A DNA stretch of 64,000 bases from Astropecten irregularis (taxonomy: Eukaryota > Echinodermata > Asteroidea > Paxillosida > Astropectinidae), in contig OZ020254.1 in assembly GCA_963971285.1 (NCBI GenBank), forward strand, positions 7,502,001 to 7,566,000, in the 5' to 3' direction. The first letter of the stretch is position 1. Each line of letters opens with the position of its first letter. The translations under genes and the position numbers were made by a program. Positions 1 through 64,000 of this stretch are shown here, one piece after another. The notes below the pieces were generated by a model, which worked only from the letters and a program-made list of their open reading frames with translations, ran no database searches and was not told the origin of the DNA.

Positions 1-1850
1 CCATTGACAGTTTGCAAATGATGAGCCTTAACACAGTATCATTCCCTCGGCTTACAAATGACGATCTCATCAAACATCAGTGTGCATTAACTGCATATCC
101 TTTCTTTGCGATAAGTCCGCTCTTTGCTTTTGCCTGGAGTGCATGTTCTACATGTTTAAAATCAGCAACTTTGGTCCAACATAATAGGCCTATGCAGCGG
201 TCAAGTTTACTTTAGGAATATTAAAACATGATTTTGATCAAAAGCATTATCATGGTGCTGCAGAAGTACTGTTCCAAGGGCTTGACTCTCATTTTCCTCT
301 CAGTGTTTTTTTTTTTCAAACAATAGTTAAAAAACAATTAAAATTCTATTGCGAGGTGAATTCATTTGAATTGATAGCATCGGATTACCACATTATCCAT
401 GAAAAACCAGGGGGACACAATATTACATGGAGGGGACAGCTTGAACTCAGGAGTGACAGAATTATGAGGCAGGGGGACATTTTTACCTGGTTAATAATGT
501 CCCCGTGCACATTAATGTCTCAATTTAGCATTTGGCCGCGATGACGTTTAATGTTAATAAACCATTTCATTTCAAATCAAATCAAATCAAATGGTTTTGA
601 CCCGGAGCTAGGTTAGTCTGAAATAGCTGCCAAAAGAGTTACCTTGAAACAGTGTAGAGTTGTTGTGACTCTTGCGTTTATTTACCATGTACAAAGGTTA
701 GTCTGGCAAATTGTACGATATTATAATTATTTGAACGAAAGGTTTGTAGTGAAAAGTATAGGGTTTGCAAGCTTCAAAGTTATAGTAAATAGTTTCCTGC
801 GCTATGACTTGCAAAAGAAATCCCAAATAAATCATGATAATTATTCGGAAATGTTTGGTTTACTATTTTTACTACATTTGAGTAAAATACATGCAAAATG
901 GAAATCTATCCGTATTTTGTTTGTTACATATATTTTTTTCTTGTCGAAAAATAATAATTGTTACAAGACATTGACAAAAAGCGGGTACCTTAAAGTGTAA
1001 TAGTCCATCTATGGACGTTAAGGTTTGCGGGTAGTGGTAGCTGGAACAAACCAGTTCTTTGTGGGTTGAGAAACTAGTTGACTGAATCAAGACATCCAGA
1101 TCACCATGATAACTGCATGTACTTTACTGTGTGTTGCTGGATTTGAGCAATAATAATGTTCGGAGCAATAATAATCTAAGGAAGGTCATAGCCAAGGGTA
1201 TGCTTCATTCATAATCGGCGCGCGAGTGCCATTCTTTACTTATCCAGTTAACTATATATCTGGTCGTAAAAAGTCGACCTTTTCTAGTGGCAAACTGAGT
1301 CGTATTCTCATGAATTATCTCAACAAGATGAAATTTACTAAAAACGAGAAGTAGGCCTACCCTAATAATTTCTATGGCGAAGTCGACGTACGAGGAGAAT
1401 CTAACAAGTCGTCTCATCCTGATAATTAATCACAGTCTTTTAAGTAAGTCGACTTGGCAAGATAAAATATCAGGGCAAGTTCAAAGTCGTCTTGGCGCGC
1501 TAATCATTAATTTCGAACATGGACATAATTAAGTCGACTTGGCGAGATAGACACTAGGTCTATGTGGTTATCTGGACAAGTGGAATGACAATTGCAGAGT
1601 GCCACATATAGCTTACAGTCTGCTGATAACAAGCCGCCCAAACTTGGCTAGCTGATATACCTCACCCCAACCAATACAAAATAATACAAAATATCGGAGT
1701 CAACAAAAGCAGGTGCTGCGCCTTGACCACAGTTCACAGTCCAGTAACCGGGTTATCTGCATCTACGGGCCACGGAGTGTCACGGTCAAAGATAATATTC
1801 CCACTATAAATAAATTATTTTCTCGTGCTGAGTGTCGATGTCAAAGCCGT
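1..1850. other. Upstream noncoding DNA without a supported gene
   Basis: No open frame here has a domain I recognise or splice signals that connect to a neighbour. A short CAAAT-type simple repeat lies at 563-593. Around 1440-1560 a short motif resembling AAGTCGACTTGGC recurs two or three times in degenerate form. The rest is AT-rich unique-looking sequence. Confidence 0.6.
563..593. repeat. Short (CAAAT)n simple repeat
   Basis: Pentanucleotide units CAAAT/CAAAT occur in tandem next to a near-mirror ATTTCATTT stretch. This is low-complexity sequence with no evident function. Confidence 0.6.
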
Positions 1851-2122
1851 TGATATAAAGAGCGCCATCTCTTGGCAGCATTGAGAAAGTCATTATTATA
1901 ATATTGGCGTATGACGTTATCATCTTGTTTCCGCCAGCATTATCATACGAGAGAGAAAAAATACGAGAGGTCGATGGCGCGGCGCTGCATCAGTGATGAT
2001 GCATGCAACTAAGCATTAGGGTGTGCGGTGAGTGCGCTGTGTGTGGGAGGATGGTAAAGCTGGCACACACTGTACTGGCGAATAATGAATGACTAAGTAA
2101 TGCACAGTGAACGGCATTCATC
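1850..2122 (+). promoter_or_regulatory. Probable promoter and 5' UTR of the TRIM-NHL gene
   Basis: This stretch immediately precedes the ATG of the intronless TRIM-NHL gene and is locally richer in G+C than the flanking DNA. It contains a GATGGCGCGGCG-like segment near 1972 and a TG-rich stretch near 2020-2050. No TATA box at a convincing distance was found. Promoter status is inferred from position only. Confidence 0.35.
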
Positions 2123-4231
2123 ATGGCAGCATCTCTCTCCCAACTCTCCGTTCTCAGCCAAATAAGCGAGGAATTCCTCCTCTGTCAGGTGTGTTTCGAG
2201 AGATTTAACAAGCCCAAAATCCTACCGTGTCTTCACAGCTTCTGTGAGGGGTGTCTTCAGCGATATGCCCCGGCCGGGAGCCGCACGATACGCTGCCCGA
2301 TGTGCAAGCAGGAGACGGAACTCCCTGAAAATGGCGTGAGCGGACTGAAGGATAATTTCTTCATCCTCAACCTGTCTGACGTGTTTACGGAGATTGTACC
2401 GGCAAAGAAGGGCGCCCGGCCACCGCCACGCAAAGCAATCTGCACCATATGTGTCGGCGTAGACCCAGCGGAGGCCAGTTTCCGATGTCTGGAATGTGTA
2501 GATTTCTTATGCGACGTCTGTGCTCCGTCACACGACCATCGCTTGGCAAGATTCAGCAGGCAGCATCATGTCATATCCGTGCCAGCCTCGGAAAATAAAA
2601 AATTACTGAGGAGGGACATCCTCTGCGAGAAGCACAACTCTGAGACGGTGAGATTCTTCTGCGAGTCCTGCAGCCGACCCATATGCCGAGACTGTGTCCT
2701 GGTGGAGCACAAGGATCACGCTCATACATTCCTGAAGGACGAGGTGTCGAAGCACCGAAACACGATAGACACCCTTCTCCACGGCGTGAGGGATAAGATT
2801 GCTGCTTTTGAAGAAGCCATGAAAAATGTTGATGAGGCCGAGGCCAATCTCGAGGCCAACCGTGGACAGGCTGAGTACATCATTGATAAAACAATGCAGG
2901 ACTACATTGCCCAACTCAGGGTACAACAGCAGCACCTCACACAACAGTTGAGTCGAGCTTGTGAAGGTCGCAAGAAGCAGCTGAACGCCCACAGAAAGAG
3001 TCTCCAGTCTGGACTTGAGAATCTCCTCAGCGGTTTCGACTTCACTGAGAAGGCTTTGGGACACGGGTCAGAGATAGACATCTTGTCGATCAAGGACGAA
3101 GTCATCGACAGACTTCAAGGTCTGTCGAACATTTCACCGCAGCAAGATCTGACCCTGGATCAACTCAGCCAGTTGTACTTTGTCGCCAGTGAGAATGCGA
3201 CCGATCTCTCGTTACCTCTTCTTGGGGAGATCCGTTGTGGAGACAGGAGCTTCGTTGACATGTCCGAACTGGGAGATTCAAGGTCCATATGCTCGATCGA
3301 ATCCTCTGAGCTGGGCGACAGCTCCCTGTCCGAATCCATTCCCAAATCACCCCGCAGGTTCGTGGAGCCCAAACCTGTGGCTGCAAGTAAACCCCAACTT
3401 CTCTTCCACTTGAAGGATGAGACCGACGAAGCAGGTGAGTTTGACTGGCCGAGCGGGGTGGCATCGAGCGTAGACGGGGAGTACGTGGCCGTCGTAGACA
3501 GGGATAACGACCGGGTTCAGGTGTACAACCGAAAGGGGAAGTTTGAATGTAAGTTTGGAAACCGTGGCCGTCAGCCGTGCAAGTTTGAGCTGCCCCTGGA
3601 CGCTGCCATCACCACCGACAACGACCCTTGTATCTACGTCACGGACGAGTACAACCATCGGGTCCAGAAGCTGACGCTGTACGGGAAATACATCTCGCAC
3701 TTTGGAGACAACGGGATCTTCAAGCAGCCCTACGGAGTGGCCATCACCGACAAGGGCCACGTGGTGGTAACTGATATTGGCAAGCATCGTGTGACCATCC
3801 ACGACCCCAATGGCAAGCTCCTGAGTCACTTCGGGTCCAGGGGAGACGGCGATCAGCAGTTCAACGAGCCTCGCTACGTGGCCGTCCACAACGACAAGAT
3901 AGTGGTGTCGGATCATTGCAACCATTGCATCAAGATCTTCAACACTCAGGGCACCCATCTACACACCTTCGGGTCCTGTGGCTCGGGCAACGGGCAGTTT
4001 ATCGGCCCCACCGGGGTCTGTGTCGATCGAGACGGCAACATCGTAGTGGCCGACTGCGCTGACCGCGTCCAGCTCTTCAACCCGGAAGGCGTGTTCCTCC
4101 GACACCTGCTGAACGAAGGAGATGGTCTGAGTGGTCCACTCGGCATGGTCATTACGGCCACGGGAGAATTGGTCATCACTAATCTAGGTACACACTGTGT
4201 CAATGTTTTCAAGTACAATGGCTGGGTATGA
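2123..4231 (+). CDS. TRIM-NHL family RING E3 ubiquitin ligase (TRIM2/3/brat-like), intronless
   Basis: A single 702-residue frame with the tripartite motif plus NHL order. The RING finger (about residues 21-61) shows C21, C24, C36, H38, C41, C44, C58 and C61. B-box 1 follows at about 107-150 (CTIC ... CLEC ... CDVC) and B-box 2 at about 168-205 (CEKH ... CESC ... CRDC ... H). A coiled coil covers about 210-320. A Ser/Glu-rich linker (about 375-415) leads into six NHL repeats (about 425-700) forming a predicted beta propeller, with recurrent V-x-D-x-x-N-H-R-V-Q motifs. I see no filamin domain between the coiled coil and the propeller, unlike TRIM2/3/71. Family members ubiquitinate substrates and several bind RNA through the propeller. 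The first ATG (TCATCATGG context) is chosen because it gives a normal spacing to the RING. The lack of introns fits a retrogene or a lineage-expanded TRIM. The exact orthologue is not assigned. Confidence 0.93.
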   Translation: MAASLSQLSVLSQISEEFLLCQVCFERFNKPKILPCLHSFCEGCLQRYAPAGSRTIRCPMCKQETELPENGVSGLKDNFFILNLSDVFTEIVPAKKGARPPPRKAICTICVGVDPAEASFRCLECVDFLCDVCAPSHDHRLARFSRQHHVISVPASENKKLLRRDILCEKHNSETVRFFCESCSRPICRDCVLVEHKDHAHTFLKDEVSKHRNTIDTLLHGVRDKIAAFEEAMKNVDEAEANLEANRGQAEYIIDKTMQDYIAQLRVQQQHLTQQLSRACEGRKKQLNAHRKSLQSGLENLLSGFDFTEKALGHGSEIDILSIKDEVIDRLQGLSNISPQQDLTLDQLSQLYFVASENATDLSLPLLGEIRCGDRSFVDMSELGDSRSICSIESSELGDSSLSESIPKSPRRFVEPKPVAASKPQLLFHLKDETDEAGEFDWPSGVASSVDGEYVAVVDRDNDRVQVYNRKGKFECKFGNRGRQPCKFELPLDAAITTDNDPCIYVTDEYNHRVQKLTLYGKYISHFGDNGIFKQPYGVAITDKGHVVVTDIGKHRVTIHDPNGKLLSHFGSRGDGDQQFNEPRYVAVHNDKIVVSDHCNHCIKIFNTQGTHLHTFGSCGSGNGQFIGPTGVCVDRDGNIVVADCADRVQLFNPEGVFLRHLLNEGDGLSGPLGMVITATGELVITNLGTHCVNVFKYNGWV

Positions 4232-5000
4232 TGATACAGAACAAACTGTTTCAGATCACTGGAAACTTGAATTGAAACTTGAATGGGAAACTACAAAATA
4301 TCAAAATTTGAATGAATTTTGGATTTTCAACTATTTCTGTCTTGATTCTGGTCCTAAAAACCAACCAACCCAAGATTCTAATAGTAAAGAAAAAAAATCA
4401 TCATCAGATACCATCTTCAGAAATAGATTTATAAAAACTGGACTGTACATGTATATATATGGCTCCACTCAAGAAAAGTTCAAGTCGAGTTTCACTTTTT
4501 ATCTGTACAGAGGCATGTATAAATTTCCAGATAATTCGAGACAAAAATGTCGGGTGTAAATATGAACGGCTTTTCAAAAGTATTCCGTATCATAAACGAA
4601 ACAAAAAATCAATGTCTTGCCACGCACAGTGTCTGCAGTAGACCCTTTCAATTTAATGTGAAAACACGAGAAAAATGAATGTACACTTTTATTGTAAGGT
4701 TATTATGTGTATATTAATTTTATGTACATGTAGAGCAATATAATCTAACATATTGTTCAAGAAAAATAATGTTAACAAAGAGTGTAAAAAAACAATTGCA
4801 AGCATTTTTTGTGCAAAAGAAATATCTATATTGCGTTTAGACAGCTGTGATTCAGATAAGAGAAGTTATTGCCATTAAATCTTAATTTTATGTTTTCTTA
4901 ATATTAAGATTAACACTATTAATTAAAACTTTAGTTCAATAACGATTAACGACCTATAGTTAAAAACAGATCTTCACGTTTAGTTACTCTTACCTGCTAT
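4232..5000 (+). other. Probable 3' UTR of the TRIM-NHL gene
   Basis: AU-rich sequence follows the TGA at 4229-4231. No canonical AATAAA was pinned down, though ATTAAA-like variants occur near 4876. The UTR end is therefore not resolved. Short frames here show no domain and read like chance. Confidence 0.35.
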
Positions 5001-5852
5001 AAGTGTCAGGTGATTCAGTATTTCAATTGTGTGTTCTACATTTCAGATTATCAAAAGAAACAAGTAATGCAAGTCATTATATGAATAGAAATTATTCCCA
5101 TTCTTTCAATTTTTCCCCTGTGGTCTTTCTACATTTAAATTTCGGATTGTGTTTCTTCAATGTCAAAGAGATGCTTAGACAATCCTTATTGTGCCCATCA
5201 GTGGGTACGGATTTTGTGTAGAAGATATAACGGTTTATACCAACCCTATTTATTCTGCGTAATGACATTGTGTATCGCATGTAACTTGTTCGCACCTGAC
5301 TATTTATGTAAGCAGAAAAAACGGCTTAGCAAATTGTCTTACTAATTAGCTATACCATCAGACAGAGGACTGTGTTTCATGCATGTACATGTATAATGTG
5401 GAAGTATTATTGAATGTGGTCCATCATATAAACAAAAAAATGTTAAACTACATTATGGCTCATTAAGACTTAATGTTTATTATAAATGTCAGTTAGAGGA
5501 TGTCCTAAAAGATATGTGACAGTTATTATAGCTTTCATGTAAACATTTAAAACGTGTATACCCATAGCTAAAGAAATGTTTAAACAAAACAAAAAACAAG
5601 GTTGGAGTGAAATTATGAAAATATTTCCCAGAAAATAACATTCAAGCAAGTTATAAATCGCACCTTTGAAAAGGCTTCACTTTGAAAACTGTATTGACAC
5701 TTTATATTACACTCCTTTCTCGAATTTTTCTCTTTCAAAATTCACGTCGCACGAAGAAAGATAAAATCGATCGACCAGACAATTTAAAACACTGTTTTAT
5801 TTAGGGCCTACTGTTAAATGATAATAATGTAGTACTTAATTACGTAAGTATT

Positions 5853-6230
5853 TAAAGGTAATATCATACTTCAAGTGGTTTTTGTCAAAGAAATACAGAT
5901 TCATGGGCAAAAATATCAAGAAAGATACAGTAAAAGTCATCTGTGAAATTCCCAGTTCCATACGTTGCCGATTTTTTGAGGAAACAGTAAATGAAAAAAA
6001 AAAACGACCACGGAATTTCTTTAATCTTTTTACCAATATTTTTGATATTTCAAAGATAGAAAATATTTCCGGTCGTTGCTTTGACTAATTTCTTTATAAA
6101 TACAGCATTTCAGGCGGAACATTTTTAACGGTATGTTTTTTCCAGCACCACATTTATACCCTGAAAGTTATCGGTAAATCTGTGAAAATTTTTGTTTTGG
6201 TTTCCCTACCAAAGTATGATAGTACCTTTA
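5853..6230. mobile_element. MITE family A, copy 1 (Tc1/mariner-like TA target)
   Basis: The ends read TAAAGGTAATATCATACTT and ACCAAAGTATGATAGTACCTTTA. These are inverted repeats bounded by TA on both sides. The interior matches the other copies (ATTCATGGGCAAAAATATCA and CATTTCAGGCGGAA segments). It encodes no transposase. Confidence 0.85.
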
Positions 6231-7224
6231 AATTATGCAGTTATTCTGTCGGTAAAAATCACTTGAACCTCAAAGTCAGTTAGGATTCCTAACACAATAA
6301 CAATGTCATGATTATTTTTTTATTTTTCCATTTTTGCAACCAAATTTAGCGATTGTATGTAAAGCAGCTATATCACACAGCATAGTCATAATTTATGCAT
6401 ATTCAGTTATGCATACGGGCCAACACCAGGGCCATTCCGAGGTCAATAATATTACCTATGTATGTATGTATGGTGAATAATTTATATGTGTGTTGTATAT
6501 CAAAAGACATAAGAAATAACAATAATATTAAAGCATATTTTATTTTTCATATATTAAAATCAAATGGGGGCTCTATTGAAAAATTGTAGTGAAATTCAAA
6601 ATGTTTAAAGAAATATTGTGAAAAGCATTTCTTAGAAATTATATTTATAGCAGATGCACAAATTGAGAGTGATATGTTTATGCTTGCGCTTTTATTGTTT
6701 ATATGAGGATTGGATTTTTATTTCTTAGAATTTTATGCAAAATAGTGTGTATTCTGAATGCAGCATTGAAGGGATACAACGTGTCAACACAGGGTATTGT
6801 AACGGAAAATGTTCTTGAATAGTTCATGATATTGGCTACAATGAAATGAGGAATAATTACGAGCTTGCTTTTGTCAATGTTTACTCCCAAATAATGATGT
6901 GTCTGTAATGAATGCCGATAAGATTTATGCCATTCATGGGAAATCATAAAAAATAAAATAGGATCACTTGTGTATTAAACATTTAAACAAATATCATTCG
7001 TGAACGGTCTGTAGACTGTAATCATGAAGAAATATTGAACATAATTGTCACCGTGTACTAAGCAGCAAGAAAAATTAAATGAACCGATTTTAATCTGAGA
7101 ATGTAATTAAATCAGTCTGCTCTATATAATTATGTCCACCCTCAAATTTATGAAATACGAGAACAAGTATTATGCGATGGGGTTTGCATTGATAATTTTG
7201 AAAATCTGGTTTGTTGTACTGTTG

Positions 7225-7330
7225 AGATCCTACTCCTGATGAGGACTAGAGCAGACTAGTCGAAACGTTGAGACCTATTGCGAGAAGTGCGAACGATATA
7301 GAAGTGCGAAAGTACGAACGATAATTACAT
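7225..7330. repeat. Dispersed repeat containing GATGAGGACTAGAGCAGACT
   Basis: This segment (GATGAGGACTAGAGCAGACT ... GTTGAGACC ... GTGCGAACGATA) recurs in inverted orientation at about 23150-23255. Two copies in one window identify it as an interspersed repeat of unknown class. Confidence 0.6.
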
Positions 7331-7606
7331 GGTGCAAACCGATCCACATAGAGATCCTACTCATGAAGAATCTGGTATTTTTTTTAGAGAGAATGTCACT
7401 TTAAATTTGGATTTATTTAAGCTATTGCAGTTGGATTGAGTGTGCAGTATATATGCCCTTGAAGCCACGAATGAGTCATGTACATTACAATGTACCGGTA
7501 CGCGCATAAAATGTGAACCATTAATATATATGATCAATGGGTCCAGACAGGTTTCACAGTAAATTATTTGTTACGTTTTCATTCTTTGGAATTGGCATTT
7601 GCATAT

Positions 7607-7974
7607 TAAAGGTATAGTATCATACTTTGGTATGAAACCAAAACAGAAATGTTCACAGATTTACGTATAACTCACAGGTAATGGAGATGGTGGTGGTTGA
7701 AACATACCGTTATTTTTTTTTTCTGCCTGAAATGGTGTATTTATCCAGAAATTAGTAAAACAACGACCGAAAATCTTTTTGATCTTTTTAAAGATCAAAA
7801 ATAAAAGAGAAAAGTCTTAAGAAATACTGCGGCTGTTTTTCACCTTTTTTCTCAAAAAATGGGCACCGTGTGGGGCTGAAATTTTCACAGATGACTGTTA
7901 CTGTATCTGTCTTGATATTTTTGCCCATGAATCTTAATTTCTTTGACAAAAACCAAAGTACGATACTACCTTTA
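7607..7974. mobile_element. MITE family A, copy 2 (inverted)
   Basis: Bounded by TAAAGGTATAGTATCATACT and AGTACGATACTACCTTTA. The interior is the reverse complement of copy 1, including a central GATCTTTTTAAAGATC palindrome. It has no coding capacity. Confidence 0.87.
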
Positions 7975-10194
7975 CGTTTGCTGGTTGAGTTTCCACATGA
8001 CAAATAATGCAATATAGTCTGGCGGTTATTTTGTGTGGGCCACATAATGCGACCAGCCCAAACACGTGGGGAAAGGTGACAAATCTTTACAAAATAAGGA
8101 TTCAACCACTGACGTGAGCTGGGTAGGAGCTTAAAGTAAACGCGTCGGTAAAATACTGCACTTTTCGGGATCTCTTCACAGTCTTTACGCCGAACTCGGG
8201 AACTCGCCGAAAGGTAACACAAAGGTCACTTGAATGCGATTTATTGGGTCCAATACATAGAAACAAAAACACCTGTGAAAAATTCCGGCTGATTCATCAA
8301 AACAATATCGTGAACAAAATTGAATACTCATTATGCTTGAACAATGATAATTTGTGTATACATGGATACGTAATTATGAAGTCTAATTGAGATTTCGGGC
8401 CGCGAGGTGTTAAATAATTCTGGTCACTTAATCACTGTTTAATTAAAAAGATACCATCATTCACTTTTATCATTGACAATTTTGTGAAAAGGTTTTAAGT
8501 CCTAGGCCTAATGAAAATCTTTTAAGTCGTCTAAATTGGTCTAGGTTCATTGACAGTCTAATGAAGTGCCACGTTATTGTATTTCCTTAATTTCGTGTAA
8601 TGTACGTGAGTCAGAATATCGCTGAAATGTTTCTTGTCCGACAAAGAATCCCCACGGATTCCGGGATTTGTCGTGGGAGGAATTTGTCTCGATACTCCCC
8701 CCCATGTCGGCCTCGATATACGCTGAATATCACGAGCCCCGTACACCGACATTAATATTAATGATCGGTTACAAACAAGCAGACATCGCACTCGAACGTA
8801 TAGCACTGTTGACGGTCATCAGAATGCATAAAGGTATAGGCTACAATTACCCGCTCGTAAATGCGTGTACATGTACATTGTACATTATGATGCAGGCCAT
8901 CTACGTACTAGATGTGTCGTCATGGCAACAGTCTACGGAGTCCTTGCTTACTGCTTGCGTCAGCTACTAACCGTTGAAATGTTTTTCCCTATACCTAACG
9001 CCCCAGATACCTGTCAGACACCGGCTTTTAGATTGGCGACTACAAAACTACACACTTGCCATTAAAATGTGATTCTTGAAACATGTTTGCTCATACAGCC
9101 AATCAACGGAAACTGGTTTATAAGTAGGCCTATTGTGTAATTTGCTAGAAGGAATTATCCTAGGTAGGCCTACATCATAAAGCTAATAATTTATGTAGGG
9201 CCGATGGGGAATACAGGGGCTCATTACCCCCGGTCTCGCGTGGTAAAATGACGTTTTCTTGATCCCAGTCCGCAGTTTTCCTAACAGCGTCCGTCATCGC
9301 GGTAATAACAAATCTTCGTTGTCATGTAAAAACAAGAATTTTACCACAGACAAAAAGACTTGAGTAAATTTCCAAATTGTTTGACAGTCAGTCAGTGGCC
9401 AACACGAAGTGTACTTTGTAGAGCGTAACAAAGGGCTCAATATCATAATATTTGAACATTATTTGAGGCTTGTTGGCAGTATTCTGTGTCATATTTCATG
9501 AGAAAAAAAATGAGCACACACTGAAGTCATATCTGACAAAGTCTGCCCTGTTCGACGCCATGTTAAACAGACCGTGGACGGATGCAGTGTATTGATTTTC
9601 GGTTAAGTGGGAAGAAATTTGGGAGGTGTTTTGATGGAGATGGAGCAGGTATATTATGCCGCTGGGATCTTTGACTGTCTATATTAGATTTAGGTGGACA
9701 AGTCTTTCACATTATTTGCAGGCTCTGGGCTGGATTTTACCATGCACCGTAAGATTGATCTCAAGATGAGTTGTGATGATCACAATAGTGATTTACATTA
9801 ATTGTGACATCACATACACTGATTAACAGTTTTGAAGATTGATTCGTGATTTAAGGTTGAACTTCATGAAATCGACCCAGCTGAATCCAATTAGTATACA
9901 TGTCTAATTCTGTCATCATTGTATAGGACTAATTAGCTGATTTAGCTCATACAAAAAATTAATTGAATGTCTCATGCATAATTATGAATTAGGTATAAGT
10001 ATTACAATCAATAATAATTCATATTCGTTAATACCTGATTTGAAGTTTTATCATTTGAAAAGAAACTCAAAAGATCGCGTCAAAAAGTGTTATAAATCGG
10101 AAAATGGCCACTCGCGGTTGACTTTGTGGGCGTGGACCTACACTTCGTAGATTTGGGGTGGATAAATGATCACTTATTGGAGGCATGATGAGGA

Positions 10195-10410
10195 CAGTAT
10201 GACTGTGCTTGCCTCTTGTAGCAACTCACTTTATATATTGCTTCTCTCCACCCAGAGTGCATGATGAGGTAACATTATGAGGATGGAATTTGCCAGTGAG
10301 GTTTCATAAAAGCCACTGTAAGTTAGGCAGCCAGAGTAGGCCTAGTGTTGGCTATATACTCTCAATCGAGGGAGTTGAGGTATCGATTTGGTCCAATGAC
10401 CAGGGATGAA
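10195..10410 (+). repeat. Degenerate SINE tail, related to the element at 20118
   Basis: The order of segments (CTTGCCTCTTGTAGCAA, ATATTGCTTCTCTCCACCCA, GGGAGTTGAGGT, TCCAATGACCAGGGAT) matches the better-preserved SINE at about 20118-20440. The tRNA-like head is not recognisable here. Confidence 0.5.
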
Positions 10411-13400
10411 GTATACTGCGCGCGAGCATCTCATCAATACAATCATGGAATACACTATATCCAGTCACATGATTGCATCAGACTACATAAAGATGCGGTA
10501 ATTAATAAGGCCAACTACACGATTGTAATTATCATCCAATGTAAATAGCGCTTTGTGCCCGTGTGCCGACTGAACCTCTCGTATCATCTTGTGCAGTAGC
10601 TATTATTGATGCCGGCTTGTGACAGGAAACGCACTCGGATTAAACCTTAATTGCACTTCCTCCAGTATGATGACTTGAATTCACGTTGTTTGGCTCTGTC
10701 AAAGACAAATGGGGACAAATCTTAATTACTGGGAGGGACAACAACGAAAAAATGTGTCATTTAGTATATAATCATTATTTCCGTGATGACATTTTTAATC
10801 ATTCATAAACTTCAAAGTGGAACGGATATAGAAAGTTTGCAATTATGCATTGTTTTTGAAGCAGTGTCATCCCAGAGAAATTCCAGTGTGCAAATATTAA
10901 ATAGACGGAATACCTCAAAATACATCTCCGCGAAAGAAATAATTTCATCAGTGTGCAGTAATTGTATAGGCCTATCTAAAGATCTCAAGATAAAAATGAC
11001 AAGATTTAGTTCTGTTTTAAATAAAATAAGTTGAATCCTTTTCATATATCCTTTAATTTAGGAACACCATGCAGTTATTTTGCTGTGTTATAACCGCTCA
11101 TATAGGGTACCATATGTTGATAACTACTATGGCCTTCTTATAATATGGAATTGAAACCTTTCTCTGAAATAGCGGTCAAGTTCCGGATATAGAGGTAATT
11201 ATTTACAATGCAGAATTGCACTTATTTTTCTCCTGATCAGTGGGGAAATGCCAGCTCTACCCGTCACTAAGACGTTTATCCACCCCCTCAGAGAGCCCGT
11301 GTCCAATTTCAGTCTCTTTTGCTGTCAATATGTTTGGTTCTCGCCTCTGCACTTATTAATATTCACCGAGTTTCTCGGTCAGCGTGTATTATCAGCTAAG
11401 TCGTCCTTTAGTATTGCTGTCTTTAGTGTAAACTCAATGCTCTTACGATATTGGCTTAGAACTGCTGGAATCCATATACATTTATAGTCGCTTATTACTA
11501 TTATAGAATAGGCCAAGTCGCCCGTGGGTCTGGCCCTCAACGGCCGGGGGAATCATTATTAATGCAATTGGAAGTATCAACGAATTGTGTAATCGAATCA
11601 GTGAAATTGCGTAGAGGTATTTAACTCTCTGGGCAATTATTGTGAGGTGCATGGCGGCCGCGCCAGCGTACGTATAGCCACTACTTGGCGTTTTGGATAC
11701 TTGTAAAGATACCCACACGTTAGTGTTTACTTTTTACCGTGCGGCTGTCTCAGTCCCTGTCTTAATTTTCTACTCCAGAATCCTACTCCCGTTCTTGTGA
11801 AATACGAAGCCTATTTATGCTAATACTGACTAGAGATGTGTACGTCATGGTTTTACCTTGCGGGAGATGACAGGAGTCGAGTGGGCGGCGGGAAAAATAT
11901 GTTGATGTACTAACGCTCTTTGAAGAAAGTACGAGAAAAAACGAGAACTTGAAATTATTTTTATTGTGACGAAGGCGATTTATAGTGTCAGTGTATAAAA
12001 TTGAAATATTTCTGGCTTGAAAAACATGTATAGACAATCATTCTATGTTTTTCATCTTCGTTCAATGCCCGTGCAATAAGATGAAAATAGACTGCATTTT
12101 TTTTTTTTTTGCTTATACATGTAGAAATATATTAAAAATCCTGCATGCACTTAAATGCATAGTAACGGTGACAGAACAGGTGCAGACTGTTCATGGTTGT
12201 CATGGAATGAAAACAAATTCTGTGAAATTTTCTGCTCATTTTCAGTCATCGGAAACAGTGGGAAAACACACAACAACAAAAAACGTTCACGGTATTTTCA
12301 AATATATAAAGAGTTTCAGTTGATATATAGTATAGATCCTATAGACTTCCAAAGCAACGAACAAATTCCCAGTGGAAATGTGACGACCAATATTGTATGC
12401 TAAATAGGATTGGTTTCGCTTGTGAGTCATCGAAAAGAAATATAGAAGACGAAAAAGAGAAAAAAATATCTTCGGTTTAAAGTGGGATTTGAAACTATAC
12501 CGTTGTGGTGCCCTAAGGAGTGCAGACGATATTTTCTTCCGCTCCGTCTGACTGTGCCAATATCACCCCGATTTTTATTTAATCCAATTTCAACAATAAT
12601 TTGAACTGTCTGGGAATTATTGTTTTTAATCCCGAGTACGGTGGCCTTGAACAGAGCTATATGGCTTTTAAAGGCAAGTGGGAAGTGCCTTACAAGAGGC
12701 ACATGGCATGTTCCTGAGTGAATCTGAACTCGGTCTAACAAAATAAGAAGAGAAAAAGTACATTCAAAGTTTACGCGCACTTCTTATGACAATCTGTCAA
12801 AAATGTTAAATCACAGTATGGAAAGTCGTCCGGATTTAAAGGGAGAGTTGAACAAGATCATTTCCAAGCGAAATTTCAGCCACCGATAATTATTTATAAA
12901 TATTTGAAGACTAAACCAAATGCTGAAGGTGGCAATCACATCCATGGGCTGGGATGACTTAAAAGTTAATTTATTTGGATCCATTCCCGGGATTCCAAAA
13001 TGAGAATCCTTGCAAAATATTTAAGTAGTGAGCAGTATATCAAATCCCGTGTGAGTCTTCATATTGAGACGATGTCACAACCATAAATTAAAAGAATAAA
13101 TACTTGATATCAATAATTTTGTGAACCTGATAAATCAAAATGTATTTGTTGGTACTTGTCTTCATTTTGGTATACATAAAATAGTAGACCTACACCTTTA
13201 TAACCAGATGTCGTAATTGTCAATTTAGGCCAATTGTGTTGTCTACAAAGTACATTGATTGAGGGATGAGCAATTGCTTTGTTACACATCAGTCTCCCAA
13301 GAATTCAGACAAGTTGATGATAGTTGCATATTTGTGTCCGTTTGAATATGCTGATAAGTGGGTTACTTGATGTATTTATTATTCAGTAAACCCCTTATCT

Positions 13401-13995
13401 GGGAAACATATGGTAGCATGTTGTGTGCGACTGTTCGTGCATTCATCCTTAAGTGTACTGGAATTATATCTAGAGGCTATGGTGACGTAGATATTGCATT
13501 GGATAACACATGCCTATACGTAATACCATTTATAATCCCTTATAAATAATGGTAATAGTGAGTTGTAGGCATGTACATTTAGGATTCGGTACATACATGA
13601 AGTGCCGTCAGACTCGGTCCAGACATCATCATAATGCACGGGGTGTATTGTATATCCGACCCCCATGACCATTCACGCCACTTACAGCTCTTCAGCTCGA
13701 CATCATCAGCATGGCGCCTTCCTCCAAAAGCCAGAAAATGTCAGCCCGCTTTTAATATTAAATTGTTTTTTGTCTAGGAGAATCGCCACGACACGCGCAT
13801 GCACGGTGGTGACGTCTTTCCTCTCTGAAGATTCTGATCATGCAGAGAGAGCCATGCTGAGACTGATGGAATATTATTGATGACATAGGTTATGTATAGA
13901 CGCGCGCGCTCGCTGGGCGGCTGTGCGTACTGTGAAGGAATGTCCAAGAATATCACAATTCAGCATTGCATCTCATTCTCATTTTTAGTTTGCAT

Positions 13996-14355
13996 ATGTA
14001 ATATCATACTTTGGTTTTTGTCAAAGAAATACAGATTCGTGGGCAAAAATATTAAGGAAGATACAGTAACAGCCATCTGTGAAAATTTCAGTCCCATACG
14101 TTGCCCACTTTTTGAGAAAACAGTGAAAAACAGCCATGCAAAGTAAAGTCTTTCCTCTTGTTTATCTTTAAATGATCAAAAAATAATTTTGGTCATTGAA
14201 TTTTACTTTTTCTTGATAAATACAGTATTTCAGGCAGAACAATTTTAACGGTATGTTTCTACCCAGGGCCTAACCATCTTTATTCCCTGTAAATTATAAG
14301 TAAATCTGTGAAGATTTCTGGTTCGGTATGCTACCAAAGTATGATACTACCTTTA
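13996..14355. mobile_element. MITE family A, copy 3
   Basis: The left end is slightly eroded (TATGTAATATCATACTTTGG). The right end is ACCAAAGTATGATACTACCT followed by TTA. The interior is colinear with copies 1 and 4. Confidence 0.83.
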
Positions 14356-15310
14356 GTGATCATCATCGTTCAAGTGGTTATTACTTATGAACGATTATTT
14401 AGACCTTCCTGAAGGTATATTACGATAATGCTATATTGTTTTGGGGGAAAATATGTTGCGAAATGTTGGAAAACGCATGTTTTCTTTGTACCTTTATGTA
14501 AAAAAAAATGTACAGACTCAGAAAATATCCGAGAAAGATTAGAAATGAAGTTAAGGTCACGCTCAGATACGTAGTGAGTTGTTCAATTTGTAAAAAGGGA
14601 ATAAAGACACAATTATTAATGTAAACATTATATGTATTCGCTTGAAGAGAGGAGAAGAAATTATTGCAGAAAAAAATGTACACGAATAATGTAAGATACG
14701 ATATAATGATATTGAAATGTAATTCTGTAATTTCCAAAGTTAAAGGCCTAGGCCTATAGGCCTACTCTCAAAAATCGTACAATCATGTTAACAATATTAT
14801 TAAGATATCGACAATATCGTCAATAATGTACGAAGACTGTAACATAAACTAGAGGCAGCAGCTATTTGCTTTGTAGATATCGAGGAGTCAATCGAGTATG
14901 TGCTGTGTAAATTACTGAAGAATAAATAAAATAATAGTGAAATGGTGCAGTGAACCTTGTTTGTTTCTGGTGTTTTCAGTTGTCGTCTTTTGTCGAGATG
15001 TAGTGTGTTCAAACAATAGGCCTTAACAATATGATAATAATACCATAGATTATCCTTATTAGTGTATTAGTTATGATAATTACGTATCTAAATGAGATTA
15101 AAATTTACAGATGAAATCGCGCACACGAATTACCTGAAACGAGGCCAGTTTAAAGGAAAGGTCATTATTACCCCTTTCCATTATAATACGGTAAAGAGGC
15201 CATCAGTCTTGTTCCAGTGCATGCAGTGCTAAAATGAGGGATATGTTTCCCACATCACTGGGCAAGATCATCATTCACTGTCCTAACCGGTAGACTGAGT
15301 ATCTATCCTT

Positions 15311-15684
15311 TAAAGGTAATATCATACTTTGGTTTTTATCAAAGAAATACAGATTCATGGGCACAAATATCAAGACAGATACAATAACAGTCATGCATCT
15401 GTGAAAATTTCAGTCAAATACAGTGCCCACTTTTTTAAGAAAACCGTAGTGAAAAACAGCCACAGTATTTCTTAAGTCTTTTCTCTTTTATTTTTGATCT
15501 TTTAAAAGATCAACAAGATTTTCGGTCGTTGTTTTAATAATTTCTGGATAATACACCATTTCAGGCGGAGAATATTTAACAGTATGTTTCTACCACCACC
15601 ATCTTTATACCCTGTAAGTTACACGTAAATCTGTACGTGAACATTTCTGTTTTGGTTTCTTACCAAAGTATGATACTACCTTTA
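15311..15684. mobile_element. MITE family A, copy 4 (well preserved)
   Basis: One of the cleanest copies. TAAAGGTAATATCATACTTT at the left is complementary to AAAGTATGATACTACCTTTA at the right. A central palindrome GATCTTTTAAAAGATC sits in the middle. Length is about 374 bp. The TA at each end fits Tc1/mariner-type insertion. Confidence 0.88.
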
Positions 15685-17426
15685 AAGGAGCTATATGTCC
15701 TTATCCTGTGAGGAACTCTGTGAAAACAGACTACAGTTTATCGGTGTATGTGCAGTGAAGTTGGGCACCATCCCAAACCTGTTCATTCTGAGATCAGTGT
15801 ATACCTAATTATTGGTTTTCACACTTCTTCCTTCATATCTATTCATACCTCTGAGCGGCGTTTTCATATACCGAGTAAAATAATCACAACATGTTTTCTG
15901 TCTGAATTATTTACTTGCCAATTTAATTTTAGAAAAAAAAAACCGGCATGTCGTGTTTATTTCATATTTTATGCACTTAGTTTTTCCTTCAGTAATGTCA
16001 CGTTCTTTTTTATGTTTTAAATACATGTTCTACTGTTTGTTGACGGTTCACTCTGCCTCTTCAACATGAAAGAAATTTAAATGAAACATTTTCCCTCCCG
16101 TTTATCACTTATAGCGATCGGCAATGCATGCTTGTGCATTTATATAGGCAATCTTAAATATCACCGGCGCCGTCGTTCAATGTAATACTGAAATAAATCT
16201 ACCCCTTCCTGTAAGCAAAATAAAAGAAGGAACAAAGAAATAATTTTTAAAAATCAGGTTTCTCGTCTCCTCGCTTTTCATTTTTCCCTTGGCTTTATTT
16301 TTGTTTTTTGATTAGCATTATCATTATTTCGTTTAATTTATTTTCACCGTCATCTTCTGTGCGTGTGTCTTTCTTTCTTTTATTGAAGTTGTTGTTTTGG
16401 GAAAAAAAATTATGAGAGGCGTGGTCAATGGAGCCTGTATGTAGCGATTGTTTTATTCAGAATACTTCTCAGATTGGATCGGCCACATCTTGGGAATAAG
16501 ATGTCTGCAATCATCCTTTATTCAGAAAGCTTGGACGAGAAACTAGTTTTTATTTGGATTTAGAGAAATATAATACAGGTCTATATTATATAGGCCTGTT
16601 CTAAAAAGTCATATAACATATAATTTAGATTCTTATTAAACTTTATTTTCATTCTCAACATTTTGACTAATGAAAATGTCTAACCTGCCCCAAGGCTTAT
16701 TTTCATACCGCACAGTGCGGATATACAGAAGCCCAGAATAATGCTAATGTCTGGGTTAAAATATTCATTGCATGGATAGAAGTCAGGAGTCGGGATGCAG
16801 TACACTTTGTCCTAGTTACAGTGTGGTACTCTTAAAATTTTAACTCTTTGTTCGAGTCCACAGTGTCTAATCATTTCACTATGTTCTACCGGTGCTCCTT
16901 TCATTTGCCTGCAGAATTACGCCTTGTATGTTGTTTAGTATGGATTATCATTCATTGCTTGGAGACGTTACAATCCTATATTAATTAATACGTGTACATT
17001 TTTTGCACATACTAATGACTCCGAACTCAAAGCTAGTCACGTGATCGTGGTAGCCTCATTTCATAATAATCATTTCATAATAATCATGAAGGACCCGCCT
17101 GCTATACAGAGTGTGTGCACACTGCACAAAGAACTTGAACTTACTGAAAATTCCGAGGACACATAGTCTAATTATTCATTATCACAAACAATAACTTGCA
17201 GGATTGTGCAGGGTTGTGTTTCGCCATCCTTCCTTTCCATTCACATCCTTTGAAAATGTGACATTCGCTGAACATGAAGAGCAATCGTTGTGGATTATTT
17301 ATCAATGCAAACACACAAGAACCACTATACACCCCCCCCCCCTTCACCACTCCCCTTATTGGTTACATTTCATGTCCGTACAAGGCCTCCGTAACTATTA
17401 TAATCAATGACCTTATTCATTTCAAA

Positions 17427-20400
17427 ATGGCGGCGCCCCTGCGGAATCTCTTCTTTCATGCACAGAAAACCGGTAACGAAACGTTGATCTTTAAACATTG
17501 CCAGAATTATAAATGTTACCTCATTTGTCACAATTTGTAAGTTGAAAAGCTTACAAACACTGGGCATGGACATTTCGTAACAAAATCTGGGGTTTTAAGT
17601 TAAATCTGGATAAAAAGAGACCTTCTCCAGTCCAGGACCAACTTCACCAAGTCATTCTCCATAGACTTTGTACACACAGTCACAGAATAGGCCTAATAAA
17701 AAAATAACTTGTTGTGTGTCTAGTCTAGGCATATAGGCCTATAAGTATAACCAGTCTTGAACCATTTCAAGCATTAATTCATATCCCCGCTGCCAAAGTT
17801 TTAAAGCAGTAGGCCTAGGCTTCTTAATAATAATTATGCTAGGCCTAATCACAATATTAATTTGCTTAAACTTCAGAGGCACTATGGAGGAAGCAAGTAT
17901 AGATCAGCGCAAAGTGACGTCATACCAACTCGCCTGTCTTGGAGCGATGAAAACAAAGCATTAAGTTGTACAGGTTTTAAGACAAAAAGCTGCCTGGATT
18001 GTTTAATCTTAGTATACGGTACATCAAAGAAGGATTATTGTCTGAGAACAAACTAGGACTCGACAATGAAAGTCGTACAGAACACTATTTCTGCTTCTTG
18101 ACAGAAATATTCGGAAAACAATTCTCGACGACGGACAAATTGTGCGTGATTTGTCTGTAGCTTGCGCCATCTACACCTAGTACACGTTGGTTTTCATCGG
18201 TTGTCAAGTTATGAGAATGAAAGTACCCAGATGTCCGCGCTGATCTTTAGGCCTGTAACCATTTCAAGCATTTATTCATATCCCCTGCTGCCAAAGTTTT
18301 AAAGCAGTTCTACTGTAATTATGCTATTCACAACATTTTGCTTTTATAACCATGGAGGTAGCACTAGTACTAGGTTTAATTTTTTTAAATGTTTAATTTG
18401 TTTCAATTGTTTATTTTTGTTTAAGTGCCAAGACTATGTTGCAAGACAAATCCTCTGAGTACCTCATCCACCAGGCTGCTCAGCGTTAGACCCAGTACAC
18501 AACCTGTGATCAAACAAGACAATCTCTACCATACTGCAAGACCAGCATGGGCTGCCACACTGAACAGCTCAGGGAAGTCACGGATAGATGCTGCCCGTCC
18601 CTCACAGACAAGAGCCTTCTCGCTTCTCTCTGGCAGTTGGAATGTTGGCATCTACAATCCAGGGCTTCTTCAGAGGTCAGAATCAATATTTCCTTTGTTA
18701 CCTTTATTAACTACCAACATTCACTTTCAGTTTTTAGGCAGAGTCAGTACTTTACAAGTGCTGTACGTAGATCTTCATTTTGGTACATGTACAAATATCA
18801 AGATCTTCAGGACTTGCTTAAAGTCTTGCAAAGCATAGTAGCAGGAGGGAGAAGGCGAGGCAGACAGAAAAAAAGAGATGTGATGACAACATCACAGAAT
18901 GAACAGGCCTTAAACTGAGGCCGTGTCCGAAACGGGCTTCCAGAGCTACGGCTAGGTCTATTGTCTCGGTGTCTCCGCGTATTTCCAATGGAGCGAAGAC
19001 CTAGACCTAGCTCTAGACAACAGATTCGGATGCAGCCTGGGTATCACATTGAGAAAGGCCAATTACAGACAGGAGTGGAGAAGACTGGTTGCAAAACCCC
19101 TCAGTGGTGCTCCCCCGGTCAACTAAATTACGGGCTGATGATGATGATGACAAAACATAGAGCAAGGTCTTTGGCGACTCCTTGCTCTGGTACATAATAT
19201 ATTGTCATGTCATAAGCTAAGAACCAAATCAATTTAAATTCCCTCAAAGAAATTGAAGTGGACTCGTCTGTCAGAAAATATCATAGGATAAAAGTTGGCC
19301 TAGGCACTGAACTCTTGTACTTTCGACAGAGTTGGCAACAGATCAGGGGCCAATTTCACGGAGCTGCTTAGCACAACAATTTGCTAAGTATGACATTTCT
19401 GTCTTTTAATAAAAACAGGGTTAACAACCAAATGCCCATGTGTTGTGTATCACTTGTGATTGTTCTTTGGCTGTTGTTCACCGGCCATGAACATCAAATG
19501 AAACTTTTAACAGTGGTTTGTTTTATTGGGCAAGACTTTTTTGTGCTTAGCAGTGCCATGAAATTGGCCCAAGTACCTGTGACAAAGAAGGTCCTAACAG
19601 TGGGATTAAGACATGTGTCACAAAATATTTTCAATAATAAGATGATCTCATATTAAACAAAAAATGTGTGAATTGACTGAATTCAGGTTTGGGGTCTATC
19701 ATTTCTTGAACTTCTTTGCAGGTTATCACCGACAGTTCTAGGTGCTTGTCCTCCCCAGCAGCATCAGCCCAGGAGGAGTATCATTAGATACAGCAAGAAC
19801 AAGAGCAAGAAGAAGTCTGTCAAGGCAGTCACTAGTCGCTTCTACCGCTTCTCAAAGTAAGTCTACAGGTTTTCATTCTGGCTAGAAATTACAATCTGTT
19901 TGTTAAATATATTTACATTACAACAAATCCATTGCAGTGATTACTGTATTCATTATAGTGGTTAGTTTCCAGTAATGAACCAAGACTTGTTCATGAGTGA
20001 AGTATAAACTAAAGCAGTGCAGTATGCAATCGTGGGAAAAGACCTGTGACAGGAAAATTCAGGAGAAATGTGGACAGAGAAGTTGATTAATATTACAAGG
20101 AAACCCTACATTAATCAATGGGGTGCCGTAGCTATGTGGGGGGCTGCAGCCTAGTGGCTTGGCATGTCGTACTCAATATCTTGTGGTCAATCTACAGATT
20201 GTGGGTTCAAATCCAGTCATGAGTTGTGGTGCTTGCATCCTTGTGCAAGATTCTTTGTCACATATTGCTCCTCTTCACTCATGTGTAAATGGGTACCTGT
20301 GAGGGTTGAGATGACTTTGTGCTTGATTAGCCTTCGTGCACTTATAGCAGCTGGGGCTGTATAATTGTACTCCCCAGGGAGTTGAGATGGTTTCAGGAAT

Positions 20401-21080
20401 GTAAATATAATCCAATGACCAGGGATAATAATGTAGGCACCTTGAATGGGTTTCCTGATAAGTGTGGCATATACAAATCTATTAAGTCATTATTATTATT
20501 ATGAAGAGGCTGAAAATCCAATCACCATGTCGATCTGGGCAGGATGTGAACCAGGCTCACAGTGGTGGAAGGCTAAACAGTAATTCTATCCAAACTCGAT
20601 TCTCAGTTTGATACAATTAATGGCACTGAGGCCATGTCCGTAACAGGCTTCCACAGCTACGACTAGGTCTCTCGTCTTGGTGTCTCCATGTATTTCCAAT
20701 TGAGTGAAGACCTAGACCTAGCTCTCGACAATAGATTCGGATGCAGCCTTTGTCAGTGATTATTTGAAGGCAAATTTGAAAAGGCTATTTCATAATTATT
20801 ATCATTATCATCGGTTTTCCCCAGTGGCCTCTGGCTGCGAACCATAGCTGGCCGCAACAAGAAGGCCTGGAAGAAATCGCGGGATCGCAAGCACCGGAAC
20901 AAATGGCATGTCTTCTGCAGTAAGACCCAGTCCAAGATGCTAGACCTCATGGTGACTAAAGGCTGGAAGGAACGCCGCTACTATCCTGACGACCCCCTGG
21001 AACCGTTCCAGGAACGAAACTTCAAGGGGCTGAATTTTTACCCGGGCGACAGAATACTCCACAAGAGGAAGGATTTATGA
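17427..21080 (+). CDS. MRPL35: Mitochondrial large-subunit ribosomal protein bL35m
   Basis: Four exons join in phase: 17427-17472, 18426-18675, 19722-19856 and 20825-21080, giving 228 residues. All introns are GT-AG. The first exon begins MAAPLRNLFF, a basic and hydrophobic start that suits a mitochondrial presequence. The bL35 core begins near residue 118 (RRSIIRYSKNKSKKKSVKAV) and continues across the last junction into GLWLRTIAGRNKKAWKK, FCSKTQSKMLDLM and the C-terminal YYPDDPLEPF region. This arrangement matches animal MRPL35, where a K-rich bL35 segment is followed by a C-terminal extension with an N/SKTQSK motif. The protein is a structural part of the mitochondrial 39S subunit. It is somewhat longer than the human form (about 188 residues), mainly in the poorly conserved N-terminal half. 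A candidate AATAAA lies at 21160. Confidence 0.9.
17745..17812 (+). repeat. Local duplication in MRPL35 intron 1 (first copy)
   Basis: ACCATTTCAAGCATTAATTC ... GCTGCCAAAGTTTTAAAGCAGT recurs almost exactly at 18255-18309 in the same intron. This may be a short segmental duplication or two copies of an unnamed repeat. Confidence 0.55.
18917..19036. mobile_element. Short MITE (about 120 bp) in MRPL35 intron 2, copy 1
   Basis: The left end AGGCCGTGTCCGAAAC and the right end ATTCGGATGCAGCCT are imperfect inverted repeats. The interior (CTAGGTCTATTGTCTCGGTG ... GACCTAGACCTAGCTC) is also partly palindromic. A second copy lies at 20629-20750. Confidence 0.65.
19346..19570. mobile_element. Inverted-repeat element of the GGGGCCAATTTCA family
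   Basis: It begins GGGGCCAATTTCACGGAGCT-GCTTAGCAC and ends GTGCTTAGCAGTGCCATGAA-ATTGGCCC, which are inverted repeats. Relatives occur at 37761-37998 and 51819-52066. A different member with the same terminal motif is at 31003-31272. Confidence 0.7.
20118..20440 (+). repeat. tRNA-derived SINE in MRPL35 intron 3
   Basis: A tRNA-like head has an A-box-like TAGTGGCTTGGCATG and a B-box GGGTTCAAATCC. It is followed by a body containing CATATTGCTCCTCTTCACTC and GTAAATGGGTACCTGTGAGG. The internal pol III promoter boxes plus an unrelated body mark a SINE rather than a tRNA gene. The body resembles SINE tails widespread in echinoderms (family recall, not searched). Confidence 0.7.
20629..20750. mobile_element. 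Short MITE in MRPL35 intron 3, copy 2
   Basis: Colinear with 18917-19036. The ends are AGGCCATGTCCGTAAC and ATTCGGATGCAGCCT, with the same internal CTAGGTCT ... GACCTAGACCTAG arrangement. Confidence 0.65.
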
Positions 21081-21159
21081 GGCCCACGAACTAACACAAA
21101 GTAACAGTTGTGTCTGCTTATGCTCCCAAACCAAAACAAGTCCTCACAAGCCTTCCTGT

Positions 21160-21165
21160 AATAAA
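21160..21165 (+). terminator. Candidate polyadenylation signal of MRPL35
   Basis: AATAAA lies 80 nt after the MRPL35 stop codon. A second AATAAA at 21666 could serve a longer transcript. Confidence 0.5.
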
Positions 21166-21872
21166 AAGGAGGATTTTGGACACAGTACAGGTCCTGTAAC
21201 GTAATAATTAACTTTTGGCTTTAATACTTAAGTCCCATTCCAATGACAAAACTTCACAGACTTACTGTATAATATGAGACTATGGTGGACTTTGTATCAA
21301 CTTTTTGGGCTGTATTGGGAAAACAAATCCAAATAGTCAAAGTCAAAGGAATATTGTGCATAAAACGTTTGCTCTGCAGCATTTCAAATGCTGAACTTCA
21401 CCATTCTGCACCAACTTCGTACAGAACACACCATTTCCTCATGATTACAAGGCAGCTTATTTTAGATGCTTACTATTACAATGTAATTTATTAGTACCTT
21501 TTTAAGCTGTACTCGAAAACGACATTTAATTTTAGCCAATATCTGCTGGATGGTTCCAAAACATGCAGCTAAACTTGACGCCATAGAATCTGGTACATGT
21601 ATTAACAATTCGTTTATTTACAAATAAGTTGTGTACATCAAGTGAGATTGTACATTAAAATGATGAATAAATTAAAGATATGGAACACATGATCATGTTT
21701 TGTGTCCTTATTTACTGTACACTTGTTTTTGGAAGTTTGATTTAAAATTAGTATTAAATAAACACAAACCCAATATCTAACAGAGATGGGTAATTCTTGA
21801 ATGGAATTTAAAAACAGAATTTGGAAGATGATGTGATTAAAACTTAGTTTTATTTAAAGCACAAGTTGTATT

Positions 21873-22197
21873 TAAAGGTACAGTACAGGATTGGTAACAT
21901 ACTCAAACAGAAATGGTCACAGATTTTAATATGTACATGTATAACTTTCACATTATGAAGATGGTGCTGGTACAAACACACCGTTAAAATATTTCCGTCT
22001 GAAATGGTGTATTTATCCAGAAATTAGTAACACAAAGACCAAAAACAGTTTTGATCACACGGTGAGATCAAAAACCATTCTTTATGTTTTATAAGAAAAA
22101 TTGAGTCAGGATTTTTGCTATTTTCTTGTGACTCAGATATCCGATTAAGCTCAAATTTTCACAAGTTTATCTTTACCAATCATGTATTATACCTCTA
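21873..22197. mobile_element. MITE family B, copy 1 (in the presumed HEATR4 3' UTR)
   Basis: The left end TAAAGGTACAGTACAGGATT-GGTAACAT differs from family A, but the interior (CCGTCTGAAATGGTGTATTTA) is shared. The right end is CTTTACCAATCATGTATTAT-ACCTCTA. It lies just downstream of the HEATR4 stop codon and upstream of a candidate AATAAA (reverse strand, 21853-21848). Confidence 0.75.
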
Positions 22198-22271
22198 AGG
22201 TACTTTCATTGAGGAAGCGGATCAGAATGACAAAAACCATAACTTGAAGGAATGCTTCTTGTGTTTGACAG

Positions 22272-25200
22272 CTAAGCATCAGGTGAACTATTAGGCCCTG
22301 TACTCTCATCCTTCGTTTCATTATGAAATGAGTCATTGTCAGATGCCACATTTCTTTGTTCCCCGTTGGTGACAACTTCGTCTTTGCTTGCACCATCATC
22401 TATTACATTGACATGCACATCACGGACATGGTTTGAATTGATGTCCAGTTCAGGAGTGTTGGATGTCTTGGCTGCAGCAACACCATCTCCATCTGTGCCG
22501 GTTGTAAGCTCAGGCTGCTCTGTTTGAGACGGACTGGCAACCCCTTCCTCGTCTTCTGCTTCCCCAGGAGTATCAGGAAGCATCCCGTCTGGAGACTCTT
22601 GCTGCTGGAGGTTGCGTATCTCCTCTTCAACACTCTCGGTGATTGTTTCCAGTTTCAGAGCAGCATCTTTAGCTCCTGCCTGTTCCTCTGGCGTCACCAT
22701 CTCCTCATCTCCTTCTGGAGTCACATAGTCCCTGTACTCCTTCACAGAGCAGGATCCTTCGTAGAGCTCGATCAGCTTCTCAAGTTTCTCGACCGGACTC
22801 CGACCCCTGGAAGAAGTGGCACCAGGTGTTTTTGATGTAACCACTGGGCTCAGTAACGACCCCCGATCCTGTCCTGCCGATGGTGTCCTGGGAAGAGCAA
22901 TGTCAGGAGTCTGCTTTGAAGGAGAGTACTCTTCATCGTCCGCTTCAGAGTCAATGAAGACGCTGGGAGTAGGGATGCTTCTCTGGCTCTGCTTTGTGGA
23001 GATTGAGGAGCGAGCCAGGGTATTTTTGTACGCCATAGCCTGAACGAAAAAATAAACGAACCCCAATATTGAATAGTCAAAATGAAATATCCTTGCAAAC
23101 ACTCTCTGAGGCTTTGCATAGTGACAATTGGTATGTGGATCGGTTTGCGGAATCACCATGTAATAATCGTTCGTACTTTCACACATATCGTTCGCACTTC
23201 TCACAATTAAGGTCTCAATGTTTCAACTAGTCTGCTCTAGTCCTCATCAGGGGAGACTACTCTCTGTACGCATTGGACATCTTTAACCTGTACCAGCTGT
23301 TATCTATTTAAAGCAACAATTATCCTCAGGTTTGACAAGAAAAAACGAAATAGCATCTTGAGTGTCTCAAACTGTTTGAATTTGAAAGCTCTTTCATAGA
23401 TGTCATCATAAAGCTGGCAATAGCTCAAGAAGCTATGTGATCTTACCTTGACATCCACTCCCCTCGGTGACTCTTTGAAATGTCGCTCTCGCTGCTCATT
23501 GAGGCTCTCCTGCATCTCATTCTCGGTGATCTTGGCCGCGATGTTGTATCGTGTACACAGTCTCCGCACCTCATCCTTGATCTGTTGAACCATCTCCATG
23601 TCTCCTGTGGGGCTAACCCCCATGGACTGCAGGGCAATGGCCAGCTGCCTGTAGGTCAAGGAATACTTGAGCTTAGAGATGGAATACATCACCTACTGTA
23701 TATTATACCGTCATTCAGTGCAACATTGCCATTCCCCTGATTTGCACATTTTGGGCACAAAACCAGATTCTGCTGGTGCCAAACTGTTGTGTGTCACAGT
23801 ATGTTGTCAGTTTCAGAATGCATGTCCAAAGGCAGTGGTTGGGATACGATATCATTGTTGATTGTTACGATGTAAATTGTTTTTTTGATGTATGGACAAA
23901 TATGAAGATTGATAATGCAAAATATGTAGAAAATTTTCATATTGTGAAATACAAAGCTATTGAAATGACATGCAAATATATTCTCACTAAAAAGTTATAA
24001 ACCAAACCAAGTAGATACAAATCTCTTAACATGAAAAGGGTGAAATATTATCAGTAAATAAAATCATTTAAAAAGAAAACTTCAAACAAAATTGACATAC
24101 ATTCGAACAAGTTGATCTGGTTCAACAAGCAGTTTATCCTGCAGCATTGGAGCGATGTGTTTGCCGCCTATACCCAGCTTGACCAATGTTTGTAGGGCCT
24201 CGGCACGCACCCCAGGCTCTGATTCAAACCGCACTGCCCACAGAATGGCCTCCTCGATAGGCTCACTGTTCCTGCCTATGTCTCCAATAGCTGTGATTCG
24301 ATCGGGCAAAACAACATAGACATGACACTGGATTAAACATCAGCTGGCACAACGAAATGGGTAAAAAGTTCGACTACTTCAAAATTCGCACAGTATTGTC
24401 ACTGAAATAAGCTGGTGAGGAGGGCTAGGTTTAATCAAGATCATTTATATTAATAATATAAATGATCTTGATTATTAGGGTTTGAAGTTTTCCAAACCAA
24501 TACTTGCTCCAAATCAAATGATGTGGCAACTGTGTTTTTTAACCAGGGAATAAAATTGTAAGAAAATACACTCATAAACAAATCAAGCATTGGACCAGAT
24601 GTTATTCAGATCCAACTTTATAATCATGTTTATGCAGGAACCTCACAAAGGCTAAGGCTATATTAAAATAACCTGACTAGGTCTTGAAAATATATAAGGG
24701 TCAATGGAAAACAGCCGCATACCAGGTATGCAAGCCACAGTCAGGCTTTGAAGGCATGACCTGACTAGGCTAACTCATCCAGTATTTATAATATAAAGGT
24801 AGCATCATACTTTGGTAAGAAACCAAAATAGAAATGTTCATAGATTTACCTATAACTCACAGGGTATAAAGATGGACTCTATGGACATACCGTTAAAATT
24901 GTTCCGCTTATTAAAAATGCTGTATTTATCCAGAAATGAAAAAAACAAAAGACTGAAAAAAGTTTTGATCTCCGAGATCAAATCTTTAAATTATGTTACA
25001 ATTTGGCGTGACAGTTGCAATGTTTTTTTTTTGCTGTTTTCTACAGTTTCCAATTATCAAATGAGCAGAAGATTTCAGAGGTTTGTTTTTATTTCAAGAC
25101 AAATCAAATTATGAACTGACCACAGCTGTTCTATCAACTTTAATATCAAAGTATGGTTCTACCTCTCTACTTGAGGACAAAGAGATTTATATAGGAAAAT

Positions 25201-28200
25201 TAAGCCACCTTTGATTGCGTGAGCTTTGACTTTCCAGTTGTTATCAAACTGCGTCAAGAACAGCAGATTCTTGGTGACTTTGGGGTCTTGTAGAGACAGG
25301 AGGCTGGCAGTGTTGGTTGCAGCGATGCGCACGGCGATATATGCATCAGTGAAGCACTGTAGGTATGCTGGTAAGAGCCTGGCAGTCATGATGCCTGTAT
25401 TCAAAATGAAACAAAGTAAGATTATGCAGTTCTTGCACATAACATACTGCATTGAAATAATCTGGTACCCTAATGCTTTTCTAAACCATGAACCATGGTT
25501 CTCTGATGAAATAATGTAATAGCTTGTCCACAACCATAGACTTTTCTTTATTTATAAACATAGACTCGTGGTTACCATTAGCGGCCAAATACTGCAGATC
25601 ATTTCGTCTCCTCGAAAGACGGCATAACCAAATTCAACATTTTTGTTGACTTTCCAATTTCCATAGCTGTTCAAAACACATACCATCATTGCTTATGTTG
25701 TTTCAACTACATTCAGCAATATCTTTTTATAATGTTTATGAATCATTATGTACAAATTGTGTTCAAATTTGATGGCTCGCCATAGTTTCTGCCATCTTGG
25801 TTGGCAAAAACTTGGGCTTTGACTTAGCAAAAGAAAGGTCTATACAGAAAAAATAGTTGCAAAGTCTTGAGTATTAATGTGCAAAGGACAAAATGTATCA
25901 TTTGATAGTGCTTTAGACAAAGATGAAAAAATATTGAATTTAGGGCTGTGCATTCTACCCGGGTACTCGAAACCCGACCATAACCATCGAGTACCCGGCT
26001 CCATTTTTTCGATTCTATTACCCGTAAAAAATAACAACCATGCCTTTTTTCATAAAATACATCACTGACCTGCAAAATTGGTACTTTTTTGCAATGTCAA
26101 AAGCAGATTATTTACCGGAAATCTGTACTGAAGCCGGCAGCGAGCCACATATCGACGCAGTCCGGCCGCGATCTACGGTACCGGACAACGCGACGCACCC
26201 CGGCTGCGATGTAGGCCAACATGTACCGACCAAAAATCCTACCGATCATCGGAACCGACCGAGCCTACACCATGCACACACACAGTACGTACGGTGTATG
26301 TAGTCTTCATGCCCACACGTGGTCGAAACTGGTGCACGTTGTTTTGACATCGTGACTATTACGCGTGGCCGTGTGTGGGGCGGATACCAGTCATGGAATA
26401 TTCGAGATTACCATGCTGACCATGTGCACAATGCATCGTGTTTATGTCTTAATAATGCGTTGGTCCCCCTAGGAATTTTTCTCACGTTATTTCTTAAGAT
26501 CTAGCACATGTGTCGTACGTGAAAAGTGTGTTTCATCTAATTGGCCAACTGGACAAAATTACCGACAGAAATTCAAGTAAGATTTAGCTGATCAGGAAAA
26601 TGCGATTTACGGGGTGGTCAGAATATGACGGGGATCACGCAACGGAATAACAACCCTGACAATGCATACATCGTGTTTGATGTCGGCGGTGCTCGATGTC
26701 GGAAAAAAGATCGCGCTAAGTTTTGCTTGGCCTGTCATGTCGGTAGAAATAGCGTAAACTAAAATAGCCGAAAAATAGCCGAAATCTGCTAAAGGTCGGG
26801 GTGTTTTGGGGAGGGTCTGGTAATTGTTTAGCCTGGCTTGGAGCCCCGATACGGTACTCACCAACGGCCATTACGCAACATACTTCCGGGTTCTTAATTT
26901 CTTATGTTTTATATTATATCGCGGATACCCGGGTACCCGCCCGTTTGGGCAAAGGGTACTCGGGTCCAAAATTACCCGTGAATGCACAGCCCTAATTGAA
27001 TTATGAGAGTTTACCAAGGTGAGCTATCTTGTTCAGTGCATCTATGCGGTCTCGTTCATTTCCCTCTAGAAGGCGATCACGGAGGTCATCGTGTACCTCC
27101 TTGCCATGTCCTGTCCTGCCCATGGTCTGAGCAGCAGCTTTCCTGACCTCATGGTGCCAGTCAGTCCACATCAAGCTGCTCAGCTTATGGGTGATATCCT
27201 TCATGGTCCAAGAAAGCAAAAGACGGCAGGTTAATAATAATATACAAATGTCTTGCTGGTGCTGTCTATTTCACCTGCTTCATCCTTGATAAGTTGATAT
27301 ACTGTGCATGGGACTGAACCACAAATATACTTTCTCTTATCATTTTGAAGAGAAATCTCCTTAAATCCTACAAAAAATCCAACATTCATAAGCACAAACT
27401 TTTTGTCACTTGTGACATGGAATGAGTTGAGCCAACAAATATAATTCTGTTGCTTGGGCTCGGCAGTCAAGGGGGTCGATTTCACAAAGCTCCGCGACAC
27501 ATCATAACTTGAGTTGCAAAGGTTATAACACGTTGCTATCTTATGATTGGCCAGTCTGTCTTTTTAATGGATCAACAAAAATATCATTTCTAAAGGGCAG
27601 TTAATAAGATCGATAATTCTTACCAAATTAATTTAAAAAAAAAAAGTTTTTGAAAAGTTGAATGTGCTAGAGCTATTCAAAGCAAAGTGAGAGCAAAATG
27701 CAGGCAACAGTTGTAACGATGCAAAACCTGACTCGTCTTCAAATAAGGCAAGCCGTATATCAAACGCATCGCGACGTATTTGGAGAAATGGGTTTCACGA
27801 CGCATCATACCTGAAACGCATCACAGAGATGCGATATGTCTTACAACTGTCACGTATCATATTAAAAGTTAGTCAAATTTAAAGAAATTGGCCCAGGTCC
27901 ATCAGAGACTGCCGTCCTTGGACAGATTTGAGATGGGTTTATGGCTTCCCACGAAAATACTTGTTCCCTTACCTTGTTAATGTTCCCATTCAGGCGTGGT
28001 AGCACCCTGCATGCAATGATACGATGGCGCCAACTAGTACTGTTTAACTGCTCCCCGACCATGGAGTGGACGATAGTAGAGTTGCTACTCAGCTTGGCCA
28101 TTAAGCTGATGCAGCGCTCGTTCTTGATCATATCCCCGCTGCCGAGGAGTTGCTGGATCAGTTCCCCGACTACGTAGGAGTCGCAGACGCCAGCATGGGC

Positions 28201-31200
28201 TAGGCACTGTGCAGCGGCCCATCGCTCTGGCTCGTTGCCATTGCGCATGATGTCATTCAGAATCTTCCTGGCCTGTTTTTGTTGAACAGTAAAATACAAT
28301 CAATATGGACAATTTTGCCAAGAAGATGAATCAAATCTCACAAGAAGAGATTAAGATTTGTGTGGAATCTTATTAAAATTTCATTAAAAGAAAAGAAAAA
28401 TTCAGTATTGTATGTTGTTTATCATACCATTACACTGTTTTACAACAGTTCTTTCCAGAATTCATAAAGTATTATTTTGTTAGTTGTATTATTAGCAATA
28501 TGCAGTTAAAACACCCTATTAACAACAGCTTATAGACTAAGTGCCACCATCACAGATTGTAAAAGAAGCTGTTGTATTAAAGGTAATTTCATACTTTGGT
28601 TTTTGTACAAGAAATGCAGATTCATAGACAACAATATCAAGACAGATACAGTAAGTCATCTGTGAAATTCCCAGTCCCATACGGTGCTCACCTTTTGAGA
28701 GAAAACAGCAAAAAACACCTATATTTAAAAAAAATATCATTTTTAATCTTCCAAAGATCAAAATTGTTTTCGGTCATTGGTTTTAATTACCCTTTCCTGG
28801 ATAAATACAGCATTTCAGGCAGAAACATTTTAACAGTATGTTTCTAGCTACCATCACCATCTTTACACCCTGAAGGTTACAGGTAAATCTGTTTCCATAT
28901 GCTACCAAAGTATGATAGTACCTTTAGGGGCAAATGACAAAATAATCTCAGGCAATAATGACTTGCACTGACATCGGATACAAAACAACAAAAACTGGTT
29001 AATGCTCCTGTGAAAACTGTGCTGAAATGAAAGACACGTGCTGGACCAGTGGACCACAGGGACCAAATAAAAGGTGTGACCATACATGGAGCAAAGCTAT
29101 ATCATAAATACTGACCTCTATATTTGATGGCTATCCAATAGAAGGCAATAAGGGAAACAAATGCGTAATTGAAAATATGAGTTTAATGATTCAGAAATTT
29201 CAAACGACATTGTTGAAGAAAATGAAACTTGAAACTTTGGAATACAGGATCGACATTTATTTCCAGCACTCTGAGCGATAGCTTTCTTTTAGCAGTTCAT
29301 AACTTCCTTTCAGTGTTAAATCAATGAGTTATTTTCTCTGTGATAATAGGAAGCCTGTAGCATATGAAACCTGCAGAAAATCCGGTCATTTTGCAGAGCC
29401 TGGGGTCGATTTCACAAAGAATCAAAACCTCTTAGGCCTACGTTTTTGAACTGTGATGATATATCTGTTGGATATCAACTGGGGTGCAACTTACCTCTTC
29501 GTTGGGTTTGTTGAGAGTGTATAGAGCAATGGCAGCAGTAACTCTGACCCTGGCGCTGGTGTCTTGCAACGCTTTCTCCACACAGTGCAGTAGTGCATCA
29601 GGCAGCATGCCCTCTGAGTCACTGGTGTTCTTGTTTTGATTGATGGCTGCCAGGGCCTTCTTGGCAAATGTACCTATAAGTGTAACAACAGGGATACAAA
29701 TGTAAATTTAGACGAAACAAATTGAACTGAAATTAAAAATTATAACCGCTTTTCAATTTCTGTTTGTTAATGAGCAATCTTTTGATGGGAATGTCAGTTA
29801 AGCCCCACAACACTGAAGAAAACCAATGAATATTACCAGATTTTTTATTTTAAAAAAGTACAACTTTCAAACTAAACAAAGAATAACCCCTGTTGGATTC
29901 CTGAGGAAATTCATTGAAAACTCATGACAACTGGAAAATCCATGCAAATCTTATTGGAATCTGAATGTTACAGTCTTCTCATGAGACATTTTAAGGAAAC
30001 ATTACAACATAAAATGATACCGCATTAGATAATGCAAACAAGCATCAATTATGTTGATAACTAGGATGAGGCTGAGGGTGGGGTCCGGTTGTGGTTTAGG
30101 TGTGGAAAGATAATTGTAACTAAACAGCAAACACATCTTACTTTTCATTGGCACACCAGGTTCTGCAGGGGGTCTGTAGGTTGCTGCCTTGGCAATGGTC
30201 GCTATGGCCTGCAGACGGACATGTTCGTGGATGTCGGACATGTCTCTCACAAGATCATCGATGGAGCTATCATACCACTTGTTACCTAGATGCCATTTGG
30301 TTCTCCATTCATCAACTACAGGCAAATTGAGAGAGAAGTTTTTGAAAAATCATTCTCAACAGCATAATAAAACGGCTGGAAAACAAATCCAAAACTTAGG
30401 TAATATTTTCCCCAAGATTAACAGAAGAGCTTGCATATGACATCCCAGTTCTATAAAGGTATACATGATAGGTAAAGGTCACAGAGCAGCACTCACACTT
30501 TGTCTGATCCAGCATGTACATGAAATAACAAGCCTTTAAAAAATTTGAACTCAATCGAACATTTGAGTCACGAGCAAATAACAAAAATCCAACTCATGTA
30601 GAATGGTTTGATCTTACCCCGAAATACACCATTTTAGGTGGAAATATTTTAACGATATGTTTCTACCAGCACCATCTCCATATCCTGAAAGTTATGGGTA
30701 AATTTGTGAACATTTCTGCTTGGGTATGTTACCAATCCTGTACTGTTAGGTGGGCACTATCTCAGTATTTCATTGAAATGCTTGTAATCAGAGCTCATGA
30801 CGACACTGCCATGGAGATGTCACATACCTAACTTGAGCAGTGCCTGATTCTGCTTGTGCTGCTTCTGTTCTGACAGGTCTGGTTCCCTGTGTGCCTCTGG
30901 GTCATACCCTGCTTCATGGATGGTTAAAGAGACGTCACCCTGTCAGGAATTTAGAAAGATGTGTTATGCATTGGGAAACAAATCATATATATATCCAGTT
31001 CAGGGCCTAATTTCATGGAATCCATTAATGTTTAATAACAAAATTTCTTTGCTTACGGTAGCAAAATTTCTTTGCTTACGGTAGCAGAATTTCTTTGCTT
31101 ACGGTTAGCGTATTTCACAGAGACTTTTCACAGAAAACAATCGTGGTTATTAGTAGAAAATCTTCGCTAACCGAAAAGTCATGCTTAAAGATTCCATGAA

Positions 31201-33234
31201 ATAAATTTCATGCGTAGTAGTGCCCGCAAGCACAAAAATAGGCCGTAACGGATATTCCATGAAATTGGGCCCAGTTCCAAGGTGAACATTATTTTCATTA
31301 TGGGCTTGCAGCAGGTCAGGTCTGGTGTGTTAATACCTGAATTGCGACTGGCAACTGGTTCCATTTCTTGTAACCCCTATGTCCTTTCTGAGTCTTGTCT
31401 TCTTTAGGGTCGTTGTCCTTCTTCGTCTTCCTATCTGGAGTATCTCCGCTCCATGAAGCCGGGTCCTGGGGATATTCCTCCTGCCTGGTGACCTGGTACA
31501 AGTTGCCCGTGTCCAGGAAGAGACGTGAGGAGTCCAGATGTAGCATCTGCTTGGCTCCTGATGGGAAAATGGCAGATTGGCAGAAGGTCTTAGTCATTCA
31601 TATGCCTGATTACTTGCCCTTATGCACTGATTAAATCATGTAAAAATACAGTCCACATTTTTGTTAGAATTTTGATCTGCTCATCCTTAAGGTAATCTTT
31701 TTCACATTATGCAAAACAAAGATACACACATCATTTTTAAAAACTACACAAGAAAAGAGAAATATGGTGATAAAATCATGGCTGCAACTACATGTACCAT
31801 TCAAAAACTAGATTTTCTTTCATATACATGTATATGTTTAACTCTCACTTGTCATTAAAGAATTTAGAAAACATTGAGCACAGATTTAAAATTGTCATTA
31901 AAAATTGACTTTGAATACATTTTCCTAGTTTGATCGGAGTCGGTAATCGGTATGATCCGTAAATCTAAAATGAAGGGGTACACTAGCTTACCGGACAGCC
32001 ACTCCTGTTCAAACTGATTCCCAGTATCGTACATCTTGTCACCAACTGCAGGATTCATCACATCTTTCAAGGTTGGTGGTGGTTTGGGTTTCTTCCTCGT
32101 TACCCTGATCTCCCTGGCTGTGCTGTTGATTGCTCCTGAAGATTAAATATGAATCCTTTAGTCAAAGTTCATTTGAAAAAATCAAGGAAATCAAAGTTTT
32201 GAAGGAATGTCTTTGAAGTCCTCGTAATGGCATTATAATCTAACCTTTAAGCTTTATCCAAGCAGATACTTACCTGCCAGTTCTTTCTCTAACTGTCTCT
32301 GCTGTCGCCGAACTGCATCAGGCTGGCGATAGAATGAGGCAAGTGATCTAGAGTTGACATCATCAGCCTCCATTGTGCTTGTGATAGCTTCTTGCTGCTG
32401 CTGCTGCTGACTTGCCAACAGCTTGGACCCCGTCTTGGAGGCAGTAAGAATGGTCTCCTTGCTGGTGCTCATGTCACTCACGCTGACGTCATCATGAATC
32501 AAAGTGTCCATGTGACTGGAGGGCTCCCCGTACATGTCGACGAGCATCCGGTGCAGTTTGTCCTTCTGCGGACCCTCGGATGTTTGTTCTCCCACGATCC
32601 AGCGGGCTGTGTTCTTACTCAGATGCATCAGGAGGTGCTCGTCCCAATTCTGCGAGTACTTGCTTTGGACTTGATTGGCACTCGCCTCTTCTGCAGAGTC
32701 TTCGATGGGTTCTTCTGTGATGAATGCTGCAGATTTTGGGCTTCGCCTGGATTCCACGTCAGTCTTAACAGTTTCCTTGTCTTCTTCTCTCACACTGGAG
32801 ATAATAGGCTTCAGCTTCTGCTTTCTCAGAGGCTCAAGTCGATGCTGGGAACGCTTCTTGATGTGGCAAGGAAGATGCTGGTTAGTGGTCCTTGAGTTAT
32901 ACCTGCCCACTGGTCCTACAAATGTCCTTTTCTCTCGCTGGACAATATCAGAACAGTCGTAGGCATCTTTAAGCAGTTTCTTATCATAAGGCAATGTGTG
33001 AGCTGCATGTGATCTGACAACATCTTCACTGAATATGAGATCCGAGCTTATCTTCTGCAGGTAGTCCCTTCTGAGCATATTCTGGCGCTGACTGAAGTAT
33101 GCAGTTGGTCGTAAATCTGACAAACTGATCTGAGATCCCTTGAAACTGCTTGCATCAGCTCCAACCTGAGGCACTTTAACCCTGTCCCCACAGGGGAAAA
33201 GATCTGGGTGCTGGGGTAGGCGATCCATGGCCAT
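22272..33234 (-). CDS. HEATR4: HEAT repeat-containing protein, HEATR4-like
   Basis: Twelve reverse-strand exons join without a stop: 33234-32274, 32135-31992, 31557-31337, 30939-30828, 30315-30142, 29673-29495, 28272-27973, 27198-27015, 25394-25209, 24290-24101, 23648-23447 and 23039-22272. They give 1206 residues. The N-terminal 480 residues look disordered, with a six-glutamine run near 276-281. HEAT-type helix pairs follow from about 500 to 920 (VRLQAIATIAKAA, VRVTAAIALYTL, RWAAAQCLAHAG, EVRKAAAQTMGRTG, VRIAATNTASLL, VRAEALQTLVKLG). The C-terminal 255 residues are acidic and low in complexity. This N-terminal extension plus central HEAT block is why I call it HEATR4, whose animal members are linked to testis and cilia; the identification is from memory and the acidic tail may be lineage-specific. 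Start: MAMDRL ATG, preceded by a likely UTR splice acceptor at about 33261. For exon 11 the acceptor at 23648 is preferred because it restores frame with the GTATGT donor of exon 10. Confidence 0.75.
23150..23255. repeat. Second copy of the 7225-7330 dispersed repeat (inverted)
   Basis: The segment reads AGTCTGCTCTAGTCCTCATC, with GGTCTCAATGTTTCAACTAG before it. This is the reverse complement of the core at 7225. It lies in the HEATR4 intron between exons 11 and 12. Confidence 0.6.
24433..24473. repeat. Perfect 20-bp palindrome with 1-nt spacer
   Basis: AATCAAGATCATTTATATTA is followed by one base and its exact reverse complement. It is AT-rich and lies in a HEATR4 intron. The RNA would form a 20-bp hairpin with a tiny loop. 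Confidence 0.85.
24794..25167. mobile_element. MITE family A, copy 5 (inverted, diverged)
   Basis: Starts TAAAGGTAGCATCATACTTT and ends ATCAAAGTATGGTTCTACCT. The interior keeps the ACCGTTAAAAT and GTATTTATCCAGAAAT segments and a GATCTCCGAGATC palindrome. It then departs from the consensus, so it may be rearranged. It sits between HEATR4 exons 9 and 10. Confidence 0.75.
25933..27002. mobile_element. Non-autonomous hAT-like transposon with 8-bp target duplication
   Basis: The element spans 25941-26994 (1054 bp). Its ends are TAGGGCTGTGCATTC and GAATGCACAGCCCTA, perfect 15-bp inverted repeats, with further internal inverted similarity (TACCCGGGTACTCG near the left end, CGGATACCCGGGTACCCG near the right). 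The flanks 25933-25940 and 26995-27002 both read ATTGAATT, an 8-bp target-site duplication typical of hAT. No transposase frame is present, so it depends on an outside enzyme. The exact duplication points to a fairly recent insertion. It sits 10 bp from the 5' splice site of HEATR4 exon 8. Confidence 0.9.
28578..28926. mobile_element. MITE family A, copy 6 (HEATR4 intron)
   Basis: Bounded by TAAAGGTAATTTCATACTTT and ACCAAAGTATGATAGTACCT-TTA. The interior is colinear with copies 1 and 4 but missing a few short stretches. Confidence 0.85.
30453..30749. mobile_element. MITE family B, copy 2 (inverted, HEATR4 intron)
   Basis: One end reads GTTACCAATCCTGTACTGTT, matching the reverse complement of the family B terminus. 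The interior shares CACAGAGCAGCACTCACACT-TTGTCTGATC with copy 3 at 50298-50648 in the opposite orientation. Confidence 0.72.
31003..31272. mobile_element. Inverted-repeat element with internal 23-bp tandem repeats
   Basis: The ends are GGGCCTAATTTCATGGAAT and ATTCCATGAAATTGGGCCC. Inside, at 31039-31106, the unit AAATTTCTTTGCTTACGGTA-GCA is repeated about three times. It lies in the HEATR4 intron between exons 3 and 4. Confidence 0.7.
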
Positions 33235-34224
33235 TATGGCTTGTTTCTAATTCTGTACTGAAATATTAGGAACCAAAAAACACTGATTAATTTACAGGCT
33301 TATTACATTTTCATTGACGACAAAATTACAATAGCTTAATAATTGACAACTGTAAAATAATGTGATTAAAATTCAGGTTTTACTTTTTTGGTGAGGGCAA
33401 GGCCAATTTTCCATTACAAGCCAAGGGGCACTTCCATTAAAAAATCATAGGCCTAATGTCTATGGAAATTCGGAAACATTTGTCCCCACAAATGACAAAA
33501 AAGAAAAGCTTGAAAATCACTCAATCTTTTCTGTGAATGTGAGAGATGAAATGCAGCCCATCTATTTGTGCTCACGATTATCCTGTGTGATGATTTGTTC
33601 CGTGTATAAAAATGGCGATTTCTATGGGATTCTCTTTGTGTAACTTTAAGCATTTATTCCACCAAGCAAGACAAAAAGTTACATGTCATAGGTCTACAGA
33701 AGTAAAATGTTGGCACACCGTTTTGGCTTGCGGTGGAGCACGTACCGTACACAAAACAAATCAACTGGTTGTGTGGTACAGGCCTGTACGTCTATTAGTT
33801 AGTATTACTTTTGTGACGTATAGAAGGTCAACCCTCGAAAACTGAACTTTTGAATGACTCGAAAAATGACTGACGATAGATGAAATTTTTGTGAAACATA
33901 TCAATTGTCATTGCAGCACCTATCGCGACTCCCAGTCCTAGATCGTGTCCTTAACTTTGTATACACTTGTCGATGTGCCTTTTGTGGTCGTTTCACTTTC
34001 AGCTTCAGTTACTTAGGCAATAAAAATGCTTTAAGTTTAACACTCATTTTATTCATTCCACATTCATTCAGGTTTTGGGAACCACTTGTCCACAATTACC
34101 CATTAAATGATAAGTTTCTAATTTATAATATGGACATGTGGACATGTCACTTGTCAGACTTTTTTCACCTTTTCACTCGTCGTAAAGTTTCTCGACCACC
34201 TGTCGTCGTCAGCGGGCAGCGGCC
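33235..34224. promoter_or_regulatory. Divergent intergenic region between HEATR4 and the coiled-coil gene
   Basis: About 1 kb separates the HEATR4 start codon (reverse strand) from the first possible exon of the small coiled-coil gene (forward strand). A reverse-strand splice acceptor near 33261 implies a HEATR4 5' UTR exon further up, so transcription start sites probably lie at about 33.6-34.2 kb for both genes. A dispersed repeat resembling 54870-55020 covers about 33470-33620 (ATGAAATGCAGCCCATCTAT, GTGCTCACGAT). No core promoter motif was convincing. Confidence 0.4.
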
Positions 34225-36063
34225 ATGTTGCTTATGTTACCATGTCGACAAATTAAATTGCAACGTGCAGTTCATGTCGGTAAATAATAACGTGCAGTTC
34301 ATGCATACGTACGTTTGGTAAACATGTACCCACAATTCCTTGCGAAAAGTTAACAAACCGAATTGTTCAGAAGAGAGTCGAAGTTGCCCGAAACTTTGTA
34401 AAATTGTAAGTTACATTTTTTACCTTTTCCCTGTCTTCAAGTTCTGTACTTAATTGGTTACATGCTTACAAGTTACAGTAGACTACAATTGTTAAATTTT
34501 GGAGGCCGACGGTCGGTCTAGCCCCCAAAATATTATTAAAAAAGGGAGTTCAACTTATTTGGGACGTCTAACTTAGCATTCCCATTTCCGAAATGAGTTT
34601 GACGTTGATAGCCCCAGAATTAATTCAGTTAGGCCCAGGGGCAGGGCAGGCCTAAAGGAAAAAAAAACATGTAGGCCTAGGGCCTACACAGTTGTAAACA
34701 AACAAATAGGCCTAGGCGTAAAATCAAACCATTTTTATGATTAGGCCTTAGCCGAACCTTAAGACTTAACTCAGACTATTAATATTTGAAGGGACTAGCC
34801 TAGGCTTTGTTGAGAAAGATCTGACTTGGGAAATCCCCAATATGACAGGCCTTTAAAGTTGAAGTAGACTCCGACCGAGTATGCCCTGAATTATTTCTTG
34901 ATATTTTGTTTTGATGACTGAGCTGTTTACTTTACTTGTAGTTATACTACAAATACTTGCAAAGCAGGCTTCCCTGAAAAGACAAACCAAGATGCTCCGC
35001 TTGGAGCAGGACCAACACTACCAGAATAAACAAGAGGAATTGGAGATACTGAGCAAACAGCTCAAGAAGACCAAGGAAGATTTAAACACAATGAGCTGTA
35101 AGTATCCGAGCAAAGGCTTGAGGCAATAAGCCTTCAGTTTTTACAGTTCAGAAAAAAACATGACGAGTTGGTAGATAGTCCACATAGAAAGGTCTTGTAT
35201 TTTCACTCAAGTCATGTCCATCAATAGGCCTAGGCCCTACTCCTAAAAAAATCAAGTTTGATGGATGATATCTTTTTTGTTACTGATCTATGAACAGTGA
35301 AACTGGTATTATTGGAAAGCATAATTATTTCTCTTTACAATGATGTGTCAAATGCGAGGTAATGTAATCATAATGTAAACAGTCCTGATATGCAGCAATG
35401 TCAAAAATGAAATGTTGCAAAATTTGTTGTTTTTTGTTGGTGAATTTCCAATATTTCGAGGATGGACTGAGTTTGATGAATGGTGTTGATGCGCTGATGT
35501 ACCCAAGCACGATCCAAACATGGCGTATTCTCGTTTGCATTTTGCAACATTTCACTTCTGACTTTGCTCTTTATTCAGGAGAAATGCATATATTCCATGA
35601 TTGCATAATCACAACAGATGGCACTAAAGAGGAATAATGAAGCTTCCCAATGATACTAGTTTCGCTGTTCAAAGATCAGTAACAAACAAGAAATCATCCC
35701 TCACAGTTGAGTTGCATTACTTTTTTAGGGGTTTACAAGGCATACTCTCTTTAATACTCCAACAGAGTTTACTGAATTTTGTTAATGTAAAAGTATAGAA
35801 AATGGAAACTTTCAAAATTAGTAGGGATGTGTGACCACTTTGATAGACCTTAAATTAGGTCTATTACGTCTTTCATATGAAAGTGAAAGTGAAACTAATT
35901 CTGTCTTTCTTCTATGTCTACAATTTTGTTTTTCAATTCAGTACAAGCACACGTGCTGCAAGTGGACCTATCCACCCAGTTCAACCCATTCACAGTCAGC
36001 AAAATCAAGAAAACTCAAGACTCTTGCGACAAGTGCGGCACTACAGTCCAAGGAGAGAAATGA
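34225..36063 (+). CDS. Small coiled-coil protein, family not recognised
   Basis: The certain part is two exons, 34992-35097 and 35942-36063, giving 75 residues from MLRLEQDQ to the stop after TVQGEK. The junction is GT-AG and phase-consistent. Heptad-like segments (LEILSKQLKKTKEDLNTM, VLQVDL) predict a coiled coil. The C-terminus has a CDKCG motif, one CxxC that could bind metal only with a partner. A longer model is also in phase: ATG at 34225, donor at 34279, acceptor at 34942. It gives 110 residues and adds ILQILAKQASLKRQTK, which continues the heptad pattern, so I favour it modestly. The gene starts divergently from HEATR4. I do not recognise the family. The coiled coil suggests a scaffold or complex subunit, but that is inference. 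Confidence 0.6.
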
Positions 36064-37472
36064 ATTTCCACCTAAACTTGATGTCTCTTTCTTGGCATTA
36101 CAGAGCCAGCCCATGTTTGGATGTTGCCTTTGCGACCCGTTGATATTCCTGTATCATACATTCCACTTTAAAAAGTGTTAAATTTCCAGAATTTGCAAAT
36201 GCTTGTTCTTTGTATCCACATATTAGTCACACTGTATTTTCAACTGTTAGTAAGCTGCAAAATCTACCAGGCTTTTTACAGTAACTTTTACATGATTTGT
36301 ATTTAATTGAGGACAACTTGGGAACTATTTATTAACTCAAAGTCAGACAAAATTCATTTTGTTCAGCGAGTGCTTTAATTGAAAACATAAACTTCTATAA
36401 ATTAAGAATGTACACAGGCAATGAAGTCTTGCTCTATACAGATATAAAATATATATTCCCTTTCCCGGTGGTACTTATTGTATACATGTCCATAGTACAC
36501 AGTACTAAACACACAAAATGGAAGCAAAATCTATCTTTAATCATAAAAATCAGTGAACCGCAAGCTACACCTCCAAATATTCAGTCATCAAAAACCCACA
36601 ATGGAAACTGACTACATGTAGATTAATTTGAAGTCAATGAAAAGTGAACCCAAAAAAAATATTTGAGAGCGGGATTCGAACTAGCCACCCCCAGAATACA
36701 ATACCGGTGCTCAACCAATTGAGCTATCCAATTCTATGTTGGCGGTGTCCCTAATAGTTTATCATCTTTGTTCGTTTAACAGTGTGAGTGGTTTCAAGGC
36801 TTCCGACTGCCCAGCAAACAAACAAAGACAATTGACTATTAGGGACACCACCAAAATAGGGATGGATATCTTTTTTTTTAGTTGGTAGAGTGGCGGTATG
36901 GTATTGCGAGGCGCACTGGTTTAAATCCAGCTCCAATTTTTCTTTGTTCACTTTTCAAAATATTTAGGATAGAATTGGGTACTACTATAAGCTGCAATAT
37001 TCAAACTATGAAATAAGTTTCTGTCTGGATTTTACCTAGCTGAAGTTAAGGCCTTCCATGTCAGACTGGTCTTTTAGAATTCAAATTTGAATCCTAAAGT
37101 GTGTAGTCGTTTTTAAAATAATTCAAATTGTAACAGATGACATTTTGAAAGTTGACAAATTGTGAAAGAGTCAGCATTATTGTACAGTATTAAAAACTTG
37201 CTTGATGGCCAAGATAAGATAAATGTGAAAAGACAAACCAAAACGTTACTCCTTTGTTTAAATAAAACCAGACTAATTACAAATAAACTTAAAATGACAC
37301 GTTCAAGAAGTCCTTTTGTACATAGAAATTTCTCTCACTGTAATTTCAGCATTTCAAAATATGTATTTAGAGACCAGAGAGGCAATTTCAACAGGCCAAG
37401 GTTTTTGCTTATCACAATATTCAATTCATATAATGACTTCAACTTCATTCCTGACACAGATTTGATCGAAAA
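36064..37472. other. Convergent gap between the coiled-coil gene and PERK
   Basis: It holds the 3' UTRs of both genes and an inverted pair of tRNA-derived SINE copies at about 36640-36970. AATAAA (forward) occurs near 37260. No other gene is supported. Confidence 0.5.
36640..36970. repeat. Inverted pair of tRNA-derived SINEs
   Basis: On the reverse strand a tRNA-like head (TAGCTCAATTGGTTGAGC A box, AGTTCGAATCC B box) occupies about 36737-36668. On the forward strand a second, more decayed head (TTAGTTGGTAGAGTGGCGGT, TGGTTTAAATCC) lies at about 36846-36935. Between them CTATTAGGGACACCACCAAA and its complement also face each other. Each head runs into TTTTTCTTTGTTCACTTTTC-like tails. Confidence 0.75.
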
Positions 37473-40400
37473 TCAGTTGCTGGAGTTTGACGAATACCGC
37501 CCTCTGTTGGTGGGTGGGTTTGGTGGCACAAAGTCCTTGTACAAATGCTGAAAGATATGGTTGTCCATGATCTCATCTGTATCGGGTCTCTTGGCCGGAC
37601 TGCAGGACAGCAGCATCTTTATGAGTTCCGTCTGTTAAGAAATCCATAGCAATGAAGTAATACTTGATCAACTTTTGACCTCCAGGCAAAAATGCCTGAA
37701 AACTGAAAATGTATGAAAGCACAGAATTTGAGTGAAAATTTGCAAATTGCAAAACATCTGGGGCCAATTTTATGGAGCTGCTAAGCACAAAAATTTGCTA
37801 GCTCACAAAATGTCTTGCCCAATAAAACAAACTACCGTTAAAAATTTCATTTGATATTCATGGTCAGTGAACAGCCAAAGAAAAATCACAAGCGATTCAC
37901 AACATACGGAAATTTGGTTGCTCACCCTGTTTTTATTAAGACAAAAATGCCATGCTTAGCAAATAGTTGCGCTAAGCAGTGCAGCGAAACTGGCCCCTGA
38001 AAATTTCGGAAGTAAATTATGCCTACCTCTGTTGGCAGTTCCTTGGAAAACCGATCAGGGAATTTCTGCTGTCGAGACCCAGTCATCACCTGTGAAAGTA
38101 AAGGTTGCAATTATTATCCACTTTGAATCAATCTGAAATTCATACCAAGGTGATGAAGGAGTTCTAACGCTTTAAATGCTGGACACACAGTAAAGGAGGA
38201 TTTTGCAATAAATCTTTTCGTCGATGACAACGATACTTCCCAGACAACCAGAGGTCTCAACTTGACCTTCCAGTGCAGTCAGCTCGGTTCATCTTCAGGC
38301 AATTCTGAGAAGATTCAAGTACCCTGCAGCTTTGTGACATTGCCCCTACTATCCCTAAGCTGCATCCCGACATACCACGAACCGTCCCAAAGATGTTATA
38401 CCTACCATGATGCGTTCCATCTGGGTACTGAAGGGATGCAGTAGTTCAAAGAAGATCAAACCGAGAGAGAAGATATCCACTTTGTGGTCGTAACTCTTTC
38501 CACTCAGCTGTAATTAGACATCAATAAATATCAAATGGACTGATTAATCAGACTTAATAGTCAACACATTTAATAAGGACAATGGTACTGACACACGTGT
38601 TGCGGGGTTACCCGCCATATGCCGCCATCTTCCCAAGAAAACGGAAAAAAAAACATGAAGATTCACCCAGCCCTGTCAACCTCGGGATAATCTCCCTGCT
38701 ATTATCTAATGTATCCACTGCATGTGCCTAAGCCACCAATCACAAGCATGCTGTCTTCGGACTGAACGGGGCATATACCAATCAAGGACAAAAACCCAAC
38801 ACAGCCAAAACCAAGCACACAATTGAGACCGTGCAAGTGCCTTCATCAGCTTGATAAATTCTAGCAATCTGCACCCAAAACATCGCTAACTTTCAGCCAA
38901 CATCGTGAGCCATCGAACACTTTTTTCTTCTTACCATTTTCCATGATGAACAACATCTTTTCTATAAATAAATATACTTTCCACAAATTTCCTTCTGAAC
39001 AAGCAACATAATCTTACTGTATACTCAAATCCCTGCACCAAACCCCGCCCAAAAGACCCAAAACAAGAAACAAAGAAAATTACATATAAACCTGGAAAAG
39101 ATGGAATTTGTTACACTGTACCTGCTCAGGGCTCATATAGAGCTGGGTACCAACTTGACCAGTGTGCTTCTTGCTCAGATCAATACTGCTCAGGTCATCA
39201 TCCAGGGTCTCCCCCGTCTCGAGCTGGGTGTCCACTGCCGTTACCAGGCCAAAATCACCCACCTTGACCGTCCCGTCAACCGAGAAGAATATGTTCGATG
39301 GCTGTCATGAATAAATTTGCAAACAGTTGAAAATGTATATTTCTGAGTGTATGGTCTTACTAACACAACCAATAAAGGTTTTTTATTGGCAAATTTCTGT
39401 GTGTTAGTTCACATGAGAGTTTGGGTATCAAACTTCTGGACTAAAACAATACTGTTCCTTCTGATCCTCCATCAAGGCTGAATTACATCACAAGGGCAGT
39501 TTAGTTCTTTTTTATTTCATCACAAAATCACTGAACCATTCAGTCATCCCCTATAAAATGATTAAAATAAGAACTGTGTGCAATGATATAAATTACCTTG
39601 AGGTCTCTGTGGATCATTCCACATGAATGAACGTACTGCACAGCTGCAATGATCTGCTGGAATATGTGAAGGAGCTTGACACGATCTCGGCTCAATGGGT
39701 TGGCCCCCAGCCAATCTTTTAACGTCTCCTTCTGACACAGCTGCATTTGTATGTACAGGTACACCCTGGGGATAGTGTGGCAGGTATGGGCGTCGCCTGA
39801 CGCCGCCCTATCCCTCAAGCACCTGTCCGAGACTTCAATTTTTGAGAGCTCATGGCCGAGGTCTGAGGTGGAGCTCTGGTGATCAGAATGATCAATGTCA
39901 AGGCCATTACGGCCCATTTTGGCGACGCTGTGTTCTGAATTGTCTTCAAAAACAACCTGCAATGAGTTTGTGTTTTGATTAAGACATGAGGTGGACTCCT
40001 GACTTTCAAGATGATTCTCGTCCTTGTTCTGACCAGAGGAAGCAGGTTTTGCAGCTGTACTGTAGTCTGAAGCATCACTCTCAAAAACCACCTGGAAGGA
40101 GTCAGTGTTCTCATCTTCAGGAACTTCCCTGCTTGGTGCTAGACTTGGTGACCTTCCGAAGGTAATGTTTAACGGGCAATTCACTGGTGTGGGTAAATCA
40201 GAACCGCTGCTCATCCCGAGGTTGAAAGTTGCAAATTCATCCGCTTTGGGCGTCAAATTAAACTCGGTGTCATCTTCCTCAACACTGTCATTGCGGAACT
40301 CAATGCTGAATGAGCCGCTCTCTTCCTGGAGGTTGGAGAGGTACCCAGGAATCTGGTCGTCAAAATCATCCGGAATGTGGCTCTTGGAATCCGGGACTGG

Positions 40401-43400
40401 ACCCGTTGTTTGTGGGACATGAAGGTGGCAGCTGGTCTGGCTGAAAAACTGCTCCTTGTCACGGACTAGAAGACTGTCTTTGTTGAAATTGGCAGTGGTG
40501 GAATGTGAAAGTGGCACGTTGCTCACATTTGTGCTGTAAGGATATCGATAATTTCTAATCAATTCCAAGTCCTTGGAATATGAACTAAATTGCCACAGCT
40601 CATTCTGTATATCAAGTTATCTATCTTTCAAAATCGAAAGATTAGATACCTCCCCAAAAAACATTAAGTACTTTGACACAGTGAATGTCCATTTTTGGCA
40701 AAACAAAACCTTTGATTCAACAAGATCTAATAAGTTATTGACAACAACCACACTCCTGTGTTCTGGGCATCCCTGGACCATTCATTAAACTTTCTCAGCT
40801 CCCTCTCATTAAACATCAGGGTTTAAGAGAAGCAAATGATGGCAAAAAGCCTTCTTCAGGGACACATGTGTCAGTCATGGAACTGATGTTGCTCACACAT
40901 TAATCTCCATGCAACCAACAAACACTACAAGAGCTGATAAGATGAAATGTAATCATCAAATAACCACAAGGGAAACTAACTGGATTTAAAGTCAAGATGA
41001 CATGTATTTGAATTATCCTGAATAGGCTTATGACAGGCAAGGGTTTGTTGGACTGACCTATCCCCAAGTAGAAGTTCATCTCGAGTCTTCTGCCAACCAG
41101 CTGGAGGTTCCTCCAGCCAGGAGTTGAAGTACCGCACGATGCCGCTGTGATCCAATCTAGCGAGGGCCCGGGCCTCTCGCAGGACTTTCTCTCGTGCCTT
41201 GGCTCTGCAAACCAACATTAGGAAAATCAACTTCAAATGGCTGTAATGTGTACATCTTGTGGGCATATGCATGTAATATCCTGTCTTCTGCTGAAGACTG
41301 AGTCAAGTCAGCTGTCAACCTATGGCTAGGTTGGCACATTGTCTGGTATGATGCATAGGCTGTATGTAGAGGTGCCCTTCTTAACAGCTGTAGCTGCAGA
41401 CACTTTGTTTAGATCCCTGTCCAAACCAGACCTTACACAAACTTGTCTATTAGCGGTGTTAAAAATTAAAGGTTACATCATACTTTGGTTTGTGTCAAAG
41501 AAAACAGACTCATGAGCAAAAATATCAAGGAAGATGCAGTAACAGTCATCTGTGAAAATTTCAGTCCCATACGGTGCTTACTTTTTGAGAAAACAGTCAA
41601 AAACAGCCACAGTATTTCTTAGGTCTTTTGTCTTTTATTTTTGGTCTTTGAATGAACAAAAATAAGTTTGGTCACTGGTTTTACTCTTGCCAGAATAAAT
41701 AAAGCATTTCATGCAGAAACATTTTAATGGTATGTTTCCACCATCACCATATTTATATCTTGTAAGTTATAAGTAAATCTGTGAAGATTCCTGTTTCGGT
41801 ATGCAACCAAAGTATGATACTACCTTTAATGTGATCAGCATTTGTAAAATATGATGAGGAATTGAAGTACAATTGTTGTGTACTTACCTGTTGGGTAGGC
41901 ATATCCGTTTGACTGCATACCTGTTCTCGTCAATCACATTCTTGGCCTCAAACACGATGCCGAACCCTCCCTTACCAAGACACTTCTGGTGCTCAAAATC
42001 AGTCAAATACCTGATGATAAAACATCAAATAATATCCCAAATATCACACCAAAATTCAGTTTGCACAAATCTATGAAAGTACTGTGTTGAAGACAGATTT
42101 TAAATGATTGTTTTATGTGTAGTTAATATCTTCTTTTGAATGTAAAACATTCTGACACCACATTGTGTCAATTGTAACTACACCAATACTAGTACTACTA
42201 TCCTGTACAATCCTTCCATATCCCATGATTGATTTTGACAGAATTTGATGATGTCTCTTACCTTGACTTGTAGTGCTTTGGCTGGTTCTCTGCACCACTG
42301 GTATCCTCTGCAAGGGACTCCAGCATGCTGACTGATCCTGTGACACTCAGGCTGTTGATCCTTTCCAGTGTGGTACCCGGCCTCAGCATGTGACATAAGA
42401 ACTGCATACCCAGGGCCAGTAACAGACTTATGGCGAGGATTTCCTTCCTGCAACCACATAATAAAGATTGAAGATTTTGAGATGAGAATTATCAGGAGAA
42501 AGTTACGAACGAATATCATCACATAATCAGCAATTTTAAGATGGACTTTGTTCTGTCGATTTGTATACAATCACACACTGTTGATGTATTCCATTGTTTG
42601 GACGTGTTCTTTAATATACATACAGCGGAACATCACTATTGCGAACACCGCTATACCAAACATCATCCTTGGCTCCCAATTGTTTTGTATAGGCATGCTG
42701 ACCATTGTTCAATATAACGAACAACCACTATAACGAACAATTTCTGTCCATTCCAGAAAGTTCATTACAGCGGTGTTCCACTGTAGTGACCTCCAGTTTT
42801 GGAATGACCTGGGGCCGATTTCACTAACGCTTTGCGATCATTGCTAAAGCCCAAATCCATCACTAAACGGAAAATCGCTCGATACTTTGAGTAGCAATTT
42901 TCCGTTTAGCGATGGATTTCGGCTTCAGCGATGATCAGGAAGCATTAGGGAAATCGGTCTCTTGTGCCTTTATGTCAATCTCATCCATAGTGAACAATGT
43001 ATTGGCATTGACCTTCTCTAATGTAACTACACAAAAGCTTGTCCCAAATCATATAATATAGCTAACTAAGCCTTTGTCTGGACACAGGGTTCTAGATATT
43101 GTCAATATTAAAGACCAAATGAACTACTAACCACCAGAATGTAGCCGAGACAGACAGCAGTATCTCCAGGCCATCACTCTCAGTGGACGGCCCACTCTCG
43201 TTGGAGTCGATGTACACCGTCTTCTTCTTGGTCCCAAAGACCTGATACTCAGCAGGACTCGGCTGCATCACGTAATACCCCATGTCTGATCAACACAAAC
43301 CACACCAAAGGACTTCATCAATTCATCATTGAAGCACATTCCTCTCCAATGGACCAGATCAATGCTATGAACTATCACAATCACAACTAGGTCTTGACAT

Positions 43401-46400
43401 AAACTTGGAGCATTTTGTAACAAATTGAGCATTTTTGCATAATTTGAACATTCTGGTTCCTTCACTGATAATTTTTTTTTTTGCACAAGCAGAAATAAAA
43501 ATTTAAAAACCAGAAATGAATATATGTTAGAAAATGTATGAGTATATCAAATATGTTCGTACAATTTCAGACTGTTCAAATTCATCAAATAACCTTAAAA
43601 TCCAAATTTATCCTTAAAATCTCTAAATTGACTATTGGCGTCACCACCAAAATAGGCCTGGATGGCTCAGTTGGTAGAGCGCCATACGGTATTCAGGAGA
43701 TTGCCGGTTCAAATCCCGCTCCAATCAATTTTTCTTTGTTCACTTTTCAATGACTTCTAGTCCGAATTTTAGAAAAAAACACACATAGCACATTGGTATG
43801 CCATAAAAAATTAGAGGAACCCAAATCAGTGATTCTTACCAAATGGGTACTGAGAAAAAACAGTAAGGGCACTGCTATCAACAGCCCACTGCTTCTTCAC
43901 GCTCTGATCGTTAGCCACGATGGGCGTCCTAGAGGGCGCTGTTGACATGTAGGGTTGCCACTGCACCCTGGGAACGGCAAAGGGTGAAGGGTTGCCCTTT
44001 GACCTTGCAGCTGCCGCTGTGATGTCGCTGACGCTCATCTGCACTTCTTTGGATGGGTGCACATAAGCCTGCTTGTTGTATTCACCTAAAAACCAACCCC
44101 AGACATAAAATAAGTTATGGAAATTAGGAACTCGTATTGATTCAACTGGTCGTTCTTTTTTAAATTACAACTTTTCAGTGCCTATAGTTCTGAATGTGTC
44201 AATGACAAAATGTACATGTTTGAGGTTATAACTTATACCATGAAGATGCTTCTTACCCATGTACAGGACAGGATGTAGAGGGATATTTGGGCCGGCTTTG
44301 CCATCAGCACCAATAAGAGCAATGTTCTTGACATCAAAGAGATCAATTTGCTTCAGCGTTCCTTCCCTGATGACCCAGGCATTTGCGATGGCTGTAGAAA
44401 ACTGTCCAATACAAATCAGAAAAAACTTGATGTAATGTATAGCTAATATGGCTGTAAAAACTCACAAAGATTATCAGGTGTTTTTTGGCTTTATGTCGTG
44501 GAGACAAATAAAGAACCATGTACAAAAATCCTGAGATGGCACTGACAGAAGTGGAGATATTAAATATTTAATGCCCCCTAGTTCTTTCAAGAAAAACCCC
44601 TCTATCTTCCCCCAAAAAATATTCAGGTGTTACATTATAAAACCTTATAACACAATGATTTCAGAATACTTTGCGACAATTGTCAAATCACTGCATCAGT
44701 TATTATCAGTACTTGGTTGTTATAAGTGAACTTGGCTCTATTTCACCGTATCCTCATTTGCATATTGATATACAATTATCAGCAAATAGGTTATTATTTA
44801 TGCCAACCTCTTGTTTCCATAGCAATTTTGAGGGGTCACTTTGGCTGTAGGCCAGCACAGTGCCAGGTGAGATGAAGACTTTCAAGGCAGGATGGATCAG
44901 ATCCCTCATTGCTCTCTGTTCCTCTTCAGACTCCTCCACGCACACGGTTGCCTGGTGATAGTCATCATCATAATCCTCATCGTTAGAGTGGCCGTCTCCA
45001 TCGTCATGGGAACCAGGCAGGTAGGAAACTTCATGCTGGCCGACACTAAAATTCCACCTTCGTGAAAAAAGGGAAGTTTTTTCTTTAAGATAAGTAAAAT
45101 TCTTGGGTAAAGGATTTAAGTACATGAGTAGCTCTTGTTTTCTGCAAGCTTTTGTTTAAAATATCTTAATAGACTACCGTATTTTCATCCAAAGTCTAGA
45201 GTCAATACTATCATATTTTCCTGTAAATGTTAGGTTATTTCTGCTTTCCCTGTAAGTATGGATTAACACTATCTCATAGATGTATGAGATGAAAATGCAG
45301 CATTGAACTGCACATGACACCTTATTTAAATTCTTTAAGATATTGCTGGAAGGGGCGTTCATACTGACTTTTCTGCTCCTGTGCGCTGCTCGACTGCTCT
45401 GACCGTTCGCTGTACTCGCTCTATCACGATGACATCGTCCTTATCTGTACTCTCGTTCTCTTCAAACATCTGGCACCCGTTAACACCGCAGATATAGAGG
45501 ATCTGTGTCGTTAAAGAACAAGTGAGCACAGTAGACTATAAATCTTGACCTCTGACCTACTGTGTCATAGGTCATTATGGTTCTGTTCCACACCAAAAGG
45601 ACAGAAAGACGTGGTCCTAGGAAATTTGCCCATTGGGCCAAAAAAACTAAATATTTGAGATTAAAAACAAATCCCCTTGGGATCAATTGGCTTAAAGACT
45701 GCTCAAATATCATGCCCCAGAGATTTTGCAGTATTCTGGGCAAATTCAGTAGTCACGGCATTCTTTCCTCCCACATAAAAAAGGTGGTAGTGTAGGGATA
45801 TGTATTAATTAAGAGTTGATCTGCTTATTATAATTGAAATTAAAAACCCTGACTTCACAAGGAGCAGACCCAAGTCTCGCAAGAATTTACTTTACATTAG
45901 ATTTACGTACTGTAGATAAGTTCCCCACCATGTTTGAAGGAACGGAACTTTGGGTTGACTTAGGATTCAGCTCTTGTTTCGGGTCATTTTTGCAAAGTTG
46001 GAAGATAAAATCCTATAAACCACCTACCTGTCCCGTGCCTACGTTGATGCCATACGTACTGGTCTCACGGCCACCTACAATCACTGCATCATCGCTGAGT
46101 TTGAAAGAGGAGCTCAGTAGCGTGTCGGCTGTCAGGGGAACAGGTTCAACGCTCTGCCCATCCCAGCGGAACAAGCCACCGTCTAGAGAGGGGATGACTT
46201 TGTAACGCCCGTCAGGTCCCATGATCTGAAAAAAAAAAAAAAAATGACGATTTGATTTAAATGCATGTTCATTTCAGGCCTGGGCCCTGGCCCACATACA
46301 ACAGGTTACGTACATCAATATGAAGAATATCAGCTAAAATGGCATGTGATGTATTATAACCCCCCCCCCCCCCTATTCTATGAAGCATGATTCCCAAATT

Positions 46401-47452
46401 CACCCATAACTACATGTATCTGACAAAATGCAAGGAAACATGCCATTCAAACAAATCTTATTCAAAATGCAAAGGAATTAGCTGATGAGACAATTATTTA
46501 CTTTACCTCAAACTGACCAATCGAGGAATCAATAAGTGGTCCGATGTCCGTGTCCAACGCCCACTGAACTGCCCCGGCATTGCGAATGTCCAAGGCAGAC
46601 ACCTTGCCATCTAATGTGCTGACAATCATCAGATCCCTGAGGGGAAAGAAATGTGCTTGTCTGTCAAGAATTCCTTTGCCCAGAATCAACATTTATCAAT
46701 GTCTTTGACATGACAATAGAATTTATTGCATTAAAACTAAAAAATATCACAAAAACATGGGTCCAATGGTTTAAACCCTGACTGTTGTAATTGACAGTGT
46801 TTTGTAGTTGACTAAAAGATTTCTGCGGTTTGATACACATGGAATTTGATAGGTCACATCATTTGCTATTATCAAACATAATTTGCTTGGAGAAAACAGA
46901 GTCACACCAACCAAAACTGTATAAACAGTATGTCATGTTTCATTACTCCAAATAGACTAAGGGAAGCCATTTTTGATTCTGTATTTTGTTCTTTATTCAG
47001 AATGTCTTCAGGAATTACCAAACAACAATATAAAATAGAAAAAAACAAATATTTGTTCTATTTTATATTGTTATCTGACTGACACGGCTACCCATAATTA
47101 CAAGCAACAACAGTGTATCACATAAGTGTCAAGTTTATTTCTTGCAACCGGTTCTCAGTTTGTATCAGCTTATAAATAGTAACTTTCAGCTCATTGAATT
47201 CGGGAATGGTAGTAGAGAAGTCTGAACCTGGTACCTGTAATGCTGGTTTGATGCCGTCTTTTCACTGCAGGTATTGTACGTTGCTACCTTGGACCCTTCC
47301 ACATATACAGTTGTCCTGGGTCTACCATGGTCATCGGTCGTCCCTTGAGTCTCAGATGTTTGAGACTCACCCCCTGTTACAGCCTGAGCCAGGGCCAATG
47401 AGATTGCTGTTACAAGGAGACCCTTACATAGTGTCGTCTGCCCCAACATCAT
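37473..47452 (-). CDS. EIF2AK3: PERK: eIF2-alpha kinase 3, ER stress transmembrane kinase
   Basis: Sixteen phase-consistent reverse-strand exons: 47452-47235, 46636-46507, 46225-46028, 45502-45369, 45057-44808, 44401-44257, 44085-43840, 43285-43135, 42447-42262, 42010-41888, 41204-41058, 40533-39597, 39301-39122, 38507-38406, 38089-38027 and 37631-37473. They give 1122 residues, close to the 1116 of human PERK. A signal peptide (about 1-26) precedes a luminal beta-propeller-like stress sensor ([39 protein letters not shown]). One membrane segment lies at about 494-512. The kinase has G565-K-G-G-F-G570, Lys587 in YAVK, an insert at about 640-897 encoded mostly by one 937-bp exon, HRDLK at 951-955, DFG at 971-973 and SPEQ at 1012-1015. 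No catalytic residue is missing. On unfolded-protein stress PERK dimerises and phosphorylates eIF2-alpha to lower translation. The second Met codon directly after the first is an equally good start. Confidence 0.96.
37761..37998. mobile_element. Inverted-repeat element of the GGGGCCAATTTCA family, copy 2
   Basis: Starts GGGGCCAATTTTATGGAGCT-GCTAAGCAC and ends GCGCTAAGCAGTGCAGCGAA-ACTGGCCCC. It lies in the PERK intron between exons 15 and 16 and is colinear in inverse order with the copy at 19346. Confidence 0.7.
41467..41828. mobile_element. MITE family A, copy 7 (PERK intron)
   Basis: TAAAGGTTACATCATACTTT at the left, CCAAAGTATGATACTACCTT-TA at the right, with the shared interior. It is inserted between PERK exons 10 and 11 with no effect on the exons. 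Confidence 0.86.
42624..42790. mobile_element. pogo/Tigger-like MITE (PERK intron)
   Basis: The ends TACAGCGGAACATCACTATT-GCGAAC and GTTCATTACAGCGGTGTTCC-ACTGTA are inverted repeats. An internal ATATAACGAAC recurs. The terminal CAGyGGAACA...CGAAC pattern and the TA flanks resemble Tigger/pogo ends. It lies between PERK exons 8 and 9. Confidence 0.7.
42822..42962. repeat. Hairpin-forming short repeat (PERK intron)
   Basis: GGGGCCGATTTCACTAACGC and a later GGGAAATCGGTCTC face each other. The middle AAATCCATCACTAAACGGAA-AATCGCT is complementary to AGCAATTTTCCGTTTAGCGA-TGGATTT. The whole unit folds into a stem-loop, probably another small MITE. Confidence 0.6.
43605..43755 (+). repeat. tRNA-derived SINE, best-preserved copy (PERK intron)
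   Basis: TGGCTCAGTTGGTAGAGCG (A box) and GCCGGTTCAAATCCCGCTCC (B box) are about 35 bp apart, after GACTATTGGCGTCACCACCA and before a TTTTTCTTTGTTCACTTTTC tail. The 5' sequence and tail match the copies at 36640-36970 and 60250-60400. It is not a functional tRNA because no 3' acceptor strand pairs with the 5' end. Confidence 0.78.
46363..46374 (+). repeat. Poly-C tract
   Basis: A homopolymer run of about a dozen C in a PERK intron. A similar C run is at 17331. Such tracts are prone to length error in sequencing. Confidence 0.7.
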
Positions 47453-47916
47453 ATCACTCCAGCGAGGTCATGTCAATGTCAGTCACTAAGATTGTGCTGT
47501 ATGTAGGACCACCTCAGCATTCTAAGAAAGAAGCAAAATAAACACCGATCTGACGGCACAAAATACCATCCGCCATTACTGTGGTGTCCCCCCCCCACCT
47601 TTTGTGCGTAATACATTGCGATTCATACTTTAATTGGCCCTGCGGTGTATCAGGGGACATACACCCTGCAGTATTACTAGTGCAGCGAAGCTGAAATTCT
47701 TTTGTTACCATTCAGTCGGCACAAAAGGCAGCACGACGACTGGAAACTTTATTCTCAACATCCTGAATGTTGGAAATAGCGGTGAGTGTAGTCATCAACT
47801 CCTGGGCATACTGATCACGAAGTAATGGGAATCACATCACATTTGCCATTTTGGGTAGGCCCTACCAAATAAAAACATAAACTCATGGCTGGACGATGGA
47901 ATGGTCCACTGGCCCG
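47453..47916 (-). promoter_or_regulatory. Presumed PERK promoter and 5' UTR
   Basis: The region directly upstream of the PERK start codon. No classical ER-stress element was identified by eye. A repeat with inverted ends begins at about 47917, so the native promoter may be confined to these few hundred bases. Confidence 0.35.
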
Positions 47917-48550
47917 GGGCTGTTGCAACGAATCTACGAATCAACGAAACAGGATCATAAACGCCCTCTATCATCCGATTCCTACTTTCGGTACCGAAAT
48001 TTCCAAATCTGTTAAGTGGACTCGTTGCCAGTCCCCACATTTTTTATGTTAAGTAAACAAAAACTAAGACCACTGGCCTCAGATCGGTGGCAGCGAGAAC
48101 CAATGCAGCATGCAGTGCATGCTGCAGGACGTGCACCACGACCGGTGCCCGTAGATTTCTAAAAATATTTAACTCCATGACCGGTGCCCCAAACCTCACA
48201 GTTTGACTGGGACCCAGTCTATTGAAGATGGTGCTAGCGCCAGCAGCAGAAAAACGGACGTGAACGTGGGCCGTGGGTGACACATTTTTAGCCTCGCTGT
48301 CCACCTAATGTAATGATTAATTTAAACCCAAGTTCAAAGTTGTTTTTTGTCACAAATCTAAAAAACATTAAACAACAACTAAATATACCAATAAACAGGA
48401 ACTTTTTAACAGGCCTTTTAGCTTTTTAACCTGACCACGGAAATCTCTGAACACAACAACGGATTTGAAAATCCGTCAACGAGACTGGGATTCCTAGTTT
48501 CGTCGCACCGGATTTGCAAATCCGACGATTCCAAGATTCGTTGCAACAGG
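47917..48550. mobile_element. Putative MITE upstream of PERK
   Basis: GGCTGTTGCAACGAATCTAC near the left end is mirrored by CAAGATTCGTTGCAACAGGG at the right end, giving a roughly 28-bp imperfect inverted repeat. Internal palindromic pieces include CGGATTTGCAAATCCG. The class is not assigned. Confidence 0.5.
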
Positions 48551-49839
48551 GCCACCAGAAACAATCATCGGGCACACTGATTTGAGGAACAATGCCAGTG
48601 CAGTGCACTTTCCACTTTAAAAGTAAGTTTCCGTTCTATTAAATTATAGGAACGTGGTCCTCAACTTTACAATCCTCGTAAATATATCGGTACTGGTAAA
48701 CACAAAAATGCACGCTTACACAATTTATTCACGTCCAAACGGCGGCAAGCTAAGCACTAACCAACGGCAACGACACGTTCGTTTCAGAACCACTGTCTCA
48801 GCTCAGTGTCTGTAACGTATGGGAAGGACACAGTAACAGGGAGTTCAACTTCAACCCACCTCTTACACCATCACATGTATTGCACGTCCATTCCCGCTAG
48901 CTGCCAACAACAACTGAGGCAGACTATTCACTTGATCAATGACGTGTCCCAACAGCACGATTAGTGGAATACATTGGTGGGGTTGTTATGGTCAGATGAT
49001 CTTACGAAGCAGGTTGATGTACGCCGACCATTCGCAAATGGTGCAACATTTATGAACAGGTGAAATCTCCTGATGGGGTTAGAGTACGGCGTGCAGTGTG
49101 CTGCACAAATTAATTTAGCCAAGAAAGTGTTGGTTTATTACTACAGGAAGTCAATAAGCATGACAGATATAATAGAGTACGTGTATTGTAGATGAGATAC
49201 AGGATTTTCCAATGGGAGGCGGGGGTATGTCAATGCACCAATTCAATTATAAAATAGAGATGGATGCATTTTGTCATGGGGTTGAATATTTATTGTCTCC
49301 CCCTTTTTTTTTTCTTTTTCAGCCTCTTGTCCACTCGCAATGTTGCTTTTTTTGTTTTACTGAGAGAATACTGGGGCGGAATATGCCGGATCTGCCCCTT
49401 AGTAATCGTGTATTTGGTAAAAATTATATTTTGTTTTACTTTGCACTCCATACATGAAAGTAACAATTCAAAAATTGGTCCAGTTGATAATGCAGATTCC
49501 CAACTAGCCCTCAGCAAATTCCCAAGTTCAAATGAACTGGTGATAGCATGACATCATCCTTTATACAGCGAATAATAATAGGAATGCCACGTACATTTAT
49601 TGCTCCAGTTTTCCAGAACAATTATTTTAATGAAGCTTTCCCAGGCCCGCAAGGAAGAAAAAGCCCCACATGTAAACCAATGCATTCACCTACAGTATAG
49701 CTTAAAATATTCATTGCTATTCATGGTCAGGCAAGTTCAAAAGTTTAGATTTGGGGCTGTATAGCCTTGTGAGGGCTGATGTATTGCCCAAAACCAGTCA
49801 CAATCAAGGGTTTTAAAAGCTTAAAAACAAAATCAGGGG

Positions 49840-50045
49840 TTAGTGTAGTTTACGCCACCCATATTATTTTCAGTATTTATTTACCTTCTTCTGTTCCAAA
49901 ATGAGATTCGTTACTTAAAGCAAATTTATTCATGGGTCCTGAAAACCCTAAAATGAACTTATTTTGGCAATATTTCAGTGAAAACAAAACAGTTTCTTAC
50001 CCAAATAAAAACTGAAAATAATATGGGTGGCGAAAACTACACTAA
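49840..50045. mobile_element. 206-bp MITE with about 34-bp inverted ends
   Basis: TTAGTGTAGTTTACGCCACC-CATATTATTTTCAGT at the left is nearly perfectly complementary to the right end ACTGAAAATAATATGGGTGG-CGAAAACTACACTAA. There is no coding capacity and no clear target duplication. The superfamily is not assigned. Confidence 0.8.
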
Positions 50046-50297
50046 TGCCCAAAATGAAACTAAGGAAAGATGGAGACAAAAACAGGTTTCATACAAATAT
50101 TAAGTTCTCTTTATTTACAGCTTCAGTCAGTATTTACAAATGAAATTATACTCACTCCAAGTGCAACAATGCAGTGTCATATATTACAAGATAAAAGAAA
50201 ATCTTACATTCGTATGGAGGGGTTATGTTTCGTTTGACAAACAATATGTCTACTCTATTAGACTGCACAAATGATTGTAAGTTTTTGTGTTTTCACT

Positions 50298-50648
50298 TAA
50301 AGGTACATTACAGGATTGGTAACATAACCAAACAGAAATGTTAACAGATTTACGTATAACTTTTCAGGGTATTTATGAACATGGTGCCACTGGAAACATA
50401 CTATTAAAATACTTCCACCTGAAAAGGTGTGTATATATCCAGAAAGTAGAAAAAACAAAGACCGAAAAATATGATCTCAATCAGGGTAAAACTTTATGTT
50501 TCATAAGCATGTTTTGGTCGGGTTCATTTTCTCGTGACTCAGGTGTCCAATTGAGCTCAAATTTTCACAGGTTTATTATTTTATGTACATGTTTGATCAG
50601 ACAAAAGTGTGAGTGCTGTTCTGTGACCTTTACCAATCAATGTATTTT
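50298..50648. mobile_element. MITE family B, copy 3
   Basis: Starts TAAAGGTACATTACAGGATT-GGTAACAT like copy 1. It shares CACCTGAAAAGGTG, GAGCTCAAATTTTCACAGG and CAGACAAAAGTGTGAGTGCT with the other two copies. The right end is CTTTACCAATCAATGTATTT. Confidence 0.75.
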
Positions 50649-50945
50649 CAACCGCATTTTCAGTAATAGGGTGCTTAGAGCTATAGGCTAAGAATCATGA
50701 CCAGATTCCAAATTGATCCGACTCAAAGCTTACCGTATGACGCTGTCCTTTTTTCCTGTGTGTTCCCTAGCTAGGCCCTCCCCACAAAACACATTTTGTG
50801 GGGCCCCTCAACAGATAATGTGAATTTCACAGATTAACCGTAAATTGAATTACACTTGAAGAGGGCCATCTCCAAACTCAAAAACAAATCTGTGCATCCA
50901 TAACGTGCACGGACAAAAAACAACAACAGGCCTGTGCAAGGAATA

Positions 50946-53900
50946 CTATGCCTCCACAACCCTATGTATCTTGTTGATTCTGCCAAGGATGTCCGCTTCT
51001 CTCTCCAGCAACTTCTCAGAAACCTCACTCTGAAAGATACAAAAATTAAAATAAATAGTTAATACAAATAATAATAATAACAAATGACATCATGACTGAC
51101 TGGCACAGGTCGACATTAGAAACCAGTATCTCTGAGCATTGCAACATTTGGGAAATTGACAAGAATTTCATATATCTTTTACAGAAACAATGATCAAAAT
51201 AACAATAAAGAAACACAGTATTCAGGAGGTCGCCGGTTCGAATCCAGTCAATTTTTCTTTGTTCCCTTGTAAATGACTTTAATTTCAGTCAGTCAGTTTC
51301 CCTTGTGGTTATTTGTTGAACAAAGAAACAAAATAAGAAATACATGTACAATGCTACATATGGGTATGAAAGTATCAATTGTCAAGTAAATTGTCTTTAA
51401 AAAAAACCTGACATTTTCTTCATTCGTGAAATTTTTAAAATAAAAAAAAAACAACCTGTAGGCCAGCAAACAGCTCCTTAGATACACGGTCAAACATTAT
51501 CTTGACCTCATCCACTGTGACGTCAGCCAGAAGGTCCCTTTGTTCATCTGGGCTGGCTGCCTCTGATCCTGATTACAAATTGAATTACATGTATATTTGA
51601 AATACCTGTAGTTATACATCCCTCAAAATCAACTTGTTTTTCAACTGAAAGTTGATTCAGAATTAGATAACTGATGAAGATAAATGATAATAGAAAAAGA
51701 TCATTTTCTGAATTTCTGGAACTGATTTTGAGGTTTGACGTTTGGCTAAATAACATCACTTGAAGAGTGCTAACTATAGATGCTCATCTAAGCAGGATTC
51801 TGGCCAGATTATGCCTAGGGCCAACGTCATGGAGCTGTTAAGCACAAACAAATATGCTTAGCTCAAAATGCCTTGCTCAAAAACAAACACCATTAACAAT
51901 TCCATTTGATATTCATGGTCATAGCGAACACCAGCCAACATGGCCAAAGAACAATCACAAGTGATACATAGCACATGGAAATTGGTTATTAATCCTGTTG
52001 TTATTAAGACAGAAATTTCATGGTTAGCAAATTGTTTGTGCTAAGCAGGGCTGTGAAAGTTGCCCCAGAGCAAACAATAGCTGATAGTACTGTTTACTCA
52101 CCTTGCCGTCCTTCGCTTAGAACCGGCGTTTCTCTCTGATCTGCTTCTGCCTCCTCGGATGCTTCTTGAGTGGGTTCAGGGGACAGTGCCGGTGGAGCAG
52201 GTGCAATGTGCTTCAGGTAGACCTCCTCGCTAAGGCCCTCATCAAGAGGTGGAGGGTAAGGCAGGGTGGACGGTGGCAGAACTTCAACAACCAGCTGTGG
52301 AATCCATTCCAGTGAAAATGCATGATCAGTGAAAATTAATTTTAGGGACTTCTTGACATGCTTGAAGGCTCTGCACTCGCAAATGTCAGAGTAATTAGAT
52401 TCGTAGCACTGGGAGCACTGTCAGAAATTAGTGAGTATCCTGAGAAATTAAAGGCTGGTGGTCACAAGTGACATTACACTAGTCAATGCGCATTCACAAA
52501 CCCAGGCCATTTATTGCAAGAGTGGAGGTTTTGGCATCTGCAGGCATGGCATGGCATCTGCACTAGTAAGCAGGAAGTCGTGGGTAAAAGCTATTTGTCA
52601 TGATGAAGTGTTCATATAAATGAAAAGATTTATATGAATAACAAAAATACACCACAGAATTCTTATACAGAAAGAAGACATACCTCTGTTCCTACAATCT
52701 CCTCCGTCCTTTCTGAATGAAACAAGAATTCGTACATCTTGTGATGCTGGAATAATCTATAAAGACGCAATGAAAACGATAATACACACATTCATTATTG
52801 CAGTTTAGAAGTAAGGAATCAGTTTTTAAGAGGGCAGTTTTTAACCTAGACAAAATGAAGTTTCAAACTTTCCGCAGGCCTTTTCTACTGAATATGACAT
52901 AAAACATGAAATTAATTGCAAACTTACGTGGTCTGAAGGAAATCTGTAATGGCCTTGGCGTGGTCTAGATCAAAGAAATCCAGCCCATGGCTCGGGGTGT
53001 CGTTATCTGCACCGATACCCACCAGCATCTTGCGAAATTCAGTTAAATTGTCTGAGAGGGACATCTGTTTCTCTGATGAAGAACAAGAGATAAAAAAGTA
53101 GGTAAGCTTAAAGAGTTTTTTGTTGAATTAATTTTTTATTTTGCTCAGGAAACTATGTAAGCCCCTCCCACTGCACACGTCGATAATGAACATGAATTCC
53201 ACTCCAATGGCACACTGCATGTTTCAGTTGCGAGCGTACATTTGTCAGACTTTAGTGATGGTGTGAGAGACATAAGCCACGGCTGTGATTGGTTAGAAAC
53301 AAATGGGATCAGTCTATTTATTGTATCAAGTTGATATTGGAAAATCTGCTGAACAAATTTCTACACTGAGTAAAAAGCAGCCGAATAGAGTACCAGGCGC
53401 AGTTACTATATCTCTGCATGACAGTTTTGCTGATAACCAGTGTATGCTAAACAATCCCTGTCTTGTGCTAAGCAAAGCAACATATTTAGCTCAGCAGGTT
53501 TTGAAGCGGCACCAAAGCACTGTGAACAAACTAATTCACCAATCAATACACCGATCCAGTAGGCCACGCCCCTTAACAAACCGGCCAATCACAACGCGTT
53601 ATTTGCCGCCATTTTGTCTGACATAACGGCATAAATTTTGTATTCTTTAGTGCACACTTTTCATTGTTTACATTTGTTTTGTATGTACAAGGCGATTCTT
53701 TTACAAACCAGAGTTTTATTCTTCACCTTGGTCAGCGGTGTAAAATAATTCCATTACATTCCTGCATTCGATGCCCTGGCTGAAAGTAAAGGTACATTTT
53801 TGGCCTTTTGCAAAACCAAAGTCCAACTCAGAGAGAACTGTTTATGTGGTTCAGTGTATGTGATTCGTCGCGTGTGGGCGATCGTGACACTTGATGTGCG

Positions 53901-56727
53901 TGCGTTGTTGCTAGGACGTTGCTATGGTGGGCGTGGCCTACTGGATCGGTGTATTGCTTCAACCCAACAAAACCCAGCCAAGCTTTTTTAAAAGCAGCGA
54001 TGCCATGCCACCGGTCATCTCTGAAACTCCACTGAGACTACATGTACCTTTGATGTTCTCAAGAAGCATATGAAGCACAGTGAAGAACCCAGAGAGCTGC
54101 TGGGTGGTGAAGCCCTTCTCTTTGGCCCACCAGAACCCGCTGACGTAGTAGTCCAGTAAGACCGACTCCGACAGATCAATCTGGGAGGATGTCAACTGCA
54201 GAATCTCGGCCAGTTTCCTGGTTGCACATAGAGAAAAATGAGGACCAAAGAATGTTGAATATTGAACAAATTCTATTTTCATTTGAAAAGCATTGAAAAC
54301 TTTGCATGGATCTTGTCTATCTAGCTTTCAAACAAACAAAATTATGGTTTTGCAAAATGGAGATCAGTACGTCACTTTAATAAACAAATGAATCAAACAT
54401 ATTGACACAATTGGCCTTATGTTGATAAACAGCTTACTTTTCCACATCTTCTACGGATAACTCCTGCAGAGCTCTAGTTTGGGCATTGGAGAGAACCTTC
54501 CAGGCTAATGATGCTTCTTTCTCTAAGGCCTTGGCTTCATCATCCTATATTTAAATTGTGACAGACAAACTAACATTACAATTTATATTTAAACAGAACA
54601 TTTTTAATAAATTATAGCTTAAGGAAAAGCATTATTTTCTCTGGTGACCGGAACCCTAAAATTTGCCTTTTTTGAAAACATTGTAAATTTAACTTAGATT
54701 TTTTCTGTGTACAAAATGTCTAACTAAAGACACTGGGGCGCTGAACTTCCTTTCATAATTTTGGGGTTGACAGTCGGTCTAGCACCCCAGAGAATCCCAT
54801 AGTCTTAAATGTGTTGTACAAGGACAAAAATTGTACTTCACGGTAGGCCTACTTGCGCCCAAAAAATGTCCCCAAATGACATCAAAGTCAAAGTCAAAGA
54901 CATCACAGATCGGTTTGAAAATCGCTACATCTCTTCTCCCAAATGTAAAGGATGAAATGCAGCTTATTTGTTTGTGCTCACGATCTTTCCGTGCACGTGG
55001 ATAAAAATCAACAGGTCTGGGATTTTTCCAAATTACGGTGAAATACACACAGGGAATTGTACAGTTCTGGATTTAATTTAGTCATGCCTTGAACTGAAGA
55101 CTGTACACAGGTAGGCCTAACGTTACATGCTGTAACGTTAGTGTAGGGCTGTGCATGAATGGCGACCAGAGAGAGACAGATTTTAAAAGAGAGCCATCTA
55201 CAGCCTGTGGCTATGTGTGGGGCTAGGCCAACGAGAAGAATGCATGACGATGCCGGCAAAATATAACAGTTAACGGTGTTAGGCCGAACAAGTAGGCCTA
55301 ACTGTTTAGGCTTAGTTACAGTTTCCTAAGGCAAGCGGTGCTAAGTTTGGTAACAGGTCAACTCGTACCTTCGCCAACTTGTACCTTGATCAACTCGTAC
55401 CTTCCCAACCGCAAGGTTATGTCAACTCGTACCTTCGCCAACTCGTACCTTTGCCAACTCGTACCTTCGGTTAAGACAACTCATACCTTTGCACCAAGTC
55501 AACTCGTACCTTCGATTTATATAATGCATGGAGGAATAAACTCATGCAACTCGTGCTCAAAGCAGCATTGATGGGCAAAATGTTTCGTTTTATTCTATCC
55601 AAAATTACCATTTACTATTTAGAAACTGGTTACAAAAATAAAATTGATTCAAATGCATGTAAGCCATGTACGTATATACCGGCCCTAATACAGTGCAGTC
55701 TACTACAGTGTAATAAAAAGAGATGTCTCAAGATGAAACAGCAAAAGCAACTTGAAAAGGCATGCAGGAAGGAAAGATAAAAACGATCTCCATTTAGAAA
55801 AATATTCCATGATGAAATGAATTATATTGAAAACATACCCCGCCCAAGCGGCTCAATAGTAAAAATTACGAAAGGTTCTTTCTGTGTATTGCTTTTAAAG
55901 TATAATAAATACGATTTTTTAAAGAGCGGAATTCAGCACTAATTTGTCAACTTCTTCTGCGATATCGCACACAATGTTGTCGTATAATAAAGTTGATTAT
56001 AGATTATCAAAATGTTTGATCATAATGACGGAAAACATTGTATAAACATATCATTAAATGAAAACATTCGTTGAAGCATGGACTACAGGACTAGCCGACT
56101 GATGAATGATCGGACATGACTTTATTGTGTGTCGGCCGCGTCAGCGGCCTCCACGAACGCCCTACTGACCAGCCATCACAATGCACGCTGGTTGCACAGT
56201 CAGAAAAGTGTGGCAAAATTAGTCACGGTACTTAAAAGCTAAACGATGTCTCGACCTCTACAACAAAAATGTAATGGTATTTCAACCATATTCTAAACCA
56301 ACAACAGAAAAAAACGGACACATTTTGTGTCTAAATTCCGAAAGTACGAGTTGTCTTAACTCAAGGTAGGCCTACGAGTTGGCAAAGGTACGAGTTGGCG
56401 AAGGTACGAGTTGGTGAAGGTACGACTTCACGAAGGTACGAGTTGGCGAAGGTACGAGTTGGCAAAGGTACGAGTTGACTCGAAAGCCTAAGTTTGATTG
56501 CGCGACGGTCACGATCGAGAAAACAAATTTCATAAACATAAAATCAAAATGCACGTTATGCAACCAAAATCCAAATGAATACCTAACTAACAAATCAGGA
56601 ATAATCACAATCTTACGCTTAACGTCTTCCAGTCAATATCTTTGTATGCCTCTGACCCTTTACCGGTGATTTGTATGGTTATTTGGGAGGATTTTCCTTT
56701 CCCCTTCTTCGTCGACGAGGACGCCAT
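50946..56727 (-). CDS. CFAP119: CFAP119/C1a-32-like axonemal protein (CLAMP domain)
   Basis: Eight reverse-strand exons join in phase: 56727-56617, 54544-54438, 54217-54048, 53072-52928, 52756-52684, 52294-52102, 51568-51456 and 51029-50946. They give 331 residues with all introns GT-AG. A conserved block at about 74-190 contains LLDYYVSGFWWAKEKGFT and LHMLLENIK, which I recognise as the flagellar C1a-32/CLAMP family (human CFAP119, formerly CCDC189; Chlamydomonas FAP119). Members sit in the C1a projection of the central pair and affect ciliary or sperm motility. The C-terminal part is Pro/Glu-rich (about 215-275) and ends in a short helix. The ATG at 56727 follows a GCAACAAA context. Its first exon is short and separated from the rest by a 2-kb intron that holds a foldback element. 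A second possible 5' end is described separately. Confidence 0.82.
51215..51290 (+). repeat. SINE 3' fragment (CFAP119 intron)
   Basis: CAGTATTCAGGAGGTCGCCG-GTTCGAATCC (B box) runs into a TCAATTTTTCTTTGTTCCCTT tail-like stretch followed by AATGACTT. This matches the second half of the SINE at 43605-43755; the A-box half is missing. Confidence 0.7.
51819..52066. mobile_element. Inverted-repeat element of the GGGGCCAATTTCA family, copy 3
   Basis: AGGGCCAACGTCATGGAGCT-GTTAAGCAC at the left and GTGCTAAGCAGGGCTGTGAA-AGTTGCCCC at the right. The interior matches 37761-37998 (CATTTGATATTCATGGTCA, ACAATCACAAGTGAT). Confidence 0.7.
54755..55060. repeat. Dispersed repeat shared with 33470-34540
   Basis: GACAGTCGGTCTAGCACCCC resembles GACGGTCGGTCTAGCCCCCA near 34508. 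ATGAAATGCAGCTTATTTGT ... GTGCTCACGATC resembles 33548-33590. The element class is unknown. Confidence 0.45.
55341..56496. mobile_element. Foldback-type transposon with tandem-repeat arms (MULE-like)
   Basis: The left arm (55359-55514) is about eight copies of a 16-bp unit CAACTCGTACCTTCGC. The right arm (56344-56479) is about eight copies of its reverse complement. About 830 bp lie between them, without a recognisable gene. The outer flanks 55341-55349 and 56488-56496 both read CTAAGTTTG, a 9-bp direct repeat that fits a target-site duplication. Arms of tandem repeats are the hallmark of foldback elements, and a 9-bp duplication is usual for Mutator-like elements. It lies in the first intron of the CFAP119 model, and the internal part is non-autonomous. 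Confidence 0.75.
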
Positions 56728-56927
56728 TTTGTTGCTAGGCGCTGTACAACGACTGTTTCATGTATGACTTTATCCGGTCTTTATCCATACATTCAACAGG
56801 TACTTGTTTATCGCGTAAAATAATAGGACCCATACACTTCATTAATTTGGGCCCATTATTTTACTATTTATTATCAAAAGTTATTCATTAAATTAAAGTT
56901 TCCTTATGTCATAAACATTTGACTTAC

Positions 56928-58141
56928 CCTTCTGAAAAGTCTATTTGACGTTCCTGTCATCTGTAAATAAAAAAAAATGTAAAGAATATAGAATCCCTGG
57001 TGACAGCCGCGACCACAATAAAAACGTTTTTCAAAATTACAACAAATTGTAACAATAACAAATAATCAGTGAACTTCAATTTTGTCGAGGTTTTTACTTT
57101 TTGGGGGTTATTTCATTAGGCTATCCGTCAAAGGAAGATCTTTTCCTTCCTCATGGTCAAACCCATGGGGGGACAGGGGATGAGAATGTCCCCCACAATA
57201 ATATTTTCACACTAAATGCCCCCCCAACAGATTTGGGACTATTAAGTATTATATGAAGTGACATTTACATGTATAATGGTACTTTATCAATATTTGATTT
57301 TAATTAAACATTTGATTATTTGGGGGAGGGGGTTTCAATTAAAATCTTTATTCTTGTTGGAACTTCAGCATGGCCTAGCTTTTAATTAGGCCTCCTCCCA
57401 GCTCCCTGTAGGTGCATAAAAATCATAGTAAGAATCTGTTTTAAGAATATGGCTGCATCTAGGCCACTTCATGCCAGCCGACCAAAAAAAAAAGTATTTT
57501 CTTATAGATAAGATTGATTTACATGTATAAGCTGAAACATGAAGTTCGCGTGGGTGTCGATCGCAGACTTACCTGCCGTGCTGTCATGGCCGAGGGCACT
57601 ACGGCAATAGACGCTCTTCGACCGGATCCTCTTACCGGCAATCCTGAACCCGGCTGCAAGGTCTGATAATAAAGTATAGAAATCCAAGAAAATTAATTCA
57701 AGTAGTCTATCCGTATTTTCATTAAAAAAAGATCGTTTATTCACGTTTCCTTCGCGTCTGAGAACAATGGTTCATGGCATCACATTGTGTGGAAGTTTTC
57801 AGTAACCATGGATACTGAAAACTTTATTTGCGCGTTCACTCGTCGTGAACCTTGAATGCAAGTACGTATACGGTATAGGAATCATTGGAAGCCCTTTAAA
57901 CATTGATTACACACACTAGCAATTGCTTTCCAGTTTCCATAATATCAAATAACCATGTTTATAGGACAAACCGTTTCGATCCGTGTGGGAATTGCGGTAA
58001 AAGTTTGAACCGTTTTGGATGACAAAAACTTACAATACGAAGTAACTTTCACGACAACGAAAAATGAAAGCATTTTACCTTAGAAAAGGTAGCCAAGTCC
58101 TCAAGGCTGCTTTGCCTTCTTCCAAGTCGTCTGCTACCCAT
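56928..58141 (-). CDS. Three in-frame upstream exons, possible alternative CFAP119 5' end
   Basis: Exons 58141-58079, 57662-57573 and 56960-56928 are each bounded by good splice signals (donors GTAAAATG, GTAAGT, GTAAGT) and each is a whole number of codons. They read as 62 residues from MGSRRLGRRQ through GRRASIAVVPSAMTARQ to MTGTSNRLFRR with no stop. The next in-phase acceptor of the CFAP119 chain is 54544, so skipping the 56727 exon would fuse this leader to CFAP119. It cannot be joined in frame to the 56727 exon with the acceptors I see. The leader is basic with RRQS and RRAS motifs, possible basophilic kinase sites. Alternatives: a 5' UTR read by chance, or the start of another gene. Confidence 0.45.
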
Positions 58142-59220
58142 GTTGCCTTCCTCCGTTTGACTGGCCCACCTCTGCAAGTCCGATAACAAACTAAAACTGC
58201 ACAAAATGAACACAACAGTCCAAAATAACTCCAGACACAGGCACTGTCACCACCATGCCTGACTAGGACAAAAATCAATGCTTTTATCCCCCGGGCGGCA
58301 CTGCTCAGTCCCAGACGAAAGTCACGTAAGATGCTACCCTCTGTTAATCTGGCGAGCACATCTCCCGCGATGTGCGTTATTGACTCTACGGCTTATCCCA
58401 AGAGCAGTCCAAAGATCAGGTTTTTGTGTTGGCGGTGGCCAGGTAAATGACAAAAGTGGGTCAATTACGGCATATTTTTTAAGAATAGTGGGAAGAAAGT
58501 AACACTGTCCCCCATAAACACAGTGACTCTACGGACAGCACCTGTTGGAGCACCCCCATTTGTAGCACCTCTCTAACTATTATGGGGCACAGTATGTCCT
58601 TGTTGACGAACACATTTTTGACGAGAAAAACTATGTTTGCACATGCACCCGAACTTCCGACCCTTTTTCTAATTACCGCAATCATCGCAACATTTTGTCA
58701 TTAAGAATCTTTTATGATGACAATCAAATCGAGTACCTCTTATAAAAAATGATCAAAGTCCAGTAAATTAACGCATTATAAAGGGACCTAGCTATAATGG
58801 CCAAGTAAATCCATTTGAAGAAAAGATTTGGTTTTTACGTTTCTCAAATCACTTCCCACTGACTCGGGTCGTTCTCATAAGTCATAATACTGTACTACCT
58901 ATTGTTATTTTCATGCAGAGCCATTTCTAATCGACACATATTCCATTCCTGTTTACTACAATAAGGCTTCTGGAATGCAACAACATAACAGTTGTAGCAA
59001 AACTTGCACTAACGGCGCTAGTCCCTTTCTGATGAGAGTCCGTGAAAGTAAAGAAAAGTTCAACACTGCCAATGATTGATTCCTTACAATAAATTGTATA
59101 ATGGTCAATGTAAAAATTACGATTACGGTTTAATTACGATAATGTAGTGCAATTTTCAATCAAGACTAGTAAACCTATATTCAGCGGTTGTGTATACCAT
59201 TACCAGCTTGCAGTCTTCAT

Positions 59221-59569
59221 TAAAGGTAATATCATACTTGGTTTTTGCAGATTCATGGGCAAAAATATCAAGACAGATTATAACAGTCATCTGTGACTAA
59301 ATTTCAGTCCAATGCGGTGCCCACTTTTTGAGAAAACAGTGAAAAACGGCCACAGTATTTCTTGTCTTTTCTCTTTTATTTTTGATCTTTAAAAAGATCA
59401 AAAAAATTTTTTCGGTCGTTCTTTTACTAATTTCAGGATAAATACACCACCATTTCAGACGGAATAATTTTAACTGTATGTTTCTACCATCACCATCTTC
59501 AAATACCCTGTACGTAAATCTGTGAACATTTCTGTTTTGGTTTCTTACCAAAGTATGATACTACCTTTA
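59221..59569. mobile_element. MITE family A, copy 8
   Basis: TAAAGGTAATATCATACTTG at the left and ACCAAAGTATGATACTACCT-TTA at the right, with the central GATCTTTAAAAAGATC palindrome. A short internal deletion removes the TCAAAGAAATA segment after the left end. Confidence 0.87.
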
Positions 59570-60249
59570 AGCTGTTTCTCATCATTTCTTTCCCTTCGCA
59601 TCTCAAGGCAACAGGCTACAGCACGTACTATTATGGACAATCGTTTATACATCTTTTTGTTACCTTATGTTGCAAGCCTTTTCTTCACCCCAGAGTAAAT
59701 TTAACCACTCTTTGTTGTAATTTGTTGACACTGTGTTCCTGTTAAAAATGTACGGTTTACCGTTGGAGTAGGGAGGCGGCCCTAAAAGAACTCTTTAGAA
59801 AAGAATCGATTGAGATGGAACAAAGAGACGTCGTTTAAGGAGATCCATTTGACACTTAATAAGAAGATTAGCTGTTACGTTATTAAGTATGCCACAAAAA
59901 GGCAGTGCTGAATCACAGTCCCATCGTTTGCCAATATAAGACGTTTATAGAAGAGTTTGTCCTGCCGAGCATCAAGATAAATTAAAAACTAACCATGTAC
60001 TTTTCACTACTGCCTGGGAGATTAACAGTATCACATTAAAGCTTGCTCAGCAGCTCTGCTGGCATTCAAACCTCCAGCATCGAAATGGCGATTTGTAATC
60101 CCGAACGAATTATACAGTGCGAAAGGAATCCGTATCATGCGGATGGCCTTTAAAACTGTACAGGAAACCAAATATGCAAATGTATAAAACTGGATGTAAT
60201 TTCTCATGTCAACATAAGAACAATAGGGTTGCAGCATTGCTCGATCCTT

Positions 60250-60400
60250 AGGGTTTGGGATATAGCCGACTTCTGACAGCCAAACGAACAAAGATAATTG
60301 ACTATTAGGGACACCACCAACACGGGGCAAGATGACCAGTACCGTATTCCGGAGGTCACTGGTATTAATCCCCCTCCTGTCAATTTTTCAATGACTTAAT
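60250..60400 (+). repeat. Decayed SINE copy
   Basis: AATTGACTATTAGGGACACC-ACCAA, then CGTATTCCGGAGGTCACTGG and a TCAATTTTTCAATGACTT end, match the SINE at 43605. The A box is barely recognisable. Confidence 0.6.
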
Positions 60401-61064
60401 TTGTTTAAGTAAGGTTTTCCCTTCCAGACATGAATACTTCCTTTGATTGCCAAGTTTATATCACTGATAAAATTACTTTAAAATATTCATGAAAATGTAC
60501 TTCATAGAATGAAATAAAGCTGCAAAAAATTACTCAGGAAAATTGTTGGGCTGAATTTTATTCCGCACACCAAAAAACTCCATAATTTTTCATAAATTTG
60601 TTACACAATGTGAACAAAGGTCAGATGTGTTCTAAAAATGATAATAATTTGTTAATATGCCTAATATGAAAATAACACGGACAGTATATCATTAAATGAT
60701 AATGTGCTTAGGATCTTCATTATTATCATCATTATTATGTGCTTTAAGGTTGCACAAACACAAACAAAATCCATCAAAAGATATTAATTGATTAATTTTG
60801 AATAATCACCTAAGTTTTTTCTTTCTAAATCAACATCTTAATTTTTTTGGTTGTTTCCTGAAAAACAAACCATGATTTCTGATTATGGAGTTCACACCAA
60901 ACGTTTTGCAGACAATGCAATATAGTTATTCATTGTTACCCTGTGTTTATGGGTAAAAGACCAAAGAAATTAACTCCCGGAGTAATGCCATGATCATTAA
61001 CTTCATGCACGCCACTTTTAGATGCCTACGGTGTCCCATCTGTGCCCTCCAGGCCCCTCAACTC

Positions 61065-63568
61065 TCAACAAAGGCTGAGCACTTTTTTAACCATCTCGCC
61101 AATTCCGTCGAAAATCTCGTGGAGCTTTGTCTCACACATGAAGGCAGGTGTGGTCACGATCTTGTTGGTGGTATCCACATGGATCTCGTAGGAAAATCAT
61201 TAAGGATTGTACGTGAAAAAGTGGTGTTTTAAAACTCATTTAGAAAATTAAATTCACTGTTTCCTCCCACATTTCATCATTACACTTCAAGGCCTCACGT
61301 CTACAAAGGAGTTGCAGACCATGATGGCGGACAGAAAGAGATGATAGTGCGTCACTCAAAATGCTCAGGTGTTCCACCCGCCATATAAACTACCTAACTA
61401 AACTAACTCCCCAACTAATACAAGTAATACATTGCTGAAAACTGCTAAATATATCAAATGCTTGTAGTTAGGAGGGCCTGGTGCATTTTGATACTAACAG
61501 GATCTTTCTTAAGGCTAAATGACAAGGTACAAGAACAAGCAAGTGAAAGAAACACATATGAATGGATGAGAGTGTGGGGGGGGTGGAGGGATGGGGTAGG
61601 TAAGATTGGTCAGACAAAGAGGGGTCAGATAGGCAAGATCAAAGGTACCAATGACTACAAAAGGGTGGGAAAGAACAGGGCTGGGGAAATAGGGATTAAC
61701 AAAGGAGGTAATTAGAGGAATAGAGATCAGGTGAAGAAGAGGAGTACAAAAAGTAGGAGCAACTATGCAACTCCCCAACTAAGTTAAACTTCAAAGGATA
61801 TAGTGACATTCTTGTTGATGTGCGTACTTCCCATCTGTCCAATAGCTCCAGCTGTTCCAGCATACGGCCACTTCCCTCCATCATCCTTGTCTTGGCCAAC
61901 AGTCACCTCACAGCCAGGGATGACTTTGGCAGCCAGCGTCGGTGCGATACAGCACAGTCTGAAATATGACGGATCAATCTATTCTTAATGTGGATACAGC
62001 ACTGCTGGCAGTCTGTTTAGAAAAGAATCAATTATCCAGCCTGAAAGCTGTGTTGATCAGTGTCAGTTCTTCAGACTACAATGTATGTTATTATTGGAAT
62101 GTTGTTGGTGGAGGCAAAGCCTAGTTTCACAGAGGGTAGGAGTATCTTGCATCAGTAGTACACTCTCCTATAAAAGCATAACTGCTGTCCTGGATAGGGA
62201 GGGTTCTAATGGTCTGTGTTGGAGTCATTAGGAGGCTTATCAGATGGTACTAGGTTCAGTTTGTCCTGAGGGAGGTAAGTTACCCTCTAACAGAAAACAC
62301 AAACAAACAGTCAGGTGTATAAGTTGGTGACAATGCAATATATGCCTCAACAAGCTGAGCAACAATTAGACAGAACAAATAGGTATATGTTGTCTCAACA
62401 GTCTGAGTAATACAATCTGAATGTAATCAAGATGGCACACCAAGGCACCAAGCCCCCAAAAGTTAAGCTACCAGAGCGACAGACAGCCAGACAGCTAGAC
62501 AGTGCATCCTCAGAGCAGTCTTCTCACCCGATGGGTTTCTTGGCCTGATGAAACTCTCGCAAGACTCTTTCCACATCAGGATTCACGGTGCAGTTTGGCC
62601 CATCGGTAGCCACGCTTGAGCTACAAACATACCAACAAAACATCATCATCAACAGACTGTCAATAATGTAATACATGGTGCTGATCTGTGTTTTCAAATT
62701 ACAAAATAAGCCATGGCAAATTAAGAGTTAAGGACGGTCACTTTGAATAGATAAAAAAGGCCAAGCTGAAATCTTGGAGGAAAATTAATGATGAGACAAT
62801 GAAAAACACACAGCTTTGTATGCACGGCTCATAAGATGGGCCAATAAGGTTTGGGGTGTGCCTATCTTGTTTAGCATTTTTAAATTTGTCATCCTCAATT
62901 TATTTTCAATATAGCAATGTGGTGATGTTTCTTTGTAAAGGCTCTACACATGTTTTAAATGAGTAAGGAGAAAATACTTGCCAAAAAAAGCTTGCCATGC
63001 CCAAACTATTCCCAGAGCTATAGTCACTACACTTTTTGAGTTCCAATGAGAAACAAACCATGATTTTAGTTCCCATTCCAACCTGAGCAAGCTGGAAAAA
63101 TCATTCTCTAAAACACCCAAAAGCACAGTGGAGCAAAGATGATTTAAGACTCATTAAAATATCTACCGGTAATCGGACTCACAGGTTCTTAGCAGCCCCA
63201 AAGCCTCCCGGGAAGACGACCGCATCGAGGTTGGAGACATCCAGGGCACTGAGAGGAGATATCTTGCCCCGAGCAATGCGGGCTGACTCCACCAACACAT
63301 TCCTGTCAAAATGGGTCAAACAACAGAATATGCTGTCAACTATAAATGTTTCTCAATCATCGATAGAATAGCTTTCAAATGACGATGTGAAATTTCCACT
63401 TGGAATTTCACTACAAAACAAATTCCAGATATTTCCAGAGGGACTTATATTGACCTTTTCTCTCCTTCAGTTGGCTGACCCTTACTGTGGTCAATCACGT
63501 GCATCTGGTTAACATCGGGTGCAAAGATGGACACGTCCGCCTGGCCACGACTCAGGTGTACGAGGACT
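61065..63568 (-). CDS. GATD3: ES1/GATD3 glutamine amidotransferase-like protein (3' five exons, partial)
   Basis: Five reverse-strand exons: 63568-63455, 63302-63183, 62620-62528, 61958-61802 and 61187-61065, ending in TGA. They give about 201 codons; the 5' end (presequence and first strand) is beyond the window. The sequence follows the DJ-1/PfpI-like ES1 fold: [72 protein letters not shown] and [12 protein letters not shown]. The Cys pair of LCCIAP lies where the nucleophile elbow of the superfamily is found. Vertebrate GATD3 (ES1, C21orf33) is mitochondrial and bacterial relatives (ElbB) have been given glyoxalase or deglycase activity; the activity here is unproven. The last intron has AT-AC ends and is annotated separately. 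Conventional GT-AG splicing at that junction would lose conserved residues. Confidence 0.92.
61188..61801 (-). other. U12-type AT-AC intron of GATD3
   Basis: Reading on the reverse strand, the intron starts ATATCCTTT (61801-61793), the U12 donor consensus, and ends CCTAC (AC at 61189-61188). A TCCTTAAT branch site sits at 61206-61199, about 12 nt before the acceptor. Excising it joins NVT to EIHVD in phase 0, matching the expected ES1 sequence. There is no typical polypyrimidine tract. Confidence 0.88.
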
Positions 63569-63660
63569 CTAAACAGAAAAAAAAGAAAGTCTATTATGAC
63601 TTCCACCAAGGCAGCGATCTTAACTTTGAAAATTCCCTTCACTGGCCTTAGTCACTGCCT

Positions 63661-64000
63661 AATAATGGCCCTAGATATTGCCATAGCTGTCCTGGTTCTT
63701 GCCTTAGCTGCGAAAGATACTGCCATAGCTGCCCTGGTTCTTGCCATAGCTGCCCTGGTTCTTGCCATAGCTGCCCTGGTTCTTGCCATAGCTGCCCTGG
63801 TTCTTGCCATAGCTGCCCTGGTTCTTGCCATAGCTGCCCTAGATATTGCCATAGCTACACTACATATTGCCATAGCTGCCCTAGATATTGCCATAGCTGC
63901 CCTAGATATTGCCATAGCTGCCCTAGATATTGCCATAGCTACCCTAGATATTGCCATAGCTGCCCTAGATATTGCCATAGCTGCCCTAGATATTGCCATA
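63661..64000. repeat. 21-bp minisatellite (GATD3 upstream intron)
   Basis: About 16 tandem copies of a 21-bp unit, TTGCCATAGCTGCCCTAGAT plus A, with a second variant block containing CCTGGTTCTTGCCATAGCTG at about 63735-63835. Because 21 is a multiple of three, one reverse frame stays open as repeated MAISRAA/MARTRAA, which I take to be an artefact. The array continues past the window end. Confidence 0.9.

Follow-up and report, generated by a model that had tools for sequence, protein, structure and literature searches.

A very probable U12-type AT-AC intron in the ES1/GATD3 gene of Astropecten irregularis

Introduction

Minor introns carry U12-type splice signals, scored here against the donor consensus RTATCCTT and the branch-site consensus TCCTTRAY, and a missing polypyrimidine tract is a usual trait of the class. 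A printed form of the consensus reads ATATCC and CCTTAAC (PMC3033335), and the optimum distance from the branch site to the 3' end is given as 11-13 nt (PMC3584512). Introns with AT-AC ends account for about 26% of human minor introns in one survey (PMC10639083), and for about 24% of those in mouse and 22% of those in human in another (PMC6717393).

The stretch of DNA analyzed here, called the window throughout, comprises 64,000 nucleotides of the Astropecten irregularis genome (contig OZ020254.1, positions 7,502,001 to 7,566,000). Its minus strand holds, from 63568 down to 61065, the five 3'-terminal exons of an ES1/GATD3 gene. The ES1/GATD3 protein is mitochondrial in mammals, and we take the gene to be kin to mammalian GATD3A (C21orf33), an assumption drawn from the shared ElbB family and from general knowledge. 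In mouse, Gatd3a has an exon 7, and a genotyping primer pair extends from this exon to the 3' UTR (PMC8935817).

Results

The five GATD3 exons in the window are all on the minus strand: exon 3 (63455..63568), exon 4 (63183..63302), exon 5 (62528..62620), exon 6 (61802..61958, with the last residues ...KNVT) and exon 7 (61065..61187), which encodes 40 residues (EIHVD...LSLC) and the stop. Exons 1 and 2 lie directly upstream, beyond the window edge; the start codon, at 65549 on the window scale, and exon 2, from 64794 on the same scale, were read from the adjoining locus L041, also on the minus strand. The spliced 201-residue part passed the cut-off of the NCBIfam ElbB equivalog NF008747 (230.1 bits against 180), the match covering positions 26-216 of the 218 in the profile. 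A 200-aa version without one Ser served as query against the PDB, where four distinct sequences of the ElbB family matched, the top two being 1oy1 (E = 1.4e-40) and 1vhq (E = 1.5e-40). The Pfam DJ-1_PfpI match stayed under its cut-off (21.8 bits against 26.6); the identity of the gene rests on NCBIfam and PDB. On this homology, the gene is confirmed as ES1/GATD3, a homologue of bacterial ElbB, and the name proposed in the initial annotation is retained. A 151-base stretch from exon 6 has a single match across the genome (475.7 Mb, 168 contigs).

A minisatellite with a 21-nt unit occupies 63668-64000, within the intron separating exons 2 and 3, with approximately 16 copies inside the window; it runs on in L041 to about 64470 on the window scale, and several of its frames are open.

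Intron 6 spans 61188..61801 on the minus strand (614 nt, phase 0), the exact coordinates at which an AT-AC intron had been proposed. Its 5' splice site, ATATCCTTT (61793..61801), agrees with RTATCCTT at all of its first 8 bases (8/8), and its putative branch-site element, TCCTTAAT (61199..61206), agrees with TCCTTRAY at 8/8. The second branch-site A lies 12 nt from the intron end, formed by the AC 3' splice site at 61188..61189, and the full set of U12 signals that had been claimed is therefore present. With a slash marking each border, the donor flank reads ACT/ATATCCTTTG and the acceptor end TCCTTAATGATTTTCCTAC/GAG; joining would bring the exon 6 end ...AATGTCACT to the exon 7 start GAGATCCAT, with the protein reading NVT/EIHVD. 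Compared with the printed CCTTAAC, the branch site CCTTAAT of intron 6 matches at 6/7, the last base differing (PMC3033335), and the 12 nt fall within the 11-13 nt optimum (PMC3584512). The AT-AC termini are set by the protein junction and are among the ends allowed for U12-type introns (AT-AC or GT-AG). Absence of a polypyrimidine tract is not evident in intron 6: pyrimidines make up 72% of the 18 nt that precede the AC within the intron, against 67% for each of the three neighboring introns.

The remaining five GATD3 introns start with GT and end with AG, as measured computationally for three and read by eye from the sequence for introns 1 and 2. The three that lie wholly in the window have U12 donor scores of 3, 2 and 2 of 8, and their best branch-site-like strings score 6, 5 and 6 of 8. 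These three measured introns are in phase 2, against phase 0 for the AT-AC intron.

Protein evidence for the junction was drawn from bacterial relatives, of which 39 loci were found; L038 and L039 were too short, leaving 37 usable proteins. All 37 align gap-free over the 5 residues that precede the NVT/EIHVD junction and the 8 that follow it, and one of them, L007, has VTEIH spanning the junction position. Candidate introns with GT-AG, GC-AG, AT-AC, GT-AC or AT-AG ends were enumerated, with donors from 20 nt inside exon 6 onward, a length of at least 40 nt and a 17-residue exon 7 core retained, which gave 56 products. The AT-AC product 61801/61188 had the top profile score among the 56 (254.0 bits), followed by a GT-AC product at 246.2 bits, while the best GT-AG product reached 245.7. 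Five products were also scored for the corrected protein. The AT-AC product reached 260.9 bits and the AT-AG product 252.8; the two GT-AG products followed with 252.6 and 250.0, and a protein truncated at exon 6 had 208.4. When both intron ends are shifted in step, over a range of 24 nt in each direction, GT-AG, GC-AG or AT-AC ends occur at zero shift only. The in-phase joining of conserved sequence noted in the initial annotation is borne out by the gap-free relatives and the ranking. The AT-AC product leads its closest competitors by only about 8 bits, and it is thus the gap-free alignment and the splice signals that jointly carry the argument.

Rarity of the motifs was considered as proof and dropped. 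The octamer ATATCCTT occurs in 6 copies on both strands of the window, against a shuffle mean of 2.97, with at least 6 in 16 of 200 shuffles. Donor/branch-site pairs at most 5 kb apart on both strands number 5, against 1.81 expected per window from the shuffles, with at least 5 in 21 of 200. The pair is only mildly commoner than in shuffled sequence, so that the motifs alone are weak evidence. Two of the 5 pairs are intron 6 itself, with its AC end and with its AG end; the plus-strand pairs are 27194-27302, 23087-23590 and 23087 combined with 27302. Three-frame translation of the flanks of 27194-27302 and 23087-23590, judged by eye, gave no recognizable conserved coding, and the AT-AC motif pair 27194-27302 (109 nt overall) is probably due to chance. 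For a single junction, 500 shuffles put the chance of the donor octamer at 2.2e-5 and that of the composite of branch site plus AC at 1.4e-5. Both on one protein-defined junction would then occur with a probability of 2.2e-5 x 1.4e-5, or approximately 3e-10, a figure that assumes independent ends and motifs fixed beforehand.

Several other features were seen in the window. A long single open frame at 2114-4228 (plus strand) combines RING, B-box and NHL repeats and is of TRIM-NHL type. On the minus strand, an open frame at 39543-40616 carries a partial protein-kinase domain, possibly EIF2AK-type, which is our guess from sequence, and an open frame at 53962-54327 matches Pfam CLAMP (flagellar C1a complex subunit C1a-32). 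A tRNA-like element is present at 43656-43727 (plus strand; Rfam RF00005, 34.6 bits), and two oppositely oriented arrays of a similar 16-nt unit, at 55357-55469 and 56373-56477, are separated by about 1 kb.

Discussion

The last intron of this seven-exon animal ES1/GATD3 gene is, judging from its sequence, almost certainly U12-type and of the AT-AC subtype. What is established for intron 6 comprises the presence and spacing of the splice signals in the sequence and the continuity of the protein; from these we infer that the NVT/EIHVD junction is used in vivo and that the intron is removed by the minor spliceosome. Following established minor-spliceosome knowledge, U11 and then U6atac would pair with ATATCCTT, and U12 would pair with TCCTTAAT with a branch-site A bulging out. 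The AC located 12 nt downstream would then be joined to give ...NVT/EIHVD.... Phase 0 is a minority phase for minor introns, averaging 22% (PMC10639083), which counts against the U12 reading.

The alternative that survives best would keep the U12 donor and add a second acceptor. An AG ending at 61185 lies in frame, 3 nt past the AC (61185-61187), so that an AT-AG product minus one Glu is conceivable as a minor isoform, with a profile score of 252.8 against 260.9; the initial annotation makes no mention of this AG. Its use would stretch the branch-site distance to 15 nt, beyond the 11-13 nt range, and AT-AG combinations are described as disfavored (PMC3584512); dual use of the acceptors is accordingly considered quite unlikely.

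A GT-AG intron removed by the major spliceosome, with GT at 61807 or 61789 and AG ending at 61185, would retain the frame and most of exon 7, but its products do not respect the alignment. Both had been described in the initial annotation as deleting conserved residues, which holds for 61807/61185 (VTE lost) and not for 61789/61185, where ISF is inserted; all 37 relatives are gap-free there. Measured against the U2 donor consensus MAG/GTRAGT, the two GT donors score 6/9 and 3/9, while the three neighboring introns score 7/9 each. The products also fall 8-11 bits below AT-AC in profile score, and a complete U12 donor and branch site would be left without explanation, all of which makes a GT-AG intron highly improbable. 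Splicing of the AT-AC intron by the major spliceosome has precedent in the U2-type AT-AC subclass (PMC3584512, PMC6717393), yet it deserves hardly any credence for an intron that matches the U12 consensus in full at both donor and branch site, with optimal spacing, and whose donor scores only 3/9 to the U2 consensus.

The preferred U12-type reading has a consequence for annotation. Because retention of intron 6 adds ISFEV and then a stop, a gene finder restricted to GT-AG would alter or drop the GATD3 C-terminus here, a portion previously counted as the last 41 codons, which comes to 40 residues plus the stop.

Eukaryotic GATD3A is described as nested among bacterial homologues, and alphaproteobacteria are said to lack such homologues (PMC8935817). 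The latter statement is not borne out here, since 3 of the 37 relatives are alphaproteobacterial (L002, Magnetospirillum, and, judged by record title, L011 and L015), with 47-52% identity, and the 52% of L002 is the highest identity of all 37. In a tree of 38 rows, the window protein and L001, which comes from a Phycisphaerales MAG, group together (support 99/98), and the three alphaproteobacterial rows are placed away from it. These rows comprise the window protein as sole eukaryote and 37 bacterial relatives picked by pattern, so the tree settles nothing.

For the pairing of L001 (match 1001-1585) with 63568-61065 of the window, transfer in either direction or a mis-binned contig is possible.

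Eukaryotes may have acquired the GATD3 gene from bacteria that were not the ancestor of mitochondria. Very little evidence for minor-intron gain was seen in a pan-eukaryotic survey (PMC10639083). Gain of the U12-type AT-AC intron inside a transferred bacterial gene, with the transfer following the mitochondrion, is considered unlikely; the top identity of Magnetospirillum and the tree pairing with Phycisphaerales pull in opposite directions. If true, such a gain in a bacterium-derived gene would be a bounded case, limiting when minor introns could still arise.

Lists of minor-intron genes are usually placed in supplementary tables, so that a negative result for GATD3 in the literature is no evidence of its absence from print. 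Among the titles and abstract openings listed, no report presents GATD3/C21orf33 as a minor-intron gene, and the main text of PMC6717393 contains 0 occurrences of C21orf33.

The protein belongs to the same family as bacterial ElbB, with kinship to mammalian GATD3A assumed as above, and the gene described here has seven exons. Intron 6 shares with U12-type AT-AC introns the donor and branch-site sequences, the distance from branch site to intron end and the terminal dinucleotides; it differs in being in phase 0, the less common phase, and it is known here from sequence. AT-AC minor introns are an old and already known class, of which intron 6 would be a convincing but ordinary new example.
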